The notes beneath the pieces were generated by a model. That model worked only from the letters and a program-made list of their open reading frames with translations, made no database searches and was not told the origin of the DNA. Positions 1 to 48,302 of a DNA stretch of 48,302 nt are shown one piece after another. A program made the translations under genes and the position numbers. How positions within the stretch are numbered: the stretch's first letter is position 1; each line of letters begins with the position of its first letter. This DNA is from Gemmatimonadota bacterium (GTDB taxonomy: Bacteria; Gemmatimonadota; Gemmatimonadetes; Gemmatimonadales; GWC2-71-9), in NCBI GenBank assembly GCA_003246755.1, contig QKDC01000091.1:1-48302 (forward strand), read 5' to 3'.

Positions 1-1122
1 GCCAATGCCATGCTCTGGCTCTTGGCCACGATTGGGGTGGCTACGGAGATGCTGTTCCAGTTGATCCCATGGTCCCTTGGACTCGTGGACCGGATCGATC
101 CGCTACTCGCCCGCACCCTCTTCTGGTTCTTCGGACATCCGCTTGTCTATTTCTGGCTCTTGCCGGCATATGCCATCTGGTATGCCGTGATTCCCCGTGA
201 GGCGGGCGGCAGACTCTTCTCGGAGCCCTTGGCGCGGATGGTCTTCGCGCTCTTTCTCATCCTGTCGACGCCGGTCGGCCTCCACCATCAGTTTCAGGAT
301 CCTGGGATCGCCGCTTCGTGGAAACTGTTCCACACTCTCAATACCATGGCCGTGGCATTCCCCAGCCTCCTGACCGCGTTCACGGTCGTCGCTTCGCTCG
401 AAGTCGCCGGTCGGATGCGGGGCGGCACTGGACTCTTCGGTTGGATCAGGGCTCTGCCGTGGGGCAACCCGGTCGTCTCCTCCGTGCTCCTGGCGGGGCT
501 GATGTTCCTGGTCGGCGGATTTGGTGGCGTCGTGAACGCCACGTACGCGCTGAACTCGGTGGTGCACAATACGGCGTGGATTGCCGCCCATTTCCATCTC
601 ACGGTCGGAACCGCCGCGGCACTCACGTTCATGGGTGGATGCTACTGGTTGGTACCGAAAGTGAGTGGTAGGGAACTGGAGTTGAAACTCCTCGCCAAGG
701 TCCAGCCCTACCTGTGGTTCCTCGGCATGGTCTGTTTCTCGTTCACCGGGCACGTCGCCGGACTCATGGGCCTCCCGCGGCGGGTGTTCACCACCAGCTT
801 TGGTGGGGCACCACAGGCTCTCGCCTGGGAGGGGCTCACCACGGTTTCCGCTGTCGGTGGAGTGCTCCTCTTCGCCAGCGCGGGATTCTTCGTCCTGGTG
901 ATGCTCGGAACCCTCCTGGCCGGAAAACGGATACCGAAGGAACCCATTATGTGGGCCGAACCGCTCGAGGCCCCCGAGGGTGGTTTCACTTCGACGATTT
1001 GGGATCGGCTCGGTCTGTGGTTCGTCGTCGCGGTACTCCTTGCGGCGATCGCATATGTCGGACCGATTCACGACATCCTGCAATTGGAACGGTTCGGAAG
1101 TCCGGGGTTCAAGCCCTTCTAG
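1..1122 (+). CDS. cbaA: ba3-type cytochrome c oxidase subunit I, 5' truncated
   Basis: Catalytic subunit of a B-family haem-copper oxidase that reduces O2 to water in the inner membrane while pumping protons. The frame is already open at base 1, so the N-terminus lies outside the window; 373 residues are visible. CuB ligands and the cross-linked Tyr are seen in HPLVY (residues 46-50) and in the His-His pair of LHHQF (95-96). The haem ligands are in HNTAWIAAHFH (about 189-199). Several hydrophobic helices follow, and the spacing and wording of these motifs match Thermus-type ba3 rather than aa3 oxidases. The first low-spin haem ligand and the subunit II gene are not in view. The 3' end overlaps the convergent DUF1611 gene by 14 bases. 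Family assignment is secure; the symbol follows Thermus usage. Confidence 0.9.
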   Translation, partial: ANAMLWLLATIGVATEMLFQLIPWSLGLVDRIDPLLARTLFWFFGHPLVYFWLLPAYAIWYAVIPREAGGRLFSEPLARMVFALFLILSTPVGLHHQFQDPGIAASWKLFHTLNTMAVAFPSLLTAFTVVASLEVAGRMRGGTGLFGWIRALPWGNPVVSSVLLAGLMFLVGGFGGVVNATYALNSVVHNTAWIAAHFHLTVGTAAALTFMGGCYWLVPKVSGRELELKLLAKVQPYLWFLGMVCFSFTGHVAGLMGLPRRVFTTSFGGAPQALAWEGLTTVSAVGGVLLFASAGFFVLVMLGTLLAGKRIPKEPIMWAEPLEAPEGGFTSTIWDRLGLWFVVAVLLAAIAYVGPIHDILQLERFGSPGFKPF

Positions 1123-2188
1123 CGTCAGGCAAACGATCTGCCATCCGGGCTATCACGGCGTCGACCAGCGCCGTGTCGCCCGGAAACCGCACCGGGTCAG
1201 TACAGGGCAGCCCCGTTGTGCGGGTGGCCTCGCGGCAGGCGAGGCGTGCCTCCTCGTCGTCGAGGCTCACCGTATTGAGATAGATCGCGATCACCTCCGA
1301 CGGATGGACCAGGGCGGCGGCCGCCTCATACATTCGCACATACTCGGCGAGTGGAGGGATTTCGAGCCAATCGGCTTCGCGGTACTCACTGATGTACTTC
1401 CGGCCGGCCTGGTGACAGAGGATCATTGCATCAGGGCAGCTCCCGTGCAGGAGACCAAGGGTCACCCCTGAATAGCCCGGGTGGTTGAGGCTCCCCTGCC
1501 CCTCCACCAGCACGATGTCGGCCTCCGCGGCGGCCTCGAGTACGAGCTGTTCGGCGGCACCACCCACGAAATCCGCGACGACGGCATCGACCGCGATCCC
1601 CGCGCCCTCGATGAAGATCCCGGTCTGGCCGGTGGCCGCGAATCGGGTTCGGAACCCTCTCTCATGGAGCCCCCGCACGATCTGCAGTTGACAAGTCATC
1701 TTGCCGACATTGCAGTCGGTCCCGACCGTCAAGACGACCAGCGGTTCGACCAATCGCGCCTTCCCCGAGGAAACAACGAGGGGGGACGGGGGTCTCCGGA
1801 CATCACGAATCTCACGGCCACGTTCTCTGGCCCGCGTCGACAACTCGGGATCGTCGGAGAGAAAAGTGTGCAGCCCACTCCAGATGTCGCACCCCGCATC
1901 GAGTGCTTCAAGCAGCCAGGCCCGCCAGGTCTCCGGGAGTCTGCCGCCCATGGGCGCGATGCCGATGAGGACCGCATCGGGTTCCAGGGCGAGCCCTTCG
2001 GCGATGGTCCCCACCACCGGGATGGTGCCGCCGAATCCCAGCACGTCGTGGACGGTCGACCCGGCCGTGGCCCGATCGAGAACACCGACGACCCGTTCGG
2101 GGAGGTAGCGAATCACGGCATTGGCGGTCTTCGAAATCATGGGATCGAAGTCGCCGTCGGCGAGGATCAGGAACCGCTGGGGAGGCAT
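1109..2188 (-). CDS. DUF1611 family P-loop protein (DgcN-like)
   Basis: A 359-residue protein of the DUF1611 family. The N-terminal half is a Rossmann-like domain, and a P-loop GTDCNVGKMT lies at residues 156-165. It is followed by the family's glycine-rich stretch and VEGQGSLNHPGYSG. Some members (DgcN) are reported to N-acetylate D-glutamate together with an enolase-superfamily racemase, DgcA. No such racemase gene is adjacent here, so the substrate is unknown. It is the last gene downstream of pspA, 18 bases after it and on the same strand, so it may be co-transcribed with the envelope-stress operon. Its tail overlaps the convergent oxidase gene. The ATG start is preceded by no strong Shine-Dalgarno sequence. 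Family certain, reaction uncertain. Confidence 0.8.
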   Translation of the reverse strand: MPPQRFLILADGDFDPMISKTANAVIRYLPERVVGVLDRATAGSTVHDVLGFGGTIPVVGTIAEGLALEPDAVLIGIAPMGGRLPETWRAWLLEALDAGCDIWSGLHTFLSDDPELSTRARERGREIRDVRRPPSPLVVSSGKARLVEPLVVLTVGTDCNVGKMTCQLQIVRGLHERGFRTRFAATGQTGIFIEGAGIAVDAVVADFVGGAAEQLVLEAAAEADIVLVEGQGSLNHPGYSGVTLGLLHGSCPDAMILCHQAGRKYISEYREADWLEIPPLAEYVRMYEAAAALVHPSEVIAIYLNTVSLDDEEARLACREATRTTGLPCTDPVRFPGDTALVDAVIARMADRLPDARRA

Positions 2189-2206
2189 GTCGAGCCTATG
2201 GCGGGT

Positions 2207-2977
2207 TCAGGACCCGGGCGCCTCCGAATCATCCACGAGTTCGGCGTCTTCCACGTCATCATCCCCGGTGCCGAGCTGCTTCGCTTCCTCGCTCGACCCT
2301 GGGCTGAGCACACCCATCTTCACCTTCAGTTCGAGAAGTTGCTGTTCGGTTGAGCCCTTGTATTCCAGCGCCTTGAACTGATTGATGAGATCATCCCCGG
2401 CAAACTCCTGTTGCAGTTCCGCGGCGGCGAGTGCCTTGCGCTCGATATCCTCGATCTTTTCTGCCATACGGTCGAACGACTCGAAAGCACTCTTGTCGCC
2501 CATACCCGCCATGGTCTCCTGAATTCGCTGCTGTGCTTCGGCCCGCTTGGCCCGTGCCACAAGGATGTTCTTCTTGCGCTTGGCTTCCTCGATCTTGTCA
2601 TGCAATTGGCGAAGCGACGCCTTGAGGTTTTCGGTTTCGGTCTTGTGGCGAAGCCAGGTCTCGTGGAGTTGTTGCGCCCCTTGCAACGACTCGTTGTAGC
2701 GCATCAACGCCTGACTCGCCAAGTCGTCATTGCCCTCCTGCACGGCGAGCATGGCCCGCCGTTCCCAGTCCTCGGCCTGCTTCTTGAGGCCTTCCGCCTC
2801 GGCCTGGAGCCGCTTCTCATCCGCAATCGCGGAGGCGGCTTCCTGCTTCGCCTTCGCCAGTTGCGTCTTCATGTCCAGAATCAACTGGTTCAACATCTTC
2901 TCGGGGTTCTCCGCCCGAGAGATGAGGTCGTTGATGTTGGACCGGAACAACGCCGAAATGCGATCAAAGAGTCCCAT
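2207..2977 (-). CDS. pspA: Phage shock protein A (PspA/IM30 family)
   Basis: A 256-residue membrane-remodelling protein that binds stressed inner membrane and forms ESCRT-III-like oligomers. The N-terminal amphipathic helix MGLFDRISALFRSN and the following NPEKMLNQLI segment are classic for the family. Nearly the whole protein up to about residue 215 is charged, heptad-rich coiled coil. The C-terminal 35 residues are acidic (GDDDVEDAEL...), an extension common in PspA/VIPP1 homologues. An AAGGTG Shine-Dalgarno sequence lies 8 bases before the ATG. The gene follows the YbjN-like gene by 6 bases and closes a run of seven small PspB-like genes. That supports a phage-shock/envelope-stress role. 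No PspF, PspC or LiaF-like protein is visible nearby. Confidence 0.95.
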   Translation of the reverse strand: MGLFDRISALFRSNINDLISRAENPEKMLNQLILDMKTQLAKAKQEAASAIADEKRLQAEAEGLKKQAEDWERRAMLAVQEGNDDLASQALMRYNESLQGAQQLHETWLRHKTETENLKASLRQLHDKIEEAKRKKNILVARAKRAEAQQRIQETMAGMGDKSAFESFDRMAEKIEDIERKALAAAELQQEFAGDDLINQFKALEYKGSTEQQLLELKVKMGVLSPGSSEEAKQLGTGDDDVEDAELVDDSEAPGS

Positions 2978-2983
2978 TCGCCA

Positions 2984-3379
2984 TCACCTTTCACGGTATG
3001 GCGTCAGCACACTCATGTGCGACGCCAGGGCTAGCAAGATCGAATCGAAGCTCGCCTGAAACTCTGAAAAGTCCAGGCTCTCGAGTTCGAGAGCATCAGT
3101 GAGCACCACGTGGTCCCCTTCGAGGCCGTACGATCCATGGACCAGATCGCGGGCGTTGAGTTCGAGGAGTTCACGGAAGAGTTCACTTCGCTGGTTCTCT
3201 CCCGCCGGCTGCTCCATCACCCGTACGCGGAGCAGCACCACCGGTGGATTGTAGTGCACCACCACCTCAGCGCTCTCGGACGTCTGGATCAGCCAGAGCC
3301 CCTCCTGGACCTCCTCGATCCCCTGGACCGTACCATCCAGGCGATCGATGAACGATTGGATATCCTCCCGTGTGACCAT
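2984..3379 (-). CDS. YbjN-like / type III chaperone-fold protein
   Basis: A 131-residue soluble acidic protein with no signal peptide or membrane segment. The pattern of an N-terminal helix (REDIQSFIDRL), strands (GLWLIQTSESAEVVVHY, VVLLRVRVM), a helix (RSELFRELLELNAR) and a final strand/helix (GDHVVLTDALELES) resembles the YbjN/CesT-like chaperone fold. In YbjN proteins this fold is thought to mediate protein-protein contacts. It sits between the last PspB-like gene (27 bases upstream) and pspA (6 bases downstream), so it probably belongs to the same stress operon. It may be a chaperone or adaptor for PspA or the membrane array. The fold is inferred from pattern only; the role is inferred from position. 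Confidence 0.65.
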   Translation of the reverse strand: MVTREDIQSFIDRLDGTVQGIEEVQEGLWLIQTSESAEVVVHYNPPVVLLRVRVMEQPAGENQRSELFRELLELNARDLVHGSYGLEGDHVVLTDALELESLDFSEFQASFDSILLALASHMSVLTPYRER

Positions 3380-3406
3380 GTCCTGATCCTCCTTCGGCCG
3401 GGTAAT

Positions 3407-3664
3407 CTATTCCGGGTCGGGCCGTGCGAGGACCCGTTCGGTAAAATCGACACGCTCTTCGAGTTCGGCGACTCGGTCGAATGCCGTCTCGAGGGCTTCC
3501 AGACGCCGATGTATCTCGTCAGCATCCCCCACGTTGCCCTGCTTGCCGGCCAGCCGCGACCCGAGGGCGCGGCCGACCGGACCCAGGAAGATTGCCGCCA
3601 GGAATCCACTGCCGGCAACGGTAGTCGCCCCAATGGCAATCCACATCGCGACATCAGGATGCAT
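3407..3664 (-). CDS. PspB-like membrane/coiled-coil protein, array member 7
   Basis: An 85-residue protein with one N-terminal membrane segment (about residues 6-27). It is followed by the juxtamembrane motif GPVGRALGSRLAG, a charged coiled coil and the terminal signature LEERVDFTERVLARP. This layout (short periplasmic start, one helix, coiled coil, end motif) is that of PspB, whose tail RIQALESILDAEHP is comparable in position and character. A longer frame exists upstream, but I chose the ATG at 3664: the protein then begins just before the membrane segment, a GGGGG run sits 6-7 bases upstream, and the overlap with the preceding gene is only 11 bases. It is the array member closest to pspA. 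Confidence 0.75.
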   Translation of the reverse strand: MHPDVAMWIAIGATTVAGSGFLAAIFLGPVGRALGSRLAGKQGNVGDADEIHRRLEALETAFDRVAELEERVDFTERVLARPDPE

Positions 3665-4040
3665 GCGGGTCCCCCGTGTGACGCTCCGCGATCGGTCGGC
3701 TGTCGCTCCCGCTCGCCAGGAGTCGCTCGCTGAAATCCATCCGCTCCTCGAGTTCGGCCAACCGCTCATGGACGAGCTCCAAGTCGGCCACCCGCTGCTC
3801 CAGGTCCTCCATCCGCATGGCCTCGACCTCCCCCGTGGTGGGTCCCGGCCGCCCCAACCGTCTGAGCCCGACCTTCCGACGGACTCCGAACACCACCAAT
3901 GAGGTCGCGACGATCATCGGCACCACGAGCTCCGCGGCCCTGGGGTCGCTGCCGCTGACCGCAACAGCCAAGAAGAGGGTCACGAGTGCCTGAATACCCA
4001 GGTCCACGGCATCCATCCCGATCTTCTCTTTGAAACTCAT
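3654..4040 (-). CDS. PspB-like membrane/coiled-coil protein, array member 6
   Basis: A 128-residue protein with two hydrophobic stretches (about residues 13-30 and 37-52). After these come an arginine-rich juxtamembrane segment (RRKVGLRRLGRPG), a heptad-rich helix (MEDLEQRVADLELVHERLAELEE) and the array signature EERMDFSERLLAS. The C-terminal tail after the signature is longer and more polar than in its neighbours. The start codon overlaps the stop of the preceding array gene by 4 bases (ATGA), and its end overlaps the next gene by 11 bases, so translation is likely coupled through the array. The usual GP(L/V)GKAL motif is degenerate here. No enzymatic residues are apparent. Confidence 0.75.
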   Translation of the reverse strand: MSFKEKIGMDAVDLGIQALVTLFLAVAVSGSDPRAAELVVPMIVATSLVVFGVRRKVGLRRLGRPGPTTGEVEAMRMEDLEQRVADLELVHERLAELEERMDFSERLLASGSDSRPIAERHTGDPHAS

Positions 4041-4375
4041 CGGATATCGCTCAGCTGGTTCGTGTCTTGGCCACGTTGTGCCAGCAACCGCTCCGAGAAG
4101 TCCTGTCGCTCTTCGACTTCCAGCAGACGGGACCTGAGTTCATCCAGTTCCAACAGAACATCCTCACTTGGTTCCGACACCCCACCTTCGAGACGCCGTG
4201 CCAGCGCCTTCCCGACGGGGCCCTTGAGCACCACGGCGGCGGAGATCGACCCAACGATGGCCACGGGAATGGCAAAGCCTTCGCCGAGAGCAGCCGAGAG
4301 GATGACATAGCCGATGATCGCGGCAATGCCCATGAACGCCACCCCTCCGGAAACGACTCTGTCGGTGTGGCTCAT
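4037..4375 (-). CDS. PspB-like membrane/coiled-coil protein, array member 5
   Basis: A 112-residue protein with two predicted membrane helices (about residues 9-28 and 33-50). The clearest juxtamembrane motif of the set follows, KGPVGKALARRLEGG, then an acidic coiled coil (SEDVLLELDELRSRLLEVEE) and the signature EERQDFSERLLAQ. Its ATG overlaps the stop of member 4 by 4 bases and its stop overlaps member 6 by 4 bases. With two helices, both termini would lie on the same side, presumably placing the coiled coil in the cytoplasm where PspA acts; this topology is inferred. It is paralogous to the other six by architecture and end motif, with little identity between motifs. Confidence 0.75.
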   Translation of the reverse strand: MSHTDRVVSGGVAFMGIAAIIGYVILSAALGEGFAIPVAIVGSISAAVVLKGPVGKALARRLEGGVSEPSEDVLLELDELRSRLLEVEERQDFSERLLAQRGQDTNQLSDIR

Positions 4376-4701
4376 CTCCCCTTCTCATCACCACCCGATG
4401 CATGCTCCGACCGGGCGAGTAGACGTTCGGAAAACTCGATACGGTTCTCCAGCTCCTGCAGTCGGACTTCCATGGCCTCAACCCCCGCCAAGCGATCATG
4501 AAGGGCGTCGATCTCTCCCTGTAACTCGCTGCTGCCACGCCCCTCGATCCGACGGGCCCAGGCTCTCAACACCGGGTAGAGGAGGATCCCGCCAACGATC
4601 ACGGTCACCATGGCGATGATCGCCTCCACCGGAGGCCCCCCACCGCCGACGACGATCACCGGATCGATAGGAGGGATGGGTGCTGGAACTTGGAGGATCA
4701 C
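4372..4701 (-). CDS. PspB-like membrane/coiled-coil protein, array member 4
   Basis: A 109-residue protein. A Pro/Gly-rich N-terminal segment (about 25 residues, presumably outside the membrane) precedes one membrane helix (about 27-44). The juxtamembrane RAWARRIEG replaces GKALARRLEG, and a coiled coil ends in the signature LENRIEFSERLLAR, with Glu for the usual Asp before Phe. The tail after the signature is short and charged. A 19-base gap separates it from member 3, the largest spacing inside the array, and its end overlaps member 5 by 4 bases. Function is unknown beyond the family resemblance to PspB. Confidence 0.75.
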   Translation of the reverse strand: MILQVPAPIPPIDPVIVVGGGGPPVEAIIAMVTVIVGGILLYPVLRAWARRIEGRGSSELQGEIDALHDRLAGVEAMEVRLQELENRIEFSERLLARSEHASGGDEKGR

Positions 4702-4720
4702 AGGGGCTCGACGCTCAACA

Positions 4721-5077
4721 TCATGGCGCCTCCAGGTGCTTCGGATCGGGGTTCTGGGTCAGGAGCCGCTCGGCAAAGTCCAAACGCTCCTGCAAGTCCA
4801 TATTGTCCTGCCGCACCTCGCGAAGCTCATCGAGCAGCTCGTCCATTTGACCACTGATTCTCGCCCGCCATTCCTTGTCGGAGGCAATCTCTTCTGGCGA
4901 GGAACCCACCAACGCCTTACCCAAGGGACCCCGGAGAATCACCGCGAGGGAAGCCGCGAACGCCACGCCGAGCATGACGATGACTTCTTCACTCAGCCTC
5001 GCCGGCGCGCTGAACAGAATACCGATACCGGCGAGCATCGCCGCCAAGATCGCCACGAGGGCCGCGACTTGTCTCAT
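4721..5077 (-). CDS. PspB-like membrane/coiled-coil protein, array member 3
   Basis: A 118-residue protein with two membrane helices (about residues 4-24 and 31-48) separated by a short polar loop. The juxtamembrane motif RGPLGKALVG and a long amphipathic coiled coil (about residues 62-100) follow. The signature QERLDFAERLLTQNPDP is close to the C-terminus. The NPDP after the signature recalls the HPN after the comparable position in E. coli PspB. The start overlaps the stop of member 2 by 4 bases (ATGA). It lacks any recognisable catalytic or metal-binding residues. Confidence 0.75.
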   Translation of the reverse strand: MRQVAALVAILAAMLAGIGILFSAPARLSEEVIVMLGVAFAASLAVILRGPLGKALVGSSPEEIASDKEWRARISGQMDELLDELREVRQDNMDLQERLDFAERLLTQNPDPKHLEAP

Positions 5078-5337
5078 GAGGGCTCCTTGTCGATCACCCC
5101 GCCGAGGAGGGGTGCCTGCGAACGGTTATCGGCGATCATGCGTTCGGCAAAGTCGAGACGCTCCTGCACCTCGATCATCTCCAGGCGAAGCTCCTCCACC
5201 TCCGCCACCAATTCGGGATCGGCGTGACCGGCGGTCCCGCGAATGCGATCGGCGAGTGCGCGACCGAGGGGACTGAAGGAGAGGGCCGCGACGGTCCCGC
5301 CTCCGAAAATCAGGATGATGGCAAGGATGTCCTCCAT
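5074..5337 (-). CDS. PspB-like membrane/coiled-coil protein, array member 2
   Basis: An 87-residue protein with one N-terminal membrane helix (about residues 3-20), which is the topology of true PspB. It continues with the juxtamembrane motif SPLGRALADRIRG, an acidic coiled coil (PELVAEVEELRLEMIEVQE) and the signature QERLDFAERMIADN. The stop of member 1 (5338-5340) lies immediately before its start codon (5337), so the two are adjacent without a gap. The next gene overlaps by 4 bases. Members 1, 2 and 7 are the most PspB-like in size and topology. Confidence 0.75.
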   Translation of the reverse strand: MEDILAIILIFGGGTVAALSFSPLGRALADRIRGTAGHADPELVAEVEELRLEMIEVQERLDFAERMIADNRSQAPLLGGVIDKEPS

Positions 5338-5613
5338 CTATCCTCTCCCTGGTAGGTCACTCGCAGGCTCTGCTCGCGGAAGGAGACGCTCGGCGAAATC
5401 GACTCTCTCTTCGAGTTCCGCCAGCCGGTCACGGAGGTCATCCACTTGGAGAGCCTGCTCCCGAAGGAAACTGAGCTCGTCCTCCGAAACCCCTCCCGAT
5501 CCCTCAATCCGTCGTGCGATGGCCTTCCCGATCAAGCTCTGAGAGAGCACCACCAACCCCCCGAAAAACACCGCCAAAACAGGAATCATGACGGCCAAAG
5601 CCTGCTTATCCAC
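5338..5613 (-). CDS. PspB-like membrane/coiled-coil protein, array member 1
   Basis: A 91-residue protein starting with GTG at 5613. The start is decided by a strong GAGGAGG Shine-Dalgarno sequence 4-5 bases upstream; a later ATG at 5589 would cut into the membrane segment. One membrane helix (about residues 5-23) is followed by the juxtamembrane motif LIGKAIARRIEG, a coiled coil (SEDELSFLREQALQVDDLRDRLAE) and the signature EERVDFAERLLPRAEP. It is the first gene behind the SigW-like promoter at 5663-5689 and so probably leads the operon that ends in pspA. Expression is therefore predicted to respond to envelope stress. Confidence 0.75.
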   Translation of the reverse strand: MDKQALAVMIPVLAVFFGGLVVLSQSLIGKAIARRIEGSGGVSEDELSFLREQALQVDDLRDRLAELEERVDFAERLLPRAEPASDLPGRG

Positions 5614-5662
5614 TCGTCCCTCCTCGGAGAAGCTCTGCTCGGTCTGTCCGTGCTGCGCCCAG

Positions 5663-5689
5663 TACGACCTGGCGAATAGTAATGTTTCA
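5663..5689 (-). promoter_or_regulatory. ECF/SigW-like promoter of the psp operon
   Basis: Read on the minus strand, TGAAAC (5689-5684) is separated by 17 bases from CGTA (5666-5663). This equals the consensus of the Bacillus ECF factor SigW (TGAAAC-N16/17-CGTA), which drives pspA there. It lies in the only real gap upstream of the PspB-like array. Transcription would start near 5656 and give a leader of roughly 40 bases before the GTG at 5613. The sequence match is direct; the regulatory claim is inference, since the host's sigma factors are not in the window. Confidence 0.5.
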
Positions 5690-5698
5690 GTACGAAAC
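5684..5698. repeat. Inverted repeat over the psp -35 region
   Basis: The 15-base element GTTTC-AGTAC-GAAAC has perfect 5-base arms and covers the TGAAAC element of the putative promoter. The octamer CAGTACGA occurs twice in the same region (5660-5667 and 5688-5695, 28 bases apart), the second copy covering the CGTA. A regulator could bind one or both, or the symmetry may simply reflect the two promoter elements. Confidence 0.4.
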
Positions 5699-5701
5699 GA
5701 C

Positions 5702-5917
5702 CTAGAGTAGCTCGACCCTGTCGATCGCCCCGAGAGAAATCGCGATCTCCATGTCGTCCTCCCCAGGGACCCGCAAATACACCTCATGCGCCGTCACATG
5801 GGTATCGACGGTCGTGGGCACCCCGGTGACCTCGGTTGCCGAGGTCGTGGTGATTCGCACTGGCTGCTGGTGTCCCCCTGCCCACTCGAGGGCCTGAACG
5901 ATCTCTTCGTAGCGCAT
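5702..5917 (-). CDS. Small hypothetical protein, 71 residues
   Basis: A 71-residue soluble protein that I do not recognise. It begins with a short helix (MRYEEIVQALEWA) and then shows alternating hydrophobic residues typical of a small beta barrel (PVRITTTSATEVTGVPTTV, HEVYLRV, MEIAISLGAIDRVELL). The closing ISLGAIDRVELL is the type of ending seen in Sm- or SH3-like regulators, but this is pattern only. It lies 43 bases downstream of the dipeptidyl peptidase gene and 88 bases upstream of the psp array on the same strand. The SigW-like promoter lies after its stop, so it is probably not under that control. Codon use is like that of its neighbours. Confidence 0.6.
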   Translation of the reverse strand: MRYEEIVQALEWAGGHQQPVRITTTSATEVTGVPTTVDTHVTAHEVYLRVPGEDDMEIAISLGAIDRVELL

Positions 5918-5960
5918 GCCGACCTCCTGGCGTGGGGAGGTGCCCGGCCCGTCAGAGGAT

Positions 5961-8219
5961 TCAGGGTGTCAGAACTTGTCCTCCCGCGAGCCGTTCGTCC
6001 AAGAACCGCGTGATCGTATTGAAGAGGTGAACACTGGTGTTCCCTCCGGAAATCGAATGCGTCCGGTTCGGGTATTCCATCATGGCGAAGGGTTTGTTGG
6101 CGGCCACGAGGGCGTTGATGAGCGCCTCGGAGTTCTGATAGTGGACGTTGTCGTCTCCACTCCCGTGAATGAGCAAGAGCTCACCCTTCATACCATCGAC
6201 ATAGCTCAACGGCGACCCTCGATCGTACCCGTCCGCATTGTCCTGGGGGAGTCCGTTGTAGCGTTCCGTATAGATCGTGTCGTAGAACTTCCAATGGGTG
6301 ACCGGTGCGACGGAGACAGCGGCGCGGTACACATCGGGTGCCTGGAAGAGCGTATTGAGGCTCATGAACCCACCATAGCTCCAGCCCCAGATCCCCATCC
6401 TCGACGCGTCCACAAAGGGAACCCGCCCAAAGGCCTCGGCGGCAGCCGCCTGGTCACGAGTTTCGACCACGCCGAGCTGTCCGTAAATGAGCTTACGCCA
6501 GTCACGGCCCCTTGCGCCCGTTCCCCGATTGTCAACACTGGCCACGATGTACCCCTTCTGGGTGAGCAACAAGTGCCAGAGGTACCTCGACCCACCCCAT
6601 GAATCGCTCACGGTCTGACTCCCGGGTCCTCCATAGACGTAGAAAAGGACGGGGTACCGGCGACTGGGATCGAATCCCGGAGGTTTCATCATCCATGCGT
6701 TGAGAGTGACCCCATCGGCACCCGGCAGTGTGAAGAACTCGGCGGTGCCCGTCCGCAGGCGCTCGAGGTTCTGCCGCACATCGGCGTTGTCGACCAGAAC
6801 CCGGCTGCTCATGTGGTCTGGCAGGCGGACCACATCCAACGTGGGCGGCGTGCCAAATCGAGAGAAGGCGTGGAGCGCCCACCGGTTCCCCGGCGCCATG
6901 TCATATGCGTGGCTTCCCTCGCTTCCGGACGGGGTCAAGCGCTCCGGCCGACCTCGACCGTCGATTCGTGCCCGCCAGAGGTACCGTTGAGCGGGGTTTT
7001 CGGGAGAGGCGATGAAATACAACCACTCACCCTTGGCATCCACATCGAGCACGTCGATCACGTCGTATTCCCCAGGCGTCACCAGGCGAACCTTGCTCCC
7101 GTCCCGTGAGACCACGTAGACGTGATTCCATCCGTCGCGCTCGCTCAGCCAGGTGAACGCCTTCCCCCCCTCGAGCCAGATGAAGTCGTCGACCACCTCC
7201 ACCCACGCACTATCCCGCTCGGTCAGAACCGAGTGCACCTCACCGGTCCTGGCATCGGCCAGCAGCACGTCGAGGGTATTCTGGAGTCGGTTGAGTTTCT
7301 GGACGACGAGTTCGACGCTGGAGGATGCCCAGTCCATCCTGGCGAGATAGTTGTTTCGCGGATCCCCTGCTATACGGAGCCAGGTCGTCGGTCCGCCGGA
7401 CGCACTCACGACCCCGATGCGCGCCGAGGAGTTCTCTTCGCCAGCTTTCGGGTATTGCACGGGCACCACGCTGGAGTACACGGAGTCTGTGGTCCGAATC
7501 ATCATGAAGTCCCGAACGCGATCGGCCTCGAGCTGCCAGTAGGCAATGTGGGCCCCATCGGGACTCCAACGCCAGCCATCCTGGAGTCCGAGTTCCTCCT
7601 CATAGACCCAGTCGAATGTGCCGTTGATCCGAGTCCGGGACCCATCACGGGTCAGCCGCGTCACCCTGCCGTCGGCCAGATCCTCGACGTAGAGATCGTT
7701 CGCCACCACGTACCCAATCCGGGTGCCGTCCGGGGAGAACTTGGCAAACATCAGCGTGGAGGGCTCGGCGAATCGCCCCACTTGACGGAGGGTCTTGGTG
7801 GTGCGATCGAGCACCCAGTAGTCACCGCGGGTGTTGGTGCGCCACACGCGCTCCGAGTTCGTATAGACCAGGAGTTTGTTCAGGTCCCCGGACCAGGAGT
7901 AGTTCTCGATCCTGAGAGAGGTCTGGCTCCCCTCCGGGGTGAGCTCCCTGCTGCGAACCAGAACCTCCCGATCGCCGGTTTCCGTGGCGTAGCGAACCAG
8001 ATCCTGCCCTGACCCCGACGCCGACGCCTCCACCGTCGTGTAAGACGACCCATCCCCGAGCCAGCGGGAGGGACCGAAGCGTTCGGTGCGAAACTCGGGT
8101 GAGCTGAAGATCCTGGCATTGGTGAGGATGGCGGAGGCGTCCTGAGCCCAGCCCGGTGGCACCGACCACAACAGGAGGACGACACAGGCGGCGAGGAGTC
8201 GGGAAGGGTGGCTTCGCAT
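5961..8219 (-). CDS. Dipeptidyl peptidase IV, S9B family
   Basis: A 752-residue secreted serine peptidase that would release X-Pro/X-Ala dipeptides in the periplasm or at the surface. A signal peptide covers about residues 1-25 (ending GWAQ). The middle is an eight-bladed beta-propeller (DPPIV_N) carrying DWVYEEEL, whose Glu pair binds the substrate N-terminus. The alpha/beta hydrolase domain shows the nucleophile Ser614 in GWSYGG, Asp689 in GSGDDNVH and His721 in NRTHS, so the triad is intact. Its length is normal for bacterial DPP IV. It lies 63 bases downstream of uvrA on the same strand. A TATACT hexamer occurs at 8245-8250 in that gap, but no matching -35 was found. Confidence 0.95.
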   Translation of the reverse strand: MRSHPSRLLAACVVLLLWSVPPGWAQDASAILTNARIFSSPEFRTERFGPSRWLGDGSSYTTVEASASGSGQDLVRYATETGDREVLVRSRELTPEGSQTSLRIENYSWSGDLNKLLVYTNSERVWRTNTRGDYWVLDRTTKTLRQVGRFAEPSTLMFAKFSPDGTRIGYVVANDLYVEDLADGRVTRLTRDGSRTRINGTFDWVYEEELGLQDGWRWSPDGAHIAYWQLEADRVRDFMMIRTTDSVYSSVVPVQYPKAGEENSSARIGVVSASGGPTTWLRIAGDPRNNYLARMDWASSSVELVVQKLNRLQNTLDVLLADARTGEVHSVLTERDSAWVEVVDDFIWLEGGKAFTWLSERDGWNHVYVVSRDGSKVRLVTPGEYDVIDVLDVDAKGEWLYFIASPENPAQRYLWRARIDGRGRPERLTPSGSEGSHAYDMAPGNRWALHAFSRFGTPPTLDVVRLPDHMSSRVLVDNADVRQNLERLRTGTAEFFTLPGADGVTLNAWMMKPPGFDPSRRYPVLFYVYGGPGSQTVSDSWGGSRYLWHLLLTQKGYIVASVDNRGTGARGRDWRKLIYGQLGVVETRDQAAAAEAFGRVPFVDASRMGIWGWSYGGFMSLNTLFQAPDVYRAAVSVAPVTHWKFYDTIYTERYNGLPQDNADGYDRGSPLSYVDGMKGELLLIHGSGDDNVHYQNSEALINALVAANKPFAMMEYPNRTHSISGGNTSVHLFNTITRFLDERLAGGQVLTP

Positions 8220-8282
8220 GGGGAGTTTCGTTGGGGTTAGGGTAAGTATAGGTCGCTACAGGTCGATGGGCGAGCAACGCCG

Positions 8283-11132
8283 CTAGGCGAGAACCTGCGC
8301 CAGAAACCTTCCGGTATGACTTCCTTCGGTGGCCGCAACCTCCTCCGGGGTCCCGGCAGCAACGACGGTCCCACCGCGTGCACCTCCTTCCGGCCCGAGA
8401 TCCACAACCCAGTCAGCGGTTTTGATGACATCGAGGTTGTGCTCGATGACGAGTACGGTGTTCCCTTTCTCCACGAGACGGTGCAAGACCTGTAGCAACA
8501 TCCGGACGTCCTCGAAATGAAGACCGGTTGTTGGCTCGTCGAGGATGTACAGTGTCCTGCCCGTATCGCGCTTGGCCAACTCGGTGGCCAACTTGACCCG
8601 CTGGGCTTCTCCTCCCGAAAGCGTAGTGGCCGATTGACCCAGGTGGAGATACCCCAGACCGACGTCGTTCAGGAGTTCGAGGCGATCGGCGATCCGGCGT
8701 TGTGCTCCGAAGAACTCCAACCCGTCGGCGGCGGTGAGGTCGAGCACATCGGCAATACTGCGACCCCGGTAACGCACCTCGAGGGTCTCGCGATTGTAGC
8801 GCCGCCCCTTGCAGACCTCACAGGGCACGTAGACGTCGGGAAGGAAGTGCATTTCGATCTTGACCAATCCATCGCCCTCACACGCCTCGCAACGCCCTCC
8901 CTTGACGTTGAAGGAGAATCGGCCAGGACCGTAGCCGCGGATCTTCGACTCCGGCAACTGCGCGAACAGGTCGCGAATGGGAGTGAACAGCCCGGTATAG
9001 GTCGCGGGATTTGAGCGCGGCGTTCGGCCGATCGGGCTCTGATCGATCTCGATGACCTTATCCACCTCAGCCATCCCTTCGATCCGGGTATGCACGCCAG
9101 GAATGAGCTTGGCGCGGTAGAGTTTGCGCGCCAGAGCCTGATAGAGGATATCGGTCACCAAGGTGGACTTGCCGGATCCGGAAACGCCGGTCACCGCAAC
9201 GAACACACCGAGAGGAATGTCCACCGTGAGATTCCCGAGGTTGTTTGCCCGAGCCCCCACAATGCGCAGTCGTCGTGTCTTGGCCGGTGAGCGGCGTGCG
9301 CTCGGCAACGGGACGCGGAGGTCGTTTCGCAGGTACCGAGCGGTGAGGGAGTCGGGGTGGCTGAGGATCTCCTCCACCGTGCCTTCCGCCACCACGGCCC
9401 CACCATGTCGGCCGGCCCGGGGACCCAGGTCGATCACATGGTCGGCGGCGCGTATCGTGTCTTCATCATGCTCCACGACCAGGACCGTGTTCCCCAGGTC
9501 GCGCAGGTCCATGAGGGTCCTGAGCAAACGGTCGTTGTCCCTGTGGTGCAACCCAATGCTCGGTTCGTCGAGGATATACAGCACACCTACCAACCGTGAC
9601 CCAATCTGGGTGGCGAGACGAATCCGCTGGGCCTCCCCGCCCGAGAGCGTCCCCGAGCCTCGGCCGAGCGTGAGATACTCGAGACCGACATCCTTCAGGA
9701 ATCTCAGGCGACCCGTGATCTCACCCAGAATGGGTTCGGCAATGTCCGTCTCCAACCCTCCAGGCTGCTCGCGTCCGAGCGGGATCGACTCGAAGAACGT
9801 GAGGGCCTCGTCCACGGCGAGATCCACCACGTCCCCAATACTGCGGTTGTGCACGTGTACCGAGAGGCTCTCTGCCTTGAGCCGCTGACCTCGGCAGGCG
9901 GTACACGGCATCTCGACCATGAACTCGTTGAGGGTATTGCGCACGGAATCGCTGGATGATTCCCGGAACCGGCGCTCGATATTGCGGAGGACCCCCTCCC
10001 ATTCCGACCGGTACGTCCCTCCCCGGCTCCCTTTCGCGGCGAACTGAAAGGTCCGCCCCGGTACTCCATGGAGGATCACATCGTGGACTTCCTTGCTCAA
10101 CTCTCCCCAGGGCGTATTGAGATCGAAACCATAGGCCTTTGCCAAAGTCGGAAGAAGTGCCTTCCTGAGGTACCCAGTGGGCTCGCCCCATGGCAGGACC
10201 ACCCCCTCGAGAATGGAAATGCTGGCATCTCCAAGCACCAGGTCCGGATTGGCGTCACGTCGTGTTCCCAGACCATGACAATCCGGGCACACACCGAAAG
10301 GGGAGTTGAAGGAGAATTGACGGGGTTCGAGTTCCTGGAAGGAATGTCCGCAGGTCGGGCAGGAGAAACGCTCGGAGAAGAGAAAGGACGTCGGCTCGCG
10401 CCCAGTCGTCTTGTCATGACGGAGAACTTCGACCACCCCATCGGCGATCTTCAGAGCGGTCTCCACCGAATCCACGATCCGGGACCGGTCGCGTTGGCCC
10501 ACCGCGACCCGATCGATGACCACAGCCACGTCATGATTCTTCCTTCGGTTGAGCTTGGGCGCCCCTGAAAGCTCGTGCACTTCCCCATCGACGCGCACTC
10601 GAACGAAGCCCCGTTTCGCGAGATCGTTGAAGAGATCGCGGAACTCACCCTTGCGACCGCGAACCACCGGACCGAGAATCTCGATTCGCGTCCCCTCGGA
10701 CCACGCGAGAATCGCGTCGGCAATCTGACTCGGGGTCTGCCGTGCGACCGGTGAGCCGTCGTTGGGACAGAGAGGGGTGCCGGCCCGAGCCCAGAGGAGC
10801 CTCATGTAGTCGTAGATCTCCGTCACCGTACCGACCGTGGACCGCGGATTGTGCCCCGTCGCCTTCTGTTCGATCGAGATCGCAGGGGACAAGCCTTCGA
10901 TGGAATCGACGTCGGGTTTTTCCATCAGCCCGAGGAATTGCCTGGCGTAGGCCGAGAGCGACTCCACATACCGACGCTGGCCCTCGGCGTAGATCGTGTC
11001 GAAAGCGAGAGAAGACTTGCCCGACCCCGAAAGTCCGGTGATCACCGTGAGTTGGTTCCGTGGAATCCGGACCGTGATATCCCGCAGGTTGTGTTCGCGT
11101 GCCCCGCGGACGACGAGGTATTGCTGAGCCAT
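8283..11132 (-). CDS. uvrA: Excinuclease ABC subunit A
   Basis: The damage-recognition ATPase of nucleotide excision repair. With UvrB it scans DNA for bulky lesions. It is 949 residues long with the canonical order: first Walker [13 protein letters not shown], zinc module CPTC...CPDC, first signature LSGGEAQR, second Walker [12 protein letters not shown], zinc module CEAC...CEVC, second LSGGEAQR and [11 protein letters not shown] start at the ATG at 11132 because [16 protein letters not shown] is where the family's conservation begins. An in-frame ATG at 11195, with AGAGG 6 bases before it, would add 21 low-complexity residues encoded by G-rich repeats and would overlap the divergent TPR gene. 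Neither uvrB nor uvrC is nearby. Confidence 0.97.
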
Positions 11133-11160
11133 AGCCCCGGAAGGTAGGAGGTTGGACGAC

Positions 11161-11174
11161 GAGGGTCGAGGGTC
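11161..11174 (+). repeat. Tandem heptamer GAGGGTC in the uvrA/TPR divergent region
   Basis: Two perfect consecutive copies of GAGGGTC are followed by the related GGAGGTT (11175-11181), and another GGAGGTT lies at 11147-11153. Together they give a purine-rich strand in the 61-base gap between the uvrA start and the divergent TPR gene. It may be a microsatellite remnant. Its copy number would change the optional uvrA N-terminal extension. Confidence 0.55.
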
Positions 11175-11193
11175 GGAGGTTAGATTGTCGGGC

Positions 11194-11991
11194 ATGCGGC
11201 GCCTCTACACCTCCCGGAGCAATGCAGGTGAGGCTCGAGCTCTCGAAGGGTTCGATGCGGATCAACTCGAAGGCGACCCTCTCTTCACGTCGCACGACGA
11301 GGGGCCGTCCCTCCGGCCCTACGCGGCTGACCTTCCAGGACGAATATCCGATGACCTCTCCGGTGCCACCCGTTCCGAGGATGACCAGGTCCTCCGCCGG
11401 GCCGATGAACTCACCACACTCGGAAGACAACTGGACGCGGTTCTCGTCCTGAGACAGGCCTTGATCGAGCGGCCAGGGGTTGTCGACGTACGCGTGCGCC
11501 TGGCACACCTCCTCGTGAACCAGTCGGAGACGGAGGAAGCCCTGGCAATCCTCACCGCCGGACTCGGCACCCACCCAACGGCGGCACCGCTGCTTGTCGC
11601 GCGTGGCGCCCTGCTGGGTCTGCTGAACCGGCACCGAGAAGCAGAGGATGACCTCAGGCTGGCCCTGACGACCGCCCCGGAGGATCACACCGCTCACCTC
11701 CAACTCGGACTCGCCTTGATCCGCCGGGGCCTCGTGCTCGAGGGCCTGCCGTCGCTGCAGCGCGCGGAGCGCTTTGGACCAGACGATCCGGATGTGGCCT
11801 TCCACCTCGGAGAGGCCTACTACCACGCCGGCGACCTCGAGACCGCGCGCGCGCAATTGCACCGGGCCACGGAGCTTCGACCCAACGACGCCCGTCCCTA
11901 CAAACTGCTCGGCCGACTGCTCGACCGGCTCGGCCGCACCGATGAGGCGATGGCGATGCACCGCCGCGCCCGTGATGCCAGCGCCAGGTGA
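11194..11991 (+). CDS. TPR repeat protein
   Basis: A 265-residue protein. The N-terminal 70 residues are polar and unassigned. From about residue 75 to the end it consists of tetratricopeptide repeats, shown by recurring patterns such as LGRQLDAVLVLRQALIERP, HREAEDDLRLALTTAPED and GDLETARAQLHRATELRPN with the typical A/G/P positions. No signal peptide is visible, so it is probably a cytoplasmic scaffold. I take the ATG at 11194 rather than an upstream TTG. Its stop overlaps the GTG start of the next gene in GTGA, making it the first gene of a four-gene operon with the transglutaminase-fold protein and an ABC exporter. Confidence 0.75.
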   Translation: MRRLYTSRSNAGEARALEGFDADQLEGDPLFTSHDEGPSLRPYAADLPGRISDDLSGATRSEDDQVLRRADELTTLGRQLDAVLVLRQALIERPGVVDVRVRLAHLLVNQSETEEALAILTAGLGTHPTAAPLLVARGALLGLLNRHREAEDDLRLALTTAPEDHTAHLQLGLALIRRGLVLEGLPSLQRAERFGPDDPDVAFHLGEAYYHAGDLETARAQLHRATELRPNDARPYKLLGRLLDRLGRTDEAMAMHRRARDASAR

Positions 11992-13526
11992 CGCGACGTC
12001 ATCTCGGGTTGGTCATCCTCGCTGCGTGGATTGGCTCCTTGGGGTGGCTTCTCCACCGCCGCATCAATCATCCGCCCGGGGCCATCGGCAGCCTTACGGC
12101 GAGACGGCTCGGCCCCGGTGCCGCATACTACACCTTCGAACTGGAAGGGACGCCCATCGGGTCAGCGGGTCTGACCGTCGACACCCTCACCTCGGGGTTC
12201 TCGATGCTCTTCGTCCTCGGCCTCGACGGGCTCGGGAGTGCCGGCAGTGAATTGCGGTTGGCCATTCGCAGTGACACGCGTCTGGGTCGCACGTTTCGGC
12301 TCCTGACGGCACGCACCAGCGTGACCGAAGGGGAGTGGTCCCATACGGAGGAGGTGGTGGTAGGTACGGACAGCTTGGCCAGCCTTCGGATTGCTCCTCT
12401 GGGGCAACGTGCCCAAAGGGTTGGCGGAGTCTCGGCGCCAGATGCCACCACACCCACGTCTTTCGCGTTCCGGTTCGCGACCACTGGAAGAGTTCAAGTC
12501 GGAGAGTCCTACACGACGATGGTCTTCGACCCGTTGTCCCAGGGTAGCGTCCTTCAGACCGCCGAGGTCATTGGTGATACGACCTGGGTCCTCACGGATA
12601 GCGCAACTGTCGACACCCTGACGGGGGAATGGACGGCGGTCCCGACGGACACCGTCGAGGCGTGGAGACTCGAGGTACGGTCCCCGGCGCCGTTCACGAT
12701 GTGGGTTACCGACCAAGGATGGCCCATCCGGTGGGAGTACCCCTTCGGCGCCCGTCTCACCCGGCGTGCCTTCGAATTGGTGGAGACCGATTATCGGAGA
12801 CTCCGCCGAGCCGGATCCTTGCCGCGTGTGGAAACGGCAGCCGGATTGGTTTCCGCTTCCGCTCTCGGCCTGAAGCTCGATGCCGGCGCGGTCCCGCTCG
12901 ACATTGTCGTCTCCCGGCGAGACGGTCTCCCGATCGGGGGTGCCGCCGGCATGTTCGCGGGCGGACGCCAAACCGTGCGCGGGGACACCGTGACCATCCA
13001 TCCAACTCCTGGCGGTGGTGCCCCCTCACCCCCGATGCACTATCGCAACACTACCGGGTTCACTGCACAACCCATGGCGGTCCTCTCCGGGGCGCTGCGC
13101 GAAGCCGTGGAACGCTATGGGAATACTTCAGATACGGTTGCCAGCCTGGTCAAATGGGTGGCACAGGACGTGCGCCTAGACCGCAGCAACCTGGCTGCGG
13201 TGGCCCCGGAACTCGTCGTGGTGAACGGGGCGGGAAGTCGGGAGGGGAAGATCCGGTTGTTGGTAGCCCTGGCGCGAGTTGCCGGTTATCCCGCTCGGGC
13301 GGTGACGGGACTGAACGTCGATCATCCCTTGTTGCCGCGCTATTCGTGGGCCGAGGTGTGGGCAAACGGGTGGCTGGCGGTGGACCCGAATGAAGGTCAG
13401 GTGCCGGCTTCCACGTCTCTCCTGCGGGTTATGGAGGGACCTGGCCGTGTCGTTCCACTGGTGACCGTTGCCGGCGCGCTGCGAGCGACGCCGATCGCTA
13501 ACTCGAAGGAAAGACAGCACGAATGA
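11988..13526 (+). CDS. Transglutaminase-fold protein lacking catalytic Cys and His
   Basis: A 512-residue protein with an N-terminal membrane anchor (about residues 6-22), a long beta-rich region (30-350) and a C-terminal transglutaminase-like core (about 365-475). The core is recognisable from LLVALARVAGYPARAVTGLN and SWAEVWANGWLAVDPNEG. Aligned by these motifs with the active pattern GDC...HAW...VDP, the nucleophile Cys is Arg418 and the His is Tyr452; only Asp466 remains. It is therefore probably a pseudoenzyme acting as a binding or structural domain outside the membrane. The GTG start overlaps the TPR gene stop and its end overlaps the ABC ATPase start (ATGA), which ties it to the exporter. 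Confidence 0.75.
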   Translation: MTRRHLGLVILAAWIGSLGWLLHRRINHPPGAIGSLTARRLGPGAAYYTFELEGTPIGSAGLTVDTLTSGFSMLFVLGLDGLGSAGSELRLAIRSDTRLGRTFRLLTARTSVTEGEWSHTEEVVVGTDSLASLRIAPLGQRAQRVGGVSAPDATTPTSFAFRFATTGRVQVGESYTTMVFDPLSQGSVLQTAEVIGDTTWVLTDSATVDTLTGEWTAVPTDTVEAWRLEVRSPAPFTMWVTDQGWPIRWEYPFGARLTRRAFELVETDYRRLRRAGSLPRVETAAGLVSASALGLKLDAGAVPLDIVVSRRDGLPIGGAAGMFAGGRQTVRGDTVTIHPTPGGGAPSPPMHYRNTTGFTAQPMAVLSGALREAVERYGNTSDTVASLVKWVAQDVRLDRSNLAAVAPELVVVNGAGSREGKIRLLVALARVAGYPARAVTGLNVDHPLLPRYSWAEVWANGWLAVDPNEGQVPASTSLLRVMEGPGRVVPLVTVAGALRATPIANSKERQHE

Positions 13527-14281
13527 TCAAGCTCACCAACCTGACCAAGCAGTACGGTTCCTTCACGGCGGTTGACGGACTCTCACTCGATATCCCCAAG
13601 GGGGAGCTCTTTGGCTTTCTCGGCCCAAACGGCGCCGGGAAGACGACGACCCTCCGAATGATCGCCGGCATTCTCAAACCCACGTCCGGTTCGGTGGAGC
13701 TCGCAGGAGAAGACATTTCCAACAACCCGCTGGTGGCGAAGTCGCGACTCGGCTACATCCCCGATCGACCCTTCGTCTATGACAAGTTGACGGGAGTCGA
13801 GTTCCTGCGGTTCGCCGCGGCGCTCTACGGACAGGAGGGTCCTCACATCGAGCACCGCATGGGAGAGTTTCTCGAGCTTTTCGAGCTCACCCGGTGGAAA
13901 GACGAACTCACCGAGTCCTACAGTCACGGGATGCGGCAAAAGCTCATCATTTCGAGTGCCCTGATTCACAAACCGGAAGTGATTGTGGTGGACGAACCGA
14001 TGGTCGGTCTCGATCCCAAGAGCGGTAGAGTCTTGAAGGACCTCCTGCGTCGGTTTGTCGATTTCGGGGGCACCGTGCTCATGAGTACCCATACGCTCGA
14101 AATCGCCGAGGGCATGTGTGACCGGATCGGCATCATCCGTGGAGGCCATCTGGTCGCCTGTGGGACGATGTCCGAATTGCGGGAGCAGACTGAATCGGGC
14201 GACGCGAGCCTGGAGCAGTTGTTCCTCAAACTGACGGGCGGCGTGACCGAGCGAGAGTTCAGTGACCTCTTCGCCGCTTGA
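13523..14281 (+). CDS. ABC exporter ATP-binding protein
   Basis: A 252-residue ATPase of an ABC-2-type exporter. It shows Walker A GPNGAGKTTT (about residues 34-43), a Q-loop region RLGYIPDRP, a signature SHGMRQK in place of LSGGQ (common in this subfamily), Walker B VIVVDEPMVGLDP and the switch His in STHTLE. The substrate cannot be read from the sequence. It starts inside the stop of the transglutaminase-fold gene and overlaps the permease start by 20 bases, so the ATPase and permease form a matched pair. Confidence 0.93.
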   Translation: MIKLTNLTKQYGSFTAVDGLSLDIPKGELFGFLGPNGAGKTTTLRMIAGILKPTSGSVELAGEDISNNPLVAKSRLGYIPDRPFVYDKLTGVEFLRFAAALYGQEGPHIEHRMGEFLELFELTRWKDELTESYSHGMRQKLIISSALIHKPEVIVVDEPMVGLDPKSGRVLKDLLRRFVDFGGTVLMSTHTLEIAEGMCDRIGIIRGGHLVACGTMSELREQTESGDASLEQLFLKLTGGVTEREFSDLFAA

Positions 14282-16010
14282 CCTGGCGGCCGGGGCGGTG
14301 GCCTCCCCGCCCCGGCCGAGCGCACGCCAACCGCACCTGTGGACCTTGCTCACGCCGCAGTGGCGTGGCGGGGTCGCGCGATTGCGAAAGGATACGTCCG
14401 TAGGGTGGACCCGACTGCTCCTGCTCGGGGGTGTCGGCTTGGGATTCTGGACGGCGGTGTTCGGCATTGCGTACCGCATCCTCGGCTACTTCAAGGGCGT
14501 CGATGAAATAGGCACCCTGCTCGCCGCCAAGATGCTGGCGATGACTTTCCTGGCGTTCGGTGGGATCCTTCTCCTGTCCAATCTCGTCACCGCCTTGTCG
14601 ACGTTCTTCCTCGCGAAGGATCTCGACATGATGGTCGCCGCACCGGTGGACTGGTTGCGGTTCTATTTCACCAAGCTCAGTGCGACGCTGGCGCATTCCT
14701 CCTGGATGGTCATCCTCCTCGTCATCCCAATCCTCACCGCATATGGGATCGTGTACGACGGCGGAATCCTTTTCCCCTTTGTCGCCATCGCCGCCTTCTT
14801 GCCGTTTCTGATCATCCCGACCGTCATCGGTTCGGCCGTTACGCTCATCCTGGTGAACATCTTCCCGGCGCGACGCACCAAGGACGTGTTGAGCCTCGTG
14901 GCGGTGGGAGCCGTGGCCAGTGTCGTGTTGTTGCTGCGATTCCTTCAGCCGGAGCAACTCGCTCGTCCCGAGGGCTTCCAGAGCCTGCTCGATTTCATCG
15001 TGCTGCTCCAAACCCCTTCCAGTTCTTTGCTGCCGAGCGAGTGGACCTCGGAGGTGATCATGAACTGGCTGACGCGCGTTGCCGATCCATTGCCCCTGAC
15101 CCTGCTCTGGACCACCGCAGGCGCATTTGTCGTGTTGGGCGCGGCACTTCACTACCGACTCTACGCCGACGGATTCTCCAAGGCACAAGAAGGGGTCACG
15201 ACCTACTCGCACAGCCAGGTCCGCGCAAAGATCATGAAGCTCACGCTGGGTTGGTTACCGGTCACGCGCCGGGAGTTTCTGCTCAAGGATCTCCGCGGAT
15301 TCTTCCGAGACGCCACCCAGTGGAGCCAGTTGATCCTCCTCGGGGTCCTCCTCCTGGTGTACGTGTTCAACATCCGGGCGCTTCCCCTCTTCAGCGGAGA
15401 GAAGGTCCCCTTCACCCTGGTGACCCTGGTCGTATTCCTGAACCAGGGCCTCGGTGGGTTTGTGCTCGCAGCGATCGCAGCGCGTTTCATTTTCCCCTCG
15501 GTTTCGCTGGAGGGTCGCCAGCTCTGGCTCCTACGCTCGAGCCCTCTGGACCTGAGAGCGTTGCTTTGGAGTAAGTACTGGATCGGCACCCTTCCCCTGC
15601 TGATTCTCGCCGTGTTGCTCACCTGGGTGACGAACCGGATCCTGCAGGCCTCGCCATTCATGATGGGCGTGAGCCTCGGGACGACCGTGTGCTTTACCTT
15701 GGCCGCGGCCGCACTCGCTTTGGCCTTGGGAACCATGTACCCGCAATTCGAGTCTGAGAATGCCGCCCAGATCCCAACCAGTTTTGGGGGATTGGTCTAC
15801 ATGATGGCAAGTGTGGGGCTCCTGGCGCTGATCATCACGATCGAGGCCGGCCCGGTTGCCACCTTCCTGCGTGCCCAGAACGATGGGATTCCCTTCTCCC
15901 CCTCCCCGGGGCTTTACGTCTCGCTCGGATCCGTGCTCCTTCTCTGTACCACTGCCACGGTGATGTCACTCCATGTAGCGCGACGGCGCCTGGAGGCCCT
16001 CGAAGTCTGA
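14262..16010 (+). CDS. ABC exporter permease, polytopic
   Basis: A 582-residue membrane protein with about twelve hydrophobic helices arranged as two similar halves. The first runs to about residue 270, and the second starts near RREFLLKDLRGFFRDATQW at about residue 330. This is the organisation of large bacterial ABC-2-like exporters that carry two permease units in one chain. A GTG start overlaps the ATPase gene by 20 bases. The region FPARRTKDVL and the repeated RREFLLKDLR/LLRSSPLDLR segments are probable cytoplasmic coupling loops. With the upstream TPR and transglutaminase-fold proteins it may export or organise an envelope component; the substrate is unknown. Confidence 0.85.
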   Translation: MTSSPLDLAAGAVASPPRPSARQPHLWTLLTPQWRGGVARLRKDTSVGWTRLLLLGGVGLGFWTAVFGIAYRILGYFKGVDEIGTLLAAKMLAMTFLAFGGILLLSNLVTALSTFFLAKDLDMMVAAPVDWLRFYFTKLSATLAHSSWMVILLVIPILTAYGIVYDGGILFPFVAIAAFLPFLIIPTVIGSAVTLILVNIFPARRTKDVLSLVAVGAVASVVLLLRFLQPEQLARPEGFQSLLDFIVLLQTPSSSLLPSEWTSEVIMNWLTRVADPLPLTLLWTTAGAFVVLGAALHYRLYADGFSKAQEGVTTYSHSQVRAKIMKLTLGWLPVTRREFLLKDLRGFFRDATQWSQLILLGVLLLVYVFNIRALPLFSGEKVPFTLVTLVVFLNQGLGGFVLAAIAARFIFPSVSLEGRQLWLLRSSPLDLRALLWSKYWIGTLPLLILAVLLTWVTNRILQASPFMMGVSLGTTVCFTLAAAALALALGTMYPQFESENAAQIPTSFGGLVYMMASVGLLALIITIEAGPVATFLRAQNDGIPFSPSPGLYVSLGSVLLLCTTATVMSLHVARRRLEALEV

Positions 16011-16112
16011 GGCACGCCCACCGGGTGATCTGACGGTGTGTGCTGCCAGCCGATCTGGCGCGTCATTACTTTCGTACGGTCGCTGATGGAACCTCTCGCG
16101 GAGATGTCGCAC

Positions 16113-16580
16113 ATGCGTCGCATTGCCTCCATCGTGGGCTTGATCTGGGTCGGCTTCTTGGCCTGTTCCAACTCAACGGGGCCCAGCAATCCAAACATCG
16201 AAGAGACCACCTTCGCCCCATCGCTCAATGTGGACTTGTCCGCCATGACCAAGACGGGATCGGGCCTCTATTATCGCGACCTCGTTATCGGGGCCGGAGC
16301 CCTGATCGTAGCGAACAATGAAGTTTCCACGCATTACACCGGGTGGCTGCCGAACGGGTTCCAGTTCGACCACAACGGGCCGAGTGATACGCCGTACAAG
16401 TTCACCGTTGGTGCGGGTCGTGTCATCGCCGGTTGGGACCAGGGAGTCCTCGGCATGCGGGTGGGGGGTGTGAGGCAGCTGGTGATTCCTCCGTCACTCG
16501 GATACGGTTCACAGGCCACCGGACCCATCCCGGCCAACTCCATCCTCGTGTTCACGGTGCAGATCGTAAGCGCTCAGTAG
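16113..16580 (+). CDS. FKBP-type peptidyl-prolyl isomerase, lipoprotein
   Basis: A 155-residue periplasmic prolyl isomerase anchored by lipid. The chosen ATG at 16113 has GGAG 9 bases upstream and gives a lipoprotein signal MRRIASIVGLIWVGFLAC with the modified Cys at residue 18. An upstream frame would bury this signal. The mature FKBP domain shows VSTHYTGWLPNG, FTVGAGRVIAGWDQGVLGMRVGG and LVIPPSLGYG, which contain most of the FK506-pocket residues, and ends FTVQIVSAQ. It is a single-domain form with no dimerisation extension. It is 102 bases downstream of the exporter permease, and nothing decisive links the two. Confidence 0.92.
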   Translation: MRRIASIVGLIWVGFLACSNSTGPSNPNIEETTFAPSLNVDLSAMTKTGSGLYYRDLVIGAGALIVANNEVSTHYTGWLPNGFQFDHNGPSDTPYKFTVGAGRVIAGWDQGVLGMRVGGVRQLVIPPSLGYGSQATGPIPANSILVFTVQIVSAQ

Positions 16581-16778
16581 GACCTCTTCTCTCGTAGCAC
16601 ACGGGTCCGGCAGGAGGCGGAGCCGGCGACCACGACATCCCGTGTGGCTGCAACACGCTGCCGTTTTTCTCTCCACGACGCCCGATCCCGGTACCAACTC
16701 ATTTGTTGCACCCATCCACCTTGGCATCCAGCCGTGGGGCACCCGCCCTGCGCGACCCAGATTCCAGGAGGGATGAGA

Positions 16779-18041
16779 ATGCGTCACGTCTCCGCGATCG
16801 TGCTGGCCCTCACTTTGATCGTTGCGACAGGCTGTGTCGACCTGCCTCCATCCAGTCCATCCGCGTCCGATCCTCCTTCGAACGGCCCCTCTCCGGCGCC
16901 CCTGATCCAGCATCCCCAACACGCTCGTCAAGAACGCCTCGCGCGCCGGTTTGCGATGGCGCTCAATCGTCCGGCCATCAGACAAATGGTCGCGGCACAA
17001 TTGACCGCGTCGCCCCACCCCGAGGGGAAGGTGCATTTCCAATGGCTGGTTGGCGCGGAGGCCGGTACACTGCGCTGGGCAATGGCGGGAGGGACACGCG
17101 ACGCGCTGATCGAGATCGACCGGGATCTGGCCTACTCCCTGACGCTCGAACTCTACCTTCCGGTGCCTACGCATCGCGACCAATGGGAGGGGGACCTCGA
17201 CATCCTGGTGGCGACCGCGATTGGAGATGAGGACGTACCGGTCGCCTTCGATACGCATGGCCAACGCTTCCTCCTCGACCCAGCTACGCCACCGACGACC
17301 CCTGTCCTCGCCCTCGTACCTTCAGAGCAGGCGTTCGCCGGTGCGTTTCCGATTCCGCCCGAATGTGACGATTGCCCTGATGCCGACGATGAAGCCGTCG
17401 ACCCGACCGGCGGAGGAATCGGTGAGGAGCCTCCGGGTGAAACAAGCCTGGTGAACCCGGGGCTCTACATGACGTATGCCAGTTTCGTCGGAACATTCGA
17501 GAGTTGGCTGAAGGGCTCTCCCGAGTTTGAAGTGCACGTGCTTGGACAAGATGGTGGGAGTCAGAGTCTCAAGTCGTACCAGTGTATCGGTGAGCACGCT
17601 GGTGGGCCGTATGTGTACGATCAAAACGACAAGACCTGGAGTGGGAGCGTCGTTCTCTTCTCACAGGCTCAACTCGACGCTTTCAAAGCGGCGCATCCCG
17701 GCCAGTCGCTTCGTATCACGATCATCGAGGATGATGACGGTGCGTGCGAAATCAAAACCAAGGGCGACAACCTTTCGGACGTTCTCAAGACGGTGGATGC
17801 CCTGTACAAGAGTTGGACCGGCGGGACCAACACGACCACGCCATTCGGGAAGTACTTCTCGACCGCTATCTCGCTACAGCAGGTCATCAAGAGTGCAGGC
17901 TCATGGGTCAACACCAATGATGAGATCGTCGGAACCGCAGTGGAAGATGCCATTGTGGGCACGTCTTGGCCGGGGGCCAACTGGATCGTCAAGGGCGAAA
18001 ACAGCATCACCACCGGTGGGATCCACCTCGAGATGCGGTGA
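16779..18041 (+). CDS. Hypothetical lipoprotein, 420 residues
   Basis: I do not recognise this protein. The ATG at 16779 is preceded by AGGAGG at a 7-base distance; an in-frame ATG at 16773 is too close to that site. A lipoprotein signal MRHVSAIVLALTLIVATGC is followed by a Ser/Pro-rich linker. Residues about 45-170 form an alpha/beta region (KVHFQWLVGAEAGTLRWAM). A Cys- and Asp-rich stretch, ECDDCPDADDEAVD, comes next, then a C-terminal domain of about 190 residues (FEVHVLGQDGGSQSLK, LRITIIEDDDGACEIKT). The acidic stretches could bind calcium, but this is speculation. It is preceded by a roughly 200-base gap and followed 50 bases later by another exported protein. Confidence 0.7.
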   Translation: MRHVSAIVLALTLIVATGCVDLPPSSPSASDPPSNGPSPAPLIQHPQHARQERLARRFAMALNRPAIRQMVAAQLTASPHPEGKVHFQWLVGAEAGTLRWAMAGGTRDALIEIDRDLAYSLTLELYLPVPTHRDQWEGDLDILVATAIGDEDVPVAFDTHGQRFLLDPATPPTTPVLALVPSEQAFAGAFPIPPECDDCPDADDEAVDPTGGGIGEEPPGETSLVNPGLYMTYASFVGTFESWLKGSPEFEVHVLGQDGGSQSLKSYQCIGEHAGGPYVYDQNDKTWSGSVVLFSQAQLDAFKAAHPGQSLRITIIEDDDGACEIKTKGDNLSDVLKTVDALYKSWTGGTNTTTPFGKYFSTAISLQQVIKSAGSWVNTNDEIVGTAVEDAIVGTSWPGANWIVKGENSITTGGIHLEMR

Positions 18042-18091
18042 TCATGCGGGTTTGTCGCCCGCGTTGGGCCAACAACCACAGGAAGGTGCGG

Positions 18092-18691
18092 ATGCGTGCT
18101 GCCATCGTAGCGGCGGTCCTCCTTGCCGCTGGTCGGGTCGCCCCCTCCGAAGCGCAATGGCACATCGGGGTGGGTATTGGCCGGGACGTGTATTCGGGAG
18201 TGTCTCGGGGCCATGTCGAGAATGGGTCCAGCTCGTTCAGGCCCTATCGACCGCTCATCTGGTCGCTCCGGATTGAAGTCCCGGGATCACACCCTCGGCT
18301 CAGCCTCGATGTGCGCTACTCGACACCGGATATCGGTCTCACGGGTGGTGACGTCACGCTGATACCCCACGGTTCGTTCCTCGAGATGGCTGGCGCGGCC
18401 CCAACCGTCGCCTGGACATTGCTGCGACTCACCTCCGGCGTGACGATCGAGGGAGAGACGGGACCGATTGTCGAGCGATGGCGGGTCCAGGACGTCGACG
18501 ATCGGACGCTGATCGGCGCCGAGGGAGGCTTGGCACTCCGCATCGAACTGGGGGGGCGTTTCGCCGCCCGATTCTCAGGCAGGGTGGCCGTCACTCCGGA
18601 GTCACCGCTCTCGGGCGCTCTGATCGACGGCTATGCACCGAGAGCCGGATGGAGGAGAGGCTTGGAGGGTACCGTGCTGTTACGGCTGTAG
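18092..18691 (+). CDS. Small exported protein, candidate outer-membrane barrel
   Basis: A 199-residue protein. The ATG at 18092 has GGAAGG 5 bases upstream and yields a signal peptide (MRAAIVAAVLLAAG...SEA, cleaved near residue 21). The mature part is rich in alternating hydrophobic/polar strands separated by Gly turns (WHIGVGIGRDVYSG, LIWSLRIEVPG, RLSLDVRYSTPD, GGLALRIELGGRFAARFSG) and ends LEGTVLLRL with a hydrophobic C-terminal residue. This suggests an eight-stranded outer-membrane barrel, though the terminal residue is Leu rather than Phe. It follows the 420-residue lipoprotein on the same strand. No family was recognised. Confidence 0.6.
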   Translation: MRAAIVAAVLLAAGRVAPSEAQWHIGVGIGRDVYSGVSRGHVENGSSSFRPYRPLIWSLRIEVPGSHPRLSLDVRYSTPDIGLTGGDVTLIPHGSFLEMAGAAPTVAWTLLRLTSGVTIEGETGPIVERWRVQDVDDRTLIGAEGGLALRIELGGRFAARFSGRVAVTPESPLSGALIDGYAPRAGWRRGLEGTVLLRL

Positions 18692-18716
18692 CGGGGCTGA
18701 CTCGCTCAGGAGCGTC

Positions 18717-19238
18717 TTACCCTCCCACCGGGGAGCCGCACGAACCACAGAAACGACTGCCCGGGTCGATGGGCGCGTGACAGGTGGCACAGCCTGAGTC
18801 GCCCCCGAACAGGGCAAGCCCGCAACTCGAGCAGAACCGGGCATCCGCTTCAGGTCGTGGGCCGCACAGGGGACAGATCAACCCTCTCTGCCCTTGCGTG
18901 GTCTCACCTCGTAAGACCGCAACACGATCGGCGACTAATTGCTCGATGATGTGGTCGGAGGAGGGAGCCCTCCTGGCGTCCTCCGCTTGCATCGCGGCCA
19001 GTGCTTCGCGGGAGTATCTCTCTTTCAGGACGGCGTGGTCCTCGTCGGAGAGCTTGCCTGTCGCTCGATCGAAATCGATCTCCTTGAGGGCAATGAGGGC
19101 GATTCCCTTCGGTGTCTCGTCCGGGTCGTCCGGTTCGACGAAGGAGGGGTTGGCGACCTCAGGCCGCTGAAGGGGATCGAGAATGAGCCAAAGGACAAGC
19201 CCCGCGAGGAGAATGGCAGCAAGGACTTCGAGCCCCAT
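18717..19238 (-). CDS. CcmI-like membrane protein with C-terminal zinc ribbons
   Basis: A 173-residue protein. One membrane helix (residues 4-20) is followed by ALKEIDFDRATGKLSDEDH and VLKERYSREAL, which closely follows the cytoplasmic loop of CcmI. Where CcmI has a second helix and periplasmic TPRs, this protein carries two zinc ribbons (CPLC...CSSC and CATC...CGSC). It is the last gene of the ccm operon; its ATG shares one base with the ccmH stop. A role in presenting apocytochrome to CcmF/CcmH is inferred from CcmI. The zinc ribbons would lie in the cytoplasm in this topology. Confidence 0.8.
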   Translation of the reverse strand: MGLEVLAAILLAGLVLWLILDPLQRPEVANPSFVEPDDPDETPKGIALIALKEIDFDRATGKLSDEDHAVLKERYSREALAAMQAEDARRAPSSDHIIEQLVADRVAVLRGETTQGQRGLICPLCGPRPEADARFCSSCGLALFGGDSGCATCHAPIDPGSRFCGSCGSPVGG

Positions 19239-19774
19239 CAGTCGGCGACCTCGGAGAGTTCCTGCTCCAAGCGACTCAGGTCCTCTCCAGTTGGTGCAGC
19301 CAGGTCATCGGGAATGGGGCTCTCGATCGTGGTCGGCAGAGTTCGCTGCTTCCGCGCGAGCACGACGGCGAGCACCGACCCCGCCACTAGGATCGCCAGG
19401 CCAGGCACCAGGTAGCCCGCCAAGTTGAAGCCCACGGGAGTCGGCGCCATGAGAATCTGCTCGCCGTACTTCTCCACGAACACCTGCGAGATCTCTTCCG
19501 GGGTCAGCCCCTGCTCATAGTGTGTGAGGATCTCAGCGTGGAGTTGCGGAGAATAGGAACAGGTGAAGTCGGTGGTTCGGCAGGTGAAGATGTCGAGGTT
19601 ACAGCCACAGGTGCACTTGAGGGTGAGTTCGAGCGACCGGATGACGGCGTCGTTGTCCCCTTCACCCACGGGATTCCGTAACGCACCGGCTGCCGCCGGG
19701 TCGCGGAGTCGGTCGTCCTGCCACCAGAGGGCCGTCATGGCCCCCAGACTCGTGAAGAACTCCCTGCGCTCCAT
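19238..19774 (-). CDS. ccmH: Cytochrome c maturation protein CcmH, CTCGC variant
   Basis: A 178-residue thiol-redox partner that keeps apocytochrome c cysteines reduced before haem attachment. Standard CcmH proteins have LRCxxC. Here the corresponding segment is LKCTCGCNLDIFTC (Cys54, 56, 58 and 65), a cysteine-rich form. The helical region LTPEEISQVFVEKYGEQILMAPTPVGFN and the C-terminal membrane helix (about residues 128-147) are typical. The N-terminus, ERREFFTSLGAM, resembles a twin-arginine signal although the protein is also anchored at its C-terminus. The start is the ATG at 19774, sharing one base with the ccmF stop (TGATG); a longer frame would run antisense through the ccmF tail. Confidence 0.88.
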   Translation of the reverse strand: MERREFFTSLGAMTALWWQDDRLRDPAAAGALRNPVGEGDNDAVIRSLELTLKCTCGCNLDIFTCRTTDFTCSYSPQLHAEILTHYEQGLTPEEISQVFVEKYGEQILMAPTPVGFNLAGYLVPGLAILVAGSVLAVVLARKQRTLPTTIESPIPDDLAAPTGEDLSRLEQELSEVAD

Positions 19775-21849
19775 CAGTTTGCCTCCACTCCAGTCACCAC
19801 GGGAGCCGCGACCGCTGGTTCGGGCGGTCCCGAGAGGGTCGTTTCGAATCCAGCCTGCGCTTCCCGTCGACCGAGTCGACCAACGGGTCGACCGCCCGGC
19901 CACATCGCGAGTAGTCCGCCGAACACGAGAATCGCGCCGCCGGCCCAAACCCACCAGACCAACGGGTTGATCGTGATCGCGAAGTTCGCCCGCTCCGTGC
20001 CACCGATGGAGCCGGCGTATACGACATAGATGTCCTCCCGAAGGTCGCTCATGATCCCGACTTCGGTCGAGGGTTCGAACGTCTTCTCCCCGAAGCTATC
20101 CACGTGCTGCCGCTTCTCGGACTTGATGACGCCAATCTTGGTGCCATCCCGCGCAACTTCAAGAGTCGCGGCGGAGACGATGCGATTCAACGCCGTGTAC
20201 TGGGATACGCCGAGGTGCGTGAAGGTGTAGGTATGCCCATAGGGTGATGCGAGACTCGCTGTCTCACCCGGGCTAAGGGTGGCTTCCCGGTTGGTCTTGA
20301 AGGCCATGCCGGCAAATGCCACGAAGAGCACGAGGATTCCCACGTGGACCAGGTATCCACCGTACCGCCGGCGATTGCGATTGATCAGTCGCGCGAGGGC
20401 AAGCGGAAAAACCTCGCTGTACATTCTCATCCGAGCCGCAATTCCCCGCTGAAATTCCTGGAGCACGGTTCCCAGGACGAATCCCGCAAGCGAGATCGAC
20501 ATCATCGCCCATCCGTTCCGCATACCCGCCGCGAGGAGCGAGAGCGCCACCACGACGGCCAGAATGGTCGGGAAGACAAACTGACGCCTGAGGTTCGCCG
20601 GTGATGTCCTCCGCCAAGCGATCAAGGGGCCAACACCCGTGAGGAAGAGCAGGAAGAGACCCAAGGGGATGTTGACACGGTTGAAGAAGGGCGGACCTAC
20701 CGTGATCTTGACCCCCCGCACGGCCTCGGAAAGGATGGGGAAGAGCGTGCCCCACAGCACGGAAAAGGCAATGCCGACGAGGATCAGGTTGTTGAAGAGA
20801 AACGCCGCCTCGCGACTTGCCATCGACTCCAGCTTGCTGTCGGCTTCGAGTGCAGGCCACCGGAGGTAGAGGAGGCTGAAAGACAACACGCCGACGGTGA
20901 GCAAGAAGCCCAGGAAGAAGTACCCGACATTTGACTGCGTGAAGCTGTGAACACTGGCAATGACGCCTGATCTCGTGATGAACGTCCCGAAGATGCTCAG
21001 AAGGAAGGTGACCACAATCAGGGAGACGTTCCAGCGTTTCAGCATTCCCCGCTTTTCCTGGATCATGACCGAATGCAGGAACGCCGTCATGGTGAGCCAG
21101 GGCAGGAGACTCGCATTCTCAACCGGGTCCCACGCCCAATAGCCACCCCAACCCAATTCCACATAGGCCCACCACATGCCCAGGGTGATTCCCACGGACA
21201 GGAAGAGCCAGGAGAGGATCGTCCACTTTCGGATGGCGTGGATCCACCCGGTATCGAGTTTCTTGCTGAGGAGGGCTGCGATGGCGAACGCAAAAGGAAT
21301 CGTGATGCTGATGTACCCGAGATACAGCATGGGCGGATGGATGACCATGCCCGGGTTTTGGAGCTGTGGATTGAGTCCGCGGCCATCCGCGGGGGTAAAT
21401 GCCAGTCGCTCGAAGGGGTTGGCCGAGAACAACATCGTCACAACGAAGAACGCCGTCACCCCCGTCGTGATGGCAGCGACATACGGCAGCAACCGGGCAT
21501 GTCGGCGACTCGTGACCACTTGTGCCACGGCCCCGAACAGCGACAGGACCAACGCCCAGAAGAGGAGTGATCCCTTTTGTCCCGCCCAGAAGGCGGTGAC
21601 GACGTAGGAGGTGGGGAGATTTCTGGACGTGTAGGCCGCCACGTACTCGATGTTGAAGTCGTGGGTGATCAGGCCCTTCCAGAGGGCAAGGGCGGCCACG
21701 ATCATCGCGATCATCTGGCCGTAGGCCGCACGGGTGACACTGGCGGCGAGTTCCGGATTCCCTTTCCATCGACCCGAGAGCCCGACCCCGGCTCCCCAGA
21801 TACCCGCGAAGAGAGCCAGCCACAGGGCGAATTGACCGAGGAGGGTCAT
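19774..21849 (-). CDS. ccmF: Cytochrome c haem lyase subunit CcmF
   Basis: A 691-residue polytopic protein of the haem-handling family that transfers haem from holo-CcmE to apocytochrome c. The tryptophan-rich signature WGGYWAWDPVENASLLPWL is intact, and conserved His residues (HPPMLYLGY and HSFT) flank it. The N-terminal half contains about a dozen membrane helices. A periplasmic domain near residues 545-650 precedes the last helix. The ATG at 21849 is used because it follows the ccmE stop by one base and begins the first conserved helix (MTLLGQFALW); an upstream GTG-type start would overlap ccmE. Length is normal. A Pro/Ala-rich tail follows the last helix. Confidence 0.96.
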   Translation of the reverse strand: MTLLGQFALWLALFAGIWGAGVGLSGRWKGNPELAASVTRAAYGQMIAMIVAALALWKGLITHDFNIEYVAAYTSRNLPTSYVVTAFWAGQKGSLLFWALVLSLFGAVAQVVTSRRHARLLPYVAAITTGVTAFFVVTMLFSANPFERLAFTPADGRGLNPQLQNPGMVIHPPMLYLGYISITIPFAFAIAALLSKKLDTGWIHAIRKWTILSWLFLSVGITLGMWWAYVELGWGGYWAWDPVENASLLPWLTMTAFLHSVMIQEKRGMLKRWNVSLIVVTFLLSIFGTFITRSGVIASVHSFTQSNVGYFFLGFLLTVGVLSFSLLYLRWPALEADSKLESMASREAAFLFNNLILVGIAFSVLWGTLFPILSEAVRGVKITVGPPFFNRVNIPLGLFLLFLTGVGPLIAWRRTSPANLRRQFVFPTILAVVVALSLLAAGMRNGWAMMSISLAGFVLGTVLQEFQRGIAARMRMYSEVFPLALARLINRNRRRYGGYLVHVGILVLFVAFAGMAFKTNREATLSPGETASLASPYGHTYTFTHLGVSQYTALNRIVSAATLEVARDGTKIGVIKSEKRQHVDSFGEKTFEPSTEVGIMSDLREDIYVVYAGSIGGTERANFAITINPLVWWVWAGGAILVFGGLLAMWPGGRPVGRLGRREAQAGFETTLSGPPEPAVAAPVVTGVEAN

Positions 21850-21850
21850 C

Positions 21851-22273
21851 TCAGGTCCGTGTTCCTTCTTCGAACTCCGCCTCGTACCGAGAGCCGCACT
21901 TGGCGAGCACCTCAGTAGCTTGGAAGACCCCATCCCGCCCGAGTCTCCCCTCGACGATCACTTCGATGTCATTTGCGTCCGTGAAGGTATCGGGCACCAG
22001 GCCCACATACGTCACCGGATACTCTTGCGTCCCATCGGTGATCGAAAAGTCGACGCGCCGCGCGGCGTCATCTCGACGGATCGATCCAGGCACCACCTTC
22101 GCCCCGACCTTGATCCCGACGTCGTAGAACGTGGGATCCGACAGTGTCTTCTCCGCGAGTTCCGTCGGGGTGAGGAAGTAGACTCCCGTCTCCTTGACAC
22201 CCGTGACCACGAGAAACGTCAGCGTCGCGATGATCACTCCAGCACCGAGCAAAAACTTCAGTTGGGGCTTCAT
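21851..22273 (-). CDS. ccmE: Haem chaperone CcmE, CxxxY variant
   Basis: A 140-residue periplasmic haem chaperone with an N-terminal anchor (about residues 6-26) and an OB-fold domain (VGAKVVPGSIRRD, VTYVGLVPDTF, DIEVIVEGRLG). In E. coli the haem is bound covalently by His in HxxxY. Here the site is LAKCGSRY, Cys126 and Tyr130, so the His is Cys. CxxxY forms are known from archaea and some Desulfovibrio, where they work with a modified Ccm pathway. The gene precedes ccmF by one base and follows the zinc-ribbon/TPR gene by 36 bases. CcmA, B, C, D and G are not in the window. Confidence 0.93.
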   Translation of the reverse strand: MKPQLKFLLGAGVIIATLTFLVVTGVKETGVYFLTPTELAEKTLSDPTFYDVGIKVGAKVVPGSIRRDDAARRVDFSITDGTQEYPVTYVGLVPDTFTDANDIEVIVEGRLGRDGVFQATEVLAKCGSRYEAEFEEGTRT

Positions 22274-22309
22274 GCCTGCCCTCCAGACGGATGACTTAGG
22301 TGGAACTCC

Positions 22310-23080
22310 CTACCGGCCAACGCCCTCTGCCTGGGCGGTCCGGGCAAACTCGTCGAGCATGGTGCGATGATCCTGATACTCCTGCCGCGTGCCCCCTATC
22401 TCCTTCTCCCACACCGCCAGGAATCCGGAACGGGCATTCGACAGCTGTTCGGTATCCCCCGAAAAACGCGCCACAGCCGCGCGAAGCACGAACCCGAAGA
22501 GGTGGTCGGGATACTCGAGGAGAATGCTGTCGGCCAACTGCCGGGCAGCCGTGACATCGCCGCTGTGGAGGCGAAGCATGGCCGCATGGTAGCGGGCGTC
22601 GGCGTCCACCACTTCGAGATTGTTATACGCCTGCAGGGCCATCGGCGAGAAGGACGCGACCGTGGTCGTATCACCCTGCTCGGCGGCGGTCATGACGCGA
22701 TTGTAGAGCCGATCGAACTGTTCGCGAGGTGTCATCTGACTCAGATCCGGAAGGCCACCTCCAACGACACTCCCAACGCCCGGCGCCGACCCCAGGGGCG
22801 CCGTTTGCGGGGACTGCGTACGAAACAGAAGGACCAACACCAATCCCAACACAGCAACGCCTGCCACCGCCACGGGAAGGACGGGGAACCCCCCCTGCCT
22901 GGCCCTCCCGACCACCGCCGGACGCCGCACCTCTGTACCGCAAGACGTGCAGAATCGCGCTCCCCGGCCAAGCTTCGCACCACAGGACGGGCACTGCGGA
23001 GCCCCCATGGGAGCCCCACACTCGCTACAAAACTTGCCCTGACTGCGAGCCCCACAGGATGGACACGGTTCTATGGTCAT
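22310..23080 (-). CDS. Zinc-ribbon, membrane-anchored TPR protein
   Basis: A 256-residue protein. Two N-terminal double-zinc-ribbon units (CPSCGARSQGKFCSECG and CPSCGAKLGRGARFCTSCG) are followed by one membrane helix (about residues 78-97), a Gly/Pro linker and a helical region with TPR-like periodicity (YNRVMTAAEQGDT, AAMLRLHSGDVTAARQLADS). The ribbons would be cytoplasmic and the TPRs periplasmic. The ATG at 23080 starts the first ribbon; a GTG at 23134 would add 18 unconserved residues. It leads the ccm operon, 36 bases before ccmE. The TPR half may supply the part missing from the CcmI-like protein at the operon's other end; that is inference. Confidence 0.75.
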   Translation of the reverse strand: MTIEPCPSCGARSQGKFCSECGAPMGAPQCPSCGAKLGRGARFCTSCGTEVRRPAVVGRARQGGFPVLPVAVAGVAVLGLVLVLLFRTQSPQTAPLGSAPGVGSVVGGGLPDLSQMTPREQFDRLYNRVMTAAEQGDTTTVASFSPMALQAYNNLEVVDADARYHAAMLRLHSGDVTAARQLADSILLEYPDHLFGFVLRAAVARFSGDTEQLSNARSGFLAVWEKEIGGTRQEYQDHRTMLDEFARTAQAEGVGR

Positions 23081-23155
23081 CGGTCGTCCCGGTTCTCCTC
23101 CTAAAGCGAATACGGAATCTGGGTCCGTCCCCACAACCAGACAAGGCGAGTCGGG

Positions 23156-23169
23156 ATTATCTCAGAGAT
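23156..23169 (-). promoter_or_regulatory. Possible promoter element upstream of the ccm operon
   Basis: The 103-base gap between glpK and the zinc-ribbon gene holds, on the minus strand, GATAAT (23161-23156), a five-of-six match to a -10 box. It partly overlaps the perfect palindrome ATCTC-A-GAGAT (23159-23169). No convincing -35 hexamer is present at 16-18 bases, so this is weak evidence. The palindrome may be an operator. Confidence 0.25.
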
Positions 23170-23183
23170 GTTTTAAGAGTCCT

Positions 23184-24665
23184 TCACAGTTCGGTTTCCC
23201 TGGCCCAGGAGAGGGTGGTCCGAACCGCACGCGCCCACCCGGCCAACAACCGCTCACGACCTGCCTCTTCCAGAGATGGTTCGAAGCGGTCACAGACGAG
23301 TGCCTCCAGAAGCGAGTCCGGAGAGGACCAGACCCCCGAGGCCATTCCCGCGAGGAGCGCAGCACCCAAACCCGTCGTCTCCACCATGGCGGGTCGTTCC
23401 ACGGGCATCCCCAAGATGTCGGCCTGGAACTGCATCAGCCAATCGTTGGTCGACGCCCCACCATCGACCCGGAGGGCCGGTACCCGCAGCCCGGGTCCGG
23501 CGATCATAGCAGTCAACAACTCATGGGTGCCGAATGCCATGGCTTCGAGTGCCGCTCGAACCAGGTGCGCACGCGTGCTCCCCCGGGTGAGCCCCGTGAT
23601 GGTCCCGCGCGCATTGGCCTCCCAGTGAGGCGACCCCAGGCCGACGAACGCCGGCACGAAACTCACTCCGCCGGTGTCGGGGACGCTGCAAGCCAGCGCC
23701 TCTGACTCCACGGCAGATTCCAAGAGCCCAAGCCCGTCTCGCAGCCATTGAATCGCGGCTCCGGCAATGAAGACGCTTCCTTCCAGGGCAAATTGGGGCT
23801 CGCCACGGGGCCCGCAGGCGATTGTCGTGAGTAAACCCGCTCCCGGCTTCGGCCGGCTGGCACCGGCGTGCACCAAGAGGAATGCCCCGGTGCCGTAGGT
23901 GTTCTTGGCCGTCCCGGGAATCATACAGCCCTGCCCGAAGAGAGCGGCCTGCTGGTCTCCCGCGATTCCGGCAATGGGTAAGGGTGCCCCGAAGTGCTCT
24001 CGGGCACATTCCCCAATGACCCCGGATGACGGGGTGATCTCGGGAAGAAGCTCCATCGGAACACCGAACAGGGCGCAGAGATCTTGGTCCCACGCCTTGC
24101 GATCGAGCGAATAGAGCATGGTGCGGGATGCGTTGGTATGGTCCGTCACATGACGGCCCCCGGTCAGCCGGGCGACGATCCAACTGTCGACCGTCCCCGC
24201 TTGGAGTTCCCCTGCGATGGCTCGTTTTCGAATCCGATCGTCCCGCAGCAACCACTCGAGCTTCGTGGCGGAGAAGTACGGATCGAGCAGGAGGCCGGTC
24301 CGTTCTCGGATCCAATCCTCTCTCCCCTGCTCCCGAAGGACCTGACATCTTGCCGAGGTCCGGCGGTCCTGCCACACGACTGCACGATGCACAGGCCGCA
24401 GCGTGTCACGCTCCCAGAGCACGACGGTTTCACGCTGGTTGGTGATCCCAATTGCGACTGGTTGCTCTCCAGAGGATTCGATCGCCTCGCGAGCGGCACC
24501 GACGGTAGACACCACGAGCTCTTCGGCGTCATGCTCGACCCAGCCGGGCTCCGGGAAATGCTGCGAAATCTCACGGTAGCCGCGACCGAGTACCGTTCCG
24601 TCTTGGTGAATGACCAAGGCTGTCGATCCCGTGGTCCCCTGATCGAGCGCAAGGATGGAAGACAT
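23184..24665 (-). CDS. glpK: Glycerol kinase
   Basis: A 493-residue FGGY-family kinase that phosphorylates glycerol to sn-glycerol 3-phosphate. The phosphate-1 motif ALDQGTTGSTALVI opens the protein. GITNQRETVVLWERD, TYGTGAFLLVHAG and the C-terminal GGASTNDWLMQFQADILG with ERPAMVETTGLGAALLAG are diagnostic of GlpK rather than of xylulokinase. Length and motif order are normal. No glpF or glpD is adjacent. It is divergent from the enoyl-CoA hydratase gene across 64 bases and is followed by the ccm operon on the same strand. Confidence 0.97.
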   Translation of the reverse strand: MSSILALDQGTTGSTALVIHQDGTVLGRGYREISQHFPEPGWVEHDAEELVVSTVGAAREAIESSGEQPVAIGITNQRETVVLWERDTLRPVHRAVVWQDRRTSARCQVLREQGREDWIRERTGLLLDPYFSATKLEWLLRDDRIRKRAIAGELQAGTVDSWIVARLTGGRHVTDHTNASRTMLYSLDRKAWDQDLCALFGVPMELLPEITPSSGVIGECAREHFGAPLPIAGIAGDQQAALFGQGCMIPGTAKNTYGTGAFLLVHAGASRPKPGAGLLTTIACGPRGEPQFALEGSVFIAGAAIQWLRDGLGLLESAVESEALACSVPDTGGVSFVPAFVGLGSPHWEANARGTITGLTRGSTRAHLVRAALEAMAFGTHELLTAMIAGPGLRVPALRVDGGASTNDWLMQFQADILGMPVERPAMVETTGLGAALLAGMASGVWSSPDSLLEALVCDRFEPSLEEAGRERLLAGWARAVRTTLSWARETEL

Positions 24666-24729
24666 ACGACGAATGTAGCAATCGGATTATGTTGCTGCTC
24701 AGCATCCGCCCCAACTTCTGTGGCCCACC

Positions 24730-25512
24730 ATGACCTATTCGACGCTCCACTTCGACCTCGATGACGGCTTGGCTCTCCTCACGGTGAACCGACCCGAAAA
24801 ACTCAACGCCCTCAACGACACCGTGATCCGCGAGCTCGGTGACGTAGCGACCCGCCTGCATATGGACGCCGAGATCAAGGGGATGGTCATTACGGGAGCC
24901 GGCCAGAAGGCGTTTGTGGCTGGAGCCGACATCGGCGAACTCGCCGCGCTCGATGGGTCCGGGGGTGCGACACTCGCCAAGCGGGGACAGGATGTCTTCA
25001 GGCGACTGGAAACCGCGGGGAAGCCCGTCATCGCTGCCGTCAACGGGTTCGCACTCGGCGGAGGTTGTGAATTGGCGATGGCGTGTCATCTACGTTTCGC
25101 ATCGCCCAACGCGAAGTTCGGCCAACCCGAGGTGAAGCTCGGTCTCATCCCCGGTTATGGCGGGACGATCAGGTTACCTCGTTTGATCGGACGGGGAAGA
25201 GCCCTTGAGCTGTTGCTGAGCGGCAATATGATCGATGCCGCGGAAGCGCACCGCGTGGGCTTGGTCAACCGGGTCGTCGAACAAGTCGAACTGATCGCGG
25301 AATCTTCGCACTTGCTCCGAACCATTCTCGCGCAGGGTCCGCTCGCCGTGCGTTTCCTGCTCGAGACCGTGGATGCCGTCGAGAGCCTCCCACTCGACGA
25401 GGCTCTTCCAATCGAGGCCGCGCGGTTTGGAGACTGCTGCGCCACCGATGATAAGCGGGAGGGCACCCAGGCCTTCCTGGAGAAGAGGGCGCCCCACTTC
25501 TCTGGGAACTGA
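24730..25512 (+). CDS. Enoyl-CoA hydratase/isomerase (crotonase family)
   Basis: A 260-residue crotonase-fold enzyme, probably hydrating 2-enoyl-CoA in fatty-acid oxidation. The CoA/oxyanion region AFVAGADIGEL (about residues 60-70) is present. So are both catalytic glutamates of true hydratases: one in ALGGGCELAMAC and one in FGQPEVKLGLIPGYGGT. Length and the final ATDDKREGTQAFLEKR segment are typical. It is transcribed away from glpK and stands 91 bases upstream of recF. That is an unusual neighbour for recF, since dnaN is expected there. Chain-length preference cannot be told from sequence. Confidence 0.92.
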   Translation: MTYSTLHFDLDDGLALLTVNRPEKLNALNDTVIRELGDVATRLHMDAEIKGMVITGAGQKAFVAGADIGELAALDGSGGATLAKRGQDVFRRLETAGKPVIAAVNGFALGGGCELAMACHLRFASPNAKFGQPEVKLGLIPGYGGTIRLPRLIGRGRALELLLSGNMIDAAEAHRVGLVNRVVEQVELIAESSHLLRTILAQGPLAVRFLLETVDAVESLPLDEALPIEAARFGDCCATDDKREGTQAFLEKRAPHFSGN

Positions 25513-25603
25513 GTCGGATTCTGGCCCCCGGACTCGGCGCCCCGGAAGTCGAACTGGGGCTTCTCCCACCCTCGTCCTTAGCCCCCGGACCGACTAAATT
25601 TCG

Positions 25604-26694
25604 GTGATGGTGGCGGAACGGATCTCGTCTCGAGGCTTCCGGAATCTCGACGACTTCGAGCTCGATCTTCCGCCGACAGGAGCAGTGTTCCTGGGCCCGA
25701 ACGCCCATGGAAAGACGAGCATTCTCGAGTCCCTGTACTACCCAGTCCTGTACAGGTCCTTTCGCAACGCACCGGACACGGAACTGAGTGCGTGGAACGG
25801 TCCCGGGTTTCGCCTCACACTCGATTCCGTGGTCGGTGGCGAGTCGCACCGTACGAGTGTGGGATTCGACCGGGAAACTCGCCGGAAGCGAGTCGTGGTC
25901 GATGGGGTCGAGGTAGGTCGGATCACCGATGCCGTGGGGAAATGGCTCGCCGTGGTCTTTCTTCCGGCCGATTTGGCCCTACTGCAAGGGGGGGCTGCGG
26001 AGCGGCGGCGCTTTCTTGACCGGATGTTGTCGCTGTCCGATCCGGCTTACCTGCGCGCTCTGCTGCGATACCGGGCCGTGATTGCGCAGCGCAACGCCGC
26101 TCTCCGCGCCGGCGATGCGGAGGTCGTGAGGGTCTTCACCGACGCCATGGTTGAGCCCGGGTCGTACGTGGTCGCTCGCCGACTCCAGTGGGTTGCCGCG
26201 TGGTCTGATCGCTACAGCTCGGAAAGCGATGGGCTTGGCGAGGGACAACGGGTCAGTCTGGCCTACCTGGGCAATCCCGATCTCGCCGAGCCCGGTGGCT
26301 GGTCCGCGAGAGTGGCCGAGGTCGAGCGACGGGAATTTCGTCGCGGTGCAACGCTGATCGGTCCCCAGCGCGACGATCTGCAGATCGCACAGAACGGGCG
26401 CTCACTCCGGGAGTTCGGGTCGACCGGTCAGCAACGTGCTGCGGCGATCGTATTGAAAGTCTGCGAGCTGCTGACCTTGGCGGAGGCCCACGGCCGCACC
26501 CCGGCGTTCCTGCTGGACGACGTGTTCGCCGAACTCGACCGGTCGCGCCAAGAGCGCCTGACGGCTCGGCTCACCGGGCCAGGAATGGGCCAGGTCTTCT
26601 TAACGGCACCCCGTCGGGACGAACTCCCGCCGGCGATCGACTTGGAGGTATTCCGAGTGCAGGACGGACGAGCGTATCCGGCCGGAGCGACGGT

Positions 26695-26698
<4 letters not shown>
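25604..26698 (+). CDS. recF: DNA replication and repair protein RecF
   Basis: A 364-residue SMC-like ATPase that with RecO and RecR loads RecA at single-strand gaps. It shows Walker A GPNAHGKTSILE (about residues 30-41), QGGAAERRRFLDRMLSL, GPQRDDLQIAQNG, the signature region EFGSTGQQRAAAIVLK and Walker B PAFLLDDVFAELD. The start is GTG at 25604 with an ATG codon directly after it; neither has a visible Shine-Dalgarno sequence. Its stop overlaps the dciA start (ATGA at 26695). The recF-dciA-gyrB order is a common bacterial arrangement. Confidence 0.96.
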
Positions 26699-28961
<2,263 letters not shown>

Positions 28962-28986
28962 ACGGGGAACCGACGACCGCACGCTT

Positions 28987-29010
28987 CGGGGCCGGGATTA
29001 CCCGGCCTCG
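28987..29010. terminator. Hairpin between convergent gyrB and nucleoside phosphorylase
   Basis: A ten-base-pair stem (CGGGGCCGGG with CCCGGCCTCG, one G-T wobble) closes a four-base loop ATTA. It starts 25 bases after the gyrB stop, and the minus-strand stop TAA (28998-29000) of the phosphorylase lies in the loop. No clear T-run follows on either strand, so it may act as a bidirectional RNA 3'-end stabiliser or a weak terminator. Confidence 0.5.
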
Positions 29011-30329
29011 AGTGTTTCCAGGCCGGTCGCGTCCAAGCGGTGGCTCACCAATGGAGGAACCGGCAGCGGTTCTCCGATGGAGATGGCCCGCTCCAACACA
29101 CGTTCCGCGCTCTCCGCAGACCCATCATCCTGGGCGTGGATCGTCGCCAGATGTTGGCCCCGCTCCACCCGCATGCCGGGTTTGACCCGGATCACGAATC
29201 CGACCGAGGGATCGATGAGATCGGTGGTGCGTTGACGCCCCCCACCCAAACCGATCACTCCGTAGCCTATGGTCCGCGGATCAACACGCTGGACTGTCCC
29301 CAGCGAAAGGGCAACAACATCCCGACGCACCGCGGCCCGCGGCAGTCGATCCGGATCGTGGACGACGTTGGGATCGCCTCCCTGTGCCTCCACAAGGGCC
29401 ACGAATTTCTCGAGTGCTTGCCCGCTCTGGACGATACCCTCGAGTCGTTGCCTGGCGGTGGCCCGCACGGTTTCCACTCCCGCCACGAGCAGCATCTCGA
29501 CTCCGAGGGCGTAGGTCACTTCCATGAGATCGTCGGGACCCTCACCGCGAAGGCCGTGTATGGCTTCTGCCATTTCGAGGGCGTTCCCGCAGGCCCATCC
29601 GAGAGGGCGGTCCATGGCGGTGAGGAGTGCTACCGTCCGGCACCCTCTCCCCTCACCGAGGGCCACCATTGTCCGAGCCAGGTCGAGCGATTGGGTCCGT
29701 TCGGGCATGAACGACCCGCTGCCGGTCTTGATGTCGAGTACCAATCCCGTCAAATCCTCGGCGAGTTTCTTCGACATGATGCTGGCAGCGATGAGGGGAA
29801 TCGACTCGACGGTACCCGTGACGTCTCGCAATGCGTAGAGCTTGCGGTCGGCGGGCACCAGTTCAGGCGTCTGCCCGATCATGGCGACCCCGATGTCCCG
29901 GACCTGCCTCAGGGTGTCGTCGAGCGAGAGTCGGGTCCGGAACCCGCGGATCGATTCCAGCTTATCGAGTGTTCCCCCGGTATGGCCCAGCCCCCGGCCG
30001 GAGATCATCGGCACCGCAACTCCGGCACACGCGAGCATGGGGGCAAGCAGCAACGACGTCTTGTCCCCTACCCCACCTATGGAGTGCTTGTCGACACGGG
30101 GAATCGGCCAGGCACCGAAATCCAGCCGGTCCCCGGACGACAGCATCGCCTCAACTAATTCCGAGAGTTCCTCCGCCGCCAGGCCACGGAAGACGACGGC
30201 CATCGCCAGCGCGGCCATCTGGTAATCGGGGACCTCGCCAGCGACGTAGGCCCTGATGAGAGTCGTCCAGTCACCCGGTTCGAGGGGCAATCCATCACGC
30301 TTGCGTTCGATCAGGCGGGGCACGACCAT
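28998..30329 (-). CDS. Pyrimidine-nucleoside/thymidine phosphorylase
   Basis: A 443-residue enzyme that cleaves pyrimidine nucleosides with phosphate to yield free base and (deoxy)ribose 1-phosphate. It has the family signature SGRGLGHTGGTLDKLESI, the phosphate/nucleoside site KLYALRDVTGTVESIPLI with SKKLAE, VDKHSIGGVGDKTSL and the C-terminal lipoyl-like domain GFVIRVKPGMRVERGQHLATIH. Length and order are normal. The ATG lacks a clear Shine-Dalgarno sequence and follows an in-frame TAG of a short upstream frame by one base. Whether it prefers thymidine or all pyrimidines is open; deoA and pdp are both possible names. Confidence 0.95.
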   Translation of the reverse strand: MVVPRLIERKRDGLPLEPGDWTTLIRAYVAGEVPDYQMAALAMAVVFRGLAAEELSELVEAMLSSGDRLDFGAWPIPRVDKHSIGGVGDKTSLLLAPMLACAGVAVPMISGRGLGHTGGTLDKLESIRGFRTRLSLDDTLRQVRDIGVAMIGQTPELVPADRKLYALRDVTGTVESIPLIAASIMSKKLAEDLTGLVLDIKTGSGSFMPERTQSLDLARTMVALGEGRGCRTVALLTAMDRPLGWACGNALEMAEAIHGLRGEGPDDLMEVTYALGVEMLLVAGVETVRATARQRLEGIVQSGQALEKFVALVEAQGGDPNVVHDPDRLPRAAVRRDVVALSLGTVQRVDPRTIGYGVIGLGGGRQRTTDLIDPSVGFVIRVKPGMRVERGQHLATIHAQDDGSAESAERVLERAISIGEPLPVPPLVSHRLDATGLETLEAG

Positions 30330-30330
30330 A

Positions 30331-30405
30331 CTAGGTATCGCGCTCGATCCTGGTCACGACGGGTCCTGGTACATCCTCGGGTTGTGGCACGGCGGGCGGT
30401 AGCAT
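30331..30405 (-). other. Possible 24-codon frame abutting the phosphorylase start
   Basis: In the 115-base gap between the YtxH-like gene and the nucleoside phosphorylase, an ATG at 30405 opens a 24-codon frame that ends in TAG one base before the phosphorylase ATG. The same frame is open back to the TGA of the YtxH-like gene. Its product would be Pro-rich (MLPPAVPQPED...). No Shine-Dalgarno sequence precedes it, so it may be chance or an upstream coupling peptide. Confidence 0.2.
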
Positions 30406-30444
30406 TGGGTCATCAGACGTGTACTGGGAGCCCGAGATGATTTC

Positions 30445-30765
30445 TCACCGCCTTGCCCGGGCCAGGCGCTTTCGCGCCCGCTTGGCTAGCTCGCTGGTCT
30501 CTTTCCCCGCCCGCTCTTGGAGACGACGTACTCGCTTGCTGAGCCGTCGCCTGGCATTCTCTCCGGGCTCCGGCGCAAAGAGAAGTGCGATCGAGACACC
30601 CACAACCGTCCCGAGGATGAGACCGGCGAGGAAACCCCTCGTCCCCGTGTGCACCTCGGTCTCGGTGGCCATCTCCGAATCGTCCTCGTTCACTTCGAGG
30701 TCTTCGGACTCCCCTGATTCCCGGGCATCGTCGTCGCTCACCGTGATCTCCTCGGTAGATTGCAT
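30445..30765 (-). CDS. YtxH-domain stress-type membrane protein
   Basis: A 106-residue protein. A strongly acidic N-terminal third (DDDARESGESEDLEVNEDDSE) precedes one membrane helix inside the YtxH signature RGFLAGLILGTVVGVSIALLFAPEPGENARR. This is followed by a very basic helical tail (RRLSKRVRRLQERAG...RKRLARARR). YtxH proteins are general-stress membrane proteins of unknown biochemical role. The ATG at 30765 has AGGA 8 bases upstream and is preferred to an ATG 13 codons earlier. The charge split between acidic head and basic tail is marked. It is divergent from the GAF gene across 106 bases. Confidence 0.8.
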   Translation of the reverse strand: MQSTEEITVSDDDARESGESEDLEVNEDDSEMATETEVHTGTRGFLAGLILGTVVGVSIALLFAPEPGENARRRLSKRVRRLQERAGKETSELAKRARKRLARARR

Positions 30766-30871
30766 GAACCGTATCCTAGTGCCAGGCGGGTCGGGCTTCA
30801 ACACGGCCCCCTCGCTTGACCATGCCCCCGGCAGTTCGCGAAGTTCCGGCGCCCGAACAGGTTGAGGTCAC

Positions 30872-34256
<3,385 letters not shown>

Positions 34257-35546
34257 TCAGCGGACGCGCACCTCGATGCCGTCCAACAGGAGTGAGGGCC
34301 CACACCACGCGCCGACCCACTGTGACTCACGGCTCACTGCGACGACGTGATGCAATAGGTCGTACACGTTCCCGCTGATGGTGGCGGACCGCAAACGCCC
34401 AACACGCTCGCCCTCCGACATCCAATAGGCCCACGGCGTGACGAGGGTCACCCTCCCGTCCATCACATTCCCCCTGGGGATAGGTACATCCTCGATCACA
34501 ATCACCTCGCCTTCATTCAGGAACTCGGCGGTCGGAGTCTCGCCCGAGCCCACCATCAGGTTGCTGTAGGCGACCCGTGGCGGGGTGTGGGGTCGGCGCC
34601 TGGCATGCCCCGTGGAGGGGATGCCCAACCGTGCCCCAGAGGCCAGATCCGACACCCACCCACTGAACCGCCCTCGATCAATCAAGGACTGGCGGTGGGA
34701 CACGACCCCGTCGTCATCAATCGGCCGCGAACCAGGCCGGTGAGCGATGGTCGGATCATCCACGATCGTCAGTAGGTCGGGGACGACCACATCACCCACG
34801 CGATCGCGAAAGGGGGAGGACCCATCGAATACACTCTCGCCGAGCAGTCCCAGTTCCAGGGGCCGTAACAGCGCACGGACCGCCCGTGGACCCAGGCAGA
34901 CCCGCACCGGATCGGGACTCGGGAGCCGGTCGAGCGTCGCCGGGGAGAGCCACTCCATCACGGTGGTGACCAGAGCCTCTGCATCCAGTCCGGTAGGCCA
35001 GGACGTGCCGACGATCTGAAGGCTCAGCGGTATCGGCGTGAGGTTTTTCGTATCGAGAATCGTCGCTCCAACCCCAACGAGGGTCTGCTCGTAATCCGCC
35101 ACAACCCCCCTCGTATTCGCGACCTCCACTCGTCCTGCGGAGCGTTCTGCCCATACGTCGACCTGCCAGCGGTCTTCTTCGATCCGCCGAGCGACCGACT
35201 TCGCCAAGTCGAGCAGTTGCATCGGACCGGCACTCAGTGCGACACGATCGGCCGTGTGGACACTTGGGGTAGGCGCGGGAGCGGGGAGGAGGAGTGACCC
35301 CAAAGGTCCGACGGCGACGCTGTCAAGTGCCGCCTGGCGGAGTTGGGGCCAGCGACCGTCCGTCGCGCCCGCCATGCCGATCCGATCGTCTTTGAGCACC
35401 CGGAGATGGCAACCCATTCCACTGTGACGCTCCAGGCGCCCCACACCGTCGGAACCGAGTGAGACGGTGACGGTCTCATCTGTCTTGAGCACCGCATCGG
35501 CCGCCGTCACGAGTGGTGCGACGCCGTCGAGCAGGTCGGTTATCAA
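34257..35546 (-). CDS. tldE: TldE/PmbA-like metallopeptidase partner
   Basis: A 429-residue protein of the TldD/TldE (peptidase U62) family. In E. coli TldE is the non-catalytic half of a heterodimeric peptidase that degrades modified peptides such as microcin precursors and CcdA. It shows the family layout, with an N-terminal domain of strands and helices and a C-terminal half with FDGSSPFRDRVGD, SYSNLMVGSGETP-type (here AYSNLMVGSGETP) and VTLVTPWAYWM. It lacks the HExxGH motif, as expected. I place the start at TTG 35546, which overlaps the tldD stop in TTGA with GGGAG 7-8 bases upstream. An in-frame codon at 35651 would lie deep inside tldD. Confidence 0.8.
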   Translation of the reverse strand: MITDLLDGVAPLVTAADAVLKTDETVTVSLGSDGVGRLERHSGMGCHLRVLKDDRIGMAGATDGRWPQLRQAALDSVAVGPLGSLLLPAPAPTPSVHTADRVALSAGPMQLLDLAKSVARRIEEDRWQVDVWAERSAGRVEVANTRGVVADYEQTLVGVGATILDTKNLTPIPLSLQIVGTSWPTGLDAEALVTTVMEWLSPATLDRLPSPDPVRVCLGPRAVRALLRPLELGLLGESVFDGSSPFRDRVGDVVVPDLLTIVDDPTIAHRPGSRPIDDDGVVSHRQSLIDRGRFSGWVSDLASGARLGIPSTGHARRRPHTPPRVAYSNLMVGSGETPTAEFLNEGEVIVIEDVPIPRGNVMDGRVTLVTPWAYWMSEGERVGRLRSATISGNVYDLLHHVVAVSRESQWVGAWCGPSLLLDGIEVRVR

Positions 35547-36895
35547 GACTGGTCTCCCACCAAGGCTTCCACCAATCGGATATGCGGGGCGCCACTCCCG
35601 ACCGGAACGGTCTGCCCCCCGAGTGAGCATGTCGCGGCCGCGGTATCCCACGTGAAGTCGGCCCCGACAGCGTCGATCATACCGAACAATCCCAGCGGGT
35701 CACCACTGAGCGACGCACCCTTCACCGGCTCGGCGAGTTCACCGCGACGGATCATTCGGCCCAACCCGGCCCGGAGGGTGACCATCCCGTCGTCCGTCGC
35801 CGACAGGGGCTCTCCGAGGTACACGCCGAGGTCCAAGTCACGAATCAGATCGGCACCCGTCCCCATCCCCTTTGCCAAGTAGGTGTTGGTCAAGCGAGAC
35901 GTCGGGAACCCAGCGGCGGGAGCTCTGGCATTGCCCGTAGCACCCAACCCGGCCGCTCCGGCGCTGGCCCGCGTATGGAGGTGCCCCACCACCACCCCGT
36001 TTTGAACGATCGTCGTGTTCTGAGGTTGTGTCCCTTCGCAATCAAAGGCCGATGTCCCTCTCAGCCCCGGCGTCTTCCCGTCGTCGCCGATGGTTAGAGA
36101 ATCTGGCCCGATCCGGGTACCGATGGGCAACAGTGCGGCCCCCGGGTGCCAGCCTGCGGCGCACCGATGCCCAATGACGCGATGGACGAGCAGGCCTGCA
36201 AAGGTTGGTGCCAGCACGACCGGGTAGCGGCCGGGTATCACAGGGACGGCGTGGAGAGCCGCGACGGCGCGCTCCGAAATCGCAGAGATCCCGCCCAGCC
36301 AGGTTTCGACGTCGTGCAGGGCACCGGCGGTCGAGCAGCTTCCCAACGCCCGTTCCACGGTGCCGGATTCCGCCGCGACCGCGAGCGCCGTCATGCTGAT
36401 GGAGGGACGCCTCTCTACAAGCACCATGCCTTCAGAATTGACGACCACGACCTCGGTCAGCTGATCTTCCCACTTGACGCGAACGTCGCCAATCCTCCGA
36501 TCGACGCTTCGGAGCGATTCTACTCCCCTCCGTACGAAGTCACGCTTGATTGCAACGTCGATCGCGCGGGGGTCACGTCCTTCAGGACAAGGGATGTCCG
36601 CTTGACGCGGTGGAAGTTCCGAGAGTCGAATGGAGTGGCGTGTGGGGAGCGCAAGAGAGAATTCATGGGCGGTGCTGATGGCACTGCGCACCTCGTCGAG
36701 GGTGGCGAATGTCGCCGATCCCCACCCATGGCCACTATTGAAGCAACGGACCACCCCGATGGCCTCCTCCGTGGAGGTGGCAAACTCTTGCCCCCGCCGG
36801 CGATAGGACAGCATGGTCCGCCAACGTCGGTCGAATCGGATGTCGGTAAACGCTGCAGGTGATCCAACAACCAGCTCGTGGAGTTGCGACCTCAC
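35543..36895 (-). CDS. tldD: TldD-like metallopeptidase with HRxxGH zinc motif
   Basis: A 450-residue TldD-family protein. The catalytic motif of active members is HExxGH followed by EGD. Here the aligned segment is LVHRVIGHRC (residues 236-245), so the catalytic Glu is Arg239 (codon CGC) and EGD is absent. Both His and the distal Cys ligand (ATCSLGGQTVPVG near the C-terminus) remain. Zinc may still bind, but hydrolysis as known for TldD should fail. Elsewhere it fits the family (GVVRCFNSGHGWGSATFATL at about residues 47-66, RLTNTYLAKG). It is coupled by 4-base overlaps to the phosphoribosyltransferase upstream and to tldE downstream. Confidence 0.85.
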   Translation of the reverse strand: MRSQLHELVVGSPAAFTDIRFDRRWRTMLSYRRRGQEFATSTEEAIGVVRCFNSGHGWGSATFATLDEVRSAISTAHEFSLALPTRHSIRLSELPPRQADIPCPEGRDPRAIDVAIKRDFVRRGVESLRSVDRRIGDVRVKWEDQLTEVVVVNSEGMVLVERRPSISMTALAVAAESGTVERALGSCSTAGALHDVETWLGGISAISERAVAALHAVPVIPGRYPVVLAPTFAGLLVHRVIGHRCAAGWHPGAALLPIGTRIGPDSLTIGDDGKTPGLRGTSAFDCEGTQPQNTTIVQNGVVVGHLHTRASAGAAGLGATGNARAPAAGFPTSRLTNTYLAKGMGTGADLIRDLDLGVYLGEPLSATDDGMVTLRAGLGRMIRRGELAEPVKGASLSGDPLGLFGMIDAVGADFTWDTAAATCSLGGQTVPVGSGAPHIRLVEALVGDQS

Positions 36896-37413
36896 CCCTC
36901 GCCCGCGAGGTACATGGCGAGGTCTGGTCGCACGACGAGGTCACCATCGACGACAGTCTCCCGATCCCAGGGGAGAACGATCAGCTTATCGGTTTCGAGT
37001 GCATAGAAATCTGGATCGTATGGCCCCGTCCGAATCGAAACCGCTGTCCGGACCTCAGCCGGCCCAAGAGCCTGAACCTCGTTCAGGGCGAGCTTGAGCG
37101 TATGCCCGGTATCACACGTTTCGTCCACGACCAGAACGCGCCGGCCGGCAACCCCAACCGGGGGACCGGATACCAACTCGGGCATGGCTTCCGTCCCCCG
37201 TCGCGTCACGGCCATTGCGGCAAATTCACGATCGATGATCGAAGCGACCACAGCACCGGGGATCACCCCTGCCTTCGCGATTCCGATCACCAGATCAGGG
37301 TCATAGTGCTGGGCCACTCGAAGGGCCAGTGCCCGGCAGAGTTCACCAAACAGTGCCCAGTCGATTTCGAGAAGCCCACGCTGGCTGGCCGATAGGTTCT
37401 TTCGCACCTTCAC
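36892..37413 (-). CDS. Phosphoribosyltransferase-domain protein
   Basis: A 173-residue type I phosphoribosyltransferase. The PRPP-binding motif VLVVDETCDTGHTL (about residues 92-105) is intact, preceded by VIGIAKAGVIPGAVVASI, the usual N-terminal loop. The overall size and the hood region resemble xanthine/hypoxanthine-type enzymes or the PRTase-like domains next to peptidase and helicase genes. The base substrate is not determined. The start is GTG at 37413; another GTG codon lies two codons later. It overlaps tldD by 4 bases, so the pair is co-translated. The divergent TPR gene is 126 bases away, and I see no confident promoter in that gap. Confidence 0.8.
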   Translation of the reverse strand: MKVRKNLSASQRGLLEIDWALFGELCRALALRVAQHYDPDLVIGIAKAGVIPGAVVASIIDREFAAMAVTRRGTEAMPELVSGPPVGVAGRRVLVVDETCDTGHTLKLALNEVQALGPAEVRTAVSIRTGPYDPDFYALETDKLIVLPWDRETVVDGDLVVRPDLAMYLAGEG

Positions 37414-37539
37414 CCCAAGTGTTGAGTGTACCCGGGAAGGTTACCGTGGACCTCCGCGGCGGGCAAACGCGTTGCCCCCCTCCTCGGATCATGACTACCT
37501 TACCCCCGGTCCCCCCTACCCCGGAGTAGCCCTGACTCG

Positions 37540-37992
37540 ATGAGTATCTGGCAACGCCTCTTCGGAAAGGCCAACCCCCGGAAAGCGCACCGGCTTGACT
37601 ATCTGAACGAGGCTATGGCCCTCGAGCGTCAAGGTGACTTGGCTGGCGCCATCACTTCCTACCGGCTGGGGCTTCGTGACAACCCCAACGATCTCACGAT
37701 CTTGCAGAATATCGCCATTGCGTTCTCCAAAACCGGTCAGGTCGAGGAAGCCATTCGGCATTACCGGCGGGCCCTTGCCATCGACAGCACGCTGTCTGGC
37801 GCCCACTACGGGATCGCGTTCTTGTTGATCAAGAAGGGTGACCCCATCAAGGGTGCCGAGCATCTACGCACCTTTCTGGCAAGTCCGCCTCGGGGGCCAG
37901 ACGCCGCGCGTTGGGTGCAACACGCCGAGACCACCCTTCGGGACCTGCCTCTTCCGGAGTCCGGGGAGGCTGGGTCCGCCCCGCCGGCATGA
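37540..37992 (+). CDS. Small TPR protein
   Basis: A 150-residue soluble protein with three TPR units: ALERQGDLAGAITSYRLGLRDNPND, IAFSKTGQVEEAIRHYRRAL and AFLLIKKGDPIKGAEHLRTFL. All carry the A-G-Y/A-P positions of the repeat. It has no signal peptide and a short Pro-rich tail. No Shine-Dalgarno sequence precedes the ATG. Its stop overlaps the next ATG (ATGA at 37989), so it is translationally coupled to the lipoprotein and, through it, to the acyl-CoA synthetase. A scaffolding role is inferred; no partner is known. Confidence 0.8.
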   Translation: MSIWQRLFGKANPRKAHRLDYLNEAMALERQGDLAGAITSYRLGLRDNPNDLTILQNIAIAFSKTGQVEEAIRHYRRALAIDSTLSGAHYGIAFLLIKKGDPIKGAEHLRTFLASPPRGPDAARWVQHAETTLRDLPLPESGEAGSAPPA

Positions 37993-38696
37993 GCCTTCGA
38001 AGCAAGACGCTCATCCTGCTCGGACTGGCAGCGTGCAGCGACATTACCGCCACCAGCGATGGGGTTGCCACCCTGCTCATCGAGATCCCTTCCCCAGCAC
38101 AAGTCGAAGTGGGCGAAACCATAGGGCTGGTGGCGACGCCACTCGATGCGAATGGCGAAGTGGTCGCCGCTCCCGTCTATTGGATTGCCCTCGACAGTAC
38201 GGTCGCGGTTGACAGTGCCGCCGGACTCCTGACGGGCCTCATCCCGAAATCGACCGGCCGGGTGGTTGCTCGCACGGGTGATCTCTATTCGTCTCCCTTG
38301 AGCTTCTCGGTCCTCGAACGGGCCGACACCCTCATTCGCATCGCTCCCAGTCAGGACACGGTCGAGGCCGGCGAGTCGGAGTCAGGAGTCCTGGAAGTGA
38401 GGTTGGACGGTGGAGAGCCCCCCGCCCCGCTCAGCGGACGAGTGATCGTGTACCAGGTTGTCGATCCGGTGTTTGGGGTTGCGGAGAGCCGCACGGTCGA
38501 ACTCACGGGTGGCGGATTGGTTCAGGGCACCAAGACCACAGCCAGTGGATCCACATCTCCCGGTATTCGGCTCCACCGGCGGAGTGGTTACCAGGCACCG
38601 GACAGTGCCGTGGTGACGGCCAGCGCCTGGCGACCGGGCGGAGAGAGCATTCCTGGGAGTGGGGTGCGATTCACCGTGCGTTTTGTGAACCCATGA
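37989..38696 (+). CDS. Lipoprotein with Big2-like domain
   Basis: A 235-residue lipoprotein. The signal MSLRSKTLILLGLAAC carries the lipobox LAAC, with the modified Cys at residue 16. Residues about 26-105 match the Big2 (bacterial Ig-like group 2) pattern: LLIEIPSPAQVEVGETIGL, ATPLDANGEVV, VYWIALDSTVAVDSA, GLLTGL and GRVVARTGDL. A second beta-rich region follows (ESGVLEVRLDG, RVIVYQVVDP). It probably sits on the periplasmic or outer leaflet and binds a surface partner. The start is chosen because it overlaps the TPR stop and gives a complete lipoprotein signal; an upstream in-frame start would run through the TPR gene. It overlaps the synthetase start by 4 bases. Confidence 0.8.
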   Translation: MSLRSKTLILLGLAACSDITATSDGVATLLIEIPSPAQVEVGETIGLVATPLDANGEVVAAPVYWIALDSTVAVDSAAGLLTGLIPKSTGRVVARTGDLYSSPLSFSVLERADTLIRIAPSQDTVEAGESESGVLEVRLDGGEPPAPLSGRVIVYQVVDPVFGVAESRTVELTGGGLVQGTKTTASGSTSPGIRLHRRSGYQAPDSAVVTASAWRPGGESIPGSGVRFTVRFVNP

Positions 38697-40531
38697 CGAC
38701 ACCATCCATCGACCCTGGGACTCCCCAAACGCTGACAGAGTTGTTCTTCAAGGCCACCAGTAGGCGGGATGAAGGGGAAGTGGCCATGCGCGCGTGTCGT
38801 GGGGGCACGTGGTCCGCTATCACGCTGGGCGAGTTTCGCTCGCAGGTTCGGGAGGCGAGCCTGGGACTGCGCCACTTGGGCCTTGGGTCAGGCGATCGCG
38901 TCGCCCTCCTGTCCGAGAACCGTCCCGAGTGGGCCATCGTCGACTACGCGTGCCTGACTGCCCGCTGTACCGATGTCCCCGTGTATCCGACCCTCCCCGC
39001 CGGTCAGATCGAATACATCCTCCGGGACTCTGCGGCGGTGGCCATCTGCGTGTCGAGCCAGGCCCAGTTCAAGAAAATCGACGCGATCCGTGATCGGCTT
39101 CCCGCCCTGCGCCACATCATCGTCTTCGATGCGGTGGACGCGACCGGAACCATCACGTTCGAGGAGCTCCGACGACTCGGCCGTCGAGCTGCGGAGAACC
39201 ACACGGATTGGGAACAACGGGCGCTGGCCGCGGAACCAACCGACCTGGCAACCATCATCTACACCTCGGGTACCACCGGTGATCCGAAAGGTGTGATGCT
39301 CTCCCACGGCAACATCGCCTTCAATGTCCGTGCGGCGACGGCAGCGCTCGACATCGGGACCCAGGATGAGTGCCTTTCCTTCCTGCCCCTGTCGCACATC
39401 TTCGAGCGGACCGGGGGGCACTTCGTGATGTTGTGGGCGGGTGTCGTCATCAACTACGCGCGCAGTGTAGAGGCGGTGGCCGCGGACATGGCGACGCGGC
39501 GACCAACCGTGATGACCGCCGTGCCGAGAGTGTACGAAAAGATCTATACGAGGGTCTGTGACGCAGCGATGTCCACTCGACTCAAGGCGCGCGTGTTCGA
39601 GTGGGCCAAGCGAACGGGGGAACGGTGGGCCGAGCGGGTCACAGCGGGGCAACCGGTCGGCGTCCCGCTTCGCCTGGGACGAGCCGTGGCCGATCGACTG
39701 GTCTTTCGACGACTCCGCGAGCGGACCGGTGGTCGTATCCGATTCTTCGTGTCCGGGGGGGCGCCCCTCTCACGGGAGCTCGCTCGCTTCTTCTATGCCG
39801 CGGGACTCACCGTCCTCGAAGGGTACGGCCTCACCGAGACCTCGCCGGTGGTCACCCTCAACGTTCCGCAGCGCATGCGATTCGGCTCGGTGGGCCAACC
39901 CGTGGCGGGAGTCGAGGTCCGTATTGCCCCTGACGGTGAGATTCTCACCCGCGGGCCGCACGTGATGATGGGGTATCTGAACCAACCCGAGGCCACGGCA
40001 GAAGTGATCGATGCCGAAGGCTGGTTTCACACAGGGGACGTCGGGCACATCGATGCAGACGGCTTTGTCTACATCACCGACCGGAAGAAAGACCTCATTG
40101 TCACGTCCGGGGGGAAGAACATCGCCCCACAGCCGATCGAGAATCGCCTTCGAAGCAATCCCTTCATCGCAAACGCCGTGATGCTCGGAGACCGAAGGAA
40201 ATTCCCCATCGTTCTCCTCGTCCCCGAGTTCGAACGACTCCAGACCTGGGCGGAGGATGAAGGCCTGAGCGCGGTGGACCAGGAAACCCTTGTCGGCTTC
40301 CCAGAGGTCCAGGTCAAAATGGAGGAGGAGGCCAAGAAATGTCTGCGCGACCTCGCACAATTCGAAGTCCCCAAGAAGTTCCTGATTCTCCCGCGCGAGC
40401 TCACCATCGAGTTGGGTGAGCTGACGCCGAAGTTGTCTGTTCGGCGCAAGACCGTCGAAGCGAACTTCGCGAACTCGATCGCTGCCCTGTACAACGCCTC
40501 GGGCGCCCACCGGTCCCAGCCGCGGGGGTAG
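38693..40531 (+). CDS. Long-chain acyl-CoA synthetase (AMP-forming)
   Basis: A 612-residue ANL-superfamily enzyme that activates long-chain fatty acids to acyl-CoA through an acyl-adenylate. It shows the P-loop-like TIIYTSGTTGDPKGVMLSHGN (in two parts), the adenine-binding EGYGLTETSPVVTLN, GEILTRGPHVMMGYLNQPE and the hinge DRKKDLIVTSGGKNIAP. The long-chain subgroup is suggested by FLPLSHIFERTGGH and by the C-terminal FEVPKKFLILPREL with KLSVRRK. It overlaps the Big2-like lipoprotein by 4 bases and abuts a convergent gene with no gap. Substrate range cannot be read from sequence. Confidence 0.93.
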   Translation: MTTPSIDPGTPQTLTELFFKATSRRDEGEVAMRACRGGTWSAITLGEFRSQVREASLGLRHLGLGSGDRVALLSENRPEWAIVDYACLTARCTDVPVYPTLPAGQIEYILRDSAAVAICVSSQAQFKKIDAIRDRLPALRHIIVFDAVDATGTITFEELRRLGRRAAENHTDWEQRALAAEPTDLATIIYTSGTTGDPKGVMLSHGNIAFNVRAATAALDIGTQDECLSFLPLSHIFERTGGHFVMLWAGVVINYARSVEAVAADMATRRPTVMTAVPRVYEKIYTRVCDAAMSTRLKARVFEWAKRTGERWAERVTAGQPVGVPLRLGRAVADRLVFRRLRERTGGRIRFFVSGGAPLSRELARFFYAAGLTVLEGYGLTETSPVVTLNVPQRMRFGSVGQPVAGVEVRIAPDGEILTRGPHVMMGYLNQPEATAEVIDAEGWFHTGDVGHIDADGFVYITDRKKDLIVTSGGKNIAPQPIENRLRSNPFIANAVMLGDRRKFPIVLLVPEFERLQTWAEDEGLSAVDQETLVGFPEVQVKMEEEAKKCLRDLAQFEVPKKFLILPRELTIELGELTPKLSVRRKTVEANFANSIAALYNASGAHRSQPRG

Positions 40532-41119
40532 TCAGCACCGTCGCCCCACCCACACCTCTCCCGTCACCGCGAGAATCTCGATCTCACCGACCCCCACGGG
40601 AGGGGAGCCCTCTCCGACGATCCGCAGCCCATGGAGCACCGTCTGGATGCCGTCGCGCACCCAGGAGTCGGGCAACCCTGCCCCGAGGACGACGCCCCGC
40701 ATGCTGGACGCCTTGAGGGGCAGTCGGGGAGCGAGCACGACATTCGCTGGCGATTCCGGCCGCGACGGCATGACCATGGGGTTCACCACGATCAGTTGAA
40801 TCCCTGGAAGCATCGTGGCCAATCCCTCCGCCAGGCTTCCCGCGGACCCCACGAGGGCGATATAACCGCCGGGCCCACTCAGCCCGAGCAGCGTGCTCGC
40901 GTGTTCCGCGGTGAGGACACCTGGGTGTTGCCCAGGCCCCTCCTGGGGGCGGCCGAAGTCCACCACCCCCTCTTGCAGGTCGACGGTCTTCCCGCATATG
41001 GGGCAACCCAAGTGGCCCTCCAGGACCGTCCTGCCTTCCATGCGGGACGGCAGAAGGACGAGGAATGCCTCGTCATGATCTTCTGGGCATTTCAGATGAT
41101 CGGTCAACTCGATGAACAT
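40532..41119 (-). CDS. Trm112-like zinc finger plus methyltransferase-like domain
   Basis: A 195-residue protein. The first 57 residues resemble a Trm112/UPF0434 zinc finger (LKCPEDH ... LGCPICGKTVDLQEGVVDFG), with Cys at about 10, 39 and 42. Residues 75-195 look like a reduced class I methyltransferase fold: YIALVGSAGSLAEGL where the SAM loop would be, LIVVNP after strand 2, and RLPLKASSMRGVVLGAGLPD like the LPF-x-D/N motif region. Catalytic competence is doubtful. Its ATG follows the SDR stop with no gap, so it is the last gene of the pteridine operon. Confidence 0.6.
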   Translation of the reverse strand: MFIELTDHLKCPEDHDEAFLVLLPSRMEGRTVLEGHLGCPICGKTVDLQEGVVDFGRPQEGPGQHPGVLTAEHASTLLGLSGPGGYIALVGSAGSLAEGLATMLPGIQLIVVNPMVMPSRPESPANVVLAPRLPLKASSMRGVVLGAGLPDSWVRDGIQTVLHGLRIVGEGSPPVGVGEIEILAVTGEVWVGRRC

Positions 41120-41815
41120 TCACGCAGGTCCGATACGCAGCCAGTCCACCTCGACGTGCGGTGGCCTCGTGACCAGAAAGGCGACCGCTTCAGCTACATC
41201 GTCGGGCTTCAGCATGTCCTTGCGCGGCATCAGACCCGGCGTGGCGTCGGGATCAGCCCGATCCCACATCCGCGTGTCGACCGGCCCGGGGGAAATCAAC
41301 GAACACCTGACACCGGACCCGCGATACTCTTCGCGTAGAATCTCGTGGAGCCCACGCAAACCGAATTTGGATGCGCCGTAGGCCGCATTCTCCGGAAAGG
41401 CATGGTGATCGGAAATACTTCCGACGCTGATGTGCAGGCCACGGCCCTCGCGCCGCATGGAGGGTAAGAAGGCTCGTGCCACCAGGAAGGGAGCCCGGAG
41501 ATTCACCGCGAGTTGCGTATCAAAATCGGAAGGTTCGGTTTCCTCCAACGGGGCGAGCATGAAGGCTCCGGCATTGCTCACCACGACGTCGGGTGTCCCG
41601 AGCTGACCACCGATCTGGCCGGACGCATGATCAACGTCCTGCTCCTGCGTGAGGTCGCAGGGAAGGTCGAGAAACCCTTCGTGCCACCCCGCCCGAAGCG
41701 TGCGGGCAAGTCGGGCCACGGTGGCACCCTCGTCCCGGAGACGCACCGCAACGGCCAGCCCGATCCCTCGCGAGGCGCCGGTCACGACAATCACCTTGCC
41801 GGAAAGCTGCGTCAC
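41120..41815 (-). CDS. Short-chain dehydrogenase, sepiapterin-reductase-like
   Basis: A 231-residue classical SDR using NAD(P)H. The cofactor motif TGASRGIG is at residues 13-20. VSNAGAF is the NNAG equivalent, and the catalytic Ser (in ISVGSISD), Tyr and Lys (AAYGASKFG) are all present. The segment [15 protein letters not shown], then [13 protein letters not shown] and the tail with [12 protein letters not shown], recalls bacterial sepiapterin reductases. With PTPS and FolE immediately upstream (4-base overlap with folE), a pteridine reductase role is attractive, but many SDRs share these motifs. Alternative: an unrelated ketoacyl or sugar dehydrogenase. Confidence 0.8.
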
Positions 41816-42378
41816 GCGGTGGCCCCGTGCACCAGCCGGAGGAACTCGTCGCGCGTCGAGGCATCATCCCGGAAGACGCCGCGGAGAGCGCTCGTAATGG
41901 TCCGGGAATTCTGCTTCTCGACACCGCGCATCATCATGCAGAGGTGGGACGCCTCGAGCACGACGCCGACCCCGTGCGGTTCGATGACATCCATCAGGGC
42001 GTCGGCGATTTGATCGGTAAGCCGCTCCTGGATCTGCAGACGCCGCGCGAAAACTTCCACGACGCGAGGCACTTTGGAGAGCCCCATGATACGGCCGTTG
42101 GGGAGATACGCGACATGAGCGTTTCCGAAGAACGGGAGCATGTGATGCTCACACATGGAATAGAATTCGACATCCCGGATCAGCACCATATTCTCATGCG
42201 GTTCTTCGAACACGGCATTCCCCACGACTTCCCTGACGCTGTGTCGGTACCCTCGCGTCAGCCAGCGTAGAGCTGCCTCGACGCGTGCCGGTGTCTTCGT
42301 GAGGCCTGGCCGCGACGGGTCTTCTCCCAGCTCCGTCAACATCCGAAGAATCACGTCCTGCAAGCTGTCGTCTCGCAC
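41812..42378 (-). CDS. folE: GTP cyclohydrolase I
   Basis: A 188-residue enzyme converting GTP to 7,8-dihydroneopterin triphosphate, the first step of folate, queuosine and biopterin routes. The zinc/catalytic motifs are complete: [43 protein letters not shown] and [14 protein letters not shown]. The GTG start at 42378 is decided by GAGGGAG 6 bases upstream and by its position one base after the ptpS stop; the frame continues upstream inside ptpS without family similarity. It overlaps the SDR gene by 4 bases. Length equals Bacillus-type FolE. Confidence 0.97.
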
Positions 42379-42379
42379 C

Positions 42380-42793
42380 TTACGCTCCCTCGTAGTCAAC
42401 GTAATTTCGTGGCGTTTCCCACACACGAATCCGCTGGAGTCGCCCGCTGGGTATCCGCGGGGCGAGCAGGTCCCAAATGAAAACCGCGATGTTCTCCGCC
42501 GTCGGAATGTGATCGCGGAACCACGGGACTTCCAAATTCAGATTCCGGTGATCGAGTTGCTGGATCACCGCCTCTTCGACAATGCGTTTGAGCACACCCA
42601 CATCGAGGACATACCCCGTTTCCGCATCGATGTCGCCCTCGACGATCACGTCCAATTCATAATTGTGGCCATGATAGTGCGGGTTATTGCAGGGCCCGAA
42701 GGTATCCCGGTTCCACTCCTCCGATCGGTCGGGGTTGTGCAGGCGGTGTGCGGCATTGAAATGCAGGCGGCGAGCGACGAGGCAGCGGGGCAT
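42380..42793 (-). CDS. 6-pyruvoyl-tetrahydropterin synthase family protein
   Basis: A 137-residue PTPS/QueD-family enzyme. Zinc ligands are in HFNAAH (His16) and [10 protein letters not shown] (His41, His43). The Cys of the active site lies in [11 protein letters not shown], a C-x5-HGH pattern as in animal PTPS, whereas typical bacterial QueD has C-x3-HGH. The rest ([51 protein letters not shown]) is normal. The ATG at 42793 has GAGG 6 bases upstream. It leads a four-gene operon with folE, the SDR and a methyltransferase-like gene. A 6-pyruvoyl-tetrahydropterin product is inferred from the motif and the SDR; queuosine synthesis is the alternative. Confidence 0.85.
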
Positions 42794-43061
42794 GGCGGTC
42801 CTCGGTGGGGAATACGAAGGCGCCGCCACGCAGTGAACGGCGCCCGCGTCGAACGAAGGTAGCGATGGTATTGAAGCCCGACAGAAAAGCTTGGCGCCCT
42901 CTCCGACCCTTTTGCCTACCCTCTCGGGCGTGGCATACACGAAGGAATGTGGGCCCACTCTCGGACTTGTTGGCTCAATAACATGAGTTCGCTACCAACG
43001 CCCGACACCGCTATTATAGGATCGCCAATCGAAACCGTCAACACGTTCCGAGGTCCGTTCA

Positions 43062-43232
43062 ATGGTCATGCTGATCGGGGCAGTGGTGCTGATCTCCACC
43101 TGGCTGGTGCTGACCTTCGTGGTCCCGGTTGGGTTGGGCATCGTTCACATTCTGCTCGCACTCGGCGTGGTCATGTTCATACGTTGGTGGGCTCTGAGCA
43201 ATGAGCCGCCGCCGGGAGGCAGGACGTCCTAG
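43062..43232 (+). CDS. Small lmo0937-like membrane peptide
   Basis: A 56-residue frame encoding two hydrophobic helices (about residues 4-22 and 24-43), beginning MVMLIGAVVLISTWLVLTF. The centre, GLGIVHILLALGVVMFI, closely follows the lmo0937/DUF5670 pattern GGxIHILLVIAIVxLLIR, a family of tiny stress-associated membrane proteins. GAGG lies 9 bases before the ATG. A longer frame in another register overlaps it but is not protein-like. A TATTAT element at 43012-43017 could be a -10 box, but no clear -35 was found. It ends inside the convergent acetyltransferase stop (4-base tail overlap). Function is unknown. Confidence 0.65.
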   Translation: MVMLIGAVVLISTWLVLTFVVPVGLGIVHILLALGVVMFIRWWALSNEPPPGGRTS

Positions 43233-44185
43233 ATCTCCCAGTTGGAAAACACGATCCCGCGCTCCGCCCGTTCAGGGCTTCCCCCGTGCAGCATGCGCAG
43301 ATCGGTCCAGTGGATTCGGAATCCTGCCCCGACCAGGGCGGAATAGGCGTCGGGATACACCGTTTGGCAGCGTACCGAGACCTTCCGACGGTCGCCTCCC
43401 CCCCGACCCATGCCAACGCCCCTCAGGACGCTGCCGAATGAATCCAGACCATCAGCAACGAGCTTGAGAACCCGGAGCTCCTTTTCGCCGCCGAGGGTGA
43501 GTGGGATGGTGTGCCAGACCGCGAACCCCCGACAACGACCCGCCTCATACAGGACCGTCGTGTCACCGAGACGATGTTCCTCAGTGAGCCGGAGTTCTCG
43601 CGAGTAGTCAACGCCGGGCGTCAGGCCGCCGACGAGTTGTCGGCAATCTCCGACCATTGTCTTGAACTGATCGCCGCTCGTGGAGAGCGCTCGGACGCGC
43701 GGAGGGCCCGATGGGGTGCCCGGATTCCCAATCATGGTCAGGGTGAGGTGCCCTGGACGGAACCCCAGTCCGGCGTAAAAACCGATATTATCCACCGTTC
43801 GCGGCATGGTTTCGAGACCAATGCGCGTCGCGCCGCGGGATTGCAGCCACCGCAGCCCCTCGGTGACGATCCGCCTCCCGAGACCAAGTCCCTGAAGCGC
43901 AGGACGCACTGCCAACGGACCCATCCATCCCTCGGCGCCCGACTGATGGACCATGTTGAACGCTGCCAGCGCCCCGGTTGCCTCCCGCCAGATCATGGCT
44001 CCGGCCTGGGCAGTGGCCAGCGCATACTTCCAGACCTCAGGATGCAATTGGGGTACCTGGACTCCGGTAAGACCATCGCGATGATACCGGTCAGTGAATG
44101 CTTCGCTGAACACCCGATTGAGCTCATCGATATCGCGCGCGGTCGCCTGCTCCGGACCGCGAATCGAAACATCAGGCCGCGACAT
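43229..44185 (-). CDS. GNAT-family N-acetyltransferase, two-lobed
   Basis: A 318-residue protein. The first lobe (to about residue 150) is a complete GNAT domain with the acetyl-CoA loop [17 protein letters not shown] and the helix/strand [11 protein letters not shown]. The second lobe ([36 protein letters not shown]) looks like a degenerate second GNAT unit without the acetyl-CoA loop. The substrate is unknown. The ATG at 44185 overlaps the sbcC tail by 14 bases, and AGGAG lies about 10 bases upstream; an ATG at 44194 is possible. It ends the HerA/SbcD/SbcC operon and may be a passenger there. Confidence 0.8.
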
Positions 44186-46586
44186 CGTGCCCATTCTCCT
44201 CCCGAACCCGAGCGATCCCGTGTTCGACATCGTACTCCAGGCGGATGACCCGGTCGAAGCCCTCCCGCACCGCCTCGATGTGGGTGATCAATATGACCTG
44301 CGGGAATCGGTCCCCGAGGTTGCGGAGGAGATCCACCACAGCCCCCCTACGCTGGTCATCGAGTGAGCCGAAGATCTCGTCGAGGATCAGGAGTGAGAGA
44401 GGCTGCCCGGCCCGCTCGGCAATCATCTGACTCACCGCCAGACGAAGAGCGAGACTGACGATGTCCTCCTCACCACCCGAGAGAACGCGCTGGACCTCTC
44501 CGTCCTCGATGATCGTCGGCATGTAGTCGTCGTCGAGTTCGAAATCGGTATATCTCCCTGCCGTCAGATCACGCAAGAACGTCGACCCCAACTCGGACAG
44601 GTCCGGCCGCATCGTATCGTTGAGGTCGGTCCTGAGATCGGAAAACGCCCGGTCGAGTTCCTGGTTGAGTTGCAGATCCCGCTCGATGCGCCCGGCTTCG
44701 GCGACGTCCTGTTCTCGGGCTTGCCGGCGGCGTTCCATCTCCTCGCGCCGGACCGCTGCAACCCGGGCCTCGGCCAAGGCTTCGATGGTGACACGATCCG
44801 CCTGTCGGCGCTCCGCTTCAGCCGCATCCAGAGCGGCACGCACCGCTTGTGCACCGTCCGCGGACCACCCCGCTTCACCGAGTTGTGTGTGCAGAGACTG
44901 GAGGGCACTTTCCTGGGCACTCAGCTCGGCCTCGGCCGCGCTGGCAGCGGTGGTGAGTCGAACCGCTCGTTCGGCAATGCCCTTCAGCCTTTCAATTTCC
45001 TGCCGCGCCGGCTCCATCGCTGCAAGGGCTGCCAGCACTTCGCGATGACGGGTCTCATCGTACGTTCCGACCGACTGCGAAAGTCGAGTTTCCAGATCCC
45101 GTAGCCTGCCGCGCAGTGTCTCCCGATCGCGCGCGAGCGCCACCCCCTCCTGGACCTGACCCTCCAGGCGCCCCAGCTCCTCAGTAAGTTCGGCGACCCA
45201 CGATCGCAGCCGATCTCGTTCGCGGCGCAATGCGACGAGTCGCTTCGGTTCCGTCTGTAACTGCTTGATTCGCGATCGATAGAACTTCCCATTGAGTGTG
45301 AGATCCTCGGCCTGCCGGGTGAGTCCGTCGAGGACTTCGTTGAACGTCGCTCCCAACGGTTGTCCACAGGTCGGACAGACTCCATCAGGTCCAGCCTCCG
45401 TGAGGCGGTCGCGTTGCGACCGGATATCCTGATATTGGTCGGTGATCTGCTTCAGCTTCGTGTTGGCGTCTTGTTGATCCCGTACCCATTCGGTTTGCAC
45501 GCGTTGCGCTTCCGTATCCACGCCTTGATACTCTTCTCGGACGGTTGCGAGCTCGGCCCGAAATCGTTCGGCGGTCTCGGCCGATGGGAGTTGACTCAGC
45601 CTCGAACTGATCGCATCCAGCTGGAGTTTCACTTCCCCAAGCTGCCCCGTGTGTTCGCGCCACTTGGCCATCTCCTCCGCCAAGGCATCGAGTCGCAGGC
45701 GTTCGCTGGAGAGTTCGGCATGATCGGCAACGCTCGGTGTGAGCTCCTCGATACGCGCCTGAGCCGAGAGCGCCTCAACCAAATCCCGATCCAGCCGGCG
45801 ATGGGTGTCCCGTGCATTGGTCACCCGCTGCTCGCAGACTCTCAGATCACTCTCCAACGACCGCACCCGTTCATGGACGACCTCGAGCCGCTCCCACTCC
45901 GGTCGAATCGTGGCGACTGCCCCCTCGGCGGCCCGCAGCGCATCGTTGGCTCTGGTCACCGCCTGCTCGGCGTCCTTGACCTGCCGATTCACCGCGGCCT
46001 CTTCCTCAGCCAGCTGTGCCGGGCTCGGCAGTCGCGATTGGATCTCCTGGAGTCGTGCGCGAGCCGCGCTGCGATCCGCCTTGAGTTTCTCCTGCGCGAC
46101 CTTCAACCGCTCGTACCCAAGGACACGCGACAGAAACTGATTGCGTTCTCCGGCGGTCATCGCGCCGAGAATCGTGAGTTCCTTCTGTCCGGTGAAGTAG
46201 GTATTGAAGAACTCCTCACGGGTCATTCCCAGAATCCGGGTGAGCAGTTCCGTGACCGCCCCCGGACTGTTCGCAATGGGGGTTTCATCCATGTCCTGAT
46301 AGAGTTCGGCCCCATGGAGTGTCCGGGAGACGCGGTACCGGTGCGCACCGAGTGAGAATTCGGTCTCCACTTCCACACGGGCACGCGGCGGGGCGTTTCG
46401 GCGGCGAAGAGAGGCGGCGGTACCCCGCGCCGCCTTGGTACCGTAGACGGCCCAGGCTAAGGCTTCGAGCAGGGTGGTCTTCCCCGAGCCATTGGGACCG
46501 ATGATGCCGGTCAAGCCCTCTTCGAAACGGATCTCGGTGGCTTCGTGCTGACGGAAGTTGACGAGGCGAAGGCGGTGAACCTGCAT
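44172..46586 (-). CDS. sbcC: SbcC/Rad50-type SMC-like ATPase
   Basis: An 804-residue Rad50/SbcC-type protein that with SbcD/Mre11 trims DNA ends and cuts hairpins. Walker [10 protein letters not shown] is at 30-38. Two long coiled coils flank the zinc hook GVCPTCGQP (Cys404 and Cys407). The C-terminal head has signature [16 protein letters not shown] (about 702-717), Walker [13 protein letters not shown] and the switch His in ILITHIE. It is compact, nearer in length to archaeal Rad50 than to E. coli SbcC. Its ATG overlaps the sbcD stop by one base. The hook is intact, so dimerisation is expected. Confidence 0.95.
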
Positions 46587-47767
46587 CAGCCCTCCTCGTC
46601 CCGGACGACGGACTCGAGGAGCGCCAGACCGGCTTGGACGAATTGCTCGCGGTCCAGCTCGGCCGGGAGGGGACGCTTTCCCAGATAATCACGGAGCACG
46701 TCGGCGAGTGGCTGGCGCTTGCCTCCCGGACCAACCCCGATGGTCGTGACGGCATCCGGTCGTCTGAGGTCGAGATGATAGTGCAGGGCCTCCGCCTTGA
46801 CACGCCGGATCGCGTCGTGGTTCAGACCGCGCGCGACGCTTCGGGGAACGTTGAACACGACCTGCCGCACGATCTGCTCCGCCCAACCCCCTTCAACCCC
46901 ATCCAGCCGCTCGCGGAGCATCCGATCGAGGTCGGAGGCTTGGACTTCTTCGCCGTAGAGCGGGGGGAGATCGATGACCCGACGCGCAAGGGTTACGGGT
47001 CTCCGCGAGACCTTCCCGGCGTCGACGTCCACCATCAGCCAGCCCTTGCCCCCAACCGAGCGACGTCCCTCATCGCGTATCTCGCCCCAGGGATTCGACG
47101 TGACATATTCGAGGGCCCCCGCGTACCAAGCACGGTCGTCGACTTGGTGCTGGACATGGTAGTGTCCCAATGCCACATAGCCCCATTCGCTGGCGTGGAT
47201 CTCCCCAGGTTGCACGAGAGCGGTCCCACCTCCCCACGTGGCTGCCGACGACTCTTTGGGGTATACGCCCACGATCTCCCCGTGCAGGACGAGCACCTGG
47301 TGCCTCACGGTGCCCTCAGGACGGAGGCTCGGACGTTCTGCGTCCCGTAAAGCCTGATGGGGAACGGCGAGAACGCTCAGATCGAGCGCGGGGTAGACGA
47401 ACCGCTGTGCTCCATCCAGCGCCACATCGACACCCAATTCCTGGTAGAGCCGCAGGATGGAACCGGTTTCCGACGATCGGGGCGTGTCGTGGTTCCCGGC
47501 GATGACGATGATGGGTGCCTCGGGCAAGGCGGCCCGAATGCGCTGGATCTGTTGAAATGCGAAGACGATGGCCGCGTTGGTGGGCCGGACCTGGTGGAAC
47601 AGATCGCCAGCAATCACGATCGCATCGGGTCGCTCGTCGATGATGGCGCCCACAGCCAGACGAAATGCATTGGCGACATCCGCTTCGCGCTGGTTGATCC
47701 CGAGAGCGTTCTGGCGATGGTACGCTCGAAAGCCTAGATGGACGTCGGCCAGATGTGCGAGTTTCAC
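46586..47767 (-). CDS. sbcD: SbcD/Mre11-type nuclease
   Basis: A 393-residue metallophosphoesterase nuclease. The metal-binding motifs appear in order: DVHLG (8-12), GDLFH (54-58), GNHD (91-94), LHGE (about 165) and GHYH (about 199), all intact. The C-terminal part (about 270-393) is the capping and Rad50-binding region. The end overlaps sbcC by one base and the start overlaps the herA-like stop by 4 bases (ATGA). The arrangement herA-mre11-rad50 recalls archaeal end-resection operons; a nurA gene may lie outside the window. Confidence 0.95.
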
Positions 47768-48302
47768 GGAGCGTACGGGTCGTCGGAAGATCCTACACCA
47801 CGCACGGTCGGCCGGTTGTCCCGAATCTCAGCGGTGACCGAGCGACCGAGGCAGGCCCGGAAATAGGCCAACACACCCTCGGGCCGAGCGCGTTCGGTCG
47901 CGTGCAGTGCTCGTCGGACATCGTCCTCGACCCGCCCACCGACGAGGTCTACCACGACAGCGGTTTCGATCGAAGGGTCGATGGCCCGTAGGCGGCGCGC
48001 AATCGCTTGAGGAAAGGGGACCTCTGCCACCGGAGGGAATTGCTCGACACCCTCCCTCCCCTGCATTACCGCAGGACGCGGGAATCGCACAAAGATGGGT
48101 TGCGTGAAATGGGGATGACGCACCATCAACTCACCCTTGGGCATCGCCGCCAACTTGGCCTTCGTTGCCGCAGACAGAGTCCCGTAGACTGGCATCGCCA
48201 ATTCGTCGGCATCCATTCGGCCGAACATCGCCGTCGCGGCGTTCCCAACGACTCTTCGGTGTACCTGCGACCGGAATTGCTGCGCCGAAAACAGGACGAG
48301 GC
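47764..48302 (-). CDS. herA: HerA-like DNA translocase, C-terminal part
   Basis: Only the last 178 codons are in the window; the frame is open to the right edge, so the N-terminus and Walker motifs are missing. The visible LVLFSAQQFRSQVHRRVV, GNAATAMFGRMDADEL and KGELMVRHPHFTQPIFVRFP are typical of the HerA/DUF87 ATPase family, in which the first part is the helicase sensor region. HerA is a hexameric translocase that works with NurA and Mre11-Rad50 in resection. The stop overlaps the sbcD start by 4 bases. The name rests on this C-terminal similarity plus context. Confidence 0.75.
   Translation of the reverse strand, partial: LVLFSAQQFRSQVHRRVVGNAATAMFGRMDADELAMPVYGTLSAATKAKLAAMPKGELMVRHPHFTQPIFVRFPRPAVMQGREGVEQFPPVAEVPFPQAIARRLRAIDPSIETAVVVDLVGGRVEDDVRRALHATERARPEGVLAYFRACLGRSVTAEIRDNRPTVRGVGSSDDPYAP

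Follow-up and report, generated by a model that had tools for sequence, protein, structure and literature searches.

The TldD homolog encoded in a Gemmatimonadota genome carries arginine at the position of the catalytic glutamate, and this glutamate has been lost throughout a group of its orthologs. For the equivalent residue of E. coli TldD, E263, a role as acid-base catalyst has been proposed, and a variant with alanine there (E263A) is described as catalytically inactive (PMC5810440). The original prediction, made from the DNA alone, was that TldD/TldE as a whole may be a pseudo-peptidase. By sequence, this is well supported under the known mechanism: the glutamate loss is clade-wide, the genome carries a single pair and its TldE likewise has no HExxxH motif. 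The account that we consider fairly probable is that both subunits are pseudoenzymes, inactive by the known mechanism and retained for some function other than hydrolysis, which may be peptide binding. Table 1 lists the relevant features of the window, that is, the entire 48,302-nt stretch analyzed (contig QKDC01000091.1, assembly GCA_003246755.1).

Table 1 Features in and around the tldD locus of the window
Feature	Position	Strand	Basis
NAD-dependent DNA ligase gene (ligA), conserved flank	31669..33708	+	Annotation and synteny
V4R-domain gene, conserved downstream neighbor	33705..34256	+	PF02830 and synteny
tldE homolog, open reading frame as listed; translation probably begins with the TTG at 35546, which shares TTGA with the tldD stop	34257..35651	-	PF19289, E = 9e-47
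tldD homolog encoding 450 aa from a GTG start, with Arg at the catalytic Glu position	35543..36895	-	PF19289 and PF19290 matches, 5nj5 match, AF2 model
Cys423-Ser-Leu425: third metal ligand (E. coli C454) present, conserved G455 and K456 gone	35621..35629	-	Alignment
Ala246-Ala247-Gly248 in place of conserved Glu-x-Asp (E. coli E270, D272), clamp tether	36152..36160	-	Alignment
HRVIGH, degenerate HExxxH motif, residues 238-243	36167..36184	-	Translation and alignment
Arg239 codon CGC (E. coli E263 position)	36179..36181	-	Codon reading
Phosphoribosyltransferase-domain (PRT) gene, conserved upstream neighbor, 4-nt overlap with the tldD start (GTGA)	36892..37413	-	PF00156 and synteny
TPR protein gene, conserved flank	37540..37992	+	Annotation and synteny
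AMP-binding enzyme gene, acyl-CoA-synthetase-like, conserved flank	38693..40531	+	Annotation and synteny

Active site of the window TldD

Homology, pairing with tldE and positional orthology to canonical tldD genes identify the protein as a TldD subunit. Its C-terminal and central PmbA_TldD domains scored above the cut-off (PF19289, 138 bits; PF19290, 34 bits), while the N-terminal PF01523 model remained unmatched in the window's genome. The best match among solved structures was E. coli TldD (5nj5, E = 4e-35), with PmbA more distant (4e-11). The AF2 model (pLDDT 90.8, falling to ~77-79 at residues 241-260 directly after the motif) lies nearest to E. coli TldD E263A (5njc, TM 0.87). A TldD fold is thus predicted with confidence, with the reservation that the model is no proof of folding because its input alignment included canonical TldDs.

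Aligned to E. coli TldD, the H262/E263/H267 motif of active TldD/E enzymes becomes H238/R239/H243, and the clamp tether is replaced throughout (E270/D272 by A246/G248, K456 by L425). Both histidines, the distal cysteine ligand (C454, here C423) and the brace arginine (R362, here R334) are retained. These readings agree exactly with the HRxxGH motif and CGC codon reported initially, with the missing 'EGD' and with the preserved histidines and cysteine; the exchange of the lysine adds to them. One detail needs correction, as the change from GAA or GAG to CGC takes three base substitutions rather than the 'at least two' first stated. K456 of E. coli pairs with E270/D272. Alanine at E270 or D272 impaired soluble expression of the E. 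coli protein and H267A misfolded (PMC5810440), so stability of the window TldD would need compensation.

Two further peculiarities concern positions outside these motifs. Cys245 (36161-36163), two residues past the second histidine, is shared by 8 of 12 degenerate TldDs and by 1 of 73 canonical ones, which could reflect shared descent or an altered metal site. Conversely, G46, D286 and P290, kept by all other degenerate orthologs, are exchanged in the window (Ile46, 36758-36760; Cys286, 36038-36040; Gln290, 36026-36028), making its TldD more derived than the sister orthologs.

Distribution and genomic context

A search of 102 genomes of the family recovered the ortholog in 50. Besides HRVIGH in the window, non-HE motifs comprised HRSLGH (L004), HRAVAH (L029), HQTVGH (L005), HQTLGH (L012) and HHALGH (L024), and six species of g29 carry LQxxxN, with the cysteine changed to leucine wherever the C terminus is present. 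Such degenerate TldDs (HQ, HH, HR or LQxxxN) occur in six genera including that of the window, from several separate assemblies, and their hosts belong to a group of uncultured Gemmatimonadota from soils and lakes. HE is present in all 73 canonical homologs of the alignment; the 34 rows of distant homologs in the alignment, whose loci come from named phyla outside Gemmatimonadota or from lineages further removed, keep it. All exceptions fall within one group, a pattern that, for the sequences compared, is far beyond chance. The original prediction had named HExxGH in relatives as a counterargument. More distant orthologs do carry it, but the nearest do not, and the glutamate loss is a clade trait rather than private to the window. 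In one genome (G042; L026, L096), the canonical g8 tldD is divided between two frames that overlap; a frameshift in the assembly or a recent break is the probable cause.

The block ligA-V4R-[tldE-tldD-PRT]-TPR-acyl-CoA synthetase is common to canonical and degenerate genomes; the degenerate tldD is, therefore, a vertically inherited positional ortholog, and the conserved synteny rules out horizontal gain or a paralog. No second TldD/TldE pair, as had been suggested for a check, was found in the window's genome (95.8% complete). Eight genomes (G000, G001, G009, G050 and G138-G141) have only the degenerate pair, namely the window's, G001, G009 and five of the six g29 genomes. Four others (G028, G032, G052 and G017) harbor an additional, different TldD-type pair, with HES motifs read in G028 and G017. 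In two genomes with the degenerate pair, the further pair is of a distant TldD/TldE type (L064, HESIAH; L065, HESVGH). Judged from these motifs, most genomes with the degenerate pair appear to be without an active TldD.

Many sister genera lack the pair at this slot, where flanking genes nearly abut or a DUF4097 gene is found instead, and the pair is to this extent dispensable. In pair-less genera (L214, L216, L217, L218 and L221), the DUF4097 gene lies between the PRT and V4R genes, and its product may have a signal peptide. The L223 slot contains a DUF4097 gene plus an amidohydrolase gene and the L224 slot an insert of ~8 kb.

Selection on the degenerate pair

Retention was counted over the 57 columns conserved in at least 95% of the 73 canonical TldDs. 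All 12 degenerate proteins keep R50, G156, D285, E287, G288, G300, G321, P331, R334, N337, G357, I382 and G385. E239 is kept in none of 12, K425 in one of 11 and D248 in two of 11, with H238, H243 and C423 present in about half. Loss was greater at active-site residues known from the literature than in the remaining columns (Fisher p = 0.012; the test was ad hoc and covered few columns). Every full-length degenerate ortholog, across six genera, has an intact open frame, compared to ~2-6 stops per gene expected from neutral simulation at the observed divergence. Because YN00 saturated in most pairs, we quote dN/dS from NG86, with values being approximate at dS ~0.9: 0.16-0.36 in g29 versus 0.06-0.21 in canonical genera for TldD and 0.39-0.68 versus 0.08-0.24 for TldE.

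Mean root-to-tip distances of degenerate versus canonical sequences were 1.32 versus 0.26 for TldD and 1.80 versus 0.54 for TldE, that is, ~5-fold and ~3-fold faster evolution. Valyl-tRNA synthetase showed no such excess (0.66 versus 0.61), which rules out genome-wide fast evolution and indicates that constraint on TldD/TldE is clearly relaxed. TldE is the faster-evolving of the two proteins throughout the family, whether the lineage is canonical or degenerate. From these sequence comparisons, the pair is relaxed yet still maintained. Purifying selection is evident in g29 and presumably extends to the window's genus, represented by one genome. The combination expected of a pseudoenzyme, clade-wide loss of an essential catalytic residue in a gene kept by selection, is thus found, with the selection component coming from g29.

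The main rival reading takes the pair for a decaying relic, in which TldD/E activity became unneeded, the base was lost and both genes drift to deletion under residual constraint. It would account for the strong acceleration being confined to tldD and tldE, for the absence of orthologs from about half of the family genomes, for the emptied or DUF4097-occupied slots of sister genera and for the three conserved residues lost only in the window. It fits less well with the open frames in all full-length sequences, the low dN/dS of g29 TldD and the fact that scaffold and brace residues were selectively retained. The high dN/dS of g29 TldE weighs against a kept role. We regard decay as unlikely, though deserving serious attention, and a kept non-hydrolytic role as more likely than pure decay; the nature of that role is a guess.

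Origin and order of decay

In a TldD tree computed with active-site columns removed, all non-HE orthologs fell into one group, requiring one change on the tree, with support of 93/80 where L005 joins and of 99/98 at the node uniting the ten others. The TldE tree gave the same grouping, and in both trees the group adjoins orthologs with intact HExxGH. According to host genes, degenerate hosts are interleaved with genera lacking the pair, a pattern compatible with catalysis having been lost once and the genes later. A single loss of catalysis is favored, with long-branch effects possible. Two to three independent losses of the glutamate are also possible. On the flanking-gene tree, a clade of degenerate hosts by themselves is rejected (p = 0.008), but one of degenerate plus pair-less genera is not (p = 0.33). 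In the TldD data, a placement of the core with canonical g8 is rejected (p = 0.003).

Codons at the glutamate position are GAG (26) or GAA (9) in canonical genes and CAG/CAA (Gln), CAC (His) or CGC/CGT (Arg) in degenerate ones. They suggest GAG > CAG > CAC > CGC as the simplest path of single-base steps; with such a route via glutamine, no special event has to be invoked for the three base differences at Arg239. Living orthologs also display different extents of loss. In L005, the base alone is missing and Glu/Asp/Lys are retained, g33 retains the ligands with Lys changed to Arg, the clamp tether is gone in the window, g2 and g18, and in g29 the metal ligands are lost as well. We infer an order of decay from base to clamp tether to metal ligands.

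We propose that an ancestral TldD would have lost its general base by a Glu-to-Gln change (GAG to CAG), which would end hydrolysis through the promoted-water mechanism known for these enzymes. Subsequent drift may have taken individual lineages further, with Arg or His at the base position, shedding of the Glu/Asp/Lys tether and, in g29, of both histidines and the cysteine. The brace arginine, a large part of the scaffold and, as modeled, the fold are retained, and the pair is still encoded with the PRT gene in an apparent operon. A hollow TldD/E shell most likely still assembles, and this cage probably serves some purpose other than peptide cleavage. It may bind or sequester unfolded peptides or act as a scaffold or regulator; E. 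coli E263A TldD still binds a hexapeptide in its cleft (PMC5810440). The complete scenario, in which the whole pair is a non-hydrolytic cage for binding or guarding peptides that arose through the ordered losses visible among living genera, in genomes without an active TldD, is put forward more tentatively.

The kept metal ligands raise the alternative that His238, His243 and Cys423, perhaps with Cys245, still bind a metal for other chemistry or for slow hydrolysis with another base. A metal may still be bound by the window's TldD: all three ligands are present in the window, g2, g10, g18 and g33, Cys245 is enriched among degenerate proteins and E. coli H262A TldD keeps its metal (PMC5810440). 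However, the window protein has no Asp or Glu in residues 224-262, so no neighboring acid obviously replaces the lost glutamate, the clamp tether is gone and the related g29 pair is maintained despite losing all three ligands. The 'another chemistry' raised at the outset found no positive support, with the g29 losses fitting metal-site decay better, and we consider it improbable. Although the window derives from a draft genome of 190 contigs, a sequencing, assembly or binning artefact is extremely improbable given the three base changes required and the agreement of synteny and codon-position GC with neighboring genes, and a read error, already doubted initially, or a private mutation is ruled out by related changes in several separately named, independent GenBank assemblies, with the same degenerate motifs recurring in named Gemmatimonadota assemblies from different projects.

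Comparison with known systems

TldD/E occurs in ~60% of bacterial and nearly all archaeal genomes, with an unclear general cellular role (PMC5810440). A lineage that keeps the shell after loss of catalysis would represent a natural separation-of-function experiment, as the known proteolysis cannot be what the degenerate pair still does. A graded active-site series is available within the clade, from HE through HQ/HH/HR to ligand loss, useful for studying protease-to-pseudoenzyme transitions. In the open-access literature searched, we found no description of such degenerate TldDs, which does not prove absence. The pair resembles metallopeptidase pseudoenzymes, inactive homologs retained for binding or scaffolding, which are the subject of a review (PMC11266112) whose main text mentions neither TldD nor M103.

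Closer comparisons are found within the family. Canonical Gemmatimonadota orthologs (L006, HEAFGH; L013, HEAIGH) share ~40% identity with the window TldD, L006 also the slot and neighbors; unlike it, they keep the active-site residues and evolve more slowly. With E. coli TldD/TldE (PmbA; MEROPS M103, 5nj5/5njc), the window shares the two-gene pair, the modeled fold, the two histidines and distal cysteine and the brace arginine but, with arginine for the catalytic glutamate and the tether lost, conventional hydrolysis would not be expected. TldE/PmbA itself provides a precedent as a natural family member that persists as a shell subunit without the catalytic glutamate. In contrast to its usual partnership with an active TldD, the TldD ortholog is itself degenerate here, such that neither subunit is predicted to be catalytic by the known mechanism.
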